Origin: Oscillospiraceae bacterium
GTDB taxonomy: Bacteria > Bacillota > Clostridia > Oscillospirales > Ruminococcaceae
Length of the DNA: 64,000 bases
Assembly (NCBI GenBank): GCA_009781425.1
Contig: WQYC01000002.1
Location: forward strand, 62,001 to 126,000
Direction: 5' to 3'
Position 1 is the first letter of the stretch. Every line of letters begins with the position of its first letter. A program made the translations under genes and the position numbers. The notes beneath the pieces were generated by a model. It was not told the origin of the DNA. It did no database searches and worked only from the letters and a program-made list of their open reading frames with translations. This document shows positions 1 to 64,000 of the stretch, one piece after another.

Positions 1-432
1 GGTTACAAAATAGAACAGCCAATTGGAATTCACGATTACTGCCGCGCTGTCTAATTTATACATTTCGGCGGGCGCGTAATCACGGAAGTCAACGCGTCTG
101 CTTTCAAGGCGGCTTTCAACTGCCGATTTGGCGATACTGGCTTCCTCTGCGGTGTTGAATCTGATTATCAGCAATTCATCGGGAAAAGCCCCCGAAGCGC
201 AGATATAAAACGAGAGTTCCGCAATGCCTGCAGTGTCTAAATCGCTGAAAAACGTCGGTATATCCTCAACTTTCTTCTCTACTGACGACGGTATTTCGAT
301 TTCGGCGAGTACAGCATTTGCAATTGTCTGCACCTGAACACCGTCAAGTGAGCTAATGCTTTCCTCCGCCGAGCCGCAACCGCCAAGCAAAACTACTGCC
401 AAAATTAAAACTGCTGAAAATACTTTTTTCAT
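1..432 (-). CDS. DUF4358-type lipoprotein, 3' end cut by window edge
   Basis: The frame is open from an ATG at 432 to the window edge (144 codons, no stop). The N terminus is a lipoprotein signal: MKK, a hydrophobic stretch, then the lipobox LLGGC with the lipidated Cys at about residue 19. The remainder (about 30-144) has the look of DUF4358 proteins of Firmicutes: a Ser/Asp-rich start, two short helices and the pattern ELLIIRF followed by an A/E-rich helix. The function of that family is unknown. It lies 23 bases downstream of the dockerin-transglutaminase gene on the same strand and may be co-transcribed with it. The spacer carries degenerate TTATTCC/CTATTCC tandem repeats. The family call is from memory of the pattern; the lipoprotein call is firmer. 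Confidence 0.75.
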   Translation of the reverse strand, partial: MKKVFSAVLILAVVLLGGCGSAEESISSLDGVQVQTIANAVLAEIEIPSSVEKKVEDIPTFFSDLDTAGIAELSFYICASGAFPDELLIIRFNTAEEASIAKSAVESRLESRRVDFRDYAPAEMYKLDSAAVIVNSNWLFYFVT

Positions 433-455
433 TATTCCTTATTCCCTATTCCTTA

Positions 456-2003
456 TTAATTGAGAACGCCTGCGACGATTCTGAGAATTATAAGCGCGTC
501 AGCCGTAGTAACCGCGCCGTCGCCGTTGAGGTCATATCTTAATCTTTGTTCAACTGTGAGCGTGTTCAAGCCTGCTCCATAACGAAGAACCACTAACGCG
601 TCGGCAGTCGTGAACGTATTGGATTGCGGAGAATCAGCGAGCGCAACGCTTACAGTAAATAAATTATCGCTTGCGTTGGGTTCTGTTTTGACCGAGTAGG
701 TGATTTTTTCTTCATGCATCGTCATTCCGAAGATGAAGCGGTTCCCTGTACCGCCGAGGTTCGCAGGAACGTGAACAGTTTCAACCGCTCCTGTCACAGG
801 GTCGAACGAAAGAATCTCTTTAGCAGTGCTGAAATATAACAAGCCGTTGTAAGCAGCGAGCCCCGAGCGTGAAACAGGCCAAGCAGTGTAAGGGTTATTA
901 TTTTCTGTGCCGCCCGCGTACCAAATCGCTTCAAAACTATGTACGGTTTCTGTGCGCCCTGTGCTCATATTATAGCTTTTAATAAGGTTATTATCTACGC
1001 CGCGCTCGATTTTATCGCCGTAATCATATTCAAGCCAGTAAAAATAGTCATCAAGAATCACAACCGCGCTCTTTGCACTGCGGAAAAATGCATTGCTGAA
1101 CGTAGTAGAGTTCGTCGTTCTTCCGTCGGCAGTCGCCCATTCCCAGTTGAAGTGAGTTTTGCCGATTTCATTGCCGTTAACTAAATAATAATCATAAATA
1201 ATAGAACCGTGAGAATTACCGGTAGGGTCGGGGTCGTTCCAGGTCGGGTCAATATGATACCAGCTTCCGTCAAGATAAATAATAATCCACGCGTGCGAAA
1301 TACCGCCGTCTACGTTGCCGGAAGCTATTCTGCTCTCGATTCCCGCTAATTTTAACAGATGCATATACGCTTTTGCGTAGCCGTCACAAACAGCTAACTT
1401 GTTAATAAGCGAGCCGTAAGCCGTGTGAGAAAGCGGGCGCGGCGGTCTTGCCTGAAAGCCGTTTATTTCATAGAACGAAAGTAAATCGTTGTCATAGGTT
1501 GTATTTAAAACTACATAATTATGCAGAATCAAGGCTTTTTCAAAGTCATTGCGCGCATCACGCACAAGATTAAGCACCTGCATAGCCGCAACGTTAAACG
1601 TCTTTAAGTCAGCGGCGTATTGCGCGGGCGTCATTATATATTCGGGCGAAATAGTAAATGTCGAAAAGTCGGGGAAAACCCAGTTCGCCGAAAAAGCTGT
1701 ACGAACATTAAAAAGCTGCGGGTTATTATCAATAATATACGGAATCAGCCCGCTGATGAGCCAGTTTGCCAGCTCGTGTCCGCCTTCTGCCTGTCCGCGG
1801 TTGAGCCATTCACTGTTATTTCGTATGTAATACCCGATTTCAATGCGCTCCGTGAAGCTTTCAAGGCTTGCCACTATGTATTCCTCAAATGTCATTCGTT
1901 CGGGGTTCAAGCTCGCCGCCGCCGTAATCGGCGTGATAATCATAACGCTGATTATAACTGCAAAGGTAAGCAAAATGCTCGTGGTTTTCTTAATAGTTTT
2001 CAT
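456..2003 (-). CDS. Secreted transglutaminase-like protein with C-terminal dockerin-like module
   Basis: 515 aa. A signal peptide (1-30) is followed by a helical region and a transglutaminase-like core at about 140-265. The catalytic triad can be read as Cys206 (in LAVCDGYAKAY), His237 (in ISHAW) and Asp252 (in WYHIDPTWND). Residues about 300-450 look like a beta-rich, propeller-like region. The last 53 residues are a dockerin-like module: FTTADALVVLRYGAG, then a complete EF-hand loop DLNGDGAVTTADAL. Transglutaminase-fold proteins with dockerins occur in cellulosome-forming Clostridia and may act as proteases or peptidoglycan-linked enzymes; the substrate is unknown here. The ATG at 2003 has a GGAGGA site 8 bases upstream and its own promoter at 2029-2058. 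The convergence of triad, signal peptide and dockerin makes the call strong. Confidence 0.88.
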   Translation of the reverse strand: MKTIKKTTSILLTFAVIISVMIITPITAAASLNPERMTFEEYIVASLESFTERIEIGYYIRNNSEWLNRGQAEGGHELANWLISGLIPYIIDNNPQLFNVRTAFSANWVFPDFSTFTISPEYIMTPAQYAADLKTFNVAAMQVLNLVRDARNDFEKALILHNYVVLNTTYDNDLLSFYEINGFQARPPRPLSHTAYGSLINKLAVCDGYAKAYMHLLKLAGIESRIASGNVDGGISHAWIIIYLDGSWYHIDPTWNDPDPTGNSHGSIIYDYYLVNGNEIGKTHFNWEWATADGRTTNSTTFSNAFFRSAKSAVVILDDYFYWLEYDYGDKIERGVDNNLIKSYNMSTGRTETVHSFEAIWYAGGTENNNPYTAWPVSRSGLAAYNGLLYFSTAKEILSFDPVTGAVETVHVPANLGGTGNRFIFGMTMHEEKITYSVKTEPNASDNLFTVSVALADSPQSNTFTTADALVVLRYGAGLNTLTVEQRLRYDLNGDGAVTTADALIILRIVAGVLN

Positions 2004-2028
2004 TCTCTATTCCTCCATATAATTAAAT

Positions 2029-2058
2029 ATTATACCACAAAATCATATTAAATGTCAA
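2029..2058 (-). promoter_or_regulatory. Housekeeping-type promoter of the transglutaminase gene
   Basis: Reading the minus strand, TTGACA (2058-2053) and TATAAT (2034-2029) are separated by 18 bases. The -10 is preceded by TGTGG, giving an extended TGn. The -35 overlaps the stop of the CotH gene, so the transglutaminase can be transcribed on its own. Confidence 0.75.
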
Positions 2059-4460
2059 TAAGCTGTTATAAAATATGTACCGTCGCTCGCACGAGTTAAT
2101 ATTTCGCCCGGCTCTGTTTCGGGGATTTCAACCCATGCTATGATTTCGCCGTCCGTGTCGGACAGGAACAGCGTTTCACCCGCGCTGAGGTTGAAATTCG
2201 TCTGCGGCTTCATCAGCGCGTCCTGCGTATTGTTACTGCGCATTACGATTGTGAGCGATTCCTCGGACGGTATGGAAATTGTCGGAATTTTCCACCTTGT
2301 TAAGTTATTTATGTCGTCAGAAAGATAAAAGCTTTTTGTCGAAATTGCAATTTGATTCGGGTTATAAAGCGTGACCCAATCCGCTCCGCCGCTCGCGTTA
2401 AGCTCGCTGATGAGAAGCGGCGCGCTGTCGATAACCTTTTCGGTGTGCAGGTTTATGCTGACTTTCCTGCTCGCGTCCGCCATGCTTGCGGTGATTTGCA
2501 TATCGGCTTCGTAATAATGAACGCCGTTTACTTCCCAGCTTGCAAATTCGTAGCCTGTGTACAGCTCTGCGCGAAGCGGAACGCTGTGCGTGGTGAAATA
2601 TGCAGTTGTGGCGGCTTCGCCGCTTGCGGAAACCTTGCGTGTGTTCAGCCAAGCGTCCGCGCCCTCTGTGCCGTTTAGGGTTACATCAAACATTTCGGTA
2701 CCTTCGGGGATTTCAAAAATGCTTTTCATGAAGGTGAGGAAAACCTGCGGTCTTCTTCTCGCAAAGGAGTTAATCTGCTGTCTGTTTCCGCGCAAATCCC
2801 ACATATTAACTGTTCGCGCGAGCATCGCGGCTTCGAGCTCGTGGTCGCCTATTGCGGCAATCGCGGCAAGCGTAGCGTTCATGTTTTCTGTTGAATAAAC
2901 CCCGCTGACTAAGTCGCAGATTGTATTCGCGAACTTCTCGCGCATATCCTCGCGCTGAAGCACAGCTTGCAAGAGAACAGACTGCCCGCCCATATGCGCG
3001 CTTGAACCGCGCCCGCCGAGCACGTGACTCAGCGTGTTCGCGCCGTCGCCCTGCCCGTAAATCCCGAACGCGAATTCAACGTCGTACATCAGAAACCGCC
3101 ATTTCCCGTCGTTGAAGGAATGTGCAACAATTTCGTCGTCGTCCGCGTAATACCGCCACATTCTCATGTTGTTTCCGGGCCAGTCGCGGTTGTCTATATA
3201 GGTTTGAATTGCATAGTAAAGCATGAAATTGTCAATATCCACGAGCGAGCAGAATTCCTCGAAAACCGCGTCATTAAGGAAGCCGTCCCCCGCTTCAACT
3301 GCGCTCTCTGCCAAGCCGTAAGCATACGCCCAGTCCTCAACCGCGCGCTCCTCGCCGTCTCTGCCTGCCTCGGATTTCTGTATAATTTCGTAGTTTTCTT
3401 TTAAGCCGCCGTAGCTCTGCACAAGATAGCCGAGACAAAGCGACTCTTTCAGCCATGCAAAGCCGTAATATTCGCCGTTCATGAACACCGCCGCAGGTGC
3501 AAAGGACTGCACATCGGGGAAGCCCGCCTGCTTCGCTAAGCTTCCGCCGAGCTCGTCGCGGATATTGGCGTGCTCGCGGTCATTCGCGCCGTTGCGGAGA
3601 ATAAGGCGGTCAAAACGAGTAATTAACTGCCCGTGATAATTAAAAGTATCATCGAAAAAAGCGTGTCTGAACTTGCCGTCGCTGTATTCACCACGCGCAA
3701 TCAGCCGCCATGATTTCTGCGAAGCCGCGCGCGACCAACCGCCTTGTATGCGCCCGCCCGCCGCTTGGTGAATCAGCGTATTCCCTTGAAAATCATAAAC
3801 CTCAACGTAAAAATCGCGCTCGCTTTCGCGCCCTCTTATATTAAAGTTCGCGGGTGCGGGCGGGTCTATGCCGCCGCGTCTGCCGCCACGCTCATTCTCG
3901 ATGTAATCATCGCGCAGAAAGCCCTCAATCGCGATACCGTGGTTATAATCATAAAGGTCATACGGGGCGGCGGAAAGCATGAAAATATATGTATCAGACG
4001 AGAAACGCGTCCAAATTTTCTGGCTCGCTATGTAGCTGTTGGTGACAATCGGGGAATAAAACCCGTCGCAGAATTCGTCCTCAAAATAAAGCGCGACAGC
4101 TTTTATCGTCATTGCGCGCACTCTGTCGCCTGCGCGGAGGTGAATCGGCGCGGCGTAAACCTGCGAGTATCGCGTAGGCGTCGAGCCGTCGGTTGTGAAA
4201 AATATAACAGCTTCGGGGTCATCGACAGAAAGCTCGATGTTTATATCATCAGCGTAAAACGTCTGAGTATGTGAAAATTCGACAGGCGGGAGCTCCGAAT
4301 CAACCGCCGTATCATCAGCGATTAATTCCTGCTGCTCGTACAAGTCCGCGGCTGTCATTACCGCCGCCGCTTCTATTCCCTCGTCCGCGTCCGCACTCAT
4401 GAAAATAACCCCGACAACGCCGAGAATCAAAACCGCCGCTAAAATTATAAACCGAACCAT
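2055..4460 (-). CDS. CotH kinase family surface protein with chitobiase-like and lamin-tail domains
   Basis: 801 aa from the ATG at 4460, which has GGGAGGTG 8 bases upstream; an in-frame ATG at 4538 lies upstream of the promoter and is rejected. Domains in order: one N-terminal membrane segment (3-22); a chitobiase/hexosaminidase C-terminal-like Ig domain at about 60-140 (FFTTDGSTPT motif); a CotH kinase domain at about 190-560 (FNIRGRE, RLILRNGANDREHANIRDE, NRDWPGNNMRMWR, MYDVEFAFG); and a lamin-tail domain at about 680-801 (LLISELNASGGADWVTLYN). CotH kinases phosphorylate spore-coat proteins in Bacillus; secreted clostridial CotH proteins are also found with cellulosomal parts. This one has no dockerin. 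It sits between a lipoprotein and the dockerin-transglutaminase. Its promoter overlaps a palindrome (4478-4496). Confidence 0.85.
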   Translation of the reverse strand: MVRFIILAAVLILGVVGVIFMSADADEGIEAAAVMTAADLYEQQELIADDTAVDSELPPVEFSHTQTFYADDINIELSVDDPEAVIFFTTDGSTPTRYSQVYAAPIHLRAGDRVRAMTIKAVALYFEDEFCDGFYSPIVTNSYIASQKIWTRFSSDTYIFMLSAAPYDLYDYNHGIAIEGFLRDDYIENERGGRRGGIDPPAPANFNIRGRESERDFYVEVYDFQGNTLIHQAAGGRIQGGWSRAASQKSWRLIARGEYSDGKFRHAFFDDTFNYHGQLITRFDRLILRNGANDREHANIRDELGGSLAKQAGFPDVQSFAPAAVFMNGEYYGFAWLKESLCLGYLVQSYGGLKENYEIIQKSEAGRDGEERAVEDWAYAYGLAESAVEAGDGFLNDAVFEEFCSLVDIDNFMLYYAIQTYIDNRDWPGNNMRMWRYYADDDEIVAHSFNDGKWRFLMYDVEFAFGIYGQGDGANTLSHVLGGRGSSAHMGGQSVLLQAVLQREDMREKFANTICDLVSGVYSTENMNATLAAIAAIGDHELEAAMLARTVNMWDLRGNRQQINSFARRRPQVFLTFMKSIFEIPEGTEMFDVTLNGTEGADAWLNTRKVSASGEAATTAYFTTHSVPLRAELYTGYEFASWEVNGVHYYEADMQITASMADASRKVSINLHTEKVIDSAPLLISELNASGGADWVTLYNPNQIAISTKSFYLSDDINNLTRWKIPTISIPSEESLTIVMRSNNTQDALMKPQTNFNLSAGETLFLSDTDGEIIAWVEIPETEPGEILTRASDGTYFITAY

Positions 4461-4477
4461 AAATCTGCACCTCCCGC

Positions 4478-4496
4478 ATACTATACATAATAGTAT
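4478..4496. promoter_or_regulatory. Palindromic operator candidate at the CotH promoter
   Basis: ATACTAT and ATAGTAT form a perfect 7-bp inverted repeat separated by 5 bases. It covers the -10 box (4492-4497) and the expected start of transcription. The position is typical of a repressor site. AT-rich -10 boxes can form such palindromes by chance, so confidence is moderate. Confidence 0.4.
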
Positions 4497-4520
4497 ACAG
4501 GAGGCGCAGGGAAAAGTCAA
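4492..4520 (-). promoter_or_regulatory. Promoter of the CotH gene
   Basis: On the minus strand TTGACT (4520-4515) and TATACT (4497-4492) are 17 bases apart. It begins just inside the 3' end of the upstream lipoprotein gene, so the CotH gene has independent transcription. Confidence 0.7.
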
Positions 4521-4527
4521 TAAAAAA

Positions 4528-5607
4528 TTAAATAGCACCGCTTGCCATAATCAAATCGTCGTTTGAATAAAGAAGCTCTGTTGAAACTATTCTTATTCCG
4601 TTATCGCCGAATTCTAAGTTATATTTCATAGTTTTAGCAACGAATAAATGCCCTGTATCGCCGTAAAAATCAAGAATTATAACCGCGCCCGTGTCCGTAA
4701 TTTCCTCCGAAACAACAGCAGGGTAATACCAGTGCCAACCGTGACCGCCAATCTGATGCATAACAGAAGAATCAAGATTAGTTATCCCAAGCATATTTTC
4801 TGCTTGTTCAATCACCTCATCAACTGTAAGAATCCACTGACGCTCTTCATTACCCAAATGGCGTTGAATACTATTGAAAAAATATGATAAACGGTAAAGA
4901 TATGAATGTTTAACGGAAAAATCTTGATATTCAAAATTATCTTTAATCAAGTTAAAATCATTCATTGTTTCAAAAACATTTAAATCTGCTGAAAAAGCAT
5001 AGCATATAAAAGGCAAATAACCTTCACTGTACCGGCGCAATTCATTTATCTCTACACCCTGCGGCGAAAACTGACGAATAGCTGAGTTTTCGTCAAACCT
5101 TAACCTTAATTCCCAGTCCCGCCCGCCGAGCGTGAAAATATCGTCTGTGCCATCTTCAACAGTTATATTAAGCGTTTGAATCCATTCATAACTTTCTTCA
5201 TTGTATCTCAATTCTATTAACTCAAACTCGATAAAATCAAGGTCATTTATAAACTCAAATGCTTTTCTGCTTCTGTCAGCGAATTGAAAACTTAAAAATT
5301 CGATATCTTTGTTAACGAACGCTTCTGCTATTTGTTCCGCGAGCTGTTGGTAGCGTTCTTCGTTTGTCTGCCGTGCCGACGGCGCGGTGGTTGTTACAGG
5401 CGGCGGGGGTTCGTCAACCACCCCGTCAGACTGCGTCTGCCACCCCTCCTCGGAGGGGAATTCGTTATCATTTATACCTTGTTCATTCCCCTCCTGTGGA
5501 GGGGTGTCGCCGACAGGCGACGGGGTGGTTAAAGCTCCATCAATTTCCGCCGCACAAGCTGAAAAAAGAATGATTCCCGCAAAGAACAGCGCGGTTAATT
5601 TCTTCAT
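4528..5607 (-). CDS. Lipoprotein of unknown function with repeat-derived linker
   Basis: 359 aa. It begins with a lipoprotein signal (MKKLTALFFAGIILFSAC, lipid Cys at 18). Residues about 25-75 form a Pro/Thr/Glu-rich linker largely encoded by two palindromic repeat copies in opposite orientation (5416-5462 and 5485-5530). Residues about 80-359 are a soluble alpha/beta region with no family I recognise; the distribution of hydrophobic strands suggests a ligand-binding or NTF2-like fold, but that is a guess. The ATG at 5607 overlaps the purL stop (ATGA), so it is translated from the purL transcript. There is no evident metabolic link to purine synthesis. Confidence 0.75.
   Translation of the reverse strand: MKKLTALFFAGIILFSACAAEIDGALTTPSPVGDTPPQEGNEQGINDNEFPSEEGWQTQSDGVVDEPPPPVTTTAPSARQTNEERYQQLAEQIAEAFVNKDIEFLSFQFADRSRKAFEFINDLDFIEFELIELRYNEESYEWIQTLNITVEDGTDDIFTLGGRDWELRLRFDENSAIRQFSPQGVEINELRRYSEGYLPFICYAFSADLNVFETMNDFNLIKDNFEYQDFSVKHSYLYRLSYFFNSIQRHLGNEERQWILTVDEVIEQAENMLGITNLDSSVMHQIGGHGWHWYYPAVVSEEITDTGAVIILDFYGDTGHLFVAKTMKYNLEFGDNGIRIVSTELLYSNDDLIMASGAI
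5416..5462 (-). repeat. Dispersed palindromic element, family A, copy 1
   Basis: Read on the minus strand: AATTCCCCTCC, 2 bases, GGAGGGGTG, then a second stem (GCAGAC-gca-GTCTG), then CGGGGTGGTT. It lies in frame inside the lipoprotein linker and encodes FPSEEGWQTQSDGVV. The outer parts match the copies at 5485 and 24847; the second stem differs but still pairs. Confidence 0.75.
5485..5530 (+). repeat. Dispersed palindromic element, family A, copy 2
   Basis: ATTCCCCTCC, TGT, GGAGGGGTG, second stem TCGCC-gaca-GGCGA, then CGGGGTGGTT. It is inverted relative to copy 1, 22 bases away, and is read antisense by the lipoprotein gene, encoding SPVGDTPPQEGN. The two copies flank a short segment and could form a long hairpin in the mRNA. 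Confidence 0.75.
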
Positions 5608-8600
5608 GAAAAATACCTCACGCCCGCTTCAAATAGCGGCATATTTTTATTGCCGTGAATATTCTTTGCAATGTCCGCTGAAACCCGCTCGGTGTGCGCC
5701 ATTTTTCCGAGCACGCGCCCGTCAGCGGAAATAAGCCCCTCAACCGCGCACATCGAGCTGCAAGGGTTGAACGCTGTTTCCATGCTCGGCTCACCGCCGA
5801 AATCAACGTACTGCGTGAAAATCTGACCGTTCGCGATTAACTCCTGCATAGCCGTTTCGCTCGCCGTGAAGCGCCCTTCGCCGCAGGAAATCGGCGCAGT
5901 GTAAATCTCGCCAGTCTTGCACAGCGACAGCCACGGCGACTTCACAGAGCTTACGCGAGTCTGCACAAACTGCGACTGATGCCGTCCGATTTTGTTGGTT
6001 GTGAGCGTTAAATCGTGCGTTGAAATAAGTCCGAGCTTCAGCAAGGCTTGGAAGCCGTTTCCGATGCCGAGCATCAAGCCGTCGCGCGAATTTAAGAGGT
6101 TTTCAATTTCGCTTTTAATGCGCTCATTGCTCATGAAAGCCGCGATAAATCTCGCCGCGCCTTCGGGCTCATCGCCCGCAGAGAAGCCGCCGGAAAGTGC
6201 AATTATATTGCTGCTTTTAACAAGCTCTGCGAACTCTGAAACCGACCCTTCAAGCGCGTTTACAGAGAGGTTTCTTACAATGAAAAGCTCAGCTTCCGCG
6301 CCTACTTTTTCAAAAGCCGCTTGCATATCAAACTCGCCGTTTGTACCAGGAAAAACAGGAATAATTACGCGAGGTTTTGCGGTTTTTATTGCGGGAGAAC
6401 GAGTAATATTTTCGCCGCCGAATGTAATCTTTACGGGTGCTTTTTCTACTGTTGTTTTCGACGGGAAAATCGGCTCAAGCACGCTCTCCCACAGCTTTTC
6501 GTGCTCACTCAAATCAAGGTTAACGTCATTGCATTTTATTGCATAATCGGCAGTAGTTTCGCCTATGCATTTCGCGCCGCCAAAAGCTTCATTCGCTTCA
6601 ACTATAAACGCGCCGTAGCAAGGCGTGAAAAGGCTTAATTCATCAGTGTTTTTCAATTCAGCACCGATTTGATTTCCGAGCGACATTTTAAAAATACCTT
6701 CGGCGATTCCACCCACTGAAAGCGTCCAAACAGACAGCGCGTTACCACGCGCTATTTCTTTTTCTACAGTCTCAAAAACACGCTTCACGCTTGCATAATT
6801 CGGCAGATTATTACTGTCGAATTCGGGGGCGATGTACATGATTTTACTGTTGGTTTTCTTGAATTCGGGTGAGATAATATTGTCGGTTTTCGCGGTTGTA
6901 ACCGCGAACGAAACAAGCGTCGGCGGCACGTCAATATCCTCAAAGCTCCCCGACATGGAATCCTTTCCGCCGATTGACGGCGCGCTGAGAGCCGTCTGCG
7001 CTTCATACGCGCCGAGCAGCGCCGCGAAAGGCTTTCCCCAACGCTCGGGGCAGTCTCTGAGACGTTCAAAATACTCTTGAAACGTCAGCCGAACACCCGC
7101 GCTTTTTCCGCCTGTCGCGACAATTTTTGCGATTGATTCAACGACAGCGAGTGCCGCGCCGTGATAGGGCGACTGCTGTGAAATCACGGGATTGAAGCCC
7201 CACGACATGAGCGATGAAACGCTCGTTTCGCGCCCTTGAACAGGGATTTTCGCCGCCATTGCTTGAATCGGCGTCTGCTGTGTTCTGCCGCCAAGCGGCA
7301 TCAGCACCGTCCCAGCGCCCGCCGTAGAATCGAAGCGGCTCGCCAATGCCCGCTGTGAGCAAACGTTCAAATCTGTGATAATTTTCTTCCAATTTTCTGT
7401 GCTGTTTTGCATTTTGGGTAGTGAAATATTCGGCTTTTTCACTTTCACTTTTGCGTGCTTTACCGCTCCGCTTGAGTTCAAAAACTCGCGCGCCAAATCA
7501 ACGATAATCTTGCCTCGCCACTGCATTTTCAGGCGCGGCTCTGCTTTTATTTCAGCGACAATTACCGCTTCTAAATTCTGCGCTTCGGCAAGCGCGATAA
7601 ATTTTTCTGCGTTATTTTTGTCAACGACAACAGACATTCTTTCCTGCGATTCAGAAATGGCAAGCTCGGTTCCGTCGAGCCCTGCGTACTTTGCAGGAAC
7701 CTTGTCAAGGTCAATGAACAGCCCGTCCGCAAGCTCTCCGATTGCAACGCTGACGCCGCCCGCGCCGAAGTCGTTACAACGTTTTATGAGCTTCGCGGCT
7801 TCGGGATTTCTGAATAATCGCTGATGCTTGCGCCCTTCAAGCGCGTCACCTTTTTGCACCTCTGCGCCGCTTTTTTCCACGCTTTGCGAGCTGTGCGATT
7901 TCGACGAGCCTGTTGCACCGCCGCAGCCGTCGCGCCCTGTTTTTCCGCCGAGCAGAATTACAACATCACCCGCCTCCGGCACTACGCGAACTACATTTTC
8001 AGCCTTAACTGCGCCGACAAGCGCGCCGAGCTCCATGCGTTTTGCCATGTAGCCGTCATGATAAATCTCCTGCACAAGCCCGCCCGCGAGCCCGACTTGA
8101 TTCCCATAGGACGAATATCCCGCCGCCGCAGTGTTGGTGATTTTGCGCGGCGGAAGCTTGCCCGAAAGCGTGTCTGCGACAGGCAAAAGCGGGTTTGAAC
8201 AGCCCGTAATTCTCATCGCTTGATAAGCGTAAGCGCGCCCAGAAACCACGTCGCGGATTGCACCGCCAAGGCAAGTCGCGCCGCCGCCGAACGGCTCAAT
8301 TTCAGTCGGGTGATTGTGCGTTTCGTTCTTGAACATTAACAGCCATTCTTCGCCGTCAACGTCGATTTTTACTGAGCAGGCGTTGATTTCCTCACTCTCG
8401 TCAAGGTCAGCTAAAAGCCCGTCTGCTCTGAGCTTGCGCATACCCATTGTCGCAATATCCATGAGAGAAAGCGGCTTTTCCGAACGCCCTAATTTACTTT
8501 TATCAGCTAAGTATTTTTTGTAAGTTTCTTCAATAAAATCAACATCAATTTGCACATCATCAATGTGCGTTAAAAACGTTGTATGGCGGCAATGGTCAGA

Positions 8601-9263
8601 CCAATAAGTGTCGAGCATACGTATTTCTGTAATTGTCGGATTTCGGTTTTCGCTCTTAAAATAATCCTGACAAAACGCGATGTCTTCTACGTCCATCGCA
8701 ACTGCGTAATTGTTCAAAAACGCGTTTAATTCGTCGCGCGAAAAATTGATAAAGCCGTCTAAAATTTCAACATCTGCCGGAATTTCATACTCGGCTTTAA
8801 GTGTTATTTTCGGTTCAATTCCGCACTCGCGCGCTTCAACCGGATTGATTAAATATTTCTTTATTTTTGCGAAATCCGAGTCGCCTATTTTTCCTTTTAA
8901 AATATAAATTTTCGTGTACTTTACGAGTGGTTTTTCCGAGAGCAAAAGTGCGCTTATCGCTTGCGCGGCGCAGTCTGCACGCTGGTCATACTGGCCCGGC
9001 AAATACTCAACAGCGAGCATAAGCTCGTCCGCTTGCAAAGCGGGAAATTCGCTGTAAATTATATCCGCCGCAGGCTCGGAAAAAATCGCAGGAACAGCTT
9101 TTTCAAAATCATTTTTGTTGATACCATCAACCTCGTAAAGGTTGATGATACGCAGGTTTTCGACTGCTTTTATAAGCAGTGAATTTTGCAATTCCGAAAG
9201 TACTTTTCCGCCTTCAACAGCGAGCTCGGTTTTCTTTTCTGTAAAAATTCTGTAAACTGACAT
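5604..9263 (-). CDS. purL: Phosphoribosylformylglycinamidine synthase (single-chain, clostridial clade)
   Basis: 1219 aa, full length for the single-chain clade found in Clostridia and Streptococci. It converts FGAR, glutamine and ATP to FGAM, step four of purine synthesis. Visible landmarks: DTYWSDHCRHTTFLTHI, the ATP/FGAR site LMFKNETHNHPTEIEPFGGG, a second ATPase-fold half (SIGGKDSMSG), and a C-terminal class I glutaminase domain starting near PVFPGTNGEFD. The glutaminase His/Glu motif MAHTER is present near residue 1190. The expected nucleophile motif GICNGFQ reads GIGNGFQ (codon GGA at about 6055-6060), so the catalytic Cys looks replaced by Gly. The start has a GGAGG site and follows the broken NUDIX gene by 30 bases. 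No other pur genes are in the window. Confidence 0.95.
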   Translation of the reverse strand: MSVYRIFTEKKTELAVEGGKVLSELQNSLLIKAVENLRIINLYEVDGINKNDFEKAVPAIFSEPAADIIYSEFPALQADELMLAVEYLPGQYDQRADCAAQAISALLLSEKPLVKYTKIYILKGKIGDSDFAKIKKYLINPVEARECGIEPKITLKAEYEIPADVEILDGFINFSRDELNAFLNNYAVAMDVEDIAFCQDYFKSENRNPTITEIRMLDTYWSDHCRHTTFLTHIDDVQIDVDFIEETYKKYLADKSKLGRSEKPLSLMDIATMGMRKLRADGLLADLDESEEINACSVKIDVDGEEWLLMFKNETHNHPTEIEPFGGGATCLGGAIRDVVSGRAYAYQAMRITGCSNPLLPVADTLSGKLPPRKITNTAAAGYSSYGNQVGLAGGLVQEIYHDGYMAKRMELGALVGAVKAENVVRVVPEAGDVVILLGGKTGRDGCGGATGSSKSHSSQSVEKSGAEVQKGDALEGRKHQRLFRNPEAAKLIKRCNDFGAGGVSVAIGELADGLFIDLDKVPAKYAGLDGTELAISESQERMSVVVDKNNAEKFIALAEAQNLEAVIVAEIKAEPRLKMQWRGKIIVDLAREFLNSSGAVKHAKVKVKKPNISLPKMQNSTENWKKIITDLNVCSQRALASRFDSTAGAGTVLMPLGGRTQQTPIQAMAAKIPVQGRETSVSSLMSWGFNPVISQQSPYHGAALAVVESIAKIVATGGKSAGVRLTFQEYFERLRDCPERWGKPFAALLGAYEAQTALSAPSIGGKDSMSGSFEDIDVPPTLVSFAVTTAKTDNIISPEFKKTNSKIMYIAPEFDSNNLPNYASVKRVFETVEKEIARGNALSVWTLSVGGIAEGIFKMSLGNQIGAELKNTDELSLFTPCYGAFIVEANEAFGGAKCIGETTADYAIKCNDVNLDLSEHEKLWESVLEPIFPSKTTVEKAPVKITFGGENITRSPAIKTAKPRVIIPVFPGTNGEFDMQAAFEKVGAEAELFIVRNLSVNALEGSVSEFAELVKSSNIIALSGGFSAGDEPEGAARFIAAFMSNERIKSEIENLLNSRDGLMLGIGNGFQALLKLGLISTHDLTLTTNKIGRHQSQFVQTRVSSVKSPWLSLCKTGEIYTAPISCGEGRFTASETAMQELIANGQIFTQYVDFGGEPSMETAFNPCSSMCAVEGLISADGRVLGKMAHTERVSADIAKNIHGNKNMPLFEAGVRYFS

Positions 9264-9293
9264 AATTTTGCCTCCTTTAAAATTCTATATTTT

Positions 9294-9515
9294 TTAGTAA
9301 ATCAAACTCTTTAAATACATCACGCTCGATGAACTCGCCGCGCTCCAGCCTTGTTTGCTTAAACATCTGCGGGCTATGAGGAATTCGCCTTTTTTATTCA
9401 CAATCCACGCACGGACTACAAGGTGATAATCGCCGTCGGGGAGGGATTCTTCGCGTTTGTGGGTTCTGCCTGTAAGGCGACGATTTTCGTCTAATATGTC
9501 CCATATTTCGTTCAT
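9294..9515 (-). pseudogene. Truncated NUDIX hydrolase remnant
   Basis: The ATG at 9515 overlaps the mtaB stop (ATGA). The first about 55 residues match the N terminus of clostridial NUDIX hydrolases (MNEIWDILDENRRLTGRTH, then YHLVVRAWIVNKKGEFLIAR). The NUDIX box itself (GX5EX7REUXEEXGU) is absent: after QGW the frame runs into a low-complexity AASSSS tail and stops at 73 codons. In the next frame the same DNA reads RLERGEFIERDVFKEFDLL to a stop at about 9284-9287, which looks like the true C terminus of a gene. This is best explained by an internal deletion plus frameshift. A functional small protein is unlikely. Confidence 0.65.
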
Positions 9516-10771
9516 ACAATTATTCCCTCGCAAAAGCCTTGCGGTGCGCTGAGGACAGCGCACCCTACTATTTCGTTTTTCTGCACAGTTTTGCTTAGTA
9601 TTTTCATGGGCACATAGTTTTCTGCGTAACCGAAGTTTTCTTTCTCGATTAACACGCTTAATTTCTTCCCGATTTGCGCGTTCAAAAACGCGCTTCGCAT
9701 TTCCTCGGCAGCTTGCAAAAGCCTGTCACGGCGTTCTCGTTTTACGCTTTCGGGGACTTGATTTTCCATGATTGCCGCAGATGTTCCGGAGCGCGCAGAA
9801 AAAGGGAAAACGTGAATTTTCGCGAAGTTTATTTTACGGGCGAAATCGAGACTTTCAAGGAATTCCTCTTCGGTTTCGCCGGGGAAGCCTACGATTATAT
9901 CGGTTGTGAGTGCAACATTTTCGCCGAAAAGCGAGCATATATTTTGCACCTTTTCGTAGTATTCCTCGGCAGTATAACGCCTGTTCATGCGTTTTAACAC
10001 GCTGTCGCTTCCGCTTTGTAGAGACAGATGAAAATGCGGGCAAAGCTTCTTCTCGCTTGCTAAGCTTCCAAGAACCTCGTCAGTAAGCAAATCGGGTTCG
10101 ACCGACGAAAGCCGCACTCGATGTATTTCAGAAAACTCAGCAACCGCGCTCACCGCGCGGGATAAACCGTTTTCGTACTTTGTAAGATTGATTCCTGTCA
10201 GCACGACTTCCTTGAAGCCTGCTTTCGCGGCGGCTTCCGCCTCGGCGCGAACGCTGTCTAACGGGCGGGAACGCGGGTTTCCGCGAGCTTTCGGGACAAT
10301 GCAGTAGGCGCAGTTGCAGTCACAGCCGTCTTGAATCTTTATGAAAGCGCGGGTTCTGCTGCTGTTCGGGTTGAAGCCGGAAAAATCTTCATAAGCTTCA
10401 GGTAAAACTGCAATATTTTCAATTGCAGTGCGGCTTTTTATGAAGTCAGCAATCAGCGCGGGCAGTTCTGCTCTCTGCGCGGTGCCGCAGGTTATATCCG
10501 CGCCTAATTTCCTCGCTTGTTCGGGGAAAGCTTGCGGAAAACAACCCGTCAAAACTGTTATAATATGCGGATTTTTCTGCTTCGCCGAGCTTAAAAGCCG
10601 CCGCGTTTTTTTGTCGCTGTTCTCGGTGACTGTGCAGGAATTAACAATAAAAACATCAGCGAGCGGGATTTCGCTGACAGCCGCGAAGCCAAGGCTCGTC
10701 AACTGTGCCGACAAGCCTGCGCTTTCGTATTGATTGACCTTACAGCCGAGTGTCGTTAGTAGGAATTGCAT
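9512..10771 (-). CDS. mtaB: tRNA t6A37 methylthiotransferase MtaB
   Basis: 419 aa. A radical-SAM methylthiotransferase that adds a methylthio group to threonylcarbamoyl-A37 of tRNAs. The N-terminal UPF0004 domain starts MQFLLTTLGCKVNQYES with cluster-binding Cys; the radical SAM motif CDCNCAYC (CxxxCxxC) is at about 150-157; a short TRAM-like C terminus follows. The ATG at 10771 is chosen because the family starts with this motif; the in-frame ATG at 10804 would leave almost no leader behind the promoter at 10828-10856. The final codons are supplied by a palindromic element (9542-9568), so the C terminus is atypical. First gene of an operon with the NUDIX remnant, purL and a lipoprotein. Confidence 0.92.
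   Translation of the reverse strand: MQFLLTTLGCKVNQYESAGLSAQLTSLGFAAVSEIPLADVFIVNSCTVTENSDKKTRRLLSSAKQKNPHIITVLTGCFPQAFPEQARKLGADITCGTAQRAELPALIADFIKSRTAIENIAVLPEAYEDFSGFNPNSSRTRAFIKIQDGCDCNCAYCIVPKARGNPRSRPLDSVRAEAEAAAKAGFKEVVLTGINLTKYENGLSRAVSAVAEFSEIHRVRLSSVEPDLLTDEVLGSLASEKKLCPHFHLSLQSGSDSVLKRMNRRYTAEEYYEKVQNICSLFGENVALTTDIIVGFPGETEEEFLESLDFARKINFAKIHVFPFSARSGTSAAIMENQVPESVKRERRDRLLQAAEEMRSAFLNAQIGKKLSVLIEKENFGYAENYVPMKILSKTVQKNEIVGCAVLSAPQGFCEGIIV
9542..9568 (-). repeat. Dispersed hairpin element, family B, copy 1
   Basis: On the minus strand: GTA, then a perfect 9-bp stem GGTGCGCTG, loop TCCT, CAGCGCACC, then G. It is inside the mtaB reading frame, 9 codons before the stop. Ends match the copies at 25808, 33787 and 33841; stem sequence does not. 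Confidence 0.7.
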
Positions 10772-10827
10772 AAATTTACACCATTCGCGCTGTGCAATAT
10801 GCACAAATAATTTATCTTTACTATTCT

Positions 10828-10856
10828 ATTATACCTCAAACTTCCAAACTTTGCAA
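10828..10856 (-). promoter_or_regulatory. Promoter of the mtaB operon
   Basis: Minus strand: TTGCAA (10856-10851), 17 bases, TATAAT (10833-10828). It is back to back with the promoter of the Crh-like gene; the two -35 boxes are only 7 bases apart. Confidence 0.7.
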
Positions 10857-10863
10857 GATTCTA

Positions 10864-10892
10864 TTGACGATTCTAAAATTTAATGCTATAGT
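10864..10892 (+). promoter_or_regulatory. Promoter of the Crh/HPr-like gene
   Basis: TTGACG (10864-10869), 17 bases, TATAGT (10887-10892). Divergent from the mtaB promoter. Confidence 0.7.
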
Positions 10893-10944
10893 TTAAATAC
10901 AGAGAGAGAAAATTTATTTAAAATAACGAAAAAGGAGAACTCCA

Positions 10945-11172
10945 ATGACAGAAATTAAAATTAGATTAAACACAATCGACGACGTTAAAAAGTTCGTGAA
11001 CATCGTTTTCAGATACGAATTCGATGTAGACGTGATTTCGGGGCGTTACGCGGTTGACGCGAAGTCCATTCTCGGGCTGTTCAGCATTGACCTTTCCAAA
11101 GACGTAACAGTCAAAATTCATTATGACAACTGCGACGAGCTGCTCGCGGAAATCAAGGAATTTACAGTGTAA
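10945..11172 (+). CDS. HPr-like protein lacking the catalytic His (Crh-like)
   Basis: 75 aa, ATG with AAGGAGA 9 bases upstream. The C-terminal half has the HPr Ser-loop: YAVDAKSILGLFSIDLS, with Ser41 in the place of the HPr kinase target Ser46, then a beta strand (VTVKIH) and the acidic C-terminal helix. The N-terminal half has no GxHARPA motif, so the His15 that carries phosphate in sugar transport is missing. That pattern is the one of Crh proteins, which work in carbon catabolite control rather than transport. Many clostridial genomes carry such small HPr-fold proteins. Single gene with promoter 10864-10892 and terminator 11195-11229. Its 3' end and terminator are duplicated at 11939-12005. 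Confidence 0.8.
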   Translation: MTEIKIRLNTIDDVKKFVNIVFRYEFDVDVISGRYAVDAKSILGLFSIDLSKDVTVKIHYDNCDELLAEIKEFTV

Positions 11173-11229
11173 ATCAAAAAACCGAAGATACTTAGCGGCG
11201 GGCATTAAAATGCCCGCCGCGGTTTTTTT
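11162..11229 (+). repeat. Direct repeat, left copy (3' end of Crh-like gene plus terminator)
   Basis: About 67 bases, starting TTACAGTGTAAATC and ending in the T tract after the hairpin, recur with a few differences at 11939-12005. The two copies frame the PIN toxin-antitoxin cassette. Confidence 0.85.
11195..11229 (+). terminator. Rho-independent terminator of the Crh-like gene
   Basis: GCGGCGGGCAT, short A-rich loop, ATGCCCGCCGC, then GG and seven T. A perfect 11-bp stem. Confidence 0.9.
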
Positions 11230-11242
11230 GTAAAAATATTTA

Positions 11243-11271
11243 TTGCAATTCAGGTTTTCTTATGATATAAT
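11243..11271 (+). promoter_or_regulatory. Promoter of the toxin-antitoxin pair
   Basis: TTGCAA (11243-11248), 17 bases, TATAAT (11266-11271), about 47 bases before the antitoxin start. Confidence 0.7.
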
Positions 11272-11318
11272 AGATTTATAAGCAAATGTGCTCCCTGATA
11301 AGAAGGAGGGTAATAAAA

Positions 11319-11549
11319 ATGGAATATATCAGTAAAACAATAGGAAGTGCTGAATTAAGCGGTATTTTTGAAATTCCGCCTATGCTCCGTGACAGAAAAG
11401 TGCAGGTTATTATTGTACCTGCGGAAGATATTATACAGGAGCAACCAAAATCAGCAAAACGCCCTCTCGGCTTTGCAAAGGGTGCAGAAGTACCAGAAAG
11501 TTTTTTTGACCCGTTACCTGAGGAGGAGCTTCAAGCATGGGGACTGTAA
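11319..11549 (+). CDS. Antitoxin of a PIN-domain toxin-antitoxin pair
   Basis: 76 aa from the ATG at 11319, which has AAGGAGG 9 bases upstream; an earlier in-frame ATG at 11286 lacks a ribosome site. The N-terminal part (MEYISKTIGSAELSGIFEIPP) is a short swapped-hairpin-like DNA-binding start; the C-terminal part ends PESFFDPLPEEELQAWGL, the acidic tail seen in DUF2281/VapB-like antitoxins that bind the toxin. It overlaps the toxin start by 13 bases, the usual coupled arrangement. The antitoxin would neutralise the RNase and repress the pair's promoter at 11243-11271. Confidence 0.8.
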   Translation: MEYISKTIGSAELSGIFEIPPMLRDRKVQVIIVPAEDIIQEQPKSAKRPLGFAKGAEVPESFFDPLPEEELQAWGL

Positions 11550-11935
11550 AATATCTTCTTGATACGCATACTTTCCTTTGGGCTCTGCGCGGTAGCTCGA
11601 AACTCAGCGAAAAAGCTGCTAAAACAATAGAAGATATGAATGTGCAAATCTATCTTTCTGCTGTTAGTGCATATGAAATCAAAAATAAGCACCGTATGGG
11701 GAAGCTGCCCGATTTTGATGATATTGCAAAGGATTATTTCAATTTCGTTGAAATATTAAATGTCTTGACACTACCTATCAGCGAAAAACACGCTCATTTT
11801 GCAAGCAGTTTCGATTGGTCGCACCGTGACCCTTTCGACAGAATGTTAGCGGCTCAAGCGTCAATTGAAAATTTAACGCTCATAACAAATGACGAGGCAT
11901 TTAATTCACTGCCGTGGATTAATGTCTTATGGTGA
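11537..11935 (+). CDS. PIN-domain toxin (VapC-like RNase)
   Basis: 132 aa, complete PIN fold. Acidic active-site residues: Asp9 in YLLDTHTFLWA, Glu in SAVSAYEIKNK (about 47), Asp in HRDPFDRMLAAQ (about 94-97), Asp in LITNDEAF (about 115). PIN toxins cleave RNA, often tRNA or rRNA. This sub-type (PilT family, LDTHTFLWA start) is common in Bacteroidetes and Firmicutes. Start ATG lies within the antitoxin 3' end behind GAGGAG. The cassette is bounded by direct repeats (11162-11229, 11939-12005). Confidence 0.9.
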   Translation: MGTVKYLLDTHTFLWALRGSSKLSEKAAKTIEDMNVQIYLSAVSAYEIKNKHRMGKLPDFDDIAKDYFNFVEILNVLTLPISEKHAHFASSFDWSHRDPFDRMLAAQASIENLTLITNDEAFNSLPWINVLW

Positions 11936-11938
11936 TGA

Positions 11939-12005
11939 TTACAGTGTAAATCACAAAAACCAAACATACTTAGCGGCGGGCATTAAATGCCCGCCGCGGT
12001 TTTTT
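11939..12005 (+). repeat. Direct repeat, right copy, including a terminator hairpin
   Basis: Second copy of 11162-11229: TTACAGTGTAAATC, a variable stretch, ATACTTAGCGGCGGGCATT, the hairpin and T tract. It starts 3 bases after the toxin stop. The relic codons of the Crh-like gene (TVstop) are preserved although no such gene precedes them. Confidence 0.85.
11973..12005 (+). terminator. Terminator of the toxin-antitoxin pair (duplicated hairpin)
   Basis: GCGGCGGGCATT, A, AATGCCCGCCGC, then GG and T tract. It also faces the 3' end of the convergent dockerin gene at 12007 and may serve both. Confidence 0.85.
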
Positions 12006-12006
12006 A

Positions 12007-12633
12007 TTATAAATTCTCAACCCAAAGATTGTAGTAATAATTGACAAGCAGTAAATCATCATCGCTGATTAATCGTTGATTATGAGCACTCCATAAATCA
12101 ATAAAAGATGAATTCTTATGTGTTTGAATCCCGGATGGTAATTCTATTCTAATTCCTTTTATTTCTCTTGACCAAAAATAACTAACAATCGGAGTCGGTT
12201 CTCCGTCTTCTCTCGGTTTAACTCCAATTGTTACAACCTCATAACCATTATATGTTCCGAAATATCCGCCTATTCTCACATCGGAAGCGATTATTTCCGG
12301 TCGATTGTACCCTCGTGCATAATTTTCTCTTATTGTCTGTTCGGCTTGCGGTGATAACGGCTCTAAAGGCGGCGGGAGCTCGGGTTCGGGTTCGGGAGCT
12401 TCTTTGATTCCGGCGACAACTTGCAAGACAAAAAGTGCGTTTGCGGTTGTAATATTACTGTCGTTGTTGAAATCATATTTCGCCATCTGCGCTTCATTGA
12501 GTTCAGTCAGCCCTGCCACTGCTCTCAAAATTATCAGCGCGTCCTCCGTTGTGAACGTGTCCGAAGCAGAAGCAAACACCGGTAATGAAAAAATTATCGC
12601 AATTGCAAGAAAAATAGAAAATTTCTTCTTCAT
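12007..12633 (-). CDS. Secreted dockerin-like protein with YFGTY domain
   Basis: 208 aa. Signal peptide (1-23, cleavage near ASA-SD), then a dockerin-like module at about 25-76 (FTTEDALIILRAVAG, YDFNNDSNITTANAL), a Pro/Glu linker (78-92), and a C-terminal domain of about 110 residues whose core is GGYFGTYNG, SYFWSREIKGI, IDLWSAHNQRLISDDD and YYYNLW. The same C-terminal domain follows the same module in the protein at 22539-23123, so the two are paralogues; I do not recognise the domain. The ATG has AGGAGG 8 bases upstream and follows nagB by 11 bases, so it is the last gene of mscL-nagB-dockerin. Role unknown; a dockerin should bind a cohesin on a scaffold, not seen here. Confidence 0.8.
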   Translation of the reverse strand: MKKKFSIFLAIAIIFSLPVFASASDTFTTEDALIILRAVAGLTELNEAQMAKYDFNNDSNITTANALFVLQVVAGIKEAPEPEPELPPPLEPLSPQAEQTIRENYARGYNRPEIIASDVRIGGYFGTYNGYEVVTIGVKPREDGEPTPIVSYFWSREIKGIRIELPSGIQTHKNSSFIDLWSAHNQRLISDDDLLLVNYYYNLWVENL

Positions 12634-12644
12634 AAGCCCCTCCT

Positions 12645-13346
12645 TTATTCAAAACAATCCGTAATAACCGTCAGATTCTGATGCAATTGCAATACCGACG
12701 CGGGTACGCGCGGCGTAATCGTGCCGTAGAGAGCTTTTTTAAGGATATTCGTCTTTTCACTTCCGCTCGCAATCACTACGATTTTCCGCGCCTGCATAAT
12801 CGTTTTTATGCCCATTGTTATCGCGCTGGTCGGGACTTCCTCGGGGCTTGCGAAAAACCGCGAATTTGCTTTTATCGTCTGCTCGGCTAAGTAGACGCGG
12901 TGCGTCGCAGCGGCGAATTCCTCGTCCGGCTCGTTGAAGCCGATATGCCCGTTATGCCCCATTCCGAGCAGCTGCAGGTCAATTCCGCCGAGCTTTTCAA
13001 TAAGTTCTTCGTACCTCTCGGCTTCTGCGTCGGGATTCGCCGCCATGCCGTCGGGAACGTGGGTATTCGCTTGGTTAATGTTTATATGCTTGAACAAGTT
13101 CTCGGTCATAAAATAACGATAGCTTTGCGGATTGTCCGCGCTCAAGCCGCAGTATTCATCAAGGTTTACGGACTTCGCCTGCGAGAAGTCGGCGTTCGCC
13201 CCCGCGAGTAGCTTGTACAGCCCGACAGGCGACGAGCCCGTCGCTAAACCCAGCACACTCGCGGGCTTTTCCTTTACCTGCGCTAAGAATAAATCAGCGG
13301 CGGCGCGGCTCATTTCTTCGTAGTTTTCAACTTTAATCAAGTTCAT
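12645..13346 (-). CDS. nagB: Glucosamine-6-phosphate deaminase
   Basis: 233 aa, close to the short Gram-positive form. It turns glucosamine-6-phosphate into fructose-6-phosphate and ammonia. Landmarks: GLATGSSPVGLYKLL (phosphate loop), VNLDEYCGL (catalytic Asp), LLGMGHNGHIGFNEP (catalytic His/Asp/Glu triad). It overlaps the 3' end of mscL by 14 bases, so both share the promoter at 13855-13883. No nagA or amino-sugar transporter is in the window. Ribosome site AAGGAGAG precedes the ATG. Confidence 0.95.
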   Translation of the reverse strand: MNLIKVENYEEMSRAAADLFLAQVKEKPASVLGLATGSSPVGLYKLLAGANADFSQAKSVNLDEYCGLSADNPQSYRYFMTENLFKHININQANTHVPDGMAANPDAEAERYEELIEKLGGIDLQLLGMGHNGHIGFNEPDEEFAAATHRVYLAEQTIKANSRFFASPEEVPTSAITMGIKTIMQARKIVVIASGSEKTNILKKALYGTITPRVPASVLQLHQNLTVITDCFE

Positions 13347-13821
13347 TTTCGTTCTCTCCTTGTTGTTTTATTTGAGTTTTAAGTAAGTCGCGAATTTCCT
13401 CTAAAAGCAGAACATCAGCGGTTTTCGCGGGTTCTGCTTTTTCTTCTTCTTTTTTTTCCTGCTCGATTTTACTTCTTAATGTGTTCATGAATTTCACAAT
13501 TATGAACACGCAGACAGCGATTATGAAAAAGTTAATTATAGCTTGAATAAACACGCCGTAAGCGAAGACGGGCTTTTCTGCGTCGGGGTAGACGCTCGGC
13601 AGAATGAATTTCAGCGACGAAAAGTCTATCCCGCCTATTAATATTCCGATTAAAGGCGTGATTATATCCTTAGCTACAGAGTTCACAATCGCCGTAAACG
13701 CCGAGCCGATGATTACACCGACCGCCAAGTCCATTACGTTCCCGCGCGAGATAAAATCTCTGAATTCCTTTAAAATCGCGATTTTTTTCTTTATTATTTT
13801 CTTTTTTTCTTTTTTAGCCAT
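13333..13821 (-). CDS. mscL: Large-conductance mechanosensitive channel
   Basis: 162 aa. Releases solutes during osmotic downshock. A Lys-rich N terminus precedes the conserved EFRDFISRGNVMDLAVGVIIG segment that starts TM1 (about 32-60); TM2 lies at about 95-120; the C-terminal helix (DVLLLEEIRDLLK) is the usual bundle. Family length is 130-150, so the basic N-terminal tail is a small extension. The C terminus overlaps nagB. Confidence 0.93.
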   Translation of the reverse strand: MAKKEKKKIIKKKIAILKEFRDFISRGNVMDLAVGVIIGSAFTAIVNSVAKDIITPLIGILIGGIDFSSLKFILPSVYPDAEKPVFAYGVFIQAIINFFIIAVCVFIIVKFMNTLRSKIEQEKKEEEKAEPAKTADVLLLEEIRDLLKTQIKQQGENENELD

Positions 13822-13854
13822 AATATTTCTGCCCTTTCGTTACAAGCTGTATTA

Positions 13855-13883
13855 ATAATAACAGAAAAAGGAAAATTCGTCAA
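13855..13883 (-). promoter_or_regulatory. Promoter of the mscL-nagB-dockerin operon
   Basis: Minus strand: TTGACG (13883-13878), 17 bases, TATTAT (13860-13855), 34 bases before the mscL ATG. Confidence 0.65.
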
Positions 13884-14033
13884 TGCACAATATTCGACAA
13901 AAATAATAAAATGAAGTATGGCAATTAAGTTGAATAAAACCTGTCATGACGTTTCATAATAAAACCAAGGATATACTACATAGAAGAAATTCAAGGATTG
14001 GGTATATCGAAAATCACGGAAAGGAAACAAATC

Positions 14034-14384
14034 ATGTACATTAAACGCGGCGAAATTTATTATGCCGATTTGAGCCCTGTCGTAGGCTCAGAGCAAGGCG
14101 GCATGAGACCTGTATTAATCGTGCAGAACGATGTCGGGAACAAGCACAGCCCCACCGTCATAGCGGCGGCAATCACCAGCCAAAAGGAAAAATCAAAGCT
14201 TCCGACTCATATAGCCCTTAACTCGCAGAACTGCGGGCTTGCGAAGGACTCGGTGGTGCTTTTGGAGCAGGTGCGGACGCTCGACAAAAAACGCCTGAAG
14301 GAACGCATGGGCGAGCTCGACGGCTCGTCAATGCATCAGGTGAACACTGCGCTCGGCGTGAGTCTCGGGATTAATATGCAGTAG
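14034..14384 (+). CDS. MazF/EndoA-family mRNA interferase, no adjacent antitoxin
   Basis: 116 aa from the ATG at 14034 (AAAGGA upstream); an earlier in-frame start at 13998 is less likely. The fold is marked by [30 protein letters not shown], then [10 protein letters not shown] and ALGVSLG. The family cleaves mRNA, in Bacillus at UACAU. The upstream 178 bases contain no reading frame for a ribbon-helix-helix or AbrB-like antitoxin, unlike most mazEF or ndoAI loci, so it looks solitary. Clostridial genomes often keep a single chromosomal EndoA. Followed at once by a terminator. Confidence 0.9.
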
Positions 14385-14387
14385 AAA

Positions 14388-14414
14388 AGCGGGGTGAAAA
14401 CCCCGCTTTTTTAA
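14388..14414 (+). terminator. Terminator after the MazF-family gene
   Basis: AAGCGGGG, TGAAA, CCCCGCTT, then T6. It is symmetrical enough to serve the convergent lipoprotein gene ending at 14427. Confidence 0.85.
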
Positions 14415-14426
14415 TTTAAACCTTCA

Positions 14427-15311
14427 TCACACGGGAGATACCGAAATAATCTCCCAATCATCTTCTGCCAATTCCTTTAAAAACCGAAATGCAATGTAAT
14501 GCAGTCTGTGGTCGTTCAGCTCGAAGCGTATATAGACTTCGCGGAGAAACTCGGGCTTGCCGTAAAGGAAATCCATGTTTTCGCCGTCAGAAACAGCGAT
14601 ATCAAGTATGTTAATCACATAAAACCTGTCATCAAACATACTTACTAAACGCTCATTGGCTGTATAACCGTCTTCCTGCGCTATAATCCGAGCGATTGCG
14701 CCGTCGAAATCTTCTTGCATTTCAAGGAAAAAATCATAAGCCTGCCTCGCTAAAAGCAAAGCTTCGTCGCGCTCAATATCCCCAAAGCGGATAAGCTCTT
14801 CATTGAACATTTCGGGCTCTCCGCCGTCTATTTTCCCGCTGATAGTTCCAATGGTTTCAAACAAACCGCCGTCACCTGTTAAAGTCCAAGTTCCTGTGCC
14901 GTCGAAAACAAGAGTAAATAAAACATCGTTTTCTGATACATCCAAAGCGGAAATTACAACCATGCCATTGTCGGGGTTGTAAACCCCCAAAGCATTATCA
15001 TGCGTATAGAGTTTTTCTGCTGTAAGCTCCCCGCTAAGCTCTAAAATTAAGACGCCGTGTGTGTCATAAGATTGGCTGTATTCATACCACTCTAACCCGT
15101 CGCTGAGAATCAGAAAATCAACTTCGTTCCCGTTAGTCACAGGCTTCAGAATATTATATTCTACCTCTTCCGCCTCGGGCTCACGCTCAATAAGCGGTTC
15201 TTCGTAATTCGGCTCGTCGAGGGCGTCGAGCCCTGCGTTGGAATACCCACCACAAGCTGTAAACGCGAGCAGAAGCATTAACGCCAAAGCTGATAAAATT
15301 AATTTCTTCAT
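14427..15311 (-). CDS. Lipoprotein of unknown function downstream of a hybrid kinase
   Basis: 294 aa. Lipoprotein signal MKKLILSALALMLLLAFTAC with Cys at 20, then an acidic linker (about 25-55), a beta-rich region (about 55-160, strands such as VDFLILSDGLEWYEYSQ) and a helical/beta C-terminal half. I recognise no family. Its ATG at 15311 overlaps the stop of the kinase gene (ATGA), so it belongs to the HD-GYP/kinase operon and may be an extracytoplasmic partner of the dCACHE sensor. That role is inferred only from position. Confidence 0.7.
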   Translation of the reverse strand: MKKLILSALALMLLLAFTACGGYSNAGLDALDEPNYEEPLIEREPEAEEVEYNILKPVTNGNEVDFLILSDGLEWYEYSQSYDTHGVLILELSGELTAEKLYTHDNALGVYNPDNGMVVISALDVSENDVLFTLVFDGTGTWTLTGDGGLFETIGTISGKIDGGEPEMFNEELIRFGDIERDEALLLARQAYDFFLEMQEDFDGAIARIIAQEDGYTANERLVSMFDDRFYVINILDIAVSDGENMDFLYGKPEFLREVYIRFELNDHRLHYIAFRFLKELAEDDWEIISVSPV

Positions 15312-18300
15312 AACGATTTCCCTGCTTCCTCCGCTACTGCGGCGGCTTTTTTGAACGCGCTGTGCAGTAAATGCACCTCTATGTCGTCTAATGCGATATT
15401 TAACGCGCTCGTGCGTGCTTTTTGTTTAATTTCACCCAAAAGCTCCTTCGCCCTTTTCTTGTCAAGCCGCTCGCATACGGATTTGATTTCTCTTAGCTTC
15501 CCGCGCAGAAAAGCTTTGTCCTCGTCTGTAACAGAATCGGAAGCCTTCTCGTCTTCGGGCTTGAACTTCTCAATCAGAGACTTGAGCACAGTGATAAACA
15601 TAGGAGTTTTGTCGGATATGAGCTTATTATTGCGCGCTATTCCCGCCTGCTCTAACTTCAGCGCCGCGCCCGACAGCTCGCGCTCGCCTATGTTCGCGAG
15701 TGAGCTCTTCATGCCGTGAACTGTGGTTACATACAAATCCATGTCTTCGCTGTTCGCCATCTCGGAAATGATTACAGGCAACAGCTTTTCAAGCACGGCT
15801 ACTGCGCTTTCGGCGTCCTTGGCAAAGTATTTGCCTAAGTCGGGAATATCAAACTTATTGTCAACAGACGGCAGGCGTGACGCTTCCGTTCTCTCTCTTT
15901 CGCTTTGCTCAAGGCGCGCCGCTTCTACGATTTCGCGCGGTTTTCTGTTACGGATAAAGTCGTTCAGAATCGTGTTAAGCTCGCGCGAATCTATCGGCTT
16001 TGAAATAAATCCGTCAAAGCCGTTTTGCAGGAACATTTCTTCCTGCCCCGCGAGCGCGTTCGCGGTCAGCGCGACAATCGGCTCCTTGTAGCCGAGCCCG
16101 CGGATTTCCTTGGTCGCTTCAATGCCGTTCATGACAGGCATCATGTGGTCCATGAAAATTATATCGTATTTCTTACCGGACTTGATTATTTCAACTGCTT
16201 CGATTCCGCTCATGACGGTTTCGATTTTAAGCGAATAGGGCGACATCATGCCCTTTGCAACCTGCAGATTCATAATCATATCATCTACAATCAAAACACT
16301 GCCGTAAGGCATATACTCGCGGGTGATTTGTGCCTTTTTAAGCCTTTCTCTGCTCTTAAAGCTAAAGTTTTTGAACCTTTCGGAAAGCTCTTCGCCACAG
16401 AGGGCTTCGCTTGTGCGCTTCTGAGGCAGTGATACCTCAAAGACCGAGCCTTTGTCTGGCTCACTTTCGACTTTTATAGTACCGTTCATCATGTCTACGA
16501 GCCGCTTTGTAATGCTCATGCCGAGCCCTGTGCCGATTGCAGTGCGCTTTTCGGTAAAGCGGGTGAATTCATCAAACAGAATATTTATCTGCTGCTCCGT
16601 CATGCCGACGCCTGTGTCTTTAACTCGGATTATAAGCGTCGTATCGAATTTTTCTGCTTCGATGTCGCTTTGATTATCAAGCGGAGCAACGAAAACAGAC
16701 AGCTCAACCTCGCCCTCGTCAGTGTACTTAAATGCGTTTGAAAGCAGGTTATTAAGTATTTGCTTGATTCTGAATTCATCACCGAACAGCTCCTGCGGCG
16801 TATCAGGCGCAAGGTTGATTTTAAATTTAATCGGCTTGCTTTCGTAGCGCAGATAATTTAACTGCGCGTTGTCATTAATCAAGCTTGGAATGTCGTATTT
16901 AACCGGTACTATATCAAGCTTACCCGCCTCAATCTTCGACACGTCTAAAATATCGTTGATAATATTCAGCAGTAAGTCTCCCGAGTCGCAAATCTGATTG
17001 AACGCTTCGTCAACCTCGGGCGGGTGCTTGTCGTTTTGAAGCTGTATTTCCGCAATACCGAGAATAGTGTTCATAGGCGTGCGGATTTCATGGCTTACCG
17101 TCGCTAAGAACGCCGACTTCGCGTTGCTTGCCGCTTCGGCTTCGGCTTGCTTTTTAAACAGCGATTCGGTCTCGGTTATATCCTGAACGATTTCGATAAA
17201 GCCGGAAGCTTCGCCGTTCAAGTCCTTGAGCATTTCCGAGTTGACCTTGTACGAACGCCCGAACTGCGAGAAGAATGTCTGCTTTTCCCCGCGTTTAAGG
17301 CAGGCTATGCCGCATTTGTGCGTGTTGCATATTTCCGAGCCCCAGGTACTGCACTGCCAGCCGATTAAGTCCTTGCGCTTCATACCTAAGAAGTTTTCAA
17401 CCGCACGGTTTATAAACGTCCAGTTCATTTTCTCGTCAGTAACGGAAATAGGCAGCGGAATTTCGTCAAGAATCGAGTGATACCAGTGCGCTAATTCTTC
17501 TTTTTTAGTATATTCCTCATTGATTTTTTCTAACATTTCGCTTCGGTTCAGCGCGTGCATCATCATTAACCCCGCCGATTTAAGAATCCCTGTCTCCTCC
17601 TCCGAGAAGACACGCTCCACGCGGCAGTTGTCAATCGTGAAGATTCCCCAGAACTTCTCGTTCAAATACAAAGGAATAATTAAAACCGAAACTACGCCGA
17701 GCGGGCTCAGCATGGCGCGCATATTGCTGTTCAGCTTTGAAACAGGGCCGTTTATGTACTTGCCCTGTCTGAAGGAGCCTATCCACTCCGGAACTAATGA
17801 ATACGGAAGCTCGAAATCGGCGGGCAGTCCGGGCATAGTCGCGCCGTAATCACTCATCCATAAGCTCCGCTGAATAAGCGTTTCATTGTCTGTGCCGCGC
17901 CACATCAGCACGCGGTCGCCGTCAACACATCTGCCGATATGCTCTAAGCTTTTTTCGAGTGAATCTTCGGAAGCGTCCTCCTCACCTACAGGTAAAAGCT
18001 CGGCGGCTATGTTATTTACTGCTGTGAGCAGTGTGCCGTGCTCCGCAACCTTCTTTTCCATCTTCTTTTCATCGCGCAAATCGCGCATATATGCAACAAC
18101 GACGTAATCGTTCTTGTATCTTACGCGAACCATTGTTAAATCAACAGGAGCAGGCTCACCGTCTAACGTGCGGTTCAGCCACTCAAGGCGATAAAAACCT
18201 TCGTCAAACGCCTTTTGCAAAATAATATCCTTTTTTTCAAACGACAGCATACCGTCCGGCTGATACTCGGGGATTAGCTCGACGAGCCGCGCCTTATACT

Positions 18301-19429
18301 CGTGCTTATCTTTAACGCCAAAGAAAGTCAAGGACGTTTTATTACAATCCATGAACTCGTAGTTTTTATTCCAGAAGCCGATACAGAGCGGCGAGGAATC
18401 AAGCATAATCCGATTGCGCTCCTCTGCCCTGTTGCGTGAAGCAACGATACGCACAAGAATTAAGCTCAGCAGCGCAGAGAGCAGAAGCCCCAGCGAGCTG
18501 AGAAAAATCATCATCGTCCGTAAATTCTCGTAATAATTATCCATAGGGGAAGCAACCCCCATAAACCAGCCGTTTTCAAGCTCTCTGCCGGATATTATGT
18601 TTGTTTCTCCCGTATAGGTTCGTATTCTGTGCCCCGAAACGCTTTCATCGCTTTCAATAATTCGGACTAATTCAGCGTGTTCCTCCCCGAGTTCACTTAA
18701 ATGCACACCTAAAAAAGCTTCATTCGGGTGTGCCAAAAAATGCATACCGGAGTCAAATAACATCCAGTAGCTCTTTCTCTGACCTTGATTCATGGAAGCG
18801 AATTCATAGATTCTGTCTAATGCAACATCAATACAAATAATAGCCATACGGTTGCCGTCATAGTCAAATATGGGGCGCGCATATGAAAAAGTGAGTAACG
18901 TAATATCTTCCGCCGACGCCATATCCAAATACGGGTCGGTCATTACTGTTTCGCCGCTTGATTTATCAGCTTTTAAATACCACGGGCGTTCCTGCGATAC
19001 AAACCCCGGTATTGTCGTCCAGTCTAAATCGGGATATGCCCCGTTATATCCAAACCCGTCAAAAATATCAAAATATGCAAACACCGAAATGAACCCTATT
19101 ATTTCCCCCGATTTGAGCGCGTAATCAGTTGTGAACACCATATAATCCTTTATCTCGTCTAAATCAGCTCCGCGCAGCAACATTCCGCGTATAGTTTCGG
19201 ATACCATGCTAAGCATAGTCTCCAGCTCCTGCAAATTAGAATTAATTCGGGATTCCACATTGGTAAACATATCCTCCGCTTCCCGCTCTAAATGCATTCG
19301 CTCGAGATTTGCCCCGAACATATAGCTCGCCGCAACCATAATCGCAAACGCAATTACGACAAAAAGCACCTGTACATAAAGCAGGCGGCCGTTAAACATT
19401 CTAAAGGCATACGAACGAATTATAGACAT
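15308..19429 (-). CDS. Large hybrid sensor histidine kinase: dCACHE-PAS-GAF-PAS-HisKA-HATPase-REC-HPt
   Basis: 1373 aa. Two membrane segments (about 13-35 and 300-325) bracket an extracytoplasmic dCACHE ligand domain. Cytoplasmic part: PAS (about 340-450), GAF (465-630), a second PAS with a Cys cluster (SEICNTHKCGIACLK, about 700), HisKA ([14 protein letters not shown], about 775), HATPase (N and G boxes: NNLLSNAFKYTDEG, DTGVGM, GTGLGM), receiver (VLIVDD ... IFMDHMMPVMNG) and HPt (TTVHGMKSSLANIGE). It can run a whole His-Asp-His relay in one chain. Start ATG at 19429 with GGAGGAAG; overlaps the upstream HD-GYP regulator by 10 bases. The Cys-rich PAS could sense redox or bind a metal; untested. 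Confidence 0.93.
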   Translation of the reverse strand: MSIIRSYAFRMFNGRLLYVQVLFVVIAFAIMVAASYMFGANLERMHLEREAEDMFTNVESRINSNLQELETMLSMVSETIRGMLLRGADLDEIKDYMVFTTDYALKSGEIIGFISVFAYFDIFDGFGYNGAYPDLDWTTIPGFVSQERPWYLKADKSSGETVMTDPYLDMASAEDITLLTFSYARPIFDYDGNRMAIICIDVALDRIYEFASMNQGQRKSYWMLFDSGMHFLAHPNEAFLGVHLSELGEEHAELVRIIESDESVSGHRIRTYTGETNIISGRELENGWFMGVASPMDNYYENLRTMMIFLSSLGLLLSALLSLILVRIVASRNRAEERNRIMLDSSPLCIGFWNKNYEFMDCNKTSLTFFGVKDKHEYKARLVELIPEYQPDGMLSFEKKDIILQKAFDEGFYRLEWLNRTLDGEPAPVDLTMVRVRYKNDYVVVAYMRDLRDEKKMEKKVAEHGTLLTAVNNIAAELLPVGEEDASEDSLEKSLEHIGRCVDGDRVLMWRGTDNETLIQRSLWMSDYGATMPGLPADFELPYSLVPEWIGSFRQGKYINGPVSKLNSNMRAMLSPLGVVSVLIIPLYLNEKFWGIFTIDNCRVERVFSEEETGILKSAGLMMMHALNRSEMLEKINEEYTKKEELAHWYHSILDEIPLPISVTDEKMNWTFINRAVENFLGMKRKDLIGWQCSTWGSEICNTHKCGIACLKRGEKQTFFSQFGRSYKVNSEMLKDLNGEASGFIEIVQDITETESLFKKQAEAEAASNAKSAFLATVSHEIRTPMNTILGIAEIQLQNDKHPPEVDEAFNQICDSGDLLLNIINDILDVSKIEAGKLDIVPVKYDIPSLINDNAQLNYLRYESKPIKFKINLAPDTPQELFGDEFRIKQILNNLLSNAFKYTDEGEVELSVFVAPLDNQSDIEAEKFDTTLIIRVKDTGVGMTEQQINILFDEFTRFTEKRTAIGTGLGMSITKRLVDMMNGTIKVESEPDKGSVFEVSLPQKRTSEALCGEELSERFKNFSFKSRERLKKAQITREYMPYGSVLIVDDMIMNLQVAKGMMSPYSLKIETVMSGIEAVEIIKSGKKYDIIFMDHMMPVMNGIEATKEIRGLGYKEPIVALTANALAGQEEMFLQNGFDGFISKPIDSRELNTILNDFIRNRKPREIVEAARLEQSERERTEASRLPSVDNKFDIPDLGKYFAKDAESAVAVLEKLLPVIISEMANSEDMDLYVTTVHGMKSSLANIGERELSGAALKLEQAGIARNNKLISDKTPMFITVLKSLIEKFKPEDEKASDSVTDEDKAFLRGKLREIKSVCERLDKKRAKELLGEIKQKARTSALNIALDDIEVHLLHSAFKKAAAVAEEAGKSL

Positions 19430-20439
19430 AATGCTTCCTCCGCGAATTTGTCACTTATTTCAAGAAAAACATCGGTAATTTGCGGGTCGAAGTGGCTCCC
19501 CTTGCTTTCTGTTATGATTTTTATGGAGTCCTCATGTGTGAAGGCTTTTTTGTAAGGGCGGTCAGAGGTGAGCGCGTCATAAACGTCAACAATCGCCATA
19601 ATCCGCCCGTAAAGAGGAATTTCCTCGCCTTTTAAGGCGTAAGGATAACCCTTGCCGTCCCAGCGTTCATGGTGATACAGCGCGAAAAGCTTCGCGCTTT
19701 GAAGGAAGGCCTCATCTCCCGAATCTCTTTGAATTTCGCCGATAATTTTTTCACCCTCAAGCGGGTGGGTCTTAATCACGTCGAACTCCTCCGGCTCTAA
19801 CTTCCCGGGCTTGTTGAGTATTGAATCGGGTATAACGATTTTACCTACGTCGTGCAGGCGCGCGGAGGAAGCGACGGTTTCCAAGTCCCAGCCCTTCATT
19901 TCCTCTGAATAAACTCCGCGTTCTTTCATTGCCACCATGAGCATTTTTATGTATCTTGTTGTCCGCTCGATATGCTCACCTGTCATTGTATCGCGCTTTT
20001 CCACCACATTCGCCAAGGTTCCGACAATGCTGTCTCTGAGCTTTTTGAGGTTTTCGGTTCTTTTGCGGATTATATCTTCTATTTTGAGGTGAAATTTTAT
20101 GCGATTAAGTAAAACGGGCTCCGAAAAAGGCTTGCTGATAAAGTCAGACGCACCCATTTCAAAGCCGAGCGCTTCTGTTGTTGAGTCGTTTCTGCTTGTT
20201 AAAAATATAACAGGGATTCCGTCGTAGCGTGCGTCCGCTCTGAGCATTTTCATAGCGTCAAAGCCGTTTGTCCCCGGCATAAGTATATCTAAAAGGATTA
20301 AATCGGGTATAATTTCCTCAAGCAGCTCAAGCATAGCCGCAGCAGAAGGCAGCGTAAACACGCGGTAATGCTTAGCGAGCGAGCTCTCGGCGGTTAATAA
20401 ATTAACGTCGTTATCGTCAACAACGAATATTGTTTTCAT
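19420..20439 (-). CDS. Response regulator with HD-GYP cyclic-di-GMP phosphodiesterase domain
   Basis: 339 aa from the ATG at 20439, which has GGAGGT 9 bases upstream; the in-frame GTG at 20457 precedes that site and is rejected. Receiver domain at 1-120 (MKTIFVVDDND, LLDILMPGTNG, VIFLTSRND), then HD-GYP at about 145-335: TGEHIERTTRY, SARLHDVGKIVIPDSIL, YHHERWDGKGYP, DVYDALTSDRPYK. The HD and GYP residues are all present, so it should hydrolyse cyclic-di-GMP. It shares an operon with the hybrid kinase, whose HPt is the likely phosphodonor. Confidence 0.93.
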   Translation of the reverse strand: MKTIFVVDDNDVNLLTAESSLAKHYRVFTLPSAAAMLELLEEIIPDLILLDILMPGTNGFDAMKMLRADARYDGIPVIFLTSRNDSTTEALGFEMGASDFISKPFSEPVLLNRIKFHLKIEDIIRKRTENLKKLRDSIVGTLANVVEKRDTMTGEHIERTTRYIKMLMVAMKERGVYSEEMKGWDLETVASSARLHDVGKIVIPDSILNKPGKLEPEEFDVIKTHPLEGEKIIGEIQRDSGDEAFLQSAKLFALYHHERWDGKGYPYALKGEEIPLYGRIMAIVDVYDALTSDRPYKKAFTHEDSIKIITESKGSHFDPQITDVFLEISDKFAEEALCL

Positions 20440-20481
20440 TTTTGCAGATACCTCCACGTATAATACTTTATACTTATAATC

Positions 20482-20510
20482 ATTCTATCACATAAACAAT
20501 TTAAAGTCAA
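20482..20510 (-). promoter_or_regulatory. Promoter of the HD-GYP/kinase operon
   Basis: Minus strand: TTGACT (20510-20505), 17 bases, TAGAAT (20487-20482). Divergent from the phoU promoter. Confidence 0.65.
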
Positions 20511-20535
20511 CTTTAAATATTATTATAAAAAATAA

Positions 20536-20564
20536 TTGACCTCAGCGAAAAAGTGTAGTATAAT
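20536..20564 (+). promoter_or_regulatory. Promoter of phoU
   Basis: TTGACC (20536-20541), 17 bases, TATAAT (20559-20564), 40 bases before the phoU ATG. No Pho-box repeat is obvious. Confidence 0.75.
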
Positions 20565-20604
20565 CATAAGTAACTATCATTAATTTAAAAGGGAGACAGA
20601 TATT

Positions 20605-21261
20605 ATGAGAAATATATTTGACGAGCAGTTAAAGGAATTAAACAGCAAGCTAATCGACATGAGCACGAACATTGTTCACTCGATTTCCGCCGCTGTTGAG
20701 GCGTTGCTCACGCAGAACGTCGAGCTCGCGGGAACGGTTAAGGCGGACGAAAGACTCAGCGATAAGCAGGAAAAGCATATTGAAACGCTCTGCTTTGAGC
20801 TGCTTCTGCGCCATCAGCCTGTTGCGGGAGACCTGCGGATTATTTCTGCCGCGCTCAAAATGATTACAGACATGGAGAGAATCGCTGACCAAGCCGAGGA
20901 CATCGCCGAAATTTCAAAGTATCTCGCCGACAAATCGTATATTAAACAACCCGAGGACATTGCAAAAATGGCGGTTGCAACGAAAAAAATGCTCACAGAA
21001 AGCATTGATTCCTTCGTAAACCGCGACTTAGAGCTTGCGAAGTCTGTGCTTGTGCATGACGACGTGGTTGACGACCTGTTCAGAAAAATCAGAAACGATT
21101 TAACCGCGTTGATTCACGCGAATCCTGACAACGGCGAGCAGGCGCTCGATTTGCTTATGGTTGCGAAATACCTTGAAAGAATCGGCGACCATGCTTCAAA
21201 TATTGCCGAGTGGGTTATATTCATGATAACGGGAGAACATAAAGGAAACGAGACTTCGTAA
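20605..21261 (+). CDS. phoU: Phosphate signalling protein PhoU
   Basis: 218 aa, the family's usual length: two three-helix PhoU repeats. Signatures are FDEQLKELNSKLIDM at the start, KMITDMERIADQAEDIAE in the first repeat and AKYLERIGDHASNIAEWV in the second; the E/D-rich E.I.D motifs bind metal clusters. PhoU restrains the Pst transporter and the PhoR kinase. No pst or phoBR genes are adjacent, which is unusual. Start behind GGGAGA. Confidence 0.93.
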   Translation: MRNIFDEQLKELNSKLIDMSTNIVHSISAAVEALLTQNVELAGTVKADERLSDKQEKHIETLCFELLLRHQPVAGDLRIISAALKMITDMERIADQAEDIAEISKYLADKSYIKQPEDIAKMAVATKKMLTESIDSFVNRDLELAKSVLVHDDVVDDLFRKIRNDLTALIHANPDNGEQALDLLMVAKYLERIGDHASNIAEWVIFMITGEHKGNETS

Positions 21262-21306
21262 TTCTAACATATTCTCGTTTAATTCTGTCGAATCATGGTG
21301 AGTTTT

Positions 21307-22542
21307 ATGAGAATTGCTCTTTTTACCGAAACGTATCTCCCCGTTATTAACGGCGTAGTCACGCACGTAAAAACGCTTAAAGAAGGGCTCGAAAGGCTCG
21401 GTCATAGGGTTTTAATCGTTACAGCCGATTCAAACGTTAAAAAGCACGAAATAGACAGCGGCGTTATGTACTGCCCCGCGGTTAAAATCCGCAGAATTTA
21501 CAACTACGACGCCGCTTCACCCATAAGCCCGAAAAGAGTAAAATTTCTTCGGGCTTTTAAGCCCGATTTAATCCATATTCACAACGAATTCGGCATAGGT
21601 ATGTCGGGTATGCTGATTGCGAAAATTTTGAAAATCCCGCTTGTGTACACGCTGCACACCATGTACGACGATTATATTTATTACGTTGCGAACAGGTATT
21701 TCTGTAAATTCATTACCGCCGCTACGCATAAATATGCAAAGGTTCTCGCGAATCAAGCAGGCGCGCTGATTGGACCTTCTAAAAAAGTCGGAGAGTTTTT
21801 CAAGAAATGCGGCGTAAAAAAGAGCGTCAATGTAATCCCCAACACCGCAGAAACGGACATTTTCAACCCCGCACTCATAGAAGCGAGTGCAAGAAAAGCT
21901 CTTCGCGAAAGATTCGGCTTTACCGACAGCGACTTTGTTTTTTGCTTCTGTGGGCGGCTCGGCAAGGAAAAAAATATTTCGTGGCTGATTGAAAGCTGGG
22001 CAAAGCGCGTGAAGCGCGAGGACGGCTTAAAGCTGCTGATTATCGGTGACGGGCCTTACTATGAACAGCACACAGATGAAATTAAAAGCTTAAACGCCTG
22101 CGATACTATTACTCTCGCCGGAAAGGTCGAGCACGCGGACTTGCCGCCTTATTATGCGGCTTGCGACGCTTATGTGACCGCTTCGCTCACCGAAAATCAT
22201 TCGATTTCGATGCTTGAAGCGATGTGCATGAAGCTGCCTGTTTTGCATATTAAGGACGAGCTGAACGCGGGACAAGTCGTAGACGGCGTGAGCGGCTACG
22301 GCTTCAGCAACGGCGACGAAATGTACGCGCTTTTGCAAAAGCTCCGCGATTTGCCGAAAGATAAGCTCGCCGAATTCGGCGAATCCACGCGAAGCTCGGT
22401 AATTAATTCGGGTTCAGCGAACATGGCGCGGGATATTTTGAAAATTTATGAGTTTGTGATTATAAATTACGCGCGGCAAAGAAGAGCAAGGGCTTTGCGG
22501 AAATTGCGGTTAAAGCCGCGGACGAAAAGGAAAAAGACATGA
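21307..22542 (+). CDS. GT4-family glycosyltransferase (diacylglycerol glucosyltransferase-like)
   Basis: 411 aa from the ATG at 21307 (MRIALFTETYLPVINGV); an in-frame ATG at 21295 has no ribosome site. GT-B fold: N-terminal acceptor half with IHIHNEFGIG and VYTLHTMYDDY, C-terminal donor half with FCGRLGKEKNI and the GPYYE loop, and the retaining EX7E-like motif ENHSISMLEAMCMKLPV. The closest remembered relatives are 1,2-diacylglycerol 3-glucosyltransferases that build membrane glycolipids and lipoteichoic acid anchors. The nearby cardiolipin synthase supports a lipid role. Its last four bases overlap the next gene (ATGA). Confidence 0.88.
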   Translation: MRIALFTETYLPVINGVVTHVKTLKEGLERLGHRVLIVTADSNVKKHEIDSGVMYCPAVKIRRIYNYDAASPISPKRVKFLRAFKPDLIHIHNEFGIGMSGMLIAKILKIPLVYTLHTMYDDYIYYVANRYFCKFITAATHKYAKVLANQAGALIGPSKKVGEFFKKCGVKKSVNVIPNTAETDIFNPALIEASARKALRERFGFTDSDFVFCFCGRLGKEKNISWLIESWAKRVKREDGLKLLIIGDGPYYEQHTDEIKSLNACDTITLAGKVEHADLPPYYAACDAYVTASLTENHSISMLEAMCMKLPVLHIKDELNAGQVVDGVSGYGFSNGDEMYALLQKLRDLPKDKLAEFGESTRSSVINSGSANMARDILKIYEFVIINYARQRRARALRKLRLKPRTKRKKT

Positions 22543-23123
22543 GAAAAATAATTGCATTAGTTTGCATGACAGGCATTATGACCGCGACCACGAACGACGC
22601 GTTGGATATTCTGCGGCACGTTGCGGGGCTTCAGCGAATGTCCGCTGAACGCGCATGGCAGCTTGATTTAGACCAAAATAATATAACTACAGCAGACGCA
22701 CTTAAAATTTTAGAGGGCTTGGCAGGGCTCGCTGAGCTTGCGCCTATCCCGCCTCTCCCCGAACCGCTCGAGCCTTTATCGCAAGAAATGGAATTGAGAA
22801 TCAAAGCTGACCGGATAGAACAATTGCTTGAAAGGACGCCTGTTCACCTTCTTCCCGAAGAGGGCTTTAGCATTGATGGTGTTTTAATTTTTCGTTATTT
22901 CGGAACTTACAGTGATAGTGTAACTTTAATTATAGAAGATGCTTATACACGCACAGCAGGGTTTTGGGAAGCGGAGATTGCAGGTTATAATTTTGAGGGT
23001 AGTCGAAGCATAATGGTTTGGAATGACGGACAATTTTATAGTCTTTGCAAGGCTTATGATGAAGGGTTTCTTACAACAGAGGATATAAAAACTATTCACT
23101 TTTATTTTAACACCCATAGATAA
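22539..23123 (+). CDS. Dockerin-like protein with YFGTY domain (paralogue of 12007-12633)
   Basis: 194 aa. A very short hydrophobic N terminus (MRKIIALVCMTGIMTA) runs straight into a dockerin-like module at about 17-68 (NDALDILRHVAG, then LDLDQNNITTADAL). A Pro-rich linker leads to a C-terminal domain (about 85-194) with FRYFGTYSD, GFWEAEIAGYNF, SIMVWNDGQFYSL and TTEDIKTIHFYFN, matching the domain of the 12007-12633 protein. The signal peptide is shorter than normal, so export is less certain. The ATG overlaps the glycosyltransferase stop. Confidence 0.75.
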   Translation: MRKIIALVCMTGIMTATTNDALDILRHVAGLQRMSAERAWQLDLDQNNITTADALKILEGLAGLAELAPIPPLPEPLEPLSQEMELRIKADRIEQLLERTPVHLLPEEGFSIDGVLIFRYFGTYSDSVTLIIEDAYTRTAGFWEAEIAGYNFEGSRSIMVWNDGQFYSLCKAYDEGFLTTEDIKTIHFYFNTHR

Positions 23124-23148
23124 TCAACAAGAACAGGCATAGAAACTA

Positions 23149-24675
23149 ATGAAAAGAATCTTAAATTTACTGACGAGCAGAGCTTTTGTTGTCAGCGCGC
23201 TGATGTTTTTTGAAATCGCGCTGATAGTTCTTGCCGCCATTTTTTTATACAGGCTTTTTCTGCCATTTGTCGTTTTGTTCTCGCTCGCGAACATCATCAT
23301 TGTAATAGGTATAATCAGCAGAAACAACAACCCGATGTTCAAAATTGCGTGGATTGTCCCTGTGCTTCTGATTCCTGTTGCGGGCGCGCTTTTTTATATT
23401 ATGTTCGGGCGCACGCACCTCAACAAAAAAAACACGCGAAAGCTCACGCTCGCTTACAATAGCGCGACTGACTTTTTCACCGCGAATAACGAGCTTCTCT
23501 CCCGTCTTTTCGTCAAGAATCCGAATATAATCCGCGAGGCTTATTATATCATGAAGTGCTCCTGCACGGATATTTTTGAGTTTACTGAAACTGAGTATTT
23601 ATCGCCCGGAAACATCTTTTTTGACAAGCTTGTCTTTGAATTAAAGAAAGCAAAAAAATTCATTTTCATCGAGTATTTCATCATAAACGAAGGCGAAATG
23701 TGGGAGACGATTAAACATATTTTAGCTGAAAAAGCGAGTAACGGCGTTGAAATCCGCGTGCTTTACGACGATATGGGCTCGGCAATGAGCGGCGTTTCGC
23801 CCGCGTTTCAGCAGGAATTACGTAAGCTCGGCTTCACTGTCGCGGTGTTCAACCCGTACAAGCCGTCGCTCGACAAATTTCTCAACTACCGCGACCACAG
23901 GAAAATCTGCATTATAGACGGGAAAGCCGCTTTCACAGGCGGAATAAACATAGCTGACGAGGACATCGGCATTAACGACCGCTTAGGTCATTGGCAGGAC
24001 AGCGGAATTATGCTGCGCGGCGACGCGGTAAACCGCGTGACTGTCATGTTTTTGCAAATGTGGACCTTCACGACGGACGAACCGCCGAGGTACGCCGATT
24101 ACATGGTTGATTTCAAAGCAAATCACGACGGCTACGTGATTCCTTTTTCGGACGAGCCGCTGATTCAAGACCTCATCTGCGAGAGCGCGTACATTAATAT
24201 AATCTCGAATGCAACTAAGTACGTTTATATCAACGCGCCTTATTTAATCATCGACCAAAACGTTACAAGCGCGCTGATTCGTGCGGCGAAAAGCGGAATC
24301 GACGTGAAAATCATCACCCCCGGCACACCCGACAAAAAGCTGATTTATTACATGACACAGTCGAATTACAAGGATTTAATCGAGGCGGGTGTTGAAATCT
24401 ACGAATTCACGCCCGGGTTTATCCACAACAAAACCATAATTTCCGACGACGAGAAGGCAATCGTCGGCACAGCGAACTTCGATTACCGCAGCTTTTATCT
24501 GCATTTTGAAAACGGCGTCTGGCTTTACGGCTCAAAGGCTGTTTTGCAAGCGAAATCATCTTTCGAGAATTCATTAGCGCAATCCCGCATGGTTACATGG
24601 GAGCAAATAGAAAATACGCCGTTCGGACGAAGACTGCTCTGCTCGCTTTTGCAGGTTTTCGCGCCGTTGTTCTAA
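23149..24675 (+). CDS. cls: Cardiolipin synthase (phospholipase D family)
   Basis: 508 aa. Two N-terminal membrane helices (about 10-33 and 38-57) and then two HKD half-sites: HRKICIIDGKAAFTGGIN (about 247) and HNKTIISDDEKAIVGTANFD (about 425). It condenses two phosphatidylglycerol molecules to cardiolipin. Length and layout are standard for the Gram-positive ClsA type. Start ATG 25 bases after the dockerin gene; the ribosome site is weak, suggesting coupled translation in the same operon. Confidence 0.95.
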   Translation: MKRILNLLTSRAFVVSALMFFEIALIVLAAIFLYRLFLPFVVLFSLANIIIVIGIISRNNNPMFKIAWIVPVLLIPVAGALFYIMFGRTHLNKKNTRKLTLAYNSATDFFTANNELLSRLFVKNPNIIREAYYIMKCSCTDIFEFTETEYLSPGNIFFDKLVFELKKAKKFIFIEYFIINEGEMWETIKHILAEKASNGVEIRVLYDDMGSAMSGVSPAFQQELRKLGFTVAVFNPYKPSLDKFLNYRDHRKICIIDGKAAFTGGINIADEDIGINDRLGHWQDSGIMLRGDAVNRVTVMFLQMWTFTTDEPPRYADYMVDFKANHDGYVIPFSDEPLIQDLICESAYINIISNATKYVYINAPYLIIDQNVTSALIRAAKSGIDVKIITPGTPDKKLIYYMTQSNYKDLIEAGVEIYEFTPGFIHNKTIISDDEKAIVGTANFDYRSFYLHFENGVWLYGSKAVLQAKSSFENSLAQSRMVTWEQIENTPFGRRLLCSLLQVFAPLF

Positions 24676-24686
24676 AGGACAAAAAT

Positions 24687-25160
24687 ATGACAAAAAGAGA
24701 AGCGCAGAAACTCGACCTCCCTGCTCTGCTTGAGCTTTACAAGCACCTTGAAGTCGACCCGATTCCCGAAGTTAACGAGCGTAGCTCTGCAATTTGGGAG
24801 GAGATTTTATCCGACAAAAATCATCATGTGCTGTTAATCGAAGATAAATTCCCCTCCGTGGAGGGGTGCCCGAAGGGCGGGGTGGTTGCTGTCGCTACTT
24901 GTGTTCTGCTCATCGTGCCGAATTTAACAAGAAACGCGCGTCCATATGCCTTAATCGAAAACGTCGTCACCCACCCCGACGCACGCAAAAAAGGTTACGG
25001 GAAAGCGGTTTTAGATTACGCGAAAGAAATCGCAATTGCCCATAACTGCTACAAAATCATGCTCATGACAAGCAGAAAAGACGAAGCGACACTGCGGTTT
25101 TACGAGAACTGCGGTTATAACTGCACGGACAAAACTGCGTTCATTCATTGGCTGTCATGA
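24687..25160 (+). CDS. GNAT-family N-acetyltransferase with repeat-encoded insertion
   Basis: 157 aa from the ATG at 24687 (AAAGGA upstream). GNAT fold: N-terminal helix pair (LDLPALLELYKHL), strand HVLLIED, strand VAVATCVLLIVPNL, then the acetyl-CoA loop VVTHPDARKKGYGKAVLDY and the C-terminal YENCGYN motif. Between the second and third strands a segment FPSVEGCPKGGVV is encoded by a palindromic element (24847-24887); it would extend a surface loop and need not destroy function. Substrate unknown. The upstream stretch from 24597 belongs to the cls gene and is not used. Confidence 0.88.
   Translation: MTKREAQKLDLPALLELYKHLEVDPIPEVNERSSAIWEEILSDKNHHVLLIEDKFPSVEGCPKGGVVAVATCVLLIVPNLTRNARPYALIENVVTHPDARKKGYGKAVLDYAKEIAIAHNCYKIMLMTSRKDEATLRFYENCGYNCTDKTAFIHWLS
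24847..24887 (+). repeat. Dispersed palindromic element, family A, copy 3 (in frame in GNAT gene)
   Basis: AATTCCCCTCC, GT, GGAGGGGTG, second stem CCCG-aa-GGGC, then GGGGTGGTT. Same outer parts as 5416-5462 and 5485-5530, with a shorter second stem. Confidence 0.75.
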
Positions 25161-25861
25161 AATACAGGGCAGAAATCACAACAAAAGAACAGCTTTCGGC
25201 GGCTTTAGCTACAAGCGCGTTCAAGTACATATACGCGCCGATGGAGTTTTTAAACGAAAAAACACAAGAAAAACAACAAATTATCGCCGTTCCGCCCGTG
25301 TTTCTCGGCGGGAATGAGCCGCGAATCGCCGAAGAACTGCGAAAATTAAAAGAAGCAGGCTTCAAAGGCGCGCTGGCGCATAGCTTGGGGCATATCGAGC
25401 TTATAAAAAGCGCAGGACTTTCCGCGCATGGCGGCTTCCGCCTCAACATCACAAACAGCATTGCGCTGAAGCAGTACGAAGAAATGGGTTTGGCAGACAG
25501 CATTTTTTCAGTTGAGCTGCCTTTTAAAAGCATGAAGCATATTGCGCCTGGCGGCTCGCCGGTAGGAATCATGGCTTACGGGCATTTGCCGCTGATGATT
25601 TGCCGCCGTTGTCCTGTTCGCGACGATAAGCACTGCGGGAAAAGCGGCTGTAACTCGCTCACAGACAGACTCGGGATTAAATTCCGCACTTATTGCAGGC
25701 TTGGCGAGAGCGAGATTTTGAATCCCGTTCCGCTTGTTTTGAGCGATTACGACAAAGCTCCTGCAGACTTCTGCGTTCTGCGGTTTTCCGCGGGTGAAAA
25801 GCCCGATGTAGGGGCGCGCATTGCGCGTCCGACTTTCACGAGAGGATTGTACAATAAATGA
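25157..25861 (+). CDS. Stand-alone C-terminal portion of a U32-type peptidase family protein
   Basis: 234 aa from the ATG at 25157, overlapping the GNAT stop (ATGA). The pattern matches the second half of the large clostridial U32 proteins: IIAVPPVFLGGNEPRIAEEL, GFKGALAHSLGHIELIKSAG, FRLNITNSIALKQYEEMG, MAYGHLPLMICRRCPV, CGKSGCNSLTDRLG, then EILNPVPLVLSDYD. U32 members include tRNA hydroxylation factors and collagenase-like proteins; the Cys group (CRRC, DKHCGKSGC) suggests an iron-sulfur or metal site. The N-terminal half usually present is absent. The last residues (DVGARIARP) are encoded by a family-B hairpin, so the native C terminus was replaced. Confidence 0.75.
   Translation: MKYRAEITTKEQLSAALATSAFKYIYAPMEFLNEKTQEKQQIIAVPPVFLGGNEPRIAEELRKLKEAGFKGALAHSLGHIELIKSAGLSAHGGFRLNITNSIALKQYEEMGLADSIFSVELPFKSMKHIAPGGSPVGIMAYGHLPLMICRRCPVRDDKHCGKSGCNSLTDRLGIKFRTYCRLGESEILNPVPLVLSDYDKAPADFCVLRFSAGEKPDVGARIARPTFTRGLYNK
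25808..25831 (+). repeat. Dispersed hairpin element, family B, copy 2
   Basis: GTA, stem GGGGCGCGC, loop ATT, GCGCGTCC, G (one G-U pair). It lies inside the 3' end of the U32-like gene, 10 codons before the stop. Confidence 0.65.
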
Positions 25862-27207
25862 AGCTTACAAAAAAGAAAGAAATAATTTCAATCTGCGCCT
25901 TGCTTCTTGTCGCAGGAATTGTATTCGTCGCGCTGGGCGGAATGCTTCACATCTACAGCTTTTTATTCGACCCTCACCGCGGCACGGTTTCAGACCCCGA
26001 GCCTACTCTCGAATTATCTCATCTGCTTACGAGAGAGGAAGCCATCGCGGATATTGATTACATACTCAGATACTTAAAAAGCCGTCACCCTGCCGCTTTA
26101 CGCGGAATCCCCGAAGCCGTACTTGAGCAGAGCCGCACAGAAAAAGAAAATTTTTCCGAGCAAGTAACTGTTTTGCAACTTTGGCAGGCGGCGGCGCGGA
26201 TTTTAGCGGTTTTCGGCGATTCTCATACAAATGTAGGAGTCTATATAGACCCACAGGATTATTACCTGCAGTCCTCTTATTACCGCTTTACAGACGGTGT
26301 GTTGTATTTCGCTCGCGGTGAATTTGAAGGGAGTGCTGTTATAAGCATCGCAGGTATTCCGGTTGAAGACTTAGAGCGGACATTCAAAGAGCAATTTCCG
26401 GTTGAGCTTGAAGCATATGCGGATTATTTATTTTCTCACGCAGTCCGTTGGCGGCATTTTTTGATGTTTTTGAATGCCGAGGTTTCGGAGCAGATTATTG
26501 TGGTTTTTGAAACACCGGGCGGTGAGATTATTTCAAAAGAATACAGCTTTTCCGAGTGGGAAGTGCCGAAAGATGATGATGAAGATGATTCGTTTGTGTT
26601 TTACGAAATCGACAAAGAAAACAGCGTCGGGATTTTCACGCTTACAAATTGTAAATACAATGATATTTTCTGCGAAACGCTGGAAGAATTCTTCACAGAG
26701 GTTAAAGAAAATGAACTGCAAACAGTTGTTGTGGATTTACGCAAGAACGGCGGCGGCTTCAAATGCGTTATCACCGAGTTTATGCGGTACTTAGATATTG
26801 AGCATTATGCCGACAGTAGCTTCAAAGCCAGATACGGTCCTGTTTTTTGGCATTTAAATGAATCAAGAATAAAAAATGATAAATTCGATGATTTAACGTT
26901 TTCAGGAGATATTTACGTCCTAACTTCAACAAGAACTTACAGCGCGGCAACGATTTTGGCAGCAGTAATCAGCGATAACGGGCTCGGAAAAATAGTAGGC
27001 GAAGCAAGCGGTCAGCCGATTCCGTTTTATGCGGGTATGCTCTATTTTGAAACGCCGAACGCAAAACTGCATTTCGGCATATCGGGAAGTTATATCAGCA
27101 GACCCGACGAAAGCAAGACGGACTCAACGCTCACGCCCGATTATCCGTCAGCGGCAGACGAGGCATTGGAAACCGTTTATAAATTATTACAACAGCAAGG
27201 AGAATAA
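25858..27207 (+). CDS. Membrane-anchored S41-family peptidase
   Basis: 449 aa. One N-terminal membrane segment (about 10-33), a helical cap (about 55-110; DIDYILRYLKSRHPA is typical of S41 proteins), and the S41 core with VVVDLRKNGGGFKCVI (about 285) and YVLTSTRTYSAATILAAVI (about 355), whose Ser follows TY and is the expected nucleophile. There is no PDZ domain, so it is nearer to the non-CtpA branch. It would act outside the membrane on unknown proteins. ATG overlaps the U32-like stop. Confidence 0.85.
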   Translation: MKLTKKKEIISICALLLVAGIVFVALGGMLHIYSFLFDPHRGTVSDPEPTLELSHLLTREEAIADIDYILRYLKSRHPAALRGIPEAVLEQSRTEKENFSEQVTVLQLWQAAARILAVFGDSHTNVGVYIDPQDYYLQSSYYRFTDGVLYFARGEFEGSAVISIAGIPVEDLERTFKEQFPVELEAYADYLFSHAVRWRHFLMFLNAEVSEQIIVVFETPGGEIISKEYSFSEWEVPKDDDEDDSFVFYEIDKENSVGIFTLTNCKYNDIFCETLEEFFTEVKENELQTVVVDLRKNGGGFKCVITEFMRYLDIEHYADSSFKARYGPVFWHLNESRIKNDKFDDLTFSGDIYVLTSTRTYSAATILAAVISDNGLGKIVGEASGQPIPFYAGMLYFETPNAKLHFGISGSYISRPDESKTDSTLTPDYPSAADEALETVYKLLQQQGE

Positions 27208-27209
27208 AA

Positions 27210-27644
27210 ATGTTCATAAAGACCAAAAAACTGCACGAAGGTGCACAGCTCCCTTTCCGCGCGACCTCGGGGAGCGCGGGCGCGGACTTGTGTGCTTGTA
27301 TTGACGCGGAAATTGTCATTGAACACGGCGAGCGAAGGCTAATCCCCACGGGGCTCGCAGTGGAAATCCCTGCAGGGCACGTCGGGCTTATGTTCGCGCG
27401 GAGCTCGCTCGGAAAGCGCGGAATTTCGCTCGCGAACGGCGTAGGCGTTATCGATTCGGATTATCGCGGCGAGATGGGTATGCTGTTGATTAATCACAGC
27501 GGTGAGCCTTTTACGGTAAAGAACGGCGACAGAATCGCGCAGCTCTTGATTATTTTTGTGTGTGCGGCACAGTTCACGCTCGAACAAGACCTTACAGAGA
27601 CAGGGCGCGGCGAGGGCGGCTTCGGCTCTACAGGAAAAAAATAA
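27210..27644 (+). CDS. dut: dUTP diphosphatase
   Basis: 144 aa, normal trimeric dUTPase length. It hydrolyses dUTP to dUMP and keeps uracil out of DNA. All five motifs are visible: SAGADLCA (1), ARSSLGKRG (2), GVGVIDSDYRGE (3), NGDRIAQLLI (4), RGEGGFGSTG (5). ATG behind AAGGAG, 2 bases after the S41 stop. Confidence 0.97.
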   Translation: MFIKTKKLHEGAQLPFRATSGSAGADLCACIDAEIVIEHGERRLIPTGLAVEIPAGHVGLMFARSSLGKRGISLANGVGVIDSDYRGEMGMLLINHSGEPFTVKNGDRIAQLLIIFVCAAQFTLEQDLTETGRGEGGFGSTGKK

Positions 27645-27663
27645 AATTTTTAGTAAATTTATG

Positions 27664-27692
27664 TTGTAAGATTTTCCAAATCGTGTTATACT
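27664..27692 (+). promoter_or_regulatory. Promoter of the mre cluster
   Basis: TTGTAA (27664-27669), 17 bases, TATACT (27687-27692), 32 bases before the mreB ATG. Confidence 0.65.
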
Positions 27693-27724
27693 ATTAAGAC
27701 AAGAACAAAAAGTGAGGACGAAAA

Positions 27725-28744
27725 ATGTTTTCAAAAGACATCGGAATTGACTTAGGAACAGCGAACACCTTAGTTTATATGAGAGGCAAGGGCGTGATTA
27801 TCCGCGAGCCGAGCGTGGTGGCTGTTGACATTAAGCACGACAGAGTGCGCTACGTAGGTCAGGAAGCAAAGGACGTAATAGGCAGAACCCCCGGTTCAAT
27901 CGTGGCGGTTCGTCCGCTCAAGGACGGCGTAATCGCCGACTTCGACATGACTACGAGTATGCTGCAGGCGTTTATCAAAAAGGCCATGAAAGGGCGTTCC
28001 TTCGCGCGTCCGCGGGTTATTATCTGCATACCGTCGGGCGTAACTGCCGTTGAACGGCGCGCAGTTAAAGAAGCTACGCAGAACGCAGGCGCGAAGCGCG
28101 TTTCAATCATAGAAGAACCTATGGCGGCGGCAATCGGCGCAGGGCTTCCCGTCGCGGAGCCCACAGGCAGCATGATAGTTGACATAGGCGGCGGCACAAC
28201 AGAGGTCGCGGTGATTTCGCTCGGCGGGATTGTAACGTCGAAGTCTGTCAGAGTCGCAGGCGACGAGTTTGATTCGTCTATCATTAACTATATCAAGAAA
28301 AAATACAATCTGCTCATAGGCGAGCGCACAGCTGAAAACCTTAAAATCGGCATAGGCTCGGCTTATCCGCTTTCCGACAACGAGCCTGTCATGGATATAA
28401 AAGGGCGTAATCTGCTCAACGGCTTGCCCGAAAATATAACCGTCACAAGCGAGGAAATCCGCGAAGCTCTCAACGAGCCGCTTAGCCATGTTGTCGAGGC
28501 TGTAAAGGTCACGCTTGAAAAAACCCCGCCTGAGCTTGCTTCGGATATTATCGACATGGGGATTATGCTTGCGGGCGGCGGCGCGAATCTTAAAGGCTTG
28601 GACTTACTGCTTCACGCAGAAACAGGTATGCCTGTTAAAATCGCGGAACGCCCGATTGACTGCGTTGCAGAAGGCACAGGCAAGGTGCTTGAAAACATTG
28701 ACAAATTATTAGATGTCTTGAACGAAGATGATACAAGGTATTAA
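27725..28744 (+). CDS. mreB: Rod-shape actin homologue MreB
   Basis: 339 aa. Actin-fold ATPase that organises the elongation machinery at the membrane. Phosphate 1 loop [48 protein letters not shown] in the adenosine motif. Full length. First gene of mreB - metallophosphoesterase - mreC - mreD - PBP2 - (separately promoted) mgsA. Confidence 0.97.
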
Positions 28745-29585
28745 AAAAAGATTTAAACACAGGAAATTATATATTATTTTAGCCGGATTAATAATTCTTA
28801 CCGGCGTCTTTCTGTTTATTTCGGTAGACCATAAGCTTGAAGTTAATTACTATACTTTTGAAACTGATAAGCTTGAAGAGCCCGTCAGAATCGCATTTAT
28901 CGCAGACCTGCACAGCTGTAGCTACGGTGAAGAGCAAATCGTGCTGATTACTGCAATCGTTGAAGCGAATCCCGATGTTATTGTAATGGTCGGCGATATT
29001 GCCGATGATAAAATATCGCACACCGGCACGATTGAGCTGCTTGAAGGCATTGCGGACAGATACCCCTGCTTCTATGTGAGCGGGAATCATGAATTTAAGC
29101 GGAATAAAATCAATGAAATCAAGGACATATTCCGCGAGTACGGCGTTGTAATTTTAGACGGCAGGCATGAAGTAATCGAAATTAACGGTCAATTGCTCAA
29201 TATTGTCGGAACTGACGACCCTCATGTCGGGAAGAATAACTTTGAAATCCAGCTTGAACGCGCTTTTTCGGAGATAAACGAAGAATTATTCACGCTGTTT
29301 CTTTTACATAAGCCCGAACGCTTCCCGCAGGTTTCGGAGTATTATTTCGATTTAATGCTCGCGGGTCACGCGCACGGCGGGCAATGGCGGCTGCCGAATA
29401 TTTTAAACGGCTTGTACTCGCCCGGGCAGGGGCTTTTCCCCAAATACACCTCCGGTTTTTATACTTATAATGAACGAGCAATGCTTGTAAGCCGCGGCTT
29501 AGGGCTTGAATCCACGCCGTTCGTTCCGCGTATTTTTAATCCTCCCGAGCTTATTATATTAGATATTATTCCAATCGAAAATTAA
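28728..29585 (+). CDS. Membrane-anchored calcineurin-like metallophosphoesterase (YkuE-like)
   Basis: 285 aa. One N-terminal membrane helix (about 14-32) and a metallophosphoesterase core: [49 protein letters not shown]. All metal-binding residues are in place. Relatives of this type are linked to the cell envelope (YkuE). The ATG lies 17 bases inside mreB, so it is coupled to it, in the slot where clostridial mre loci go directly from mreB to mreC. Confidence 0.9.
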
Positions 29586-29620
29586 TTGTACATTGTCAAT
29601 TGTTAATTGTCAATTGTTCG
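29586..29620. repeat. Short AATTGTCAATTG-type tandem/inverted repeat
   Basis: The units TTGTCAATTGTTAATTG and TTGTCAATTGTT alternate between the metallophosphoesterase stop and mreC. Simple self-complementary AT-rich repeat; no function is evident. Confidence 0.5.
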
Positions 29621-29636
29621 TCAGGGGTGGTGAAAA

Positions 29637-30482
29637 CTGAAAGACTTCATAAAAAGTGTCAGGTTTAAAGTCCTGCTTTGCGTTTTCGCACTGCTTTTCG
29701 GGCTTATGCTTCATGCCGCGGTGAACGCGGGCACTGCTAACTTCCCCGAAGCTGTACTGCAAACCGTAACACGACCCTTTTCATACGCGGCGACTTCTAT
29801 TTCAAACTGGGTCAGCGGAACGCTCGACAAGCTGATAAATGCAAACAAATACAAGGAAGAAAACGAAGAGCTCCGCCGCCAAATTTCAGAAATGCACGCG
29901 CTCATAATGGATAAAGACGCTTTAATAGAAGAAAATCACCGTCTCTATGAAATGCTTGGGATTACAGCAGAGCGTGAGGATATTTCGCTCTCACTGCCTG
30001 CGTCTGTTATTGCGCGCGAGGCTATGAGCATTTCGGGGAACTTCACGATTAACAGAGGCTCAAACCACGGAATAAAAACCGACGACCCCGTTATCACCGA
30101 CATAGGGCTCGTCGGAATCATTTCGGAGGTCGCGCCTACTTATTCAAGAGTCAGAACTGTTTTATCAACCGAAGTAAACATAGGTGTAAAAACGCCGTCG
30201 GGAGTTGTCGGAATCATCGAAAACGACTTTCTTTACTCTGCTGACCGTCTTTGCCTTATGCAGTATATCGAAACAAACAGCGGTATAAAAGCAGGCGACG
30301 TCGCCGTTACCTCGGGTGGAAGCGTGTATCCCGCGGGTTTAATCGTAGGCACGGTAACAGAGGTGTTCCCCGCTGACAACGGGCTTTCTTTTCACGCGCT
30401 TGTCGAGCCGTCGGAGGACGTAATGAGAGTTACCGACGTGTTCGTAATCACCGCTTTTGAGGGTCAGGGGGTGATGCCGTGA
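29637..30482 (+). CDS. mreC: Rod-shape protein MreC, probable CTG start
   Basis: About 281 aa when started at CTG 29637. From there the frame reads LKDFIKSVRFKVLLCVFALL, the conserved basic stretch and membrane helix of MreC. The frame has a TGA at 29631, and the first ATG (29706) would remove the whole membrane anchor. CAGGGGTGG lies just upstream as ribosome site. A coiled coil (about 65-100, NKYKEENEELRRQISEMHAL) and the two beta-barrel domains (VIAREAMSISGNFTINRG, then GDVAVTSGGSVYPAGLIVG) follow. MreC is the extracytoplasmic organiser of the elongasome. Overlaps mreD by 4 bases. Confidence 0.88.
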   Translation: MKDFIKSVRFKVLLCVFALLFGLMLHAAVNAGTANFPEAVLQTVTRPFSYAATSISNWVSGTLDKLINANKYKEENEELRRQISEMHALIMDKDALIEENHRLYEMLGITAEREDISLSLPASVIAREAMSISGNFTINRGSNHGIKTDDPVITDIGLVGIISEVAPTYSRVRTVLSTEVNIGVKTPSGVVGIIENDFLYSADRLCLMQYIETNSGIKAGDVAVTSGGSVYPAGLIVGTVTEVFPADNGLSFHALVEPSEDVMRVTDVFVITAFEGQGVMP

Positions 30483-31114
30483 GGGAGAGCTACGGATTTG
30501 GAACAAGGAAGTTTAATCGGTATCGTAATATCGACAAAAGAACGCTTTCGCGCTGGGCTTTTTACTTTTTAATGCTGTTATTTTTTTATATGCTTATGAC
30601 GGGCGGATTTTTTTCGCGGTGGCAGCCGCTGTTCATGATTCCGCTTGCAATCGCTGTTTCCATGTTCGAGCGGGAAATAGGCAGCGCACTTTTCGGCGCG
30701 TTCTGCGGACTTATGCTTGACACGGCTTGCGGGAATCTTTTCGGAATGTCGAGCGTATGGCTTATGCCCTGCGCGCTTGCCGCTTCCCTTCTCGTGATGA
30801 ATCTTATTCGCCCGAACTTAGTGAATCACCTGTGGCTCGTAACAGTGACCTGCATAATCATGGCGTTCATGGAATTTTTCTTCAAGTATTTAATTTGGGA
30901 CGAGCCGAACTCGGGAATCGTCCTTGTAATTTACATTATTCCGTCGTATTTATCGGCGATTATACTGTCGCCTGCTGTGTTTTTGCTGACTCGCGTGATT
31001 TTTGTGAGGCTCAGCGAAAAGGAAAACGAGGCAGTGACGCCATACATGGCGCCCGTGTCCGACAAATATAAACCAAAAACGGGAGATACAAATGAACCTT
31101 CTCAATCTTCCTAA
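30479..31114 (+). CDS. mreD: Rod-shape membrane protein MreD
   Basis: 211 aa from GTG 30479, overlapping the mreC stop (GTGA). A cytoplasmic basic N terminus of about 25 residues and five or six membrane helices, with the typical GAFCGLMLDTACGNLFG segment. Slightly longer than the usual 160-180 because of the N terminus and a polar C-terminal tail (KYKPKTGDTNEPSQSS). Works with MreC and PBP2. Overlaps the PBP2 gene by 23 bases. Confidence 0.88.
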   Translation: MRESYGFGTRKFNRYRNIDKRTLSRWAFYFLMLLFFYMLMTGGFFSRWQPLFMIPLAIAVSMFEREIGSALFGAFCGLMLDTACGNLFGMSSVWLMPCALAASLLVMNLIRPNLVNHLWLVTVTCIIMAFMEFFFKYLIWDEPNSGIVLVIYIIPSYLSAIILSPAVFLLTRVIFVRLSEKENEAVTPYMAPVSDKYKPKTGDTNEPSQSS

Positions 31115-33233
31115 GCTCCCCGGCGATAAAAAGCTTGATAAATTAAACTTTGTAATCCGATTCACAGTATTAATTGGGGTAATGCTGGTTTTCGGATTTA
31201 TCGGCGTGGCTACGCTCATGAGAATACAAATAGTTGACGGTGAATATTATTCCGCGCAGACTCAGCGCAGCTTCACGGCTAACCAGTCTGTTCAGGCGGC
31301 GCGGGGGCAGATAGTCGATTCAGAGGGTAGACTTTTAAACTCAAACCAGACAGTCCACAAGGTAATTATTCAGCGTGCCTTCTTCCCTTTCGGCGAGGAA
31401 AACGAGGTAATACGAAGGACGCTTATTCTTCTCAAAGAATACGATGAAGCGTGGCTCGACAGCGTGCCTATTTCAATGACTGCGCCGTTTGAGTTTTTAG
31501 ATGTGCAGGAGAATGAAATCGAAAGCTTTAAAAGAAACATCGGCGTTAATATTGACGCTTCTGTCGAAAACTGCATGAAAGCTATGTTCGATAATTATGG
31601 CGTGAGCGGCGATTATGACGCGGAAATTGCGCGCGCTGTCGCGGGTGTACGTTATGAAATGCGCCTGCGCGACTTTTCTTTTGCGAACAGATTTACGCTC
31701 GCTGAAGACATTTCTTTTGATGCACTTGTCGCTTTAAAAGAAAGAAGCATGAGCCTGCCCGGCGTTGATATAATTGAAGAGCCTATGCGGGTTTATTTAA
31801 ACGGCGATGTAATGGCGCATACAAGAGGTGCAATCGGGCGCATATCGGCTGAGGAATTCGCGGAAATGCGCGAGCAGGGCTATAGCTTAAACGACACTAT
31901 CGGCAAAACAGGAATTGAGTACGCGATGGAAAGTATTCTGCGCGGTGAAAACGGCACGCGCACTATTGTGCGGAATATGCAGGGAGTTGCAGTTTCGGAC
32001 GAGGTCAGCGTTTCCGCGCGCCCGGGCAACAGCGTCCGACTGACAATAGACAGCAGGTTTCAACAGGATTTGCAGGTAATGCTTGAAAATCATATTTACT
32101 GGCTTCGCACGCTTGACCAAACCTACAGCGACGAGTCCTTCAATCAGCGCGGACTCAACACCGAGGGCGGCGCGGTCGCTGTGATTGAAGTCAAGACAGG
32201 CAAGGTTTTAGGCTTGGCAACTTATCCCAACTATGATATAAATGACTATGTTTTAAATTACGAAGCGGTGCTGAATGCGGATTTAACACCTCTGCTCAAC
32301 CGCGCAACTTCGGGACTTTACCGCCCCGGCTCGGCGTTCAAGACAGTTACGTCGGTTGCGGGATTGTACAACAACATCGTTGACCGTCACTCGGCTGTTT
32401 CCTGTGGCGGGACATACAGGTTTTTCCCCGATTATCAGCCGCACTGCCACAACCGCGGCGGTCACGGCTCTTTGAACGTGATTGGGGCGTTACGCGTATC
32501 ATGTAACATCTACTATTATGACATAGGCAGACGAATGGGGATTGACGCGCTTGTCGAAACCACGCACGCGCTTGGAATCGGCGTGAGCTTAGGACTTGAA
32601 ACAGGCGGGCCTGCAGGCAGAATGACTACGCCCGATATTTACGAGCTTTTAATGGGGCACCCGCTGACCGCGGGCGATACTATTCAGGCGGCAATCGGGC
32701 AATCCGAAACGCTCGTTACACCATTGCACCTTGCAGTCGCCGCCGCAACAATCGCGAATCACGGCGTAAGATACAGACCTTATTTGATTGATTCGGTTTG
32801 GAACTACGACTTCTCCGAGCTTGTATATGAAACCGAGCCACAGATTGTAAGCACGTTCGGCACTGACCGCCCCGACGTTTGGGCGGCGACTCATGACGGC
32901 ATGGTTTCTGTTGCTGACTTTATTACATGGCCTGTTGGCGGCTCGTCGCAGTTTGTTTATCTGCCGGGCGTCGCGGCGACAAAGACAGGCACACCGCAAG
33001 CTGTAGACGATACGTACAACTCTGTAATCATGGGCTATTATCCCGAGCACGCTCCCGAAATAGCTTTCGCGGTTATACTTGAAAACAGCGAGTTCAGCCG
33101 CAACTTAGTGCGGAATATTATCGACTCGTACTTCTACGATGCCTACGAGCCGGACATAGACGAAAACGGCTTGATTATCTCTCCTTGGAAACGCTGGGAC
33201 GATGAAAAGGTCGCAAGATTAACAGGTGCCTAA
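31092..33233 (+). CDS. mrdA: Penicillin-binding protein 2 (elongation-specific transpeptidase)
   Basis: 713 aa. One N-terminal membrane helix (about 22-45), a dimerisation domain (about 60-340) and a transpeptidase domain with SxxK in YRPGSAFKTVTS, SxN in VSCNIYYYD and KTG in AATKTGTPQ. It cross-links lateral-wall peptidoglycan with the MreBCD complex. Start ATG behind GGGAGAT inside the mreD 3' end. The partner glycosyltransferase RodA is not in the window. Confidence 0.95.
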   Translation: MNLLNLPKLPGDKKLDKLNFVIRFTVLIGVMLVFGFIGVATLMRIQIVDGEYYSAQTQRSFTANQSVQAARGQIVDSEGRLLNSNQTVHKVIIQRAFFPFGEENEVIRRTLILLKEYDEAWLDSVPISMTAPFEFLDVQENEIESFKRNIGVNIDASVENCMKAMFDNYGVSGDYDAEIARAVAGVRYEMRLRDFSFANRFTLAEDISFDALVALKERSMSLPGVDIIEEPMRVYLNGDVMAHTRGAIGRISAEEFAEMREQGYSLNDTIGKTGIEYAMESILRGENGTRTIVRNMQGVAVSDEVSVSARPGNSVRLTIDSRFQQDLQVMLENHIYWLRTLDQTYSDESFNQRGLNTEGGAVAVIEVKTGKVLGLATYPNYDINDYVLNYEAVLNADLTPLLNRATSGLYRPGSAFKTVTSVAGLYNNIVDRHSAVSCGGTYRFFPDYQPHCHNRGGHGSLNVIGALRVSCNIYYYDIGRRMGIDALVETTHALGIGVSLGLETGGPAGRMTTPDIYELLMGHPLTAGDTIQAAIGQSETLVTPLHLAVAAATIANHGVRYRPYLIDSVWNYDFSELVYETEPQIVSTFGTDRPDVWAATHDGMVSVADFITWPVGGSSQFVYLPGVAATKTGTPQAVDDTYNSVIMGYYPEHAPEIAFAVILENSEFSRNLVRNIIDSYFYDAYEPDIDENGLIISPWKRWDDEKVARLTGA

Positions 33234-33260
33234 AATTTGTAAAATATATACAAAAAACAG

Positions 33261-33289
33261 TTGACGGGAAAACAGTTTTATGTTATAAT
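33261..33289 (+). promoter_or_regulatory. Promoter of mgsA
   Basis: TTGACG (33261-33266), 17 bases, TATAAT (33284-33289). Confidence 0.75.
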
Positions 33290-33321
33290 GTTTTTATGAC
33301 TTTTTGAAAGTGGGAAATTAT

Positions 33322-33720
33322 ATGAATATAGCGTTAATCGCTCATGACTCAAAAAAAGAACTGATGGTTCAGTTCTGCATAGCATACAGCGGCATTTTAT
33401 CGCGGCACAGTCTTTGCGCAACCGGAACCACCGGCAAGCTCGTGGGTGAAATCACCGGCTTGCAGATTCAAAAGTATCTAAGCGGCTCGCGGGGCGGCGC
33501 GGAGCAGATTATATCGCTGATTTCCTGCGATGAGGTTGATATTCTTTTCTTCTTCCGTGACCCGATTAGCGCGAGAGCCGACGAGCCTAATGACATAAAT
33601 ATACTTAGAGTCTGCGATGTGCGCAATATTCCTGTCGCTACAAACATAGCCACAGGCGAAGCGTTAATACACGCGCTTGAGCGCGGAGATTTGGACTGGA
33701 GAGAAATAGCGAGAGGTTAA
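33322..33720 (+). CDS. mgsA: Methylglyoxal synthase
   Basis: 132 aa from the ATG at 33322; an in-frame TTG at 33304 is unlikely. It makes methylglyoxal and phosphate from dihydroxyacetone phosphate. Motifs: MNIALIAHDSKKELM, LCATGTTGKLV, GSRGGAEQII, DILFFFRDP (Asp), and NIPVATNIATGEALI. Clostridia usually carry mgsA at the end of the mre/min/rodA cluster, and here it follows PBP2 directly. It has its own promoter and terminator. Confidence 0.95.
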   Translation: MNIALIAHDSKKELMVQFCIAYSGILSRHSLCATGTTGKLVGEITGLQIQKYLSGSRGGAEQIISLISCDEVDILFFFRDPISARADEPNDINILRVCDVRNIPVATNIATGEALIHALERGDLDWREIARG

Positions 33721-33746
33721 AGCCTTGAACATTTCCGAGTCTTTTT

Positions 33747-33780
33747 AACGCCGTGCAGCTTCGTGCGGCGTTTTGTATTT
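33747..33780 (+). terminator. Terminator of mgsA
   Basis: AACGCCGTGC, AGCTTC loop, GTGCGGCGTT then T-rich run; one mismatch in the stem. Confidence 0.75.
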
Positions 33781-33786
33781 TATAAT

Positions 33787-33811
33787 GTAGGGAACGGATT
33801 TATCCGTTCCG
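33787..33811 (+). repeat. Dispersed hairpin element, family B, copy 3
   Basis: GTA, perfect 9-bp stem GGAACGGAT, loop TT, ATCCGTTCC, G. It is intergenic, 30 bases from an inverted copy at 33841-33889. Confidence 0.7.
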
Positions 33812-33840
33812 TTGAGAAACATACTTTCTTAAATTTTTTA

Positions 33841-33889
33841 CGGAACGCATGGCGGTTTCAATAGAAAACGCCGAAATGCAGTTCCCTAC
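33841..33889 (-). repeat. Dispersed hairpin element, family B, copy 4 (long stem)
   Basis: On the minus strand: GTA, GGAAC, GCAT, GGCGTTTTC, loop, GAAACCGCC, ATGC, GTTCC, G, a long interrupted stem with the same outer ends as copy 3. Copies 3 and 4 share GGAAC/GTTCC and face each other between mgsA and hisS. The 192-base gap holds these two elements and the mgsA terminator; no T-box is seen. Confidence 0.65.
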
Positions 33890-33912
33890 AAGCGAAAAGG
33901 AGAACGATTTTA

Positions 33913-35175
33913 ATGTCACTAATCACACGCGCTCCGCGCGGCACCGAGGATAAGCTTCCTGCCGACATATACAAATGGCACACGGTTGAAAAAATCACGA
34001 AAGCCGTTGCGGAAAGCTACGGCTGTAAGGAAATCCGCACGCCCACCTTCGAGCATACCGAGCTCTTTCAGCGCGGAATCGGCGGAACAACCGACGTTGT
34101 GCAAAAAGAAATGTATACTTTTGAGGATAAAAAAGGCAGGAGCATCACTCTCAAGCCCGAAGGCACTGCAGGCGCGGCACGCGCGGCGATTGAGCACGGG
34201 CTGACGGGGCAGGCGTTGCCGTTAAAATTATTCTATTATACAAGCTGCTTCCGCTACGAAGCACCGCAGAGCGGGCGTTTGCGCGAGCACAGGCAGTTCG
34301 GCGTGGAAATTTACGGCACGACAAAGCCTCTCGCCGATGCGGAGGTAATCTGCCTTGCAAACGATGTTTTCACGCGGCTCGGAATCAAAGGCGCGCGCCT
34401 TGAAATCAACAGTATCGGTTGCGCTGAGTGCCGCGGCGAGTATAAAAAAGAGCTGATTGCTTTTTACAAGCAACAGCAAATGTGCAATCTTTGCAACGAG
34501 CGATTAGAGCGCAATCCTCTGCGGCTTCTTGATTGCAAGAACGACTCCTGCCGCGAAATAAATAAAAGCGCGCCTGTCATTACAAAGTATTTATGCGGCG
34601 ACTGCGAAGTGCATTTCGGTGCGGTTAAGTCCGCGCTTGAAACGCTCGGCGTTGCGTTCGTTGAGAATCCGCGGCTTGTGCGCGGGCTTGACTATTATAC
34701 TAACACGGTTTTCGAGTTTAAGTCCGATTCCTTAGGCGCGCAGGATACATTCTGCGCGGGCGGACGTTACGACGGCTTGATTGAAGAAATCGGCGGCGGA
34801 AAAATTACCGGACTCGGCTTCGGAATGGGTTTAGAGCGGCTTATTTTAGTCATGCAGGCGCAGGGGCTTGACTTCGAGCCGGCGAAAGCCTGCGATTTAT
34901 ACATCGCCGCGCTTGACGCGGAAGCAGAAACAACCGCAGTGAAGCTTGTAAAAGAACTGCGCGAGCAGGGCTTTTGGGCAGAGCTTGACCTTGCGGGGCG
35001 CGGGCTCGGCGCGCAGATGAAGTACGCCGACAAGCTCGGCGCAAGATTTTCTATGGTGCTCGGAAGCAACGAAATCGAAAGCGGGAGCGCTGTTCTCAAA
35101 AATATGCAAAGCGGTGAAAAGCGCGAGGTCGCTTTAAAAGCCGAGCAGGTGAAGCTATGCTTAATCGAATTTTAA
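33913..35175 (+). CDS. hisS: Histidyl-tRNA synthetase
   Basis: 420 aa, class II synthetase. Start MSLITRAPRGTEDKLP with AAGGAGA upstream. Motif 2 FRYEAPQSGRLREHRQFG, HisA motif RGLDYYTNTVFEF, motif 3 GLGFGMGLERLIL, and a C-terminal anticodon-binding domain (DLYIAALDAEAETTAVKL). It charges tRNA-His. No paired aspS, which often follows hisS. Confidence 0.97.
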   Translation: MSLITRAPRGTEDKLPADIYKWHTVEKITKAVAESYGCKEIRTPTFEHTELFQRGIGGTTDVVQKEMYTFEDKKGRSITLKPEGTAGAARAAIEHGLTGQALPLKLFYYTSCFRYEAPQSGRLREHRQFGVEIYGTTKPLADAEVICLANDVFTRLGIKGARLEINSIGCAECRGEYKKELIAFYKQQQMCNLCNERLERNPLRLLDCKNDSCREINKSAPVITKYLCGDCEVHFGAVKSALETLGVAFVENPRLVRGLDYYTNTVFEFKSDSLGAQDTFCAGGRYDGLIEEIGGGKITGLGFGMGLERLILVMQAQGLDFEPAKACDLYIAALDAEAETTAVKLVKELREQGFWAELDLAGRGLGAQMKYADKLGARFSMVLGSNEIESGSAVLKNMQSGEKREVALKAEQVKLCLIEF

Positions 35176-35651
35176 CGGAAGCTGATTGCGCCGAATGTAG
35201 GCTCTGCTGTGGATTTTACGAGAGCGAAATTTGGGAAGTGCCGATAATCGGTGACGAGTTGGCGGCTTTAATAAGCGGGCAGTATGCTTTCGATATTGTT
35301 AATAATCAGCGTGTTTTTAAAATTAATTACGACGAAAAAGGCTTGCACCTCTGCCCTGCTTTAGGAAAAAACGGCTGTCGGCTCGGCATGAGCAGACCCT
35401 TTGACTGCAAGCTTTGGCCCTTCCGCGCAATGAAGCTTGGGGAGCTGATTGTAATTACCGTTTCGCCGCTGTGCAAAACAGTGAATGAATTGCCGCTGTC
35501 GGAGCTTGTAGAGTTCGTGAACCTTGAGCTTATGGACAAAATAAAAGCGCGGGTGGCAAAATACCCCGCGCAGGTTAAAGATTATGTTAAGGGTTATCCG
35601 ATATTGTCGTCGTTTTCGCTGTCCGATTTATCAGCGTCACGCACTTCGTAA
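35157..35651 (+). CDS. YkgJ-like zinc/iron-chelating Cys-cluster protein
   Basis: 164 aa. The Cys pattern CAECRLCCGFYE near the N terminus, LCPALGKNGCRL in the middle, and RPFDCKLWPF and PLCKTV after it is that of the YkgJ/CxxCxxCC family, small proteins that bind zinc or iron; precise role unknown. The ATG is 19 bases inside hisS, so the two are coupled. The 3' end overlaps the convergent small gene by 58 bases. Confidence 0.8.
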   Translation: MLNRILTEADCAECRLCCGFYESEIWEVPIIGDELAALISGQYAFDIVNNQRVFKINYDEKGLHLCPALGKNGCRLGMSRPFDCKLWPFRAMKLGELIVITVSPLCKTVNELPLSELVEFVNLELMDKIKARVAKYPAQVKDYVKGYPILSSFSLSDLSASRTS

Positions 35652-35815
35652 TCATTTAAATCATGAATTTGGCTGTTATTTTCACGCTTACCGAAAACTC
35701 GTTCCATCGCCTTGAAAACTCCGATTCTTTCAAGAAAAAGCGTTATAAACCTCACGGCTATAACAAACACAGTGATATTCAAAACAAATATAAGCAATCC
35801 TTTTAAAAAACCCAT
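35594..35815 (-). CDS. Small single-span membrane protein, unknown function
   Basis: 73 aa. An N-terminal membrane helix (GLLIFVLNITVFVIAVRFI, about 6-27), a short amphipathic stretch (LERIGVFKAMERVFGK) and a highly acidic tail (DADKSDSENDD). It has AAGGAGA before the ATG and a strong promoter at 35836-35864, which argues that it is a real gene. The C terminus overlaps the YkgJ-like gene on the other strand. Function unknown. Confidence 0.7.
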   Translation of the reverse strand: MGFLKGLLIFVLNITVFVIAVRFITLFLERIGVFKAMERVFGKRENNSQIHDLNDYEVRDADKSDSENDDNIG

Positions 35816-35835
35816 ATCAATTCTCCTTTTTAAAT

Positions 35836-35864
35836 ATTATAGCATATGGCGCACAAATTGTCAA
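35836..35864 (-). promoter_or_regulatory. Promoter of the small membrane protein gene
   Basis: Minus strand: TTGACA (35864-35859), 17 bases, TATAAT (35841-35836), both consensus. Confidence 0.8.
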
Positions 35865-35887
35865 TTCTAACCTCTCTGTCATAAAAT
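35858..35887 (+). promoter_or_regulatory. Promoter of the YtaF-like gene
   Basis: TTGTCA (35858-35863), 18 bases, TAAAAT (35882-35887). Its -35 is the reverse of the opposing -35, so the two promoters share the same bases and cannot be occupied together. Confidence 0.55.
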
Positions 35888-35911
35888 GCTTATGAACAGA
35901 GAGGTTTTATC

Positions 35912-36550
35912 ATGCTTTTTGACTTTACACAGGCGTTATTGCTTGTTTTTGCAGTTTCCGCCGACGCTTTCGCGTCCTCCTTTGCATACGGCGCGAAAAA
36001 AATTATAATTCCTTTTTCCTCCGTCATGGTTATAAGCGCGGTTTCCGCCGCTTTTTTAGCCGTTTCGCTGTTCGCGGGAAATTTTTTCCGCGGCTTTTTA
36101 AGTGAGGAAACAGCGGGGATTCTCTGCTTTTTTATTTTATTTTTCTTAGGGCTTGTAAAACTGCTTGACAACGCGGTTAAAAGCTTCATAAAAAGGCGGA
36201 ACAAAAGCATTAACGGGCAGCTGAAATTCAAGCTGCTTAACATTAATTTCATTCTGAATATTTACGCGAATCCCGAAGATGCGGACGAAGACCGCTCAAA
36301 GGTTTTAAGCCCTGCTGAAGCCGTTTCGCTTTCAATCGCGCTGTCGCTTGACGGGCTCGCGGCAGGAATAGGAACCGCGCTCGGCGGCGCGAACAAGCCG
36401 CTAATCATCGCACTCGCGCTTGCAGTCGGGATTCTTGCGATTACGCTCGGCAGTCTTATCGGCAACAAAACAGCAGACAATTCAAAAGCAGGCTTCTCAT
36501 GGCTCGGAGGAGCAGTGCTGATTGTACTGGCGGTTTTGAAGTTGGTTTAA
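35912..36550 (+). CDS. ytaF: YtaF-like sporulation membrane protein (MntP/YtaF family)
   Basis: 212 aa. Six predicted membrane helices arranged as two sets of three, with the paired signatures VFAVSADAFASSFAYGAKK in the first half and SIALSLDGLAAGIGTALGG in the second; these Asp-containing repeats define the MntP/YtaF superfamily. The middle loop and the shape of both halves fit YtaF, made during sporulation in Bacilli, rather than the manganese exporter MntP, which is shorter. The transported ion is unknown. ATG behind AGAGAGGT. Confidence 0.85.
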   Translation: MLFDFTQALLLVFAVSADAFASSFAYGAKKIIIPFSSVMVISAVSAAFLAVSLFAGNFFRGFLSEETAGILCFFILFFLGLVKLLDNAVKSFIKRRNKSINGQLKFKLLNINFILNIYANPEDADEDRSKVLSPAEAVSLSIALSLDGLAAGIGTALGGANKPLIIALALAVGILAITLGSLIGNKTADNSKAGFSWLGGAVLIVLAVLKLV

Positions 36551-36586
36551 ATTAAACTCTAATATGATTTAAGAAAATTGTATAAT

Positions 36587-37390
36587 CTATTCTTTGGGGA
36601 AGAGAAATGCAATTATTTTTGAAACTAATGAAACACATAAAAACGCCGAAATTCCTCCACCGGAAAACTCATCTTCAAATTGATAACACGAACCAAGCAT
36701 TATTAAAAAGAGCAAAATACCTATACACAAAAATAATTTTCTCAATCCTCTATATTCTTTTGGTGTGAAGAATATAGCTAAAAAAGGAGCTATATTTATT
36801 ATATTCATAGAAAATAGCATAATGTTTATACTGCCGTCTTTAAGTGAATCTCTTATCACTATATGCTGACCATTTATTTCTCTTGTTTCATGTTCATATT
36901 CATAAGTACTATAAAGTATAAAGAAAGCAACTATCGCTAAAAGGCACGCTATAATCCGCATAAAAGTTCTTATCGCTTCTTTTCTTTTCTGCTTTTTTAT
37001 TTTTATTCTTTGTCTTTCATCTTTTATTCTCTGTCGTTCACATTCTCTTTCATATTGTTTTTTCAATAATCTTTGTTCTTCAACATATTCGGGAAACTTA
37101 ATTAATTCTATATTAAATATATCATATATTTCATTTAAGGCGGATTTTATATCATATTCTACATTTTCATAAAGCGAATCCCTTTTTACCTCCTCTATTA
37201 ACTCTATCGCCCTTTTTATATCATTATATGTCCTATTTTCTTTTTGATTTATCAAAAAAATTTCAGCGATATTTTTATCTTGTTTTTCTTGCAAATTTTT
37301 TATTAAACTTTTAATACTACCCTTTTTATAAAGATTAGACGTTGATTTGGAAAAGGCATCGTATATTTCTTTATTGAACCACCGCTCCAT
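36587..37390 (-). CDS. Unknown membrane protein with charged coiled-coil segment
   Basis: 267 aa, AGGAGG site at the ATG and promoter at 37444-37472. Residues 1-110 are helical and polar; about 105-140 is a strongly basic coiled-coil-like stretch (KDERQRIKIKKQKRKEA); then three or four membrane helices (about 145-162, 190-208, 220-235, 245-263). I recognise no family. The gene is conspicuously AT-rich with many AAA/ATA codons, unlike its neighbours, which suggests recent acquisition. Confidence 0.7.
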   Translation of the reverse strand: MERWFNKEIYDAFSKSTSNLYKKGSIKSLIKNLQEKQDKNIAEIFLINQKENRTYNDIKRAIELIEEVKRDSLYENVEYDIKSALNEIYDIFNIELIKFPEYVEEQRLLKKQYERECERQRIKDERQRIKIKKQKRKEAIRTFMRIIACLLAIVAFFILYSTYEYEHETREINGQHIVIRDSLKDGSINIMLFSMNIINIAPFLAIFFTPKEYRGLRKLFLCIGILLFLIMLGSCYQFEDEFSGGGISAFLCVSLVSKIIAFLFPKE

Positions 37391-37443
37391 ATTATTTAAT
37401 CCTCCTTTTCTTCTCCTACTGATGAAATTTCTTTTTATAATTT

Positions 37444-37472
37444 ATTTTACCACAAAAAAATAAAGCTGTCAA
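37444..37472 (-). promoter_or_regulatory. Promoter of the AT-rich membrane protein gene
   Basis: Minus strand: TTGACA (37472-37467), 17 bases, TAAAAT (37449-37444), immediately after the terminator of the upstream gene. Confidence 0.7.
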
Positions 37473-37503
37473 CAAAACCGGCGCAACCTTGCGGTTGCGC
37501 CGG
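37472..37503 (-). terminator. Terminator of the Pro-rich OB-like gene
   Basis: Minus strand: CCGGCGCAACC, GCAA loop, GGTTGCGCCGG, then TTTTGTT. A perfect 11-bp stem with a stable tetraloop. Confidence 0.88.
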
Positions 37504-37518
37504 ATAGTTTTGATTTTC

Positions 37519-38022
37519 TCAGCAAATCGGAAGCACGTCTATTACGTCCATGCGCGGCGGCAGTCCCGGTAAAATCGAGTTAAACCTAATCGTCACGAAT
37601 CTGCCTACGCAGAAGAATCTTGCGTCGCGGGTGTCAGCGCGCAGAATCTGATTGTTTGCAGTGTTTCGCACGATGAGGAAGTTGTTCTCCCTGCGGATTA
37701 CCTGCGCTCTTATTTCGCGCGGAATAGGCGTGAACGCGGGTGGGCGCGGGGGTTGCGGTTGAAATCCACCGGGCGGAGGGGGCTGAAATCCGCCGTGCGG
37801 CGGTCTGAAGGGCGGTGCGGCGGGGGCAAGCTGTATGTTTGTTGCGGTGATTTGCGGGGGCTCGCTCATGGTCATGATTCCTGTGTATGTAACTCTGACG
37901 CGGTCTCCGACGTTGAATGCGCGCGGGTTGTTGAAGTTAACTATAATCGCTTCGCCGCTCTCCTCGTTCCGTACAGTCAGCGTTCTCGGCCCGATACTTA
38001 AAACAGTGCCGGTCATTTGCAT
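37519..38022 (-). CDS. Two small beta-barrel-like domains joined by a Pro-rich linker, unknown
   Basis: 167 aa. Residues 1-65 (TGTVLSIGPRTLTVRNEESG, FNVGDRVRVTYTG) and about 108-165 (RAQVIRRENNFLIVRNTANN, FFCVGRFVTIRFN) resemble each other: a strand pair, a RN(E/T) turn and a G-D/R-V strand, as in small OB-like folds. They are joined by a linker about half Pro (residues 68-103). No signal peptide. Function unknown; nucleic-acid or ligand binding is only a guess. Start with AGGAGG; strong terminator after it. Confidence 0.72.
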   Translation of the reverse strand: MQMTGTVLSIGPRTLTVRNEESGEAIIVNFNNPRAFNVGDRVRVTYTGIMTMSEPPQITATNIQLAPAAPPFRPPHGGFQPPPPGGFQPQPPRPPAFTPIPREIRAQVIRRENNFLIVRNTANNQILRADTRDARFFCVGRFVTIRFNSILPGLPPRMDVIDVLPIC

Positions 38023-38087
38023 AGATTTGTCCTCCTAAAGTTCATTTTAATCTATTTTATGTCGGCTCGGGATTTTGGTGAAAGGTA

Positions 38088-38116
38088 TTGACAAACGCGC
38101 TCGTTTAGTGTACGAT
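38088..38116 (+). promoter_or_regulatory. Promoter of the DHH phosphoesterase gene
   Basis: TTGACA (38088-38093), 17 bases, TACGAT (38111-38116). Confidence 0.65.
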
Positions 38117-38142
38117 ATTTTTTATAAGGGAGTGACGAAATT

Positions 38143-39624
38143 ATGTTTAAGCTATCAGATTTATTAAAACACGACGGCATAGTGATTCAATGCCATAACA
38201 TACCCGACGCCGACACAATCGCGTCGGCGTTCGCGGTGTATACATACCTTAAAGCGCACGGGAAAGACTCAAAAATCATCTATTCGGGCAACCTCGAAAT
38301 TACTAAACCGAACCTGCTTGAAATGATTACGAAGCTTTCAGTGCCGATTGAATACATAAAGCCCGAAGAGAAAACTGCTGTAAAGACGCTCGTTTTGGTT
38401 GACTGCCAGTACGGTGAGCGCAACGCCGAAAAAATAGAAGCCGAGACAGCTGCGGTCATCGACCATCATGTGCAGGTCAACGATGTTGCTTTCGGTGTAA
38501 TTTCGCAGCTCGGGAGCTGTGCTACTTTAGTTTGGGACTTAGCGCGGCAGGAGGGCTTCAGCTTCAACGAGTATCCAAACGTTGCGACCGCGCTCTATTA
38601 CGGGCTTTACACCGACACGAACAGCCTTGAAGAAATTTCGCACCCGCTCGATAAGGACGCCCGCGATAATTTGCAATTCGATGCAAATTTAATTCGCAGT
38701 CTGCGTAATAATAACCTCACTTTAGCCGAGCTCGGTATTGCCGGAGCAGCTCTCGCCAACCACAGCGCGAATCATGATATTAAGTATGCGATTTTTCATT
38801 CTGCGCCCTGCGACCCTAATATTTTGGGCTTCATCAGCGACCTTGCGTTACAAGTAAGCGGTATAGACGTCTGCGTCGTTTATAACGAGCTTTCGGACGG
38901 ATATAAGCTGTCGGTGAGAAGCTGTTCGCGCTCGGTCATGGCGAGCGAGTTCACTTCATTTATAACCGAAGGCGTGGGCTCGGGCGGCGGACACGTTCAC
39001 AAGGCGGGCGGTTTTATCCGCAAGAACGGATTTGAACAGGAAATCGAGTCGTTCATGGATAAGCGGATTGCCGAATATTTCGACAGCTATGATATAATTG
39101 ATTCCGCGAATCATGGTTTAGATGTTGCGAAAATGAAAAAGTATAAGAAGAAAAGACTGCCGCTCGGTTTTGTTATGTCAACCGATATGCTTGAAAAAGG
39201 AACGCCGATGATTATACGCACGCTTGAGGGCGACACCGAGGCGCAGGCAGGCGAGGATATTTATTTCATGATTGGTCCGCTCGGCGAGGTTTATCCCATT
39301 AAAGCCGAGAAGTGGGCGAACAGCTACGAGCTGACTGACGAGGAATTTGAGAAGGATTACGACTATTCGCCGACAGTGAAGAATAAATACACGGGCGAGT
39401 CACTTGAAATTATCAACTACGCAAAATCATGCACAGCGAAGGGTGAGGTGCATATCCGCGCAAAGCCGCTCATCAAAAACACGAAGGTTTTCACTGCATG
39501 GAACCCCGAGGGCTATATGTACGGCAAGGCGGGCGATATGCTCGCAGTGCGCTCGGACGACGGCAACGACGCGTATATTATCCGCAGGGATATTTTTGAG
39601 AAGACGTATGAAGAGGTGAAGTGA
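38143..39624 (+). CDS. DHH-family phosphoesterase with C-terminal extension (NrnA-like)
   Basis: 493 aa. The DHH core covers about 1-325: CHNIPDADTIASAFAVYTYL, LVLVDCQYGER, AAVIDHHVQVND (the DHH motif) and the DHHA1 part with GVGSGGGHVHKAGGFI. Such enzymes degrade short RNAs (nanoRNase) or hydrolyse cyclic or adenosine phosphates. The extra about 165 residues after the core contain LPLGFVMSTDMLEKGTPMII, RTLEGDTEAQAGEDIYFMIG and GEVYPIKAEKW, resembling a PGDYG-type small domain. Soluble, no membrane helices, so not a GdpP. The following dockerin gene overlaps its stop. Confidence 0.85.
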   Translation: MFKLSDLLKHDGIVIQCHNIPDADTIASAFAVYTYLKAHGKDSKIIYSGNLEITKPNLLEMITKLSVPIEYIKPEEKTAVKTLVLVDCQYGERNAEKIEAETAAVIDHHVQVNDVAFGVISQLGSCATLVWDLARQEGFSFNEYPNVATALYYGLYTDTNSLEEISHPLDKDARDNLQFDANLIRSLRNNNLTLAELGIAGAALANHSANHDIKYAIFHSAPCDPNILGFISDLALQVSGIDVCVVYNELSDGYKLSVRSCSRSVMASEFTSFITEGVGSGGGHVHKAGGFIRKNGFEQEIESFMDKRIAEYFDSYDIIDSANHGLDVAKMKKYKKKRLPLGFVMSTDMLEKGTPMIIRTLEGDTEAQAGEDIYFMIGPLGEVYPIKAEKWANSYELTDEEFEKDYDYSPTVKNKYTGESLEIINYAKSCTAKGEVHIRAKPLIKNTKVFTAWNPEGYMYGKAGDMLAVRSDDGNDAYIIRRDIFEKTYEEVK

Positions 39625-39626
39625 GT

Positions 39627-40790
39627 ATGAAGAAACGTATTTTAGCTATATTTGTTGCGGTTGTTATGATTTTTGCAATAATTCCGTCTACAACTGCAAC
39701 TGATATAACCACAACACTTTCGCAAACCCCGATTATAACCGTACAACCCGAAAGCGCAGTTTACTACAGAAACGCAACCCCGTCCTCGCTCACTGTAGAA
39801 GCCCACGTAACCGACAGCGGCACACTGACTTATCAGTGGTACAGCAATATTGTGAACAGCAACACAGGTGGGAAAGCAATCGAGGACGCGACAAGCTCAA
39901 GCCTTATGCCGTCAACAACGGGAACGCATGATTCATATTATTATGCTGTCGTAACAAATATGAGCGAAGACAATGCTCCTGCGTCAATAACGAGCGATGT
40001 CGTGGCGATTTATTTTGAACTTGACCTTGGCGAGTTTAGTTATACTTTAGGTCCCTGGTCTCATGTACAGGATTATAGAAGAGAATATGTTTGGTCTGTT
40101 CAAACTCCTCATCCTTCCGCCCCTAAACGGAATCTGACAAGAGGTATATTCAGAAATGCGGTGGAACTCAGAATTGAATTTAAAGAAGCACCGGCGGCTG
40201 ACATTAAATTTAATTTTGGCGGTAGTATTGTTGTTACTTTTAATCCGGAGCAGGGAACAAGCTTTGTTTTTGACTTTACATCTGTAGATTGGACGAAAAT
40301 AGCATCTGATGATGGCAGTGTTATGCTTGAACATCACTCTGATTATGACTTGCGGGATATTATAGAAAGTGCAATTCTTATATATAGAGGAAATGCTCAA
40401 ACTTGTAATATGTGTCAATACAATTTGACATGGAATACGCCTTGCTACGGTTGCCTTAAAAAAGACTGTATGTCAGTGAGTCATATAACTTATTGCGGGG
40501 GATATTCTTATCACCATATGCTTCCAAATCCTCCGTCTCGTCCACCGACCGGCATAGGCAATCCGTCCGCCCCTGATGAAACCCCGCCTCCTCCGACCCC
40601 TGCACCTCTTCCAAAACTTGAAACGTTCACCACCGCAGACGCATTGAATATTCTGCGTTATGTTGCAGGGATAGAAACTCTGACGCCGGAACAGAGAGTA
40701 AGATATGATACTAATAACGATGGCGTTATTAACACCGCTGATGCGCTGAATATTCTAAGGCTTGTCGCAGGGTTGATTGATAAAATTTAA
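39627..40790 (+). CDS. Secreted Ig-like protein with Cys-rich segment and C-terminal dockerin-like module
   Basis: 387 aa from ATG 39627 (a GTG at 39621 overlaps the previous stop and is possible). Signal peptide 1-26; an Ig-like domain at about 35-135 (PIITVQPESAVYYRN, LTYQWYSN); a middle region of unknown fold; a Cys cluster at about 255-290 (TCNMCQYNL, CYGCLKKDCM) that may bind a metal or form disulfides; a Pro-rich linker; a dockerin-like module at the end (FTTADALNILRYVAG, DTNNDGVINTADAL). Co-transcribed with the cytoplasmic DHH enzyme, which looks fortuitous. Terminator follows. Confidence 0.82.
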   Translation: MKKRILAIFVAVVMIFAIIPSTTATDITTTLSQTPIITVQPESAVYYRNATPSSLTVEAHVTDSGTLTYQWYSNIVNSNTGGKAIEDATSSSLMPSTTGTHDSYYYAVVTNMSEDNAPASITSDVVAIYFELDLGEFSYTLGPWSHVQDYRREYVWSVQTPHPSAPKRNLTRGIFRNAVELRIEFKEAPAADIKFNFGGSIVVTFNPEQGTSFVFDFTSVDWTKIASDDGSVMLEHHSDYDLRDIIESAILIYRGNAQTCNMCQYNLTWNTPCYGCLKKDCMSVSHITYCGGYSYHHMLPNPPSRPPTGIGNPSAPDETPPPPTPAPLPKLETFTTADALNILRYVAGIETLTPEQRVRYDTNNDGVINTADALNILRLVAGLIDKI

Positions 40791-40792
40791 AC

Positions 40793-40829
40793 AAAAAGTC
40801 AGAACCTGCATTGCAAGTTCTGACTTTTT
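40793..40829. terminator. Bidirectional terminator between the Ig/dockerin and TIR genes
   Basis: AAAAAGTCAGAAC, loop, GTTCTGACTTTTT; A and T tracts on both sides serve the two convergent genes. Confidence 0.88.
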
Positions 40830-40846
40830 AATATCATTCTGCTTAC

Positions 40847-41770
40847 TTACCTCACCCGCTCAAATACCTCCGTGAACTCTACGCCGTTATAATCGGTAAC
40901 AAAAGTCAGCGTATTTCTGCTTATAGTAAATTCGGAAGTCCAAACATCACCGAGCGCGATGAAGGTTATTTTATTTCCGCTGATTGCGTATGTCCCCGAA
41001 TAAGGCTCGCTGATGTTAGTCAGTGAAAACGTCCCGTCGTTTTTAAATTCAACGGTTGGCTGCTCGTCGCCCCACGGGTCATAGAACGAGCCGTCCGCTC
41101 TTTCAAATACAGTGCAATCTATCAAATCCCATACGCCGACAATATCGCTGTCGACTACAGCTCCGCCGCTTCTGTTGCCGCCGTTTGAAGAATTATTGTC
41201 TAAAACTGTAAGCAGAGTCATTACTAACGCCGCGACGACAATCGTGATTATCGCGCCCGCTATGCCGATTATTAAGCCTTTTGACGGCTTTTTTGCAGGA
41301 GCTTGCACGGGCGCATTTTGTTGAGGATATTCGGGTACAGGTGCAGGCGCGGCTTCGGGCGAGGGCGTTGAAGAAATCCCGAGCGAGTTTTTCACGGCTC
41401 TGACGAGCGAATCGAATTCCTTGTCATCGGGGAAAGCGTCAAGCCAATGCAAATTCGAGAGATAATATTCAAGGCTCTTGCGCATGGCGACGTCTTCTAT
41501 GCGGAAAGGGATTACGGTTTTGCCGTATCTGAACGCACTTTCCACTTCCTTCGCCACAGGCCCTGAATCGTTGGAGTCCTTCGAGAATATAAGCAGGAAA
41601 ATTTTGCAATTTTCAACCCCGTTCATAAGCTCCTCGGCGTATTCAACGCCGGGTCTTACGTCCCTCGGGGCTATCCAGCATTTAACGCCGTTGCGCTCTA
41701 ACGCGTGACAAATAGCGTCAGCCGCTATTTTATCCTTTGACGAGTGGCTTATAAAAACATCATGTGCCAT
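40847..41770 (-). CDS. TIR domain - transmembrane helix - lipocalin-like domain protein
   Basis: 307 aa. The TIR domain spans 1-135: HDVFISHSSKDKIAADAI (box 1), CWIAPRDVRPG (the BB-loop region), IFLLIFSKDSNDSGPVAKEVESAF with Glu75 or Glu77 in the place of the NADase glutamate, and VIPFRIED. A Pro-rich spacer is followed by one membrane helix (about 164-190) and an extracytoplasmic beta domain (about 205-307; VGVWDLIDCT, PTVEFKNDGTFSLTN, GTYAISGNKITF) like the lipocalin-like domains of secreted Firmicute proteins. The N terminus is cytoplasmic by the absence of a signal peptide. Own promoter (41810-41838). No known TIR anti-phage partner is adjacent. Could be a receptor whose outer domain controls the TIR enzyme. 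Confidence 0.88.
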   Translation of the reverse strand: MAHDVFISHSSKDKIAADAICHALERNGVKCWIAPRDVRPGVEYAEELMNGVENCKIFLLIFSKDSNDSGPVAKEVESAFRYGKTVIPFRIEDVAMRKSLEYYLSNLHWLDAFPDDKEFDSLVRAVKNSLGISSTPSPEAAPAPVPEYPQQNAPVQAPAKKPSKGLIIGIAGAIITIVVAALVMTLLTVLDNNSSNGGNRSGGAVVDSDIVGVWDLIDCTVFERADGSFYDPWGDEQPTVEFKNDGTFSLTNISEPYSGTYAISGNKITFIALGDVWTSEFTISRNTLTFVTDYNGVEFTEVFERVR

Positions 41771-41809
41771 AAATTATCTCCTTAAAATTCGAGCTCGAAG
41801 CAATACTAT

Positions 41810-41838
41810 ATTTTACCATATATTTGCGCTCGTGTCAA
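41810..41838 (-). promoter_or_regulatory. Promoter of the TIR gene
   Basis: Minus strand: TTGACA (41838-41833), 17 bases with TATGG before the -10 (extended TGG), TAAAAT (41815-41810). The remaining 160 bases up to the ABC gene are AT-rich; I see no clear promoter for that operon. Confidence 0.7.
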
Positions 41839-42000
41839 GAATAATGTAAAACCGTAGAAATGTTAATAAATCATTAACATTTCTCGTTTTATTTTGTGAT
41901 ATTATATAAATATTGAAATATTTTGACATAAAAGCAACTTTTTGGGGTTTCAAATTGTATTATAAGTAGCGGAATATTTTTAGTAACGGAGTTTTATTCT

Positions 42001-42744
42001 ATGAGTGCGATGATAACGGTCAAGAACCTTATAAAAATATACAAAGTCGGCTCTGAAAAGGTAGTCGCGCTGAACGATGTTTCGTTTTCCATTGAGGAAG
42101 GCGAGATTTGTTGTATTCTCGGAACCTCGGGCTCGGGTAAGTCTACGCTTTTGAATATGCTTGCGGGGCTCGAAAAGCCTACCCGCGGCGAAATTCTGAT
42201 TGACAATCAGCGCATTGAAAAAATGAACGAGAAGCGAATCACCCGATTCCGCCAGAAAAACGTCGGCTTCGTGTTTCAATCGTATAATTTACTTCACGGA
42301 ATCACCGCACTTGAAAACGTCGCAATGCCGCTTATATTCAGAGGTGTGAAAAAGAAAAAGCGGGATAAAATCGCTTATTTAATGCTGGCGATGGTGGGGC
42401 TCTCGAAGCGCGTTAAGCATAAACCGACGCAGATGTCCGGCGGTCAGCAGCAGAGGGTGGGAATCGCGAGAGCTTTCGCCGCACGCCCGAAAATAGTCTT
42501 CGCGGACGAGCCGACCGGAAACCTTGACTCACGGACAACTATAGAGGTCATGGAGCTCATGGTTACGATGAGCCGAAAAAATAAACGAACGCTCGTTTTA
42601 GTTACGCACGACAGAGATATTGCCTCTTACGCCGACAGAATAATACAGCTTAAAGACGGCGAAATCATATCAGATATAAGAAAGGATTCAAAAAACGATG
42701 AAAAAATTATTACTTACGCTGTTGACAGTCATATTAGCGATTAA
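42001..42744 (+). CDS. ABC transporter ATPase, MacB/LolD-type
   Basis: 247 aa. Walker A LGTSGSGKSTLLNML, Q loop FVFQSYNLLHG, signature MSGGQQQRVGIARAFAARP, Walker B IVFADEPTGNLDS, H loop VLVTHDRD. These fit the MacB/LolD (type VII) family, which drives extracytoplasmic mechanical work rather than transport through the membrane. Start ATG behind AACGGAG. The C terminus overlaps the next gene by 47 bases. Confidence 0.95.
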   Translation: MSAMITVKNLIKIYKVGSEKVVALNDVSFSIEEGEICCILGTSGSGKSTLLNMLAGLEKPTRGEILIDNQRIEKMNEKRITRFRQKNVGFVFQSYNLLHGITALENVAMPLIFRGVKKKKRDKIAYLMLAMVGLSKRVKHKPTQMSGGQQQRVGIARAFAARPKIVFADEPTGNLDSRTTIEVMELMVTMSRKNKRTLVLVTHDRDIASYADRIIQLKDGEIISDIRKDSKNDEKIITYAVDSHISD

Positions 42745-45004
42745 CGCTGCCGGTATTATACCTGCAGCCGCTTTTGATACCGTGCCTGAAATCAGGCGTT
42801 CGGCTTCTTCAACGACTGATACGCGGCGAGTTACGAGGGGGCAGAGCTTTGATATTGTTATAAACGTCTTCGACGCAAGCTTTCTTGTTGATATTTTTAC
42901 GCTTGTCAGCATGGACAACAGCGATTTAGTTTTAACAGCAAGCGATATTAATGTGCCGTCATCTATCGCGGCAAACAGAAGCTATCGCTTTACCTTCAAA
43001 GTCCCCGATAATGCCGCGAGACGGCAGGATATTACTTACACAATCAGCTATTCTTATATGGACGAGGACACAGGAATGATGTCAGGCTCGCGGACGTTCA
43101 GCGTACCTGTTGAGGTCACTGACAGTACGGCTTCGGCTTCGGCACCTCTTCTCGAAAACATAAAGGTTAACGGCTTAAATATCTCGGGCGAAATATTCGT
43201 CACTGAAAAAGTCACAAATGCTGAGCTGACTATAAACAGAGGAAGCACACAATTAGCGCGCGAGTATCTGAACGTGGTCAACGCTACAGATAAGGGTTTT
43301 CCTTTTTCCTTAGATGTAACTGCGCTCAACACGGCGGATAATACGCCGCTCGTTGTCACACTTACATACGTAAACAGCAGCGGCACATCGCAAACCGTGA
43401 GCAAAAATATCCCCGTAAGTGCGTTCGGCTCGTCGGCTGCACCGCCGACGCTTGAAAATCTAATTGTTATCCAAAATGAGGTTTTCGCGGAGGACGCATT
43501 TGATTTAAACGTTGATATATTCCCCGGCGGTGATAAAATTACCGGCGCGGTGTTAACGGTAAATCACGGTGCAAATCAATTAGTTCGTAAGTTTATCGGA
43601 GCTTTGGACGCGGGCTTTTCCTTAGCTGAAGCAGTAAAAATATCGGGAATCGACACTGTCGGTAATCAAGTGCTGACTGTTACGCTTGAATACAGGGATT
43701 CCGCGGGGATTAACCATGTTATCAGCAAAAATGTAACCGTGAACGTACAGCCGACAAGAGCTGACAGCGGCTTGTTAAACTTGCAAAATCTTTCTGCGCC
43801 TTTCCGCGGTGAATTGGATTCACGCGAGAATATGTCCTTCTCCCTCACTAACCCGACATCGTCTGCTATTAGCGGAATTGAAGCGTTTTTATACGACGAC
43901 GGCGGTAAGGAAATCACTTCGATTTACATAAGCGAAATTAAATCAAACTCCAGCGAAACATTTACGCTTTCGTTCCCTGTAACTGGAAGAACAGGCAGCC
44001 GCAGCTACAGTCTCAATATAACCTACAGAGACGCGGCGAACACGAAAAGGTCAATAAACAGCAGCTTTTCAATCAACGTAACAGCGGGCGAGGACAACGA
44101 GCGGGCGGCGGGGATAAGAATTCAAAGCATTAATACTCCCGCGCAAACGAACACAGGCGTAAGGACAAATATACCTTTCACTTTGGTTAACGCGGGCAGA
44201 GGCACGGCTTATAACGTTGAGGTTTATGTTTTAGACGAGCAGGGCGTTGAGCTCGCGCGTGAATTCGTTGGTAATATTCCGGCGGGCGGAAGCTCTTTTG
44301 ACACGTCTTTTCGACTGAGGTTCGACGACCCCGATATTTATAATCTGACCTTTTACGCTGTCAGCGAGAGCGCGGACGAAACGCTGTCGCAGGTGAGCCG
44401 TGCGTTTGAGCTGCGGGTGGTGAATTACCGCATTACTTTTGCTGATGTAGGCGGGCATGAATGGATTTGGAACAACATGACTACTATTGAATTCGCTCTG
44501 ATTAACGGCGGAAATGAAGAAATGCTCAACGTCAACGCCGAGCTCACAGACGCAAAGGGTAACGTATTCGGGCAGGCGTATATCGGTTCTGTTTTGCCGG
44601 GCGAGAAGAAAGAACGCGTAAGGTTCAGAGATGTTTTCATTTGGGACGACGGAATGGGCTTCATGGAGCTGTTCATAAAGCTTACATACGAAAATAAAGA
44701 AATGCAGGAGTTCCCTGTTTACCATTCGCTCAACGCGACCTTTTCAAGTGACGGCGGCTGGGTTGACCCGCCGTGGAGCGATAACTGGGGAGATGATTGG
44801 GAGTTTGAGGAAGAATCCGACACGGTTTGGTTAGTTATTCTTATTGTAAGCATAAGCGTGCTTCTTGTCGGCGGAATCATCACCTTCGTCGTTATCCGCG
44901 CTAAGAAGAAAACGAGAGATGAGGACGACGATATTGATTACTTTTTATCGCAGATGAAAACGGATAATGCGTCCGCTGAAGCCAAAGAGGAAATAACACA
45001 ATGA
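42698..45004 (+). CDS. Secreted CARDB/Ig-like repeat protein with C-terminal membrane anchor, ABC exporter partner
   Basis: 768 aa. Signal peptide (1-25); then repeated beta-sandwich units of about 100-120 residues, e.g. PLLENIKVNGLNISGEIFVT, PPTLENLIVIQNEVFAEDAF, LQNLSAPFRGELDSRENMSF and IRIQSINTPAQTNTGVRTNI, the COG1361/CARDB style; a C-terminal membrane helix (about 705-730, LVILIVSISVLLVGGIITF) and a short charged tail. It lies between the ATPase and the permease with overlapping starts, so it should form part of the machine, perhaps as a surface adaptor. AAGGA before the ATG. Confidence 0.85.
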   Translation: MKKLLLTLLTVILAINAAGIIPAAAFDTVPEIRRSASSTTDTRRVTRGQSFDIVINVFDASFLVDIFTLVSMDNSDLVLTASDINVPSSIAANRSYRFTFKVPDNAARRQDITYTISYSYMDEDTGMMSGSRTFSVPVEVTDSTASASAPLLENIKVNGLNISGEIFVTEKVTNAELTINRGSTQLAREYLNVVNATDKGFPFSLDVTALNTADNTPLVVTLTYVNSSGTSQTVSKNIPVSAFGSSAAPPTLENLIVIQNEVFAEDAFDLNVDIFPGGDKITGAVLTVNHGANQLVRKFIGALDAGFSLAEAVKISGIDTVGNQVLTVTLEYRDSAGINHVISKNVTVNVQPTRADSGLLNLQNLSAPFRGELDSRENMSFSLTNPTSSAISGIEAFLYDDGGKEITSIYISEIKSNSSETFTLSFPVTGRTGSRSYSLNITYRDAANTKRSINSSFSINVTAGEDNERAAGIRIQSINTPAQTNTGVRTNIPFTLVNAGRGTAYNVEVYVLDEQGVELAREFVGNIPAGGSSFDTSFRLRFDDPDIYNLTFYAVSESADETLSQVSRAFELRVVNYRITFADVGGHEWIWNNMTTIEFALINGGNEEMLNVNAELTDAKGNVFGQAYIGSVLPGEKKERVRFRDVFIWDDGMGFMELFIKLTYENKEMQEFPVYHSLNATFSSDGGWVDPPWSDNWGDDWEFEEESDTVWLVILIVSISVLLVGGIITFVVIRAKKKTRDEDDDIDYFLSQMKTDNASAEAKEEITQ

Positions 45005-46416
45005 AATTCATAGATATTATCCGCACCTGTTTGCGTAATTTGACTAAGCGAAAAATACGCACACTGCTGACGGTTTCCGGTGTTTTAATCGGTACGAGCG
45101 CAGTTATAGTCATGCTTTCACTTAGAGTCGGCATGAACATACAGATAACGAAAATGCTTTCGGAGTGGGCAGATTTAACGCTGATTCACGTTTATAACTG
45201 GGGCAGATGGGACGCTGACGACGATATTGTCCCGCCCGACTTAGACGACAGCATAGTAAAATCATTTATGAGCATGGATAACGTAATGTCTGCTACGCCT
45301 TTTTACACTAACTTTCAAAGCGGATTTCAAATCGCTGTGTATACTGCGGACGGCTGGGTTTTAATGTATACGCCCTTCATAGGTGTATACATGGACGAAC
45401 TCGAAAACTTCGGCTTCCGCCTGACAGAAGGACGCTTTAAGCAGGAGGGCGACCCGCCGACAACTATTCTTATGGGGCCTTTTGCGGGCGATTATCTCCA
45501 GAGCTATATTTATGAAAATGAGTACCTTTGGTCGGAGTGGGGCTACGACGAGGAAACCGACACATGGGATATATTAAGTATGCCGATTGATGATTATTTC
45601 AAGGAAGAGCTGCGGATAATCCCGCTGACAATGGGCGAATGGTGGCAGGCTGACCTTTCGGTTATCGGTTCAAAAACTGCGCCGAACTTAGAATATGACG
45701 AAGAGTTAAACTTGGTAGGAATCCTCGAAGCTTCACCCACCGACTGGGAAGCGCGGAACGGAATCTTCATCGACATAAGCTATATGGCAGGTTTAATCAA
45801 GGCATACAACGAGCTCAACCCCGACAACAGGTACGAGGAATTCAACGGTGTATATAACAATGTCCGCGTAAGGGTTGACGACATGAACAACGTCCCCGCT
45901 GTTGAAGCTGAAATCAAAGCTATGGGCTTTCAAACCTCCTCCTTCAACGAAATGCGCGAGAACATGATGCAGCAAATCGGCACAATCCAAATGCTGCTCG
46001 CGGCTGTGGCGGCGGTTTCTCTGCTTGTTGCGACGATGAATATAACTAACACGATGATAATGGCGATTATTGAACGCACAAAGGAAATCGGAATCATGAA
46101 GGTTCTCGGCTGTGACATCGGTAAAATCCGCTTGATGTTCCTCGGAGAAGCCGCACTAATCGGCTTCCTTGGCGGTGCGGCGGGAGTGCTTTTCAGCTAC
46201 GGGCTGTCGTTTATTATTAACAACTTCTTTGGGCAGGCACTTATGGGAATGTTCATGCACAGCGGCGGCGATGAAAAAATCAGCATTTCGATTATTCCCC
46301 CGTATCTCGTGCTTTTAGGGCTCGCAGGCGCGACAATTATCGGAATGTTGGCGGGCTTATATCCTGCACAAAGAAGCATAAAAATCAGCGCACTGTCGGC
46401 GATTGCACATGAGTAG
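45001..46416 (+). CDS. ABC transporter permease, MacB/FtsX-type
   Basis: 471 aa. An N-terminal helix (about 20-42, KIRTLLTVSGVLIGTSAVIV), a large extracytoplasmic domain (about 45-325) and three helices at the end (about 328-350, 380-410, 430-455) with the FtsX-like ATMNITNTMIMAIIERTKEIGIMKVLGC motif. Layout as in MacB. ATG overlaps the partner protein stop (ATGA). Terminator directly downstream. Confidence 0.95.
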   Translation: MKFIDIIRTCLRNLTKRKIRTLLTVSGVLIGTSAVIVMLSLRVGMNIQITKMLSEWADLTLIHVYNWGRWDADDDIVPPDLDDSIVKSFMSMDNVMSATPFYTNFQSGFQIAVYTADGWVLMYTPFIGVYMDELENFGFRLTEGRFKQEGDPPTTILMGPFAGDYLQSYIYENEYLWSEWGYDEETDTWDILSMPIDDYFKEELRIIPLTMGEWWQADLSVIGSKTAPNLEYDEELNLVGILEASPTDWEARNGIFIDISYMAGLIKAYNELNPDNRYEEFNGVYNNVRVRVDDMNNVPAVEAEIKAMGFQTSSFNEMRENMMQQIGTIQMLLAAVAAVSLLVATMNITNTMIMAIIERTKEIGIMKVLGCDIGKIRLMFLGEAALIGFLGGAAGVLFSYGLSFIINNFFGQALMGMFMHSGGDEKISISIIPPYLVLLGLAGATIIGMLAGLYPAQRSIKISALSAIAHE

Positions 46417-46425
46417 AAATTCAAA

Positions 46426-46454
46426 AACCGAGCCTTTAACGGCTCGGTTTTTTT
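46426..46454. terminator. Terminator between the ABC operon and the DUF6273 gene
   Basis: AAACCGAGCC, TTTAAC, GGCTCGGTTT followed by more T. Can serve both convergent units. Confidence 0.88.
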
Positions 46455-46469
46455 TAGTTTTTTATTCTA

Positions 46470-47387
46470 TTACTCTATAGTTACCCACATAGCAGGGCGG
46501 ACTCTAAAGTTCGCAGAACCGGTATCACCCGACATAATTATTTCGCCTTTATCAGTTACATATGCAAAGCTACTGCCGCTGTCGCCCGGCGTGCGAAGCC
46601 ACCATGGAGCTCCTCGAGTTGCAGTTTGCTGTTGTGTGGCTATTCTGTTTTCGTTAAATTCATCGGTGATTCTTGCAAATCTTCCTGTTTGGTTAGCGGG
46701 CTGATTGCCGAGCTGACCGCTGTCACCGAAGTATTTCACGACTTCCTCTACACTAAGCAAAAATAATTTATCCGTTACAGTTGCGCCGCCGTTTGTTTTA
46801 AACCAAGCATTGTTAGGAGTAGAAACCGATGTTTCATTTATGAGGTGAACCATATCTAATCTGTTTATATAAAAGTCAGACTGAAATGCCTGCATTGTGC
46901 GGAAGTCGCTTTCTGCCCATGTTGTCGCCATGACTCCGTTATTCGTTGACGCAGGTGCATAATAAGACAAGAGCAATGCTTTTCCGTCTCTGACTTCAAG
47001 CACAATCCAAGTTGTTTCTTCTTCTCTTGTGCTTTTGCCGAAGCGGACAATATCTCCTGATTTAGATGCCGCTGTGAGCGGCGTTTCCGAAATTGCCGCA
47101 GGTCTTTCTATCGGAACAAAATTATCGTCTCTGCCGAGAGTGCCTATTTCATTATAAGTATTTCCCGAAATCCCCGCTACTGTTCTTAAAACGCGCAGTG
47201 CGTCTGCCGAAGAAACATTGTCTGTTATGCCGTATTTTGTCTGCTGTTCTGCTGTCAAGGTAGTTATGCCTGCTACCGCGCGCAAAATTGCCAACGCGTC
47301 TGCCGTCGTCAAGTCCGACGCGGACGCCGCCACGGGAAGCGAAAGGAACATCGCCGCGATAAGTAAAACCGAGATAATTTTTTTCAT
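46470..47387 (-). CDS. Secreted dockerin-like protein with DUF6273-type domain
   Basis: 305 aa from ATG 47387 with GGAGGA 4-5 bases upstream (an in-frame TTG at 47399 contains that site). Signal peptide 1-25, a dockerin-like module at about 26-75 (LTTADALAILRAVAG, NVSSADALRVLRTVAG; the second calcium loop is shortened to GITDNVSSAD), then a DUF6273-like domain at about 100-305: IVRFGKS, TTWIVLEVRDGKALLLS, FLLSVEEVVKYFG, APWWLRTPG, RVRPAMWV. The family is frequent in gut Clostridia, resembles fibrobacter-type surface domains, and has no known activity. Promoter 47419-47447. Confidence 0.85.
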   Translation of the reverse strand: MKKIISVLLIAAMFLSLPVAASASDLTTADALAILRAVAGITTLTAEQQTKYGITDNVSSADALRVLRTVAGISGNTYNEIGTLGRDDNFVPIERPAAISETPLTAASKSGDIVRFGKSTREEETTWIVLEVRDGKALLLSYYAPASTNNGVMATTWAESDFRTMQAFQSDFYINRLDMVHLINETSVSTPNNAWFKTNGGATVTDKLFLLSVEEVVKYFGDSGQLGNQPANQTGRFARITDEFNENRIATQQQTATRGAPWWLRTPGDSGSSFAYVTDKGEIIMSGDTGSANFRVRPAMWVTIE

Positions 47388-47418
47388 GATTTCCTCCAAA
47401 TAATTTTTTCGTGCTTTA

Positions 47419-47447
47419 ATTGTACCACAAATATTGGTTGATGTCTA
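47419..47447 (-). promoter_or_regulatory. Promoter of the DUF6273/dockerin gene
   Basis: Minus strand: TAGACA (47447-47442), 17 bases ending TGTGG, TACAAT (47424-47419). Confidence 0.6.
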
Positions 47448-47499
47448 TTGTGCAATATATATATATATATATATATATTGGTTTGTGTAGGTTGCACAA
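47448..47499. repeat. (AT)12 microsatellite inside an 8-bp inverted repeat
   Basis: TTGTGCAA (47448-47455) and TTGCACAA (47492-47499) are exact inverted repeats. Between them is an uninterrupted run of twelve AT dinucleotides (47455-47478). The element fills the space between the -35 boxes of two divergent promoters. Confidence 0.85.
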
Positions 47500-47510
47500 A
47501 TTCTGCGCGC

Positions 47511-47539
47511 TTGCCAACTTTCTGAAAATATGCTATACT
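47511..47539 (+). promoter_or_regulatory. Promoter of the patatin gene
   Basis: TTGCCA (47511-47516), 17 bases, TATACT (47534-47539). Confidence 0.65.
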
Positions 47540-47558
47540 GATTTAAGCGAGGTGCGAA

Positions 47559-48461
47559 ATGAATTTTACTCATGATATAATAAAAGGCTCACCCCATAAA
47601 AAAATACTCCCCCCTAAAACTGCTTTAGTTTTAGAGGGCGGCGGAACGCGCGGGTTTTACAGCGCGGGCGTTTTTGAGGCGTTTTTGGACGAGGGGATTA
47701 TGTTCCCGTACATCGCCGGAGTCAGCGCAGGTGCGGCGAACGCGCTTACATACGTCGCGGGACAGCGCGGGCGCAACAGGCAGATTGTTGAGCATTACGT
47801 CGGCAACAAAAAATACGTCAGCCGCCGAAATCTGCTCAGATACGGCTCGCTGTTCGGTTATGATTTTATATTCGGGACGATTCCGGATAAGCATATTTTT
47901 TGGGACAGAGAGGTTTTCGAGAGCACAGATATTCGCTTCCTGACAGGTGCAATCGACTGCAACACAGGCGAAACCTTTTGGTTCGAGAAGCAGGAAATTA
48001 CGCAGGGCTTCCCTGCTTCTGTGGCGTCCTGCTCGGTTCCGCTTGCATCGAAAATCGTGAAGCTCGGCGGAAAGCTTTTACTCGACGGCGGCGTAAGCTC
48101 GCCGATTCCGATTGAAAAATCAATCGAGGACGGCAACGAGTTTCACGTCGTTGTGCTGACTCGCAACGAGGGTTATCAGAAAAGTGCGTTCCGCTTCAAA
48201 GGCATTTTGAAATTATTTTACGGGAAATACCCGAATTTAATTCATGCGATTCTGAACAGGCACGAGGTTTATAACCGTCAGCTTGCGCTCTGCGAGCAGC
48301 TTGAACGCGAGGGAAAGGCGATAATTATCAGACCGCAAATCCCGCTCGCAGTTGAGCGAGCGGGAACGGATATTAAGAAGCTACTTGCGCTTTACGATGA
48401 GGGGCATGACGAGGGAAAGCAGGCGGTTGAAGTGCTGAAAGCGCGGTTTAATTTTTATTAA
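47559..48461 (+). CDS. Patatin-like phospholipase (RssA/YjjU type)
   Basis: 300 aa. Oxyanion loop ALVLEGGGTRGFYSAGVF, nucleophile elbow IAGVSAGAANAL (Ser in GxSxG) and catalytic Asp in LLDGGVSSPIP. The C-terminal part matches the bacterial YjjU-type patatins (ERAGTDIKKLLALYDEG). Expected activity is acyl-ester hydrolysis of phospholipids at the membrane's inner face; there is no signal peptide. Start ATG behind GAGGTG. Ends 4 bases into the convergent SBP-anti-sigma gene. Confidence 0.9.
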   Translation: MNFTHDIIKGSPHKKILPPKTALVLEGGGTRGFYSAGVFEAFLDEGIMFPYIAGVSAGAANALTYVAGQRGRNRQIVEHYVGNKKYVSRRNLLRYGSLFGYDFIFGTIPDKHIFWDREVFESTDIRFLTGAIDCNTGETFWFEKQEITQGFPASVASCSVPLASKIVKLGGKLLLDGGVSSPIPIEKSIEDGNEFHVVVLTRNEGYQKSAFRFKGILKLFYGKYPNLIHAILNRHEVYNRQLALCEQLEREGKAIIIRPQIPLAVERAGTDIKKLLALYDEGHDEGKQAVEVLKARFNFY

Positions 48462-49993
48462 TAGCTATTAAACATATAAATGTCAAGAGCTTGCTGAATT
48501 AAAGGCTCTGCTTCGGAAACAAACTCGGCGGCAGTCATTTCACCGTTTAATAAAGATTCTATTAAATGTATTCCGCCTCCGCCAGTATACCACAAATCAA
48601 AACCGAGGTTTTGGCTCATCATGTATGCGTAATCGAAATTGCGCTCATTCATATAGCACCCTCTCGACCATTCAAGGTCTTCGGCGAGAGTGCGGTCGTA
48701 ATCATACCAGTTATGCCAATCGAACATTACGTCGTAAACTAACCTTGGATTTTCTGTGTTTGCAGGTATGAAGAACCAATTTATATTAGCTGCTGTGCTA
48801 TGACTGTTTGTCGCTTGGTTACCGCTCGGACCTATGGGCCACGGGACTACGCCAATTTCAAACGGCAGTTCCGCCGCGCCGTGTTCAGATAAAATCCAGT
48901 CTGCTCCGACAAAGAAAGCGGCTTTCCCTTGGACATACGAATCATTATTTTTTTGCCAGCTTGTTTCATTCAGCGGGCGTCCCGTGCGGTCAGTATTATA
49001 AATCGTGTAGAAAAATTCAAACGTTTCAAGTACTTCGGGAGACATCATAATTGTTTCGGGTTCAGTCGCAATCGCCGTGCCGTTTGAGAACAGCAGATTT
49101 TCAAGCATATTCGTCCAGTAGCCGCCCCAACCGTAGATGTCCTCCTCGGGAACAGTCAGCGCGATTAAATACTCACGCCACACATCCCACGTCCACTCGC
49201 CTCTGTCCCAAAGGTCCTGCGGGTTTTCAAGCCCTTTTTCCAAAATCATGTCTAAATTAAACGCTAAGGGGTAAACAGGTACGCTTTGAAGTGCCGACGG
49301 AGCGAACAAATACGTTTCCGGTTGACTGAGATTCAAGCTCCTCATAACCTGATTTGCTCCGAATACGTCAGTGTTTTCAAGTCCGAGCGATTCAAGCGAA
49401 GCCGCAAGATTTTTGAAAACAACCGGTGCACCGAATGAAAAATCAACAAAGTAAACGTCACATTCCATCAAATTTTGTATGCTTTCCTGAATACCGCCCC
49501 AACCTAAGTTTACGAATTCGAGCCTTATGTTATAGCGTTCTTCAATAGCGCGCATATTTGCAAGCTGCATTTCTGCGGCTTCAATATCGTATACCCACGG
49601 ATTGTCATAAACATTATCGTGCTGTGACGTGTAATACATATCGTACCATGTGCCGATAGTTATTACGCGAGGTGCGTCGGAAACTGAAGTGATAATTACC
49701 GAGTCCGGGTCCGGCTCGGGGTCTGTGTCAATTGCTTCAGGCTCAACCTCTACTTCGTAACCGCTTCCAAGCGGTGCGGTGGGAATAAACCAGCCGTTCA
49801 GTGCGAACCCCGCACCTGCGATTCCTATTACCAAAATCAAAGCTGTAAGCGCGTAAAGCGGCTTGAACGCGGCAGTTCTCGGTCTGCCGTTTGCTTTTTG
49901 ATTGACCTTGCGAACGAAAGCCTCGTCACTCCCCGGCGGCGCTATATCAAATAAATCCGTATAAATTTTCTCCTTGTTTGTCCTGTTTGTCAT
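48458..49993 (-). CDS. Anti-sigma-like membrane protein with solute-binding-protein ectodomain
   Basis: 511 aa from the ATG at 49993, which has AAGGAGG 9 bases upstream. Residues 1-45 are a short cytoplasmic segment (NKEKIYTDLFDIAPPGSDEA); about 46-66 is a membrane helix (LYALTALILVIGIAGAGFAL); an acidic linker follows; about 110-511 is a full solute-binding-protein-like domain of the sugar-binding family 1 type (VPVYPLAFNLDMILEKGLEN, DLWDRGEWTWDVWREYL, YVQGKAAFFVGADWILSE, FEIGVVPWPIGPSGN). It has no lipobox, unlike transport SBPs, and overlaps the ECF sigma gene by 47 bases. That position is where an anti-sigma factor sits. So it probably holds the sigma factor and senses an extracellular ligand, likely a saccharide. 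Confidence 0.8.
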   Translation of the reverse strand: MTNRTNKEKIYTDLFDIAPPGSDEAFVRKVNQKANGRPRTAAFKPLYALTALILVIGIAGAGFALNGWFIPTAPLGSGYEVEVEPEAIDTDPEPDPDSVIITSVSDAPRVITIGTWYDMYYTSQHDNVYDNPWVYDIEAAEMQLANMRAIEERYNIRLEFVNLGWGGIQESIQNLMECDVYFVDFSFGAPVVFKNLAASLESLGLENTDVFGANQVMRSLNLSQPETYLFAPSALQSVPVYPLAFNLDMILEKGLENPQDLWDRGEWTWDVWREYLIALTVPEEDIYGWGGYWTNMLENLLFSNGTAIATEPETIMMSPEVLETFEFFYTIYNTDRTGRPLNETSWQKNNDSYVQGKAAFFVGADWILSEHGAAELPFEIGVVPWPIGPSGNQATNSHSTAANINWFFIPANTENPRLVYDVMFDWHNWYDYDRTLAEDLEWSRGCYMNERNFDYAYMMSQNLGFDLWYTGGGGIHLIESLLNGEMTAAEFVSEAEPLIQQALDIYMFNSY

Positions 49994-50456
49994 AGTCAAA
50001 ATCCTCCTTTTCGATGATTGTTTTTAATTGCTCTCTCGCCCGCTTCAACTGCGTTAAAACAGTATTCTGCGGCATTTTAAGTATAACTGCGATTTCCTTC
50101 GCTGTGTATTTTTCATAATAGTGCAAATAAATCACAGTGCGGTATTTGGGTTTCAGCTTCTTCACATAGTCGTAAAGGTGCAAATCATGATTTTCGGGCA
50201 CAGCTAAGCTCTCGTCAAGCGCGGTTGTTTTTCTGAACCACGCGGATTTGAGCAGGTTCTTCGCCTCGTTTACAGCAACGCGAATCAGCCAGGCTTTCTC
50301 GGCTTCCGCGCTGTCAAAGGTTTTGCCCTTGGTCATTAGCTTCACGAACACGTTCTGCGTAACATCGTCAGCGTCATGAATATTACGGACATAGCCCAGC
50401 GCAACCCTAAAAACAAGACTGCGGTATTTTTGCACGCTGTCGCTTATATCGTTCAC
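49947..50456 (-). CDS. ECF-type RNA polymerase sigma factor
   Basis: 169 aa from GTG 50456, with AAGGAGG 7 bases upstream; the in-frame TTG at 50507 lies before that site. Region 2: YRSLVFRVALGYVRNIHDADDV (split, about 8-30) and QNVFVKLM, AWLIRVAVNEAKNLLKS; region 4: PKYRTVIYLHYYEKYTAKEI and MPQNTVLTQLKRAREQL. Regions 1 and 3 are missing, which defines the ECF group. Co-expressed with the SBP-fused anti-sigma-like protein. No housekeeping promoter is visible between the upstream terminator (50503-50531) and the start, so it may drive its own transcription. Confidence 0.93.
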   Translation of the reverse strand: MNDISDSVQKYRSLVFRVALGYVRNIHDADDVTQNVFVKLMTKGKTFDSAEAEKAWLIRVAVNEAKNLLKSAWFRKTTALDESLAVPENHDLHLYDYVKKLKPKYRTVIYLHYYEKYTAKEIAVILKMPQNTVLTQLKRAREQLKTIIEKEDFDYDKQDKQGENLYGFI

Positions 50457-50502
50457 TTTATCGCCTCCTTGAATAAAATTCGGCCGTCTGACAGTAATAC
50501 AA

Positions 50503-50531
50503 TTCAAAAGGGAGAATTATTTCATTCTCCC
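50503..50531 (-). terminator. Terminator of the DUF2461 gene
   Basis: Minus strand: GGGAGAA, TGAAATAA loop, TTCTCCC, then TTTT. Separates the DUF2461 gene from the sigma factor. Confidence 0.7.
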
Positions 50532-50551
50532 TAAATTTATTTTTTATGTTT

Positions 50552-51223
50552 TCACTTTAAATCCGTTTCAATAAAATAATCATAAAACGGCATTAAAAAT
50601 TCATAGCCTTTTACAAGCCTGTCCGCTAACTCACGAGAGAAAAGCTCTTTGCCATTTTTCTGTTCGTGAATCAGCGAGAAGCCTTTCTTGTTGTACCACG
50701 CGGCGGTTTTTTCGGTTGGTGCTTGCTTTGGGCGGGCGTATTCATCGCCGCTTAGAATAAATTCATCTTGCTTTTCAAGCGGCGCAATAAACTTCTCGAA
50801 CTTTTTAGGGTCGCTGTCGATTCTTGCACGGAATTTCGCCATTGTTGCCGCTTTCGCGCTGTAATAACCTAAGCCGTAGCTCCAGCCGTCGGGTGATAAT
50901 TCAAACCAGAACACAGGCGTAGATGTCCATTCCTCGGCAGGCTTTTCAATCGAAAACCATAGGTTCGCTCTGTAAGGCTCGCCGTCTCTTATGCGGCGGG
51001 CATCCTTATAAACACGCGAAAGCTTATGAATAAAGCCGCGGTCATGCTTCGCTGTTACGCGCTCGAAAACCTCGCGCCCGAGAGATTTCATGGGCGTTTG
51101 AAAATCGCGGATAAAATCCTCCTTGTGCGCTTCAAACCACGGCTTATTATTATTCAGGCGCAGATTCCACATAAAGTCTATTGTTTTTTCCGAAAAACCC
51201 GAAAAGGCAGGGATTTCTTTCAT
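50552..51223 (-). CDS. DUF2461 (TIGR02453) family protein
   Basis: 223 aa, family length. Signatures: FSEKTIDFMWNLRLNNNKPW, FEAHKEDFIRDF, LSRVYKDARRIRDGEPYRAN and ELSPDGWSYGLGYYSA. Found widely in bacteria and fungi; no established activity. ATG behind AGGAGAAG. It stands alone between the flagellin and sigma genes. Confidence 0.9.
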   Translation of the reverse strand: MKEIPAFSGFSEKTIDFMWNLRLNNNKPWFEAHKEDFIRDFQTPMKSLGREVFERVTAKHDRGFIHKLSRVYKDARRIRDGEPYRANLWFSIEKPAEEWTSTPVFWFELSPDGWSYGLGYYSAKAATMAKFRARIDSDPKKFEKFIAPLEKQDEFILSGDEYARPKQAPTEKTAAWYNKKGFSLIHEQKNGKELFSRELADRLVKGYEFLMPFYDYFIETDLK

Positions 51224-51252
51224 TTTTTACTTCTCCTTTGAAGGTAAAATAT

Positions 51253-51279
51253 AGGCACTTCTTTTTGTCAGAAGTGCCT
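51253..51279. terminator. Hairpin after the flagellin gene
   Basis: AGGCACTTC, 9-base loop, GAAGTGCCT. On the minus strand (flagellin) it is followed by ATATTTTAC, a weak T tract. Confidence 0.6.
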
Positions 51280-51288
51280 GTTTTGTTT

Positions 51289-52146
51289 TTAAGCCATGAA
51301 AGGCGGTGCCGCGCCTTGATTGAGCAGCTGCCAAACTCCCTTGGGCTCTTTGATTTTGTGAGCGAGCATAGCCATTTGCGCTTGCTGTTGAATCTTCTGT
51401 GTCGTCATTTCGATTATTTCAGCCGCCATGTCTGTATCGCTGATTCTCGACTTTGAAGCGGTGAGGTTATAAGAAGAATTTATTAAATTGTTCGCAGTGT
51501 GCTCGAGCCTGTTCTGCGTCGCGCCGAGGTATGCTCTCTGCTCGGAAACCATGCCGATTGCCCGCCCCATTTCGCTGATAGCCTTCAGCGCACCGTCAGC
51601 AGTCGTGACGTCAACCGAGGAAATTTTAAGTCCGCTTGTAGTCATAGCTTCTATGCTTACATCGAGCCGTTGCTCTGCGGCATCATCTGCACCGATTTGC
51701 ATAGTTATGCCGCCATTTTTCTCCGAAAGCGAGCCGTCAAGCAGATTGATTTTATTAAAGTTTGTCGAATTCGCAACTCTGTTTATTTCAGACTTTATTT
51801 GGTCTATTTCCTGTTGAATAAACCCGCGCTGTGTATCGTTGAGAGTTCCGTTCGCCGCTTGAAGCGAGAGCATTTCCATACGCCCGAGCATGGTTTGAGT
51901 TCCGCCGAGCGCACCCTCCGCAGTGCGAATAAGGCTCATGCCGTCAGAAACATTGCGAATCGCCTGCCCTGTTCCACCTATTTGCGAGGTCATCTTCATT
52001 GCAATCGCAAGCCCTGCCGCGTCGTTGGCGGCACGGTTAATCCGCGAGCCGGAGGCAAGCTTATCGGACGTTTTCCAAAGCTTATTCGAGCTTGTGCTCA
52101 GCTTATTCGCCAAGCCCATTGTATTTAATTGATTTCTAACTGTCAT
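51289..52146 (-). CDS. Flagellin
   Basis: 285 aa from ATG 52146 behind GGAGGT; an in-frame TTG 15 bases upstream precedes that site. Conserved N-terminal D0/D1: LNTMGLANKLSTSSNKLWKT, ASGSRINRAANDAAGLAIAM, RNVSDGMSLIRTAEGALG; a short variable centre; conserved C-terminal D1/D0: AYLGATQNRLEHTANNLINS, SRISDTDMAAEI. The C-terminal D0 ends KGVWQLLNQGAAPPFMA rather than the usual hydrophobic VLQLL end, as in some Clostridia. No other flagellar genes nearby. Transcribed from a housekeeping-type promoter (52182-52210), not a sigma-D/sigma-28 one. Confidence 0.93.
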   Translation of the reverse strand: MTVRNQLNTMGLANKLSTSSNKLWKTSDKLASGSRINRAANDAAGLAIAMKMTSQIGGTGQAIRNVSDGMSLIRTAEGALGGTQTMLGRMEMLSLQAANGTLNDTQRGFIQQEIDQIKSEINRVANSTNFNKINLLDGSLSEKNGGITMQIGADDAAEQRLDVSIEAMTTSGLKISSVDVTTADGALKAISEMGRAIGMVSEQRAYLGATQNRLEHTANNLINSSYNLTASKSRISDTDMAAEIIEMTTQKIQQQAQMAMLAHKIKEPKGVWQLLNQGAAPPFMA

Positions 52147-52181
52147 GGCAATTACCTCCAATCGTCAGCTTATACAAATAT

Positions 52182-52210
52182 AGTATAACATATTATATTG
52201 CATTTGTCAA
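52182..52210 (-). promoter_or_regulatory. Promoter of the flagellin gene
   Basis: Minus strand: TTGACA (52210-52205), 17 bases, TATACT (52187-52182). Consensus housekeeping form. Confidence 0.75.
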
Positions 52211-52225
52211 TACTTGTTAATACAT

Positions 52226-52254
52226 TTGACAAACTGAAATAAAAAAGATATAAT
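52226..52254 (+). promoter_or_regulatory. Promoter of the Na/Pi cotransporter gene
   Basis: TTGACA (52226-52231), 17 bases, TATAAT (52249-52254), perfect consensus. Confidence 0.85.
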
Positions 52255-52297
52255 TATCAAAAGAGTATAAAAAAGAGAAAAAGGATTTTTCATACAT

Positions 52298-53950
52298 ATG
52301 AATTACGCGGGAATTATAATAAGTTTTTTAGGGAGCTTAGGGCTTTTTCTGTTCGGAATGACCGTAATGTCCTCGTCACTGCAAAAGAGTGCAGGCTCAA
52401 AGATGAAACAGCTACTCGGAAGAATGTCGAAAAGCAGGTTCAGAGGCGTTCTGTTCGGTGCGGGAGTTACTGCGATTATACAAAGCTCGACAGCGACTAC
52501 GGTTATGGCGGTAGGCTTCGTGAACGCGGGAATCATCAGCCTTACGCAAATCGTCGGAATAATAATGGGTGCGAACATCGGAAGCACTACGACAAGCTGG
52601 TTAGTTTCGAGCGTTGAGTGGATGAGCTTTTTGAAGCCTGTTTACTTAGGCTCGGCTTTCGCGGCAGTCGGAGCATTTATTCTGCTGTTTTCAAAGAAGC
52701 GCAACGTCAAAAGCATAGGCGAGGTGCTTGCGGGCTTCGGCGTGCTGTTCATCGGACTTTCGCAAATGCCCGACGCTGTTAAGCCGCTGACAGACTTAGA
52801 TGTTGTGCAAAACGCATTTGTCACGTTCGGGAATAATCCGCTTTTAGCCATGCTCGTGGGCATTGTCGTCACGGCAATAATTCAAAGCAGCACGGCTTCA
52901 ATCGGGATTTTGCAGTCGATGGCAGTCACAGGCATGATTCCGTGGAGCGCGGCTGTTTTTATCGTGCTGGGACAGAACGTCGGCACCTGCTTTACAACCA
53001 TGCTCACAAGTATCGGCGCGAACAGAAACACCCGCGCCGCATCGTATGTGCATTTTGTCTACAACGCAATCGGCGCAGTCGTGTTCAGTATAATCGCGTT
53101 TATATTTTTCACGTTTATTAATCCTGAATTCGGCACGGAAGCCGCGTCCGCCACAAACATAAGTTTTATTCACACGGGCTATAATATTTTATTACTGCTG
53201 CTTTTATTTCCGCTCGGTGCGGTAATAATGCGGCTCGCCGTGAAAATGGCAGGAAGAGAAAAGGAAGAAGCAACGAACAAGCGTGGATTAACCGAGCTCG
53301 ACGACAGCATACTCGAAACGCCTGAATACGCGCTCAAAAACAGCTTAGAAGCAGTGAAAAAGCTGACTGACGAGCTCGGCGTGCAGGTAACAGACGCCGC
53401 CGCCGCCATGAAGCTGACAGACGAAAGAAAAGCTGATTTCTGGAAGAAAATCGCCGATACCGATAAATTAAATTCAATGATAAAAACGTTTTTAACCAAG
53501 CTTCACAACGAAAAGCTAAGCGACTCCGAGCACGTTTTAGTCGTTGTATTATTACAGAATTTAACAAGCCTGCAAAGAATCAGCAATCACGTAAAAGGGA
53601 TAATTAAACAAAGAGATGATTTAAAAAGTGCGAATCTGCCCTTCACCGAAGAAGACGAAGCAATGCTTCTTGATACAGCCGAGAAGATGTCTTCGTGCTA
53701 TGGTTTTGCTGTCGGAGCGTTTCATGAGCAGGGGGCTTACGGGACAGGCGATTCCGAAGCCGCGGCAGAGAAAGCCGACGAAGTAATGAAAATACGCGAG
53801 AGCTACAAAAGCGGGCATATTTCCCGCGTTTCAGGCGGCGCGAATATACAAACAGACACGATTTTAATGGAAATAGTTCGGCATATGTCGCGTATTGTAT
53901 ATCACGCAAGGAGCATTGCCGAGTCTGCGCACGGCGAAGAAACACATTAA
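52298..53950 (+). CDS. Na+/phosphate cotransporter with C-terminal PhoU-like domain
   Basis: 550 aa. Two NptA-type repeats: LFLFGMTVMSSSLQKSAGSK, then GVTAIIQSSTATTVMAVGFV in the first and GIVVTAIIQSSTASIGILQS in the second (the QSST motifs of the family). About eight membrane helices up to residue about 315. Residues about 335-550 are a helical PhoU-like domain (LDDSILETPEYALKNSLEAV). Imports phosphate with sodium. A separate phoU is at 20605. Confidence 0.93.
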   Translation: MNYAGIIISFLGSLGLFLFGMTVMSSSLQKSAGSKMKQLLGRMSKSRFRGVLFGAGVTAIIQSSTATTVMAVGFVNAGIISLTQIVGIIMGANIGSTTTSWLVSSVEWMSFLKPVYLGSAFAAVGAFILLFSKKRNVKSIGEVLAGFGVLFIGLSQMPDAVKPLTDLDVVQNAFVTFGNNPLLAMLVGIVVTAIIQSSTASIGILQSMAVTGMIPWSAAVFIVLGQNVGTCFTTMLTSIGANRNTRAASYVHFVYNAIGAVVFSIIAFIFFTFINPEFGTEAASATNISFIHTGYNILLLLLLFPLGAVIMRLAVKMAGREKEEATNKRGLTELDDSILETPEYALKNSLEAVKKLTDELGVQVTDAAAAMKLTDERKADFWKKIADTDKLNSMIKTFLTKLHNEKLSDSEHVLVVVLLQNLTSLQRISNHVKGIIKQRDDLKSANLPFTEEDEAMLLDTAEKMSSCYGFAVGAFHEQGAYGTGDSEAAAEKADEVMKIRESYKSGHISRVSGGANIQTDTILMEIVRHMSRIVYHARSIAESAHGEETH

Positions 53951-53954
53951 AGAA

Positions 53955-53980
53955 AAAGGGGCTTTTAAAAAAGCCCCTTT
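53955..53980. terminator. Terminator between the Na/Pi transporter and siaC-like gene
   Basis: AAAGGGGCTTTT, AAAA, AAGCCCCTTT; usable on both strands. Confidence 0.85.
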
Positions 53981-53987
53981 GATAATT

Positions 53988-54362
53988 TTAATTAATTACT
54001 ATATTGAATGTAAGATTACTCATGTCCTCTTGAAAATCCTCACCGCATTCTATTATAATATCGTTGTCCTGCGTCGTTATCCAGTTGACTGTGATTTTAT
54101 TACCTTTCGCGGCGCAGTCGTCCATGTGCATCAGCATATTATACAGAAGCTTTGCTGTCGAGCTGTTGAAATACAGCATTTCGCAATCGAAAACAAATCC
54201 GTCGAGCTCCGTGTAATCGTTTAACCAGTCATTGACTTCCTTGAAGAATTCAATTACGTTTTCGTGATAGCTTTCGCCTTTAATATTAATGTATTTTTTA
54301 CCCTCGTCAACTAATACGTAAGGCGTTGAGCCTGTTTTTTCTTTCTCGAAATAAAATGTCAT
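53988..54362 (-). CDS. siaC: SiaC-like regulatory phosphoprotein (DUF1987)
   Basis: 124 aa, family length. Start GSTPYVLVDEGKKYINIKGE (the STPxV..D......G.S family start), then VNDWLNDYTELDGFVFDCEM and LYFNSSTAKLLYNMLMHM, where the SST threonine corresponds to the phospho-site switched by SiaB and SiaA in Pseudomonas. STAS-like fold expected. Last gene of the operon, 11 bases after the siaB-like gene. In Pseudomonas, unphosphorylated SiaC activates the diguanylate cyclase SiaD; no such cyclase is here. Confidence 0.85.
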   Translation of the reverse strand: MTFYFEKEKTGSTPYVLVDEGKKYINIKGESYHENVIEFFKEVNDWLNDYTELDGFVFDCEMLYFNSSTAKLLYNMLMHMDDCAAKGNKITVNWITTQDNDIIIECGEDFQEDMSNLTFNIVIN

Positions 54363-54373
54363 TTTTCTTCCTC

Positions 54374-54922
54374 CTATCCTATTTTAACACACATGGTAAA
54401 AAATGTTAATCCTTCACCATATGGTATGAACTCGTATTCAATCGGCGCGCTTGCCCTCTTGGCGATTTCGATTAACCCGATTCCCGCGCCCTTGCTTTCG
54501 GGGTTTAGATTCTCGCTTCGCAGCTGTTCTTTATAATATTTCCGCAGCTCCTGCTTATCCATTGAGTTTAAGTGGTCAATGCGGCTTCTGACAAGCTCCG
54601 CGTTTTCAGTTTTCATCACGTTGCCGCTCTGCGCTATATACACCTTGTCCTTTGAAGCTAAGATAAACGCACCCTTGGGGACTCCGCGGTGCTCGTCAAC
54701 ATCTACCTTTTCTGCCGAGTACATCAGCATATTATTCATCTGCTCAATGAATACTGAGAAAACCGACTGCGACGCTGTCAGCGTCATATGCTCGAACTCC
54801 ATATGTCTGCGGAGCGCGACGCCTAAGCCTTCGATTCCGTCCGCCCAAAGCGCACCGCTGTAAATAATATCGACATCATATTTCTTTGTAGAGTTGTAAT
54901 ATTCTAACATATTAGGTATCAT
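54374..54922 (-). CDS. siaB: SiaB-like protein kinase (DUF6272)
   Basis: 182 aa. MLMYSAEKVDVDEHRGVPKG and FILASKDKVYIAQSGNVM are typical of SiaB-family GHKL-like kinases; SKGAGIGLIEIAKRASAPIEY is the ATP-lid region. It phosphorylates the SiaC threonine in the known system. ATG with GGAGA upstream, 33 bases after the phosphatase gene. Confidence 0.85.
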   Translation of the reverse strand: MIPNMLEYYNSTKKYDVDIIYSGALWADGIEGLGVALRRHMEFEHMTLTASQSVFSVFIEQMNNMLMYSAEKVDVDEHRGVPKGAFILASKDKVYIAQSGNVMKTENAELVRSRIDHLNSMDKQELRKYYKEQLRSENLNPESKGAGIGLIEIAKRASAPIEYEFIPYGEGLTFFTMCVKIG

Positions 54923-54955
54923 TTTTATGTCTCCTTTTTTATCCGCAGTTAGCTG

Positions 54956-56833
54956 TTAAGGCTTGAAGCTTATCAGCTGGAAGTCGTCTCTCCTGATTTG
55001 CTCGCCGCGGTAATGCTCAAACTCTTCCCACACCGCTCTTGATATATCCGTCTGCGATTTACCGTGATTTTCAAGGATTAAATGCTTGAAGCGGTTATAG
55101 CCGAACGGTATGTTGGTGTGACCCCCGATTTGGTCAAACAGTCCGTCAGACGCGACATAAAACTTATTATCGGGGTTCGCAGGGATTTTTATAGTTTCGA
55201 TTTCTTCTTTTCCCTTTAGCTTACCCTCCCCTATGAAAATCCGCTGTCCTTTGATTTGCTGAACCGCGCTGCCGTCGCAGACAAAAACGCGGGTGTTTCC
55301 TGAGGAAATAGTAACCTCTCCGGTTTTTTTAGATACAAACAAAACCGCAATGTCGCAGCCGTCGTGTATATCCTCAATCTTGCCGCTTTCGTGAACCACC
55401 TGCAAAAGATTGACGATTCTCCTTTCAAGCCGCCAAATTATATCGGCGGTATCCTTGTAGTTTTCCTGCTTCACCACCGCTTCCAACGCCGAAACGACAA
55501 GCATGGTGAGGAACGCGCCGGGCGTCCCATGACCTGTGCAATCGCAGACACAAAGGACGGTTCCCTCGTCAAACTGCTTAGTCCAGTATATGTCGCCGCC
55601 TACTATGTCACGCGGATTCCAAATAACCGAGTGGTCTGAAAATGCATCAGCGAGCAGTTCTCGCTTCGGGAGCAGGCTCTCTTGAATTTTGCTTGCGTAA
55701 ATTATTCCCGAAATGAGCGTGTCCTTTGCTTCCTCCGCTTCCGCTGTTTTTTCCTCAGCGACGTTAATCATGTCCTTCAGCTTCCCCACCATATCACGCA
55801 GAGAATCCGCCAATACACCGACCTCGTCTGTACTCTTTATGTCGAGCGGTGCTTCTAAATTCCCGTGCGATATTATATCAGCATAACGAATAGTAGTACT
55901 GAGAGCAGTGGTAACACCCCGCACAGCCACTAATATAATCAAAACTAAAAGCAGAACGATAAAAGCCACGAGCGACGCAGTCATGCGCGCTAAATTGTTA
56001 GTAGTTTCGTAAAACTCGCTCACAGGGCAAATCACAATTGCGTACCAATCCGTGAAGCGACTTTTTTCTGCAAACGCGCGGAACTGCGTCCCGTCCCACT
56101 CGGTTTCAAACGTGATATGCTGTTCCGTTGCAGACAAAAGAGTATTCAGCGCTTCAGCAGAAAAATCATGACCTATTAAGTCTTCGTCCCTGTGCGCGAT
56201 AATCGTTCCGTCGCTTGTCGCAATCATCGCATAACCGTGGTCACCAATCAGATGAACAGGGATTACATAGCGGGAATTAAGCTCCTCAAGGCGAATCGCG
56301 GTCATCGCCACGCCGATTATATCGCCGCTGTCTTCATCATATACGGGAATGGAAACGAAGGTCGCGAGCCGTCCTGTCTGGCGGCTTTCCTCAACCTCTG
56401 AAATATAAAATTCCCCTCTCATGCTCGCCTGAAAATAATCGCGGTCGCCTCTCTCCTGCCCTGCGCTCCCCGACGTGCTCCCCATAATAACACCGTCAGT
56501 GTTCAAAACTATAATGCTGTTATAGATTCCGTGCTGTTCTACGAGTGCGATTATATAACCCTCAACAGCCTCGCGGTAGGTTTCGTCGCCTTTCAAAAGC
56601 CGGCTGACAGTCGGCGCGACGGAAAGCGCGGATAAGTCTAACTGCGCCTTTGATATAACCACATCTATATATTCACGCAGGTTGCCCGCGGAACGCTGTC
56701 CGTCCTCCATAAAAGCTTCAATCACTATATCAGAAGCTAAGTTAAAGCTTATAACCCCCATCAGCAAGCCGCCTAAGATAATAGCGCACAAAATAGGCAC
56801 TAACAGCTTCATGCGGATTGTTTTCATTTTCAT
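54956..56833 (-). CDS. siaA: SiaA-like membrane sensor phosphatase: dCACHE-HAMP-PP2C/SpoIIE
   Basis: 625 aa. Membrane helices at about 10-32 and 285-308 enclose a dCACHE ligand domain (ISEVEESRQTGRLATFVSIP, DHGYAMIATSDGTIIAHRDE). A HAMP linker (about 310-360) leads to a SpoIIE-type phosphatase (about 380-625) with ESLLPKRELL, NPRDIVGGDIYW (metal Asp), VCDCTGHGTPGAFLTMLV and VASDGLFDQIGG. It would dephosphorylate SiaC when its ligand binds. Start ATG 6 bases after the hybrid kinase stop. Confidence 0.92.
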   Translation of the reverse strand: MKMKTIRMKLLVPILCAIILGGLLMGVISFNLASDIVIEAFMEDGQRSAGNLREYIDVVISKAQLDLSALSVAPTVSRLLKGDETYREAVEGYIIALVEQHGIYNSIIVLNTDGVIMGSTSGSAGQERGDRDYFQASMRGEFYISEVEESRQTGRLATFVSIPVYDEDSGDIIGVAMTAIRLEELNSRYVIPVHLIGDHGYAMIATSDGTIIAHRDEDLIGHDFSAEALNTLLSATEQHITFETEWDGTQFRAFAEKSRFTDWYAIVICPVSEFYETTNNLARMTASLVAFIVLLLVLIILVAVRGVTTALSTTIRYADIISHGNLEAPLDIKSTDEVGVLADSLRDMVGKLKDMINVAEEKTAEAEEAKDTLISGIIYASKIQESLLPKRELLADAFSDHSVIWNPRDIVGGDIYWTKQFDEGTVLCVCDCTGHGTPGAFLTMLVVSALEAVVKQENYKDTADIIWRLERRIVNLLQVVHESGKIEDIHDGCDIAVLFVSKKTGEVTISSGNTRVFVCDGSAVQQIKGQRIFIGEGKLKGKEEIETIKIPANPDNKFYVASDGLFDQIGGHTNIPFGYNRFKHLILENHGKSQTDISRAVWEEFEHYRGEQIRRDDFQLISFKP

Positions 56834-56838
56834 GCTTT

Positions 56839-58830
56839 TTACTCCGTTTCGTTTTCTATTTCTGTTTCTATTTCATAAAGTGTTTTCAGTGCGGCTTCCA
56901 TATCATATTCGCCGAGCTGTGTCATAAATAACTCGCATTTTTCACCAATTGCGCCGAGAGTTATGCGTATGCTCTCAATCTGCTCCATATTGAGAGCGGC
57001 GTATCTTTCAAGCAGCGGCTTAATTTCGTTTATAATCTTAAACGCGTTTTCTTTATTCAATGATATGCTCGTAATTAACTGCTCCTCGGGCGGAAGCTTC
57101 ATAGCGGAAATTGCTTTAATAACTAAATTAAGCTCCTCGCGGCAGTCGTTAAGCATTTCAGCGGTATAATCGCCCGCTGTACCCGAAACAAAGGCGCGCT
57201 CGATTTTATTCAACATTTCCGGTAGTCTCACTGCGCCTGCTGTTGCGGAAACGCCCTTCATCTGATGTACGATTCCGTAAGCGGTGAAATAATTTTCTTC
57301 GGCGATTGCCTTTTCAAGCTTCTCAAGCATAATCGGCTGTTCCTTTAAATAGCGATGCAAAAGCTTGTTATATATCTTCTCGTTTTCGCTGACGTAAGAA
57401 AGCCCCGCTGTTCTGCAGATGATTGCAGCTTCTGCCGATTTATTCGGAATTACGGCATTGCCGCCTATAGACACAGGCTCTAAGTACTTTGAAAGGCACA
57501 TCCACAGCTCACGCGGTCTGAAGGGCTTCGCGATATAATCGGTCATGCCTGCTTTCAGGCATTGCTCCCGCGCTTCCTTCATCGCGTTCGCAGTCACGGC
57601 GATAATCGGCGTTTTCACGCCCATGGCGATTAATTCCCGCGTCGCCTGTATACCGTCCATAATCGGCATATGAATATCCATGAAGATTATATCAAACGGG
57701 TTATTTTCAACGACAGCGGCGGCAACAATTTCAACAGCGATTCTACCGTTGACGGCGGAAACAACCGTAAAGCCTAACTTTTCTAAGTTTTCTGCCGCTA
57801 CCATCAGGTTAGTTTCATTATCCTCGCAAAGCAGGGCTCTGCCTGCGAAGGTCGGTCTTCCGACGCTCGGATTGACCTGCGATAATTCCTCAAGCGGAAC
57901 ACATTTTTCGCTCGATAATTCAAAGGCGACAGAGAAGAAAAATCTGCTCCCTTCGCCCTGAACGCTCTCCACATTCACCTCACCGTACATAGCTTCAATT
58001 ATTGTTTTTGCGATGGATAAGCCGAGCCCCGTCCCGCCGAAATGCCGCGTAGTGCTTTCATCAGCCTGCTTAAAAGGGTCGAAAATATTTTCGCACTGCT
58101 CCTTGGTCAAGCCGATTCCCGTGTCAGTCACCGCGAAATCTATCATAACGCCCGAGCCGAAATAATTCTCGGAACGCTTCGCTTCTAACGTAACTGTCCC
58201 GCCGTCCGTGAATTTCACGGCGTTGGAGAGGAAATTCAGCAACGCCTGACGCAGTCTTGTCGGGTCGCCGATAATTTTATAATCAAGCTTTGTTTCGTTT
58301 ATAAATTGCATTGAAATGCTTTTTTCTTCAGCCTTATGCATGATTACAGTGCGACATTCCGAAAGCACCTCACGCAGGTCAAAGGATACGCTTTCGAGCG
58401 TCAGCGCACCCGCGTCAATTTTAGATATATCCAAAACATCGTCTATAATTGCGAGCAAGCCGTCGGCATTTTTCTTTATATTTGCCAAGTATCCGCGTTG
58501 TTTTTCCGTTAAAGCTTCATCGTCAAGCGCAAGGTCAGTCAGCCCTATTACGCCGTTCATGGGAGTGCGTATTTCATGGCTCATATTCGCTAAAAAGAAA
58601 GCTCTCGCTTCTGCCGCCGCCTCCGCCTGCTCCTTTGCGGTCATGTTGAGATGAGCCGCTTTGTCGGAGCTTTTGGTTATTCGGCGCATTTGCTTGAGCA
58701 GTCTGGCGTATTCTTTAGTAAGCACCGCAAATTCTTTTTTATCTAAAGCGGCTTTATCCCCCGCTGCAGCAAGGATTGCGGTAGCTTCGTTTAATATGCG
58801 CTGTTCTCTTTCAAATAAATCAAAGTTCAA
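56839..58830 (-). CDS. Soluble hybrid histidine kinase: coiled coil-HisKA-HATPase-REC-HPt
   Basis: 663 aa, no membrane segment. N-terminal coiled coil (about 1-75), HisKA ([20 protein letters not shown], about 85), HATPase ([34 protein letters not shown]), receiver ([24 protein letters not shown], about 335-455) and HPt ([20 protein letters not shown], about 525). The receiver resembles BarA/GacS-type kinases. It lies between a single-domain response regulator and the sia genes in one operon, so it probably works on the same pathway. Confidence 0.93.
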
Positions 58831-58858
58831 GGCTGTTCACCTGCTGTCTGTTTTAATT

Positions 58859-59239
58859 TTATTCACGGATAATATGCTTCTCTAATTTTTCGCGCAGTAT
58901 GTCGGCTCTGAGCGGTTTAAGCACATAATCGCAGGCACCGAGAGACATAGCCTCGTTCACGCGTTCGGGTAATCCCGTAGCCGACAGGAATATAATCGGC
59001 GTTTCTCTGTGAGCTTCAATTTTTCGGATAATCGGAATAAGCTCAAACCCGTTTATATCAGGCATACTGTAGTCAAGCAGAATCAAATCGGGCATATTAT
59101 TTTGCAAAAACTTTTCAACCGCAGTCGCTTTTGACAGAGTGAACACCTCATAATCGTCGCCGAGTGCCGCTGAAACCGCTTCAAGCATAAAAGTAGAGTC
59201 ATCAACGCATAAAACCTGCGGCTTATTATTCTCGCTCAT
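58859..59239 (-). CDS. Single-domain response regulator
   Basis: 126 aa. A receiver with VLCVDDSTFMLEA, LILLDYSMPDINGFEL (phospho-Asp), PIIFLSATG and KPLRADIL. No output domain. Expected to take phosphate from the HPt of the neighbouring hybrid kinase and pass it on or act by binding. First gene of the sia operon. Confidence 0.93.
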   Translation of the reverse strand: MSENNKPQVLCVDDSTFMLEAVSAALGDDYEVFTLSKATAVEKFLQNNMPDLILLDYSMPDINGFELIPIIRKIEAHRETPIIFLSATGLPERVNEAMSLGACDYVLKPLRADILREKLEKHIIRE

Positions 59240-59285
59240 CTCGCCTTTTCCCTTCTATGGCTAATTTTACAAATACAGATTATTA

Positions 59286-59327
59286 TACCATACAATGCGT
59301 ACCATATTAGTACCATTTATGTGCCAT
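59286..59327. promoter_or_regulatory. Array of TACCAT/GCCAT direct repeats
   Basis: TACCAT at 59286, 59300 and 59311 and GCCAT at 59323 are spaced 14, 11 and 12 bases apart, roughly one helical turn. They lie between the divergent sia operon and the gene at 59389; the first overlaps ATTATACCAT, which on the minus strand reads as a -10-like TATAAT preceded by ATGG. Confidence 0.45.
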
Positions 59328-59356
59328 TTGACATTTGGAATTTTAATTGCTATAAT
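59328..59356 (+). promoter_or_regulatory. Promoter of the gene at 59389
   Basis: TTGACA (59328-59333), 17 bases, TATAAT (59351-59356), perfect consensus. Confidence 0.85.
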
Positions 59357-59388
59357 GTTAATATACTAACAAAACCGTGAGGTCACAA

Positions 59389-59727
59389 ATGAAAAAAGAC
59401 GATTTTGAGGCAAGCTCGGGCGGCGCAAAGGATATAACCCGCGGGACGATAGGAGTGCGCGACGGCGAGTGCTACTTCGTGCCCTTAGAGCCGTATGAGT
59501 ATATTCCGTATAAAGAATCATCGGCGTTCATAAGAATAAAGTGCAAATCGCTTTGCCAAGGAAGCCTGCTCCGATTCTGCGCTTGCTATAATACAGAGGA
59601 ATGTGTCGGGCACTGGCATTTAGTGGAAAAAATAGCGACAGGCGAATGGATTCCCTGCAATAAAGCGCAGTTCAATCATTCCGGCCGGCAAAAGTGGATT
59701 CACGGGTTTTACCCGAGTAAAAAATAA
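59389..59727 (+). CDS. Small Cys-rich cytoplasmic protein, unknown function
   Basis: 112 aa from ATG 59389 with GTGAGGT 6 bases upstream. Residues about 15-55 are beta-rich (GTIGVRDGECYFVPLEPYEY); six Cys are present, four of them in SLCQGSLLRFCACYNTEEC, which with following His residues (VGHWHLVEK) could bind zinc or iron. No signal peptide or membrane helix. No family recognised. A perfect promoter and a strong terminator show that it is a real single-gene unit. Confidence 0.72.
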   Translation: MKKDDFEASSGGAKDITRGTIGVRDGECYFVPLEPYEYIPYKESSAFIRIKCKSLCQGSLLRFCACYNTEECVGHWHLVEKIATGEWIPCNKAQFNHSGRQKWIHGFYPSKK

Positions 59728-59736
59728 ACAACTAAA

Positions 59737-59765
59737 AAGCCCGCTGTTTAAAAACAGCGGGCTTT
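59737..59765. terminator. Terminator shared with the giant surface protein gene
   Basis: AAGCCCGCTGTTT, AA, AAACAGCGGGCTT; long perfect stem with A and T tracts on either side. Confidence 0.9.
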
Positions 59766-59771
59766 CTTGTC

Positions 59772-62700
59772 TTAATTTCTTATGAATTTGTTTTTAGTTT
59801 TCTTGCCCTTGGTCATTACCGTGCCGCCCAGCGCGAAGACTATTGCGCTTATGAAGCCGGCTGTAACGCCGCCTGTGTGCGGGTTGACGTCGCCGGGTTC
59901 TCCGGTTGAGTCGGGGTCGCTTTGAACGACGTTCGCTCTCAGCACAATGTCAAACGCGGGCATAATGAAGGACGCCGCCGATTCGTTTATGTCGCCGAAG
60001 CCGCCTGTGAGCGAGAGCCAGCCTGCCCAGTCAAAGCCGTTTGCGATTAACACAGAAATATCGACAGGGGTTCCTTCAAGGAATACGCCGTAGCCCTTAG
60101 CATCGCCTGTACCTTCGCCTGTGATGAGCGTAAGCGTGTAGTAGTTCAAGGTCGCGCTCGCCGACTTATCGTCTACGACTATCACCTTGCCAGTGTCTAC
60201 TCCGTCGTGTAATATCTTGTAATCACCGCTTGGCACGCCGTCTTTTACTTCATGCGTTTTTCCGTCAGCGTCGCGCAGGGTAATCTTAGGAACATCGGAA
60301 TCGTTCCACGGCTCGTTGTCTTTTGTGATGATTATTGTAACGGGGAACTTCGGTGCTTCGGGAGCAGGAGCGGGTGCAGGAGGCTCGGGTTGAGGCTGAG
60401 GGGTATTAGTGGTACTTCCGCCGCCGCCGCCACCGCCGCCGGTCGCTGTTGCTGTAAGCGTCAGCGCGTGAGCCGGCATGGTTATCGTGGTGTTGCGTGC
60501 AGTAACATTACCGAACGAGGTCGGGTTAGGGTCGGGAGTCCATCTGTTCCATGTGCGTCCGCTGTTTACTGCTACGGAAATATCAACCTGCGTACCTGCG
60601 AGGTAGAATCCGCTGCCGTCTGTTGTGTTAGTATTTGTTCCTGCGATGAGCGTCAGCGTGAAGTATTCGAGAGTTGTTGTACCTGTGATACTGCCGTCAG
60701 GTTCAACAGTAATTGTTTTGCCTGTGTCTTCGCCGTCAACAAAAATCTTGTAATCGCCTGCGGGTATGGAATCAAAGGTTACTTCATTTCCAGATACGTC
60801 ATCAATAGTATAAACAGTGCCGTCTTCACCTACGAGAGTAACGATTTTGCCGCTGTTATCCCAAGGTTCGCCGTCTTTATTGATGTCAATTACAACCTCG
60901 TAGCCTTGCGACGCAGATGCTGTAAGCGTCAGCGGGTAAGCGGGCATTGTAATTGTAGTGTTTTGCGTGTTCCTGTCGCCGAACGCGGGAACATCAGGTG
61001 TCCATTTGCCCCATGTATAATCGCTGCCTACCAATACAGAAATGTCAACCTCTGTACCTGCTAAGTAGATTCCGCCGCCATCTGGATTTGAAGTTCCCGG
61101 TTCAGCAACGAGCGTCAGCGTGTAGTAATTAAGTATCGCTGTTCCGCCGATAACGCCGCCTACATCTTTAACTTCAACAGTTTCCCCTGTATCTTCGCCG
61201 TCAACTAAAATCTTGTATATGCCTTCGGGTACTCCGTTGAATTTTACTACTTCATCATCAACAACAGGAGTATCAAATACTTTCGTTTCGTCTGTTGCAT
61301 CCTCGAGAGTAACGGTTTTACCGTTATCATCCCAAGCAGAGCCGTCTTTATTAATGATGATTTTAACTTCGCTTCCGTGCGCTTTTGCATTCATTACGAC
61401 AAACTCTGCAGGCATAGTAATCGTAACGGCTTTATTGGATTCGTTTGCGATTTGCGGTGAATCCCACTCATCAAATACGTGTAAAGCTTCTACATTTACA
61501 TTAATATTTACTTCAGTTCCTGCTAAATATCTGCCGACAGATTGTGCATCTGTGGGTGTTCCGACGATTCCCTCACCCGGAAGTAAAGTATTTTTAGGAG
61601 TTTGAACAGGGTCTTCCGTGCCTGACAGTGCGTTCAGTGTCAGTGTGAAGTACGGGATTACTACGTTATTTGCTCCTGCTTCTACAGTAAACTCAACGCC
61701 CATATCTTTGCCTTCAACAAAAACTTTGTATTTTGTTCCTGTTGCAATTGATGCGTTTGTAAATACATTGCCGTTTGTTGCGTCGGACGGAATGATGGGA
61801 GTACCGGGAACGCCGCCGACTATAGGCACGAGGGTTATCGGCAATTGAATTTCTCCATGATAATTTGTCCAAGGGTCGCCGTCAACCGTCGCCAAAACAG
61901 TCACCATGTTCGCGGTCGGGATTACTGCTGTTATTTTAGTTTTGTTATTTGTATAAGGTGCAGGGGCATCTTTGTCGTTGGTTTTTACGTTGTTGCCGGC
62001 AGTGGTGTAAATAATCTCACCGGAATCGTCAGCGGTAGGGTCAGGGTCTATTTGAACGGTGATTTTGCCGTCGGGTGCTGTTGCAGGCGGAGTCGCGTTA
62101 ACAGTGGCAGGTTTGCCTGTTATGCCCGTCTGACCGTTCGGAATCCCCGAAAGCTCATTTCCGTTGATTACGGGCAGAGGTACGATTGTTTCGTTTCCGA
62201 CTATGTCAGTAACCTTCAGCTGCCATGTGTACGCTGAGCCTGCCGGGATGTCGATGTTATCAAATCTAACGGGTCCCGACTTCGAGACTGCTGTTTGCTC
62301 CGGAGTAAGTGTGTATTGAGCAAAAGTGGTCGGCGAGCCGCCTGTCGGTGTAACTATTATTTCGTACTTTCCGACGCCGTGGTTGAGCTTATCTCCATCA
62401 ATGTCCTGTGTTGTGAAATTCATCTTCCTTGTTGAAAAATCAACAGTAATCTCGGGAATCTCGGGCGCGTTTAAATCCTCAACGATTTCAAAGGTCGTGC
62501 GTTGAATGTTGGTGGAGTAGTTATAGTTTCCGTCTCCGCTGTCGTCCTTAACCATCAGATAAACCGTGTATGTACCTGCGGGCCATAAGGTTCTGTTGTT
62601 TGTTATGTTGAGCAGAGGGAGAAGAGTTGCCATGCCGCCTTGGTTTTCCACGCCATAAGAACTCGTATAAGCAAACGATTTTTCGTTGCCTCCGTCGCTT

Positions 62701-64000
62701 AAATCAGATGTTTCAATTGTGTCCACTACACTTGCAGCTGCGCCGCTCCTTGTTATAATAGCTCCGCCGGGCTTTTCGATACGATAGAACCATTCTATGA
62801 TTTCATAAGGAGTATCGAGAGCAGATTCGCCGTCAGACGGCGTTGAATCGCGGTCATAGCCGTAAATGATATAGGAAGGGCTGCCGCCGCCTACACCGAT
62901 AAGGTCGCGCTGGACTTTATCAACGAATTCTTCGGGGGCTGCGAGGTCTCTAACTAACGTTAAGCTCGCTACGGGAGCGTCTAAGCCGATTCGGTGTCTC
63001 GGGAGTTGGCGTTCGGTTTCTTCTAATTTTCTAAGATACGAATCTACAATTTGCTCAGCGATTTGCTTTGCTAATGCATCAGTTTCCGCTTGGGTGGGGG
63101 GGGTAGGTGAAGGGGTGCGGCGAGTTAAATAATGGCTGTACGGGTGGTTCGCGCAGACTATGCTTTCGCACTCTAAAACCCATTTTGCTCCGTCCCAGTC
63201 ATAACAGCAAACAACATCATCATCGTCAGGACCGTCGACTTTCGGCATAGAGTCGCAAGTGCTTGGGCATTCGTGACCTGTGCCGGTACCGCAAATTTCG
63301 CCGACACCGCCGCAACGATTCGGGTTATTAGTGATATATTCTACTTCTGCGGCTTGCATATACGCCGCGGCGTTTCCGCCCTGGTCGTTGCTGAGGTCGC
63401 GGTTATTGCCGTCGTAGGTGAGGTCTACGAAGTATTTATCAGCGTTTTGAATGTAGGGCGCGTTAGAAACTACATCATAGATGTTGTCGGAGCGGTTGAG
63501 GAACTGCATTTTTAAGTTGGAATATGTAAACTGCGAAGCGCGGGTACAGCCGTGCAGGTTGTAACCTACATACGGTCCGAAGCCTGTAAACTCGGTGCGG
63601 TCTGCCAGTAAAATATTATGATTAAGAACCTCTGTCCAGTTTTCTGTGCCGTATGGTCTTTGCTTGACTATAATTTGACGCGGGTTAACAATTATGTCAA
63701 TTTCCATTTTTGATTGCCAAATATCGTTTGCCGCGCTATATCCGGTTACAGGCGCGGCGGTTTGAGTACCGGGATTATAAACACTGTCGTTGTTCCATTT
63801 ATTACTTACACGGAAGCCGTGCGTAGCATAACTGTTACCGGCGACTAACGCCGCTGTGTTGTTAGTACCGGAGGTTTGTATGCGGAATTCAGTCATTCCG
63901 GCAACATTTACAGGGGTAAACATACCGTTTGCACCGGTAATAGCACCGTTAGCGACTGTAGTCATGTAGTTATTATTAATTTTTGCTGAGGAATTGCTGG
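59772..64000 (-). CDS. Giant repeat-rich cell-wall-anchored surface protein, 5' end beyond window
   Basis: At least 1408 aa; the frame stays open past an internal ATG at 63965 to the window edge, so the N terminus is missing. Order (from that ATG): a lectin-like beta-sandwich (about 10-170, FTGFGPYVGYNLHGC), a Cys-rich stretch (about 215-275), Ig/PKD-like domains (about 330-600), then at least four InlB-B-like units (about 780-1345) each with DGEPWD, GKTVTL, GDYKI, VDGEDTGKT, YYTLTL, YLAGTEVDI and TTITMPA motifs, a Gly/Pro-rich linker (GGGGGGGG, PQPQPEPPAPAPAPEAP) and a sorting signal NPHTG (59871-59885), hydrophobic helix and basic tail. Sortase substrate of the NPxTG kind. Probable adhesin. 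Confidence 0.88.
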   Translation of the reverse strand, partial: SNSSAKINNNYMTTVANGAITGANGMFTPVNVAGMTEFRIQTSGTNNTAALVAGNSYATHGFRVSNKWNNDSVYNPGTQTAAPVTGYSAANDIWQSKMEIDIIVNPRQIIVKQRPYGTENWTEVLNHNILLADRTEFTGFGPYVGYNLHGCTRASQFTYSNLKMQFLNRSDNIYDVVSNAPYIQNADKYFVDLTYDGNNRDLSNDQGGNAAAYMQAAEVEYITNNPNRCGGVGEICGTGTGHECPSTCDSMPKVDGPDDDDVVCCYDWDGAKWVLECESIVCANHPYSHYLTRRTPSPTPPTQAETDALAKQIAEQIVDSYLRKLEETERQLPRHRIGLDAPVASLTLVRDLAAPEEFVDKVQRDLIGVGGGSPSYIIYGYDRDSTPSDGESALDTPYEIIEWFYRIEKPGGAIITRSGAAASVVDTIETSDLSDGGNEKSFAYTSSYGVENQGGMATLLPLLNITNNRTLWPAGTYTVYLMVKDDSGDGNYNYSTNIQRTTFEIVEDLNAPEIPEITVDFSTRKMNFTTQDIDGDKLNHGVGKYEIIVTPTGGSPTTFAQYTLTPEQTAVSKSGPVRFDNIDIPAGSAYTWQLKVTDIVGNETIVPLPVINGNELSGIPNGQTGITGKPATVNATPPATAPDGKITVQIDPDPTADDSGEIIYTTAGNNVKTNDKDAPAPYTNNKTKITAVIPTANMVTVLATVDGDPWTNYHGEIQLPITLVPIVGGVPGTPIIPSDATNGNVFTNASIATGTKYKVFVEGKDMGVEFTVEAGANNVVIPYFTLTLNALSGTEDPVQTPKNTLLPGEGIVGTPTDAQSVGRYLAGTEVNINVNVEALHVFDEWDSPQIANESNKAVTITMPAEFVVMNAKAHGSEVKIIINKDGSAWDDNGKTVTLEDATDETKVFDTPVVDDEVVKFNGVPEGIYKILVDGEDTGETVEVKDVGGVIGGTAILNYYTLTLVAEPGTSNPDGGGIYLAGTEVDISVLVGSDYTWGKWTPDVPAFGDRNTQNTTITMPAYPLTLTASASQGYEVVIDINKDGEPWDNSGKIVTLVGEDGTVYTIDDVSGNEVTFDSIPAGDYKIFVDGEDTGKTITVEPDGSITGTTTLEYFTLTLIAGTNTNTTDGSGFYLAGTQVDISVAVNSGRTWNRWTPDPNPTSFGNVTARNTTITMPAHALTLTATATGGGGGGGGSTTNTPQPQPEPPAPAPAPEAPKFPVTIIITKDNEPWNDSDVPKITLRDADGKTHEVKDGVPSGDYKILHDGVDTGKVIVVDDKSASATLNYYTLTLITGEGTGDAKGYGVFLEGTPVDISVLIANGFDWAGWLSLTGGFGDINESAASFIMPAFDIVLRANVVQSDPDSTGEPGDVNPHTGGVTAGFISAIVFALGGTVMTKGKKTKNKFIRN
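59930..61720 (-). repeat. Four tandem InlB-B-like coding repeats
   Basis: Units of about 470 bases can be followed by their TITMPA-type codons near 60475, 60945 and 61415, and a diverged copy near 59960. The middle two are most alike at DNA level. A Gly/Pro linker separates the last unit. Confidence 0.75.

Follow-up and report, generated by a model that had tools for sequence, protein, structure and literature searches.

To our knowledge, the signals of most pairs of ECF sigma factor and anti-sigma factor are unknown in Firmicutes of the kind studied here. The closest described systems each share part of the arrangement reported below. RsiV/SigV and related ECF30 systems likewise combine a Firmicute-type ECF sigma factor with a membrane anti-sigma factor whose ectodomain binds a ligand. 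RsiV belongs to the DUF4179 anti-sigma factors and acts on an ECF30 sigma factor; as reported in PMC6066255, it is cleaved first by signal peptidase and then at site 2. RsiV is a lysozyme receptor, whereas the head of our protein is a transporter-type solute-binding protein (SBP), and no DUF4179 match is present. RsgI/SigI pairs of Clostridium thermocellum, as presented in the introduction of PMC12203970, resemble our pair in an N-terminal inhibitory part, one helix, divergent heads that include carbohydrate-binding modules, and a dockerin-encoding host; the genome studied here has 28 PF00404 matches, 24 of them above the cut-off, bearing out the dockerins mentioned in an earlier, sequence-only reading of this DNA. 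The comparison with RsgI drawn in that reading stands as a functional likeness but does not extend to the partner, which is an ECF sigma factor and not SigI, or to the protein, which has no RsgI or other Pfam match; SBPs are absent from the RsgI heads named in that introduction. The ECF52 and ECF53 systems of Actinobacteria are also predicted with carbohydrate-binding or glycosyl-hydrolase domains, but there it is the sigma factor itself that carries the anti-sigma part, the helix and the sugar-related domains as fusions, and the accessible text of PMC10766802 mentions no SBP domain. Venus-flytrap sensor kinases of the BvgS family, as outlined in the accessible part of PMC5829827, use a periplasmic-binding-protein fold as receptor, but their output is a histidine kinase and not an anti-sigma factor. 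Family-1 SBP lipoproteins of importers (G000:C21 in the same genome; PDB 6rjy) have the same domain, and same-genus examples are 55–59% identical to our head; our protein differs from them in having no lipobox, no importer gene among its scanned neighbours, an anti-sigma-like tail in front and a changed conserved loop. A search of the literature by titles and the beginnings of abstracts found no SBP-headed anti-sigma factor; an earlier mention in ECF re-classification work is possible.

The window, that is, the whole stretch of 64,000 nucleotides analysed here, comes from an Oscillospiraceae bacterium described as gut-type (assembly GCA_009781425.1, contig WQYC01000002.1, positions 62,001 to 126,000). 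The features of the locus are as follows.

50495..50521, minus strand: putative sigma-autoregulated promoter AATAATT-N13-TGTATTA, 0 mismatches to RAYAATT-N13-YGTATTA
50479..50491, minus strand: segment just past the -10, with CGGCCG, read from upstream sequences
50464..50470, minus strand: Shine-Dalgarno sequence AAGGAGG of the sigma gene
49947..50456, minus strand: ECF sigma factor gene, 169 aa, GTG start at 50456, stop at 49947
50003..50009, minus strand: Shine-Dalgarno sequence AAGGAGG of the anti-sigma-like gene, within the sigma gene
48458..49993, minus strand: gene of the anti-sigma-like membrane protein with the SBP head, 511 aa, start codon ATG at 49993 and stop at 48458
49859..49993, minus strand: putative sigma-binding cytoplasmic tail, residues 1–45, charged, family pattern YkxLFdIxxPGSxExF
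49799..49858, minus strand: single membrane helix, residues 46–65, read from the sequence, small residues (AGAGFA) at its outer end
49676..49798, minus strand: acidic, proline-rich extracytoplasmic linker, residues 66–106, read from the sequence
48473..49675, minus strand: solute-binding-protein domain, residues 107–507, by homology to SBP lipoproteins
49460..49483, minus strand: altered TSIxxGxPD loop, residues 171–178, five residues shorter than in the lipoproteins

The compact ECF sigma gene proposed by the sequence-only reading was recovered: its product matched Pfam Sigma70_r2 (5e-15) and Sigma70_r4_2 (7.1e-13), both above the cut-offs, and with regions 2 and 4 only and fewer than about 200 residues it belongs to the ECF (group IV) class. 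Same-genus genomes G017 and G021 encode sigma genes 68–70% identical to it. The claimed overlap of 47 bases with the next gene lies at 49947–49993, and the product of that gene does consist of the 45-residue tail, one membrane helix and full-length SBP-like ectodomain ascribed to it. Lying directly downstream of the sigma gene and spanning the membrane once, it has the layout of a membrane anti-sigma factor. Its only cysteines are C178 and C446; thus none is near the helix and, as proposed, there is no lipobox. Zinc-binding forms of the Class I anti-sigma domain (ASDI) use cysteines. With about 45 residues and no cysteine before C178, the tail falls outside the ASDI class, whose anti-sigma domain has at least 50 residues before the helix according to the accessible part of PMC7406223. 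Neither DUF4179 nor RsgI nor any other Pfam family matched the SBP-headed protein at E ≤ 1. The four neighbouring ORFs scanned with Pfam encode patatin, DUF2461, flagellin and DUF6273 proteins, so that the reported absence of transporter genes holds for these four; two other ORFs within 4 kb are transporter-like, neither of them a sugar importer. By eye, these resemble an exporter permease (45001–46416) and a Na/Pi cotransporter (52298–53950).

Residues 1–70 matched the N-termini of sigma-linked proteins (26 listed, best E 2.6e-10, E up to 0.0012), as did residues 1–45 alone in phmmer (best 2.1e-7), a likeness that goes beyond chance. In the alignment these matches hold although the heads are unrelated, and helix residues 46–65 are similar in close relatives. 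Of the at least 150 sigma-related places listed, one was the window's own, 139 were taken into a survey and 10 were left out; six regions of the same genome were added, among them L147. Three loci (L220, L233, L235) repeat the sigma genes of L087, L088 and L092, whereby three listed sigma genes were left out. A bitopic protein is encoded directly downstream of the related ECF sigma gene at all 144 loci with a sigma match (141 distinct; 84 of 85 in the first set, where L147 had no sigma match, and 60 of 60 in the second); the rule for picking ORFs favoured those with a hydrophobic segment and allowed fallback to any ORF, yet all those chosen had a helix. Heads vary from locus to locus (M23, DUF4179, DUF5050, LRR, PASTA, SBP). 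DUF4179 occurred in 15 of the 143 other scanned proteins (nine in the first set, six in the second) and RsgI_M in two of the 60 proteins of the second set, which L233 and L235 entered as truncated repeats. The nearest sigma relative, L064, is followed by a DUF4179-like protein (0.00018, under the cut-off); stops in the translations used for the sigma tree were set to X. A weak Helarchaeota match to residues 6–84 (L163, 5e-4) lay within an unrelated ORF and was dropped. By its N-terminus, the window protein resembles the members of a family with conserved tail and helix and interchangeable outer heads.

The assignment of the head as family-1 SBP-like proved right by homology, though Pfam SBP models miss the protein (none at E ≤ 1). 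It matched PDB chain 6rjy, an arabino-oligosaccharide-binding protein, at 2.6e-8 and NCBIfam TIGR03850 at 4.6e-4, the latter far under the cut-off, and its paralogue in the same genome, a 57% identical lipoprotein, is itself above the Pfam SBP_bac_1 cut-off. Since Pfam gave nothing on the SBP-headed protein, a profile was built from 13 lipoproteins; it matched residues 84–506 at 3e-181. The head is thus homologous to family-1 SBPs over the whole domain, without their lipoprotein signal and, among the four neighbours scanned, their companion permease genes. The 55–59% identity holds for SBP lipoproteins from the same genome and five same-genus genomes, and homology to the lipoproteins mostly begins at about residue 105. 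Among the 71 genomes of the genus, six encode a strong relative of the SBP-headed protein; in five of the six it is a lipoprotein, and the exact fusion was seen in one genome only. Matches of 23–30% identity (G092, G043, G004) were left out of the relatives, and plasmid records gave just three weak SBP matches. Each of the 13 distinct ectodomain relatives in the alignment carries a lipoprotein-type signal, and none has a sigma match within the fetched stretch. The sequence-only reading had held that homologues consistently encoded away from any sigma factor would count against it, and for 13 of 13 close ectodomain relatives this is literally the case, but the test was badly posed because these lipoprotein homologues are of importer type and do not have the N-terminal 100 residues. 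As the tail resembles a sigma-linked family and the head falls among SBP lipoproteins, the head is well supported as a transporter SBP captured onto an anti-sigma scaffold.

We consider it probable that the pair consists of an autoregulated ECF sigma factor and a membrane anti-sigma factor with an importer-SBP head, gated by ligand via proteolysis. This retains the earlier idea of a transport-type SBP as the head of an anti-sigma factor, while 'one-component' describes a pair of two proteins only loosely. An importer SBP copy would have been joined on in place of its lipoprotein signal and linker. With ligand absent, the 45-residue tail would hold the sigma factor; on ligand binding the SBP lobes would close and, via the acidic linker, make the helix accessible at its outer end to a site-1 protease, which by analogy with RsiV might be signal peptidase. 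An M50 site-2 protease, one of which is encoded in the genome (1.3e-57), would then cut within the membrane, and the freed sigma factor would transcribe its own operon and others.

The protein may instead be a true anti-sigma factor whose head, decayed or re-purposed, no longer binds a small ligand and senses another cue: stress on the envelope, a protein or the ABC permease of the importer from which the head derives. We regard this as unlikely. In the tree, the branch of the head (0.64) is longer than those of six same-genus lipoproteins (0.07–0.32), with two others at 0.46 and 0.68, and the head deviates at nine of the 57 columns invariant in the 13 lipoproteins; parental sugar binding may therefore have been lost. 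The altered TSIxxGxPD loop and a change at W341 point the same way, and the family heads M23, PASTA and DUF4179 suggest cell-wall signals. Against decay or re-purposing, most conserved tryptophans are retained (W116, W267, W269, W272, W293, W346, W366, W385) and the frame is open across the whole domain. If an importer head is what the anti-sigma factor carries, it would have been altered on giving up transport, part of a loop kept in 13 of 13 transport copies being lost.

The search for other ECF genes with SBP-fused membrane proteins, proposed in the sequence-only reading, found the same kind of fusion at L076, L229, L237 and L266, in every case immediately downstream of a sigma gene. L237, L229 and L266 form a lineage in three genomes, with 51–53% identity along the length of the G027 copy. 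SBP heads seem to have arisen at least three times, in the window gene, in G021 and in the three-genome lineage. Relatives of the bacterium thus seem to have made such fusions separately, which suggests that new sugar sensors can evolve in a simple manner. Whether ECF anti-sigma factors of the genus repeatedly recruit duplicated importer SBPs as ligand-gated heads, on at least three separate occasions, the sigma factor directly measuring the importer's substrate, we judge to be evenly balanced. It would be a plug-in way of turning a transporter component into a transcriptional sensor, here perhaps one for beta-mannan oligosaccharides. Repeated capture by one scaffold would, if true, show how evolution exchanges sensing heads and would give natural templates for switches that respond to sugars. 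The other SBP-headed protein, retained next to a sigma gene in three further genomes, also speaks against the reading that the window protein is an SBP still serving an ABC importer from a signal anchor, its place beside the sigma gene being incidental. Such a role would suit the similarity of the ectodomain to importer-type lipoproteins and the importer gene run in the same genome, but the tail and helix are like those of sigma-linked proteins with unrelated heads, the two genes overlap and none of the four scanned neighbours is an importer gene, and we hold it to be very doubtful. An assembly or binning artefact joining an anti-sigma gene to a lipoprotein gene is scarcely credible. The genome does consist of 67 contigs, and this exact fusion was met a single time, but the join is in frame within a 138.9-kb contig, the two parts have GC contents (0.51 and 0.45) on either side of the window mean of 0.465, the nearest compared lipoproteins are only 57–59% identical, too far for a repeat mis-join, and equivalent fusions recur, one in three genomes.

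For the ligand-gated anti-sigma factor, a head with a known parent protein and gene neighbourhood permits a direct guess at the ligand and makes the sensing question testable. The paralogue in the same genome (G000:C21) belongs to an ABC-importer gene run that includes two BPD_transp_1 permeases and a GH5 gene and is adjoined by GH2 and Melibiase_2 (alpha-galactosidase) genes; these GH5, GH2 and alpha-galactosidase genes suggest plant-wall oligosaccharides as the ligand class. The run starts near a contig end. In G045, the adjoining genes include GH130, an epimerase and ManA. The ligand is perhaps a beta-mannan-derived oligosaccharide, a soft guess because Pfam gives the GH5 family a cellulase name and all NCBIfam matches to GH130 subfamilies, a beta-1,2-mannobiose phosphorylase included, were under their cut-offs.

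The pattern RAYAATT-N13-YGTATTA (≤2 mismatches) was present upstream of nine of 14 close sigma genes (0.3 expected), which are the set from which it was made. Among 63 more distant sigma genes it preceded 16 (1.05 expected, at most 5 in 100 resamples), and among the eight most distant it preceded one (0.08 expected). Its frequency upstream of related sigma genes supports sigma autoregulation. At the same stringency it was not enriched genome-wide (241 sites; the reversed pattern gave 223) or in the window (six, against 4.7 expected), and thus no regulon is supported. A second exact site, at C9:39128 upstream of a small XRE-type gene, is probably due to chance. No stable RNA fold was found at the 5' end (z 0.48). 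At the place of the segment just past the -10, related loci have inverted repeats such as AAGACGTCTT, which are degenerate in the window.

The ECF sigma gene and the gene for P0001, the anti-sigma-like membrane protein headed by a solute-binding protein (SBP) domain, overlap by 47 bases, as the sequence-only reading had stated; the coordinates of both genes agree with this, and no lipobox was found, again in line with that reading.

50456 to 49947, minus strand: ECF sigma factor gene, GTG start, 169 residues
49993 to 48458, minus strand: P0001 gene, ATG start, 511 residues
Within the sigma gene, minus strand: AAGGAGG of the P0001 gene
P0001, N-terminal ~45 residues: cytoplasmic part (tail)
P0001, residues 46-65: membrane helix, placed by eye from the sequence
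P0001, between helix and SBP domain: acidic linker
P0001, residues ~107-507: SBP domain (head)

The only cysteines of P0001 are residues 178 and 446, and it is therefore no lipoprotein. The pair is classed as a variant of the ECF sigma/anti-sigma kind: it would be like the RsgI and RsiV systems in working, but the domains defining either system were not found in P0001. No earlier description of SBP-headed anti-sigma factors was found in the literature searched, which included few subscription papers. Elsewhere in the window, a DUF6273 protein (46470-47399) has an N-terminal double repeat that appears dockerin-like by eye, with no Pfam dockerin match at E<=1.

The own genome encodes a lipoprotein 57% identical to P0001 over residues 107-506, and lipoproteins 55-59% identical to the head occur in five genomes of the same genus (G012, G020, G026, G045, and G053), with a 32% identical one in G085. 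Scanning named genome contigs turned up nine loci: six more lipoproteins (Oscillospiraceae or Clostridiales MAGs), two duplicates of G012 and G026 (L155, L162), and a chance match (L163). All 13 distinct lipoproteins start with a signal leading into a cysteine (by eye), and none of their loci had a sigma match in the stretch retrieved around it. Within the stretches retrieved, these 13 close relatives of the head literally show what the sequence-only reading had named as counting against it, homologues encoded away from sigma factors; the test was ill-suited, since they lack the N-terminal 100 residues of P0001 and belong to the importer-type lipoproteins. In a tree, the window head is placed next to the lipoproteins of the same genus, a weakly supported position, and has a branch of 0.64, compared with 0.07-0.32 for those six and at most 0.68 for the others, outgroup aside. 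The 13 lipoproteins agree throughout at 57 columns; P0001 departs from them at nine of these, four lying within the loop TSIxxGxPD. In a control leaving out the lipoprotein locus L154, six lipoproteins, each compared with the other 11, differed at 0-7 of 83-90 invariant columns and P0001 differed from the same sets at 9-11, a modest excess of changes in P0001. Possibly the head no longer binds sugar. The tail and the gene overlap make it unlikely that P0001 serves transport alone.

Relatives of the sigma factor (E<=1e-15) occurred in 71 of the 99 genomes searched; we retrieved 139 of 149 loci among the matches listed outside the own genome's sigma gene, plus six own-genome regions. A same-strand ORF lies close downstream of the sigma gene at 84 of 85 first-set loci (the exception, L147, has no sigma match) and at 60/60 in the second set, three of which duplicate a counted pair, leaving 141 distinct pairs. 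The downstream proteins have one hydrophobic stretch (n = 136) or two (n = 8), beginning at residue 38-83; the ORF-choice rule preferred such ORFs, so that 'all' is partly built in, and their size, place, and N-terminal likeness are independent of it. P0001 residues 1-70 matched the N-termini of sigma-linked proteins with a best E of 2.6e-10, and residues 1-45 alone with 2.1e-7. Shared N-termini and changing heads indicate that the conserved unit of the family is sigma factor, tail, and helix, with the head as the variable part. Pfam scans of 85 and then 60 proteins (P0001 in both; two of the 60 truncated repeats) gave heads of M23 (12 and 5), DUF4179 (9 and 6), DUF5050 (5 and 1), PASTA (2 and 2), and LRR (1 and 0) type; most proteins had no Pfam match. 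The M23 peptidase domain is the commonest identified head (17 of the 143 other scanned proteins, e.g. L082 on G000:C38 and L079). DUF5050 heads at L065 and L066 (Pfam) and L072 (by likeness) accompany sigma factors 57-68% identical to the window's, and an LRR domain heads the anti-sigma-like protein at L069:2476-3624. Among 27 sigma factors placed in a tree, that of L064, whose partner has a DUF4179-like head, is nearest to the window's (support 96/92).

Searching the surveyed sigma-linked proteins with Pfam and a profile of the 13 lipoproteins identified SBP heads at L076 (SBP_bac_8, 3.9e-13), L229, and L237 (2.9e-10 and 7e-8 with the profile); with P0001 they make up 4 of 142 distinct proteins, and Pfam found SBP_bac_8 in 2/60 second-set proteins. 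Over their length, L229 and L237 share 50.6% identity; in a third genome (G104) a protein with a sigma gene upstream matches L237 over its full length at 51%. The proposed search for other genomes pairing an ECF sigma factor with an SBP-fused membrane protein was thus positive (L076, L229, L237, and G104), and because SBP heads recur, the fusion is unlikely to be an artefact. BLAST matched L076 to L229 and L237 at no better than chance level. For the five genus relatives nearest to L076 (34-36% identity) the match opens no earlier than its residue 77, and the three inspected all have lipoprotein-type starts and no sigma match. Seven of the closer SBP relatives of L237 were inspected (L267-L273), all with lipoprotein starts, and a sigma gene was absent at all four tested for one (L267-L270). 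Since every SBP head is nearer to lipoproteins than to the remaining SBP heads, the simplest account is that such heads were captured at least three times.

The own-genome paralogue (SBP_bac_1, 45.9 bits, cut-off 26) lies in a run encoding a DUF5696 protein, a pair of BPD_transp_1 permeases, another lipoprotein-like protein (no Pfam match), the SBP, and a GH5 enzyme; GH2 and Melibiase_2 genes adjoin on the opposite strand. In G045 the genes that follow encode GH130 (Pfam 3.9e-67), an epimerase whose best match in NCBIfam, to cellobiose 2-epimerase, falls below the cut-off, and ManA, which exceeds its cut-off; G020 resembles G045 in gene starts, with its GH130 match below cut-off. A known route for beta-1,4-mannan oligosaccharides combines GH130 with an epimerase, and these sugars are for this reason our guess for the ligand. 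The guess is tentative: none of the NCBIfam matches for GH130 reaches its cut-off, one of them being to a beta-1,2-mannobiose phosphorylase, and the Pfam name for GH5 is cellulase.

As outlined for RsiV (PMC6066255), ligand binding uncovers a signal-peptidase site near the helix, and site-2 protease acts next. By analogy, a ligand of P0001 would trigger a signal-peptidase cut near the helix followed by site-2 protease cleavage; the own genome has M50 matches (best 1.3e-57).

AATAATT-N13-TGTATTA lies upstream of the window sigma gene. The pattern RAYAATT-N13-YGTATTA was derived by eye from 16 upstream regions. Allowing up to two mismatches, it precedes 9 of the 14 sigma genes with 52% identity or more (0.3 expected), a circular count as these regions served to make it. 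It also precedes 16 of 63 in the 39-52% range, against 1.05 expected and a maximum of 5 over 100 first-order resamples (two of the 63 regions were seen beforehand, neither among the 16), and 1 of 8 below 39% (0.08 expected). This enrichment upstream of related sigma genes supports autoregulation via the common pattern. Pattern counts gave no regulon, either genome-wide (241 sites vs 223 for the reversed pattern) or in the window (6 vs 4.7 expected). A second exact match (G000:C9:39128-39154), which lacks the inverted repeat described below, precedes the gene for an XRE-type regulator of 81 aa. In many related loci, those of L063-L072 among them, inverted repeats (AAGACGTCTT, CAGAAGCTTCT, GAAAGCGCTTT, and similar) directly follow the -10 of the common promoter upstream of the sigma gene; the window counterpart at 50479-50491 is degenerate. 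The repeats vary in sequence between loci, yet remain roughly palindromic, and are possibly an operator or a 5' transcript hairpin.
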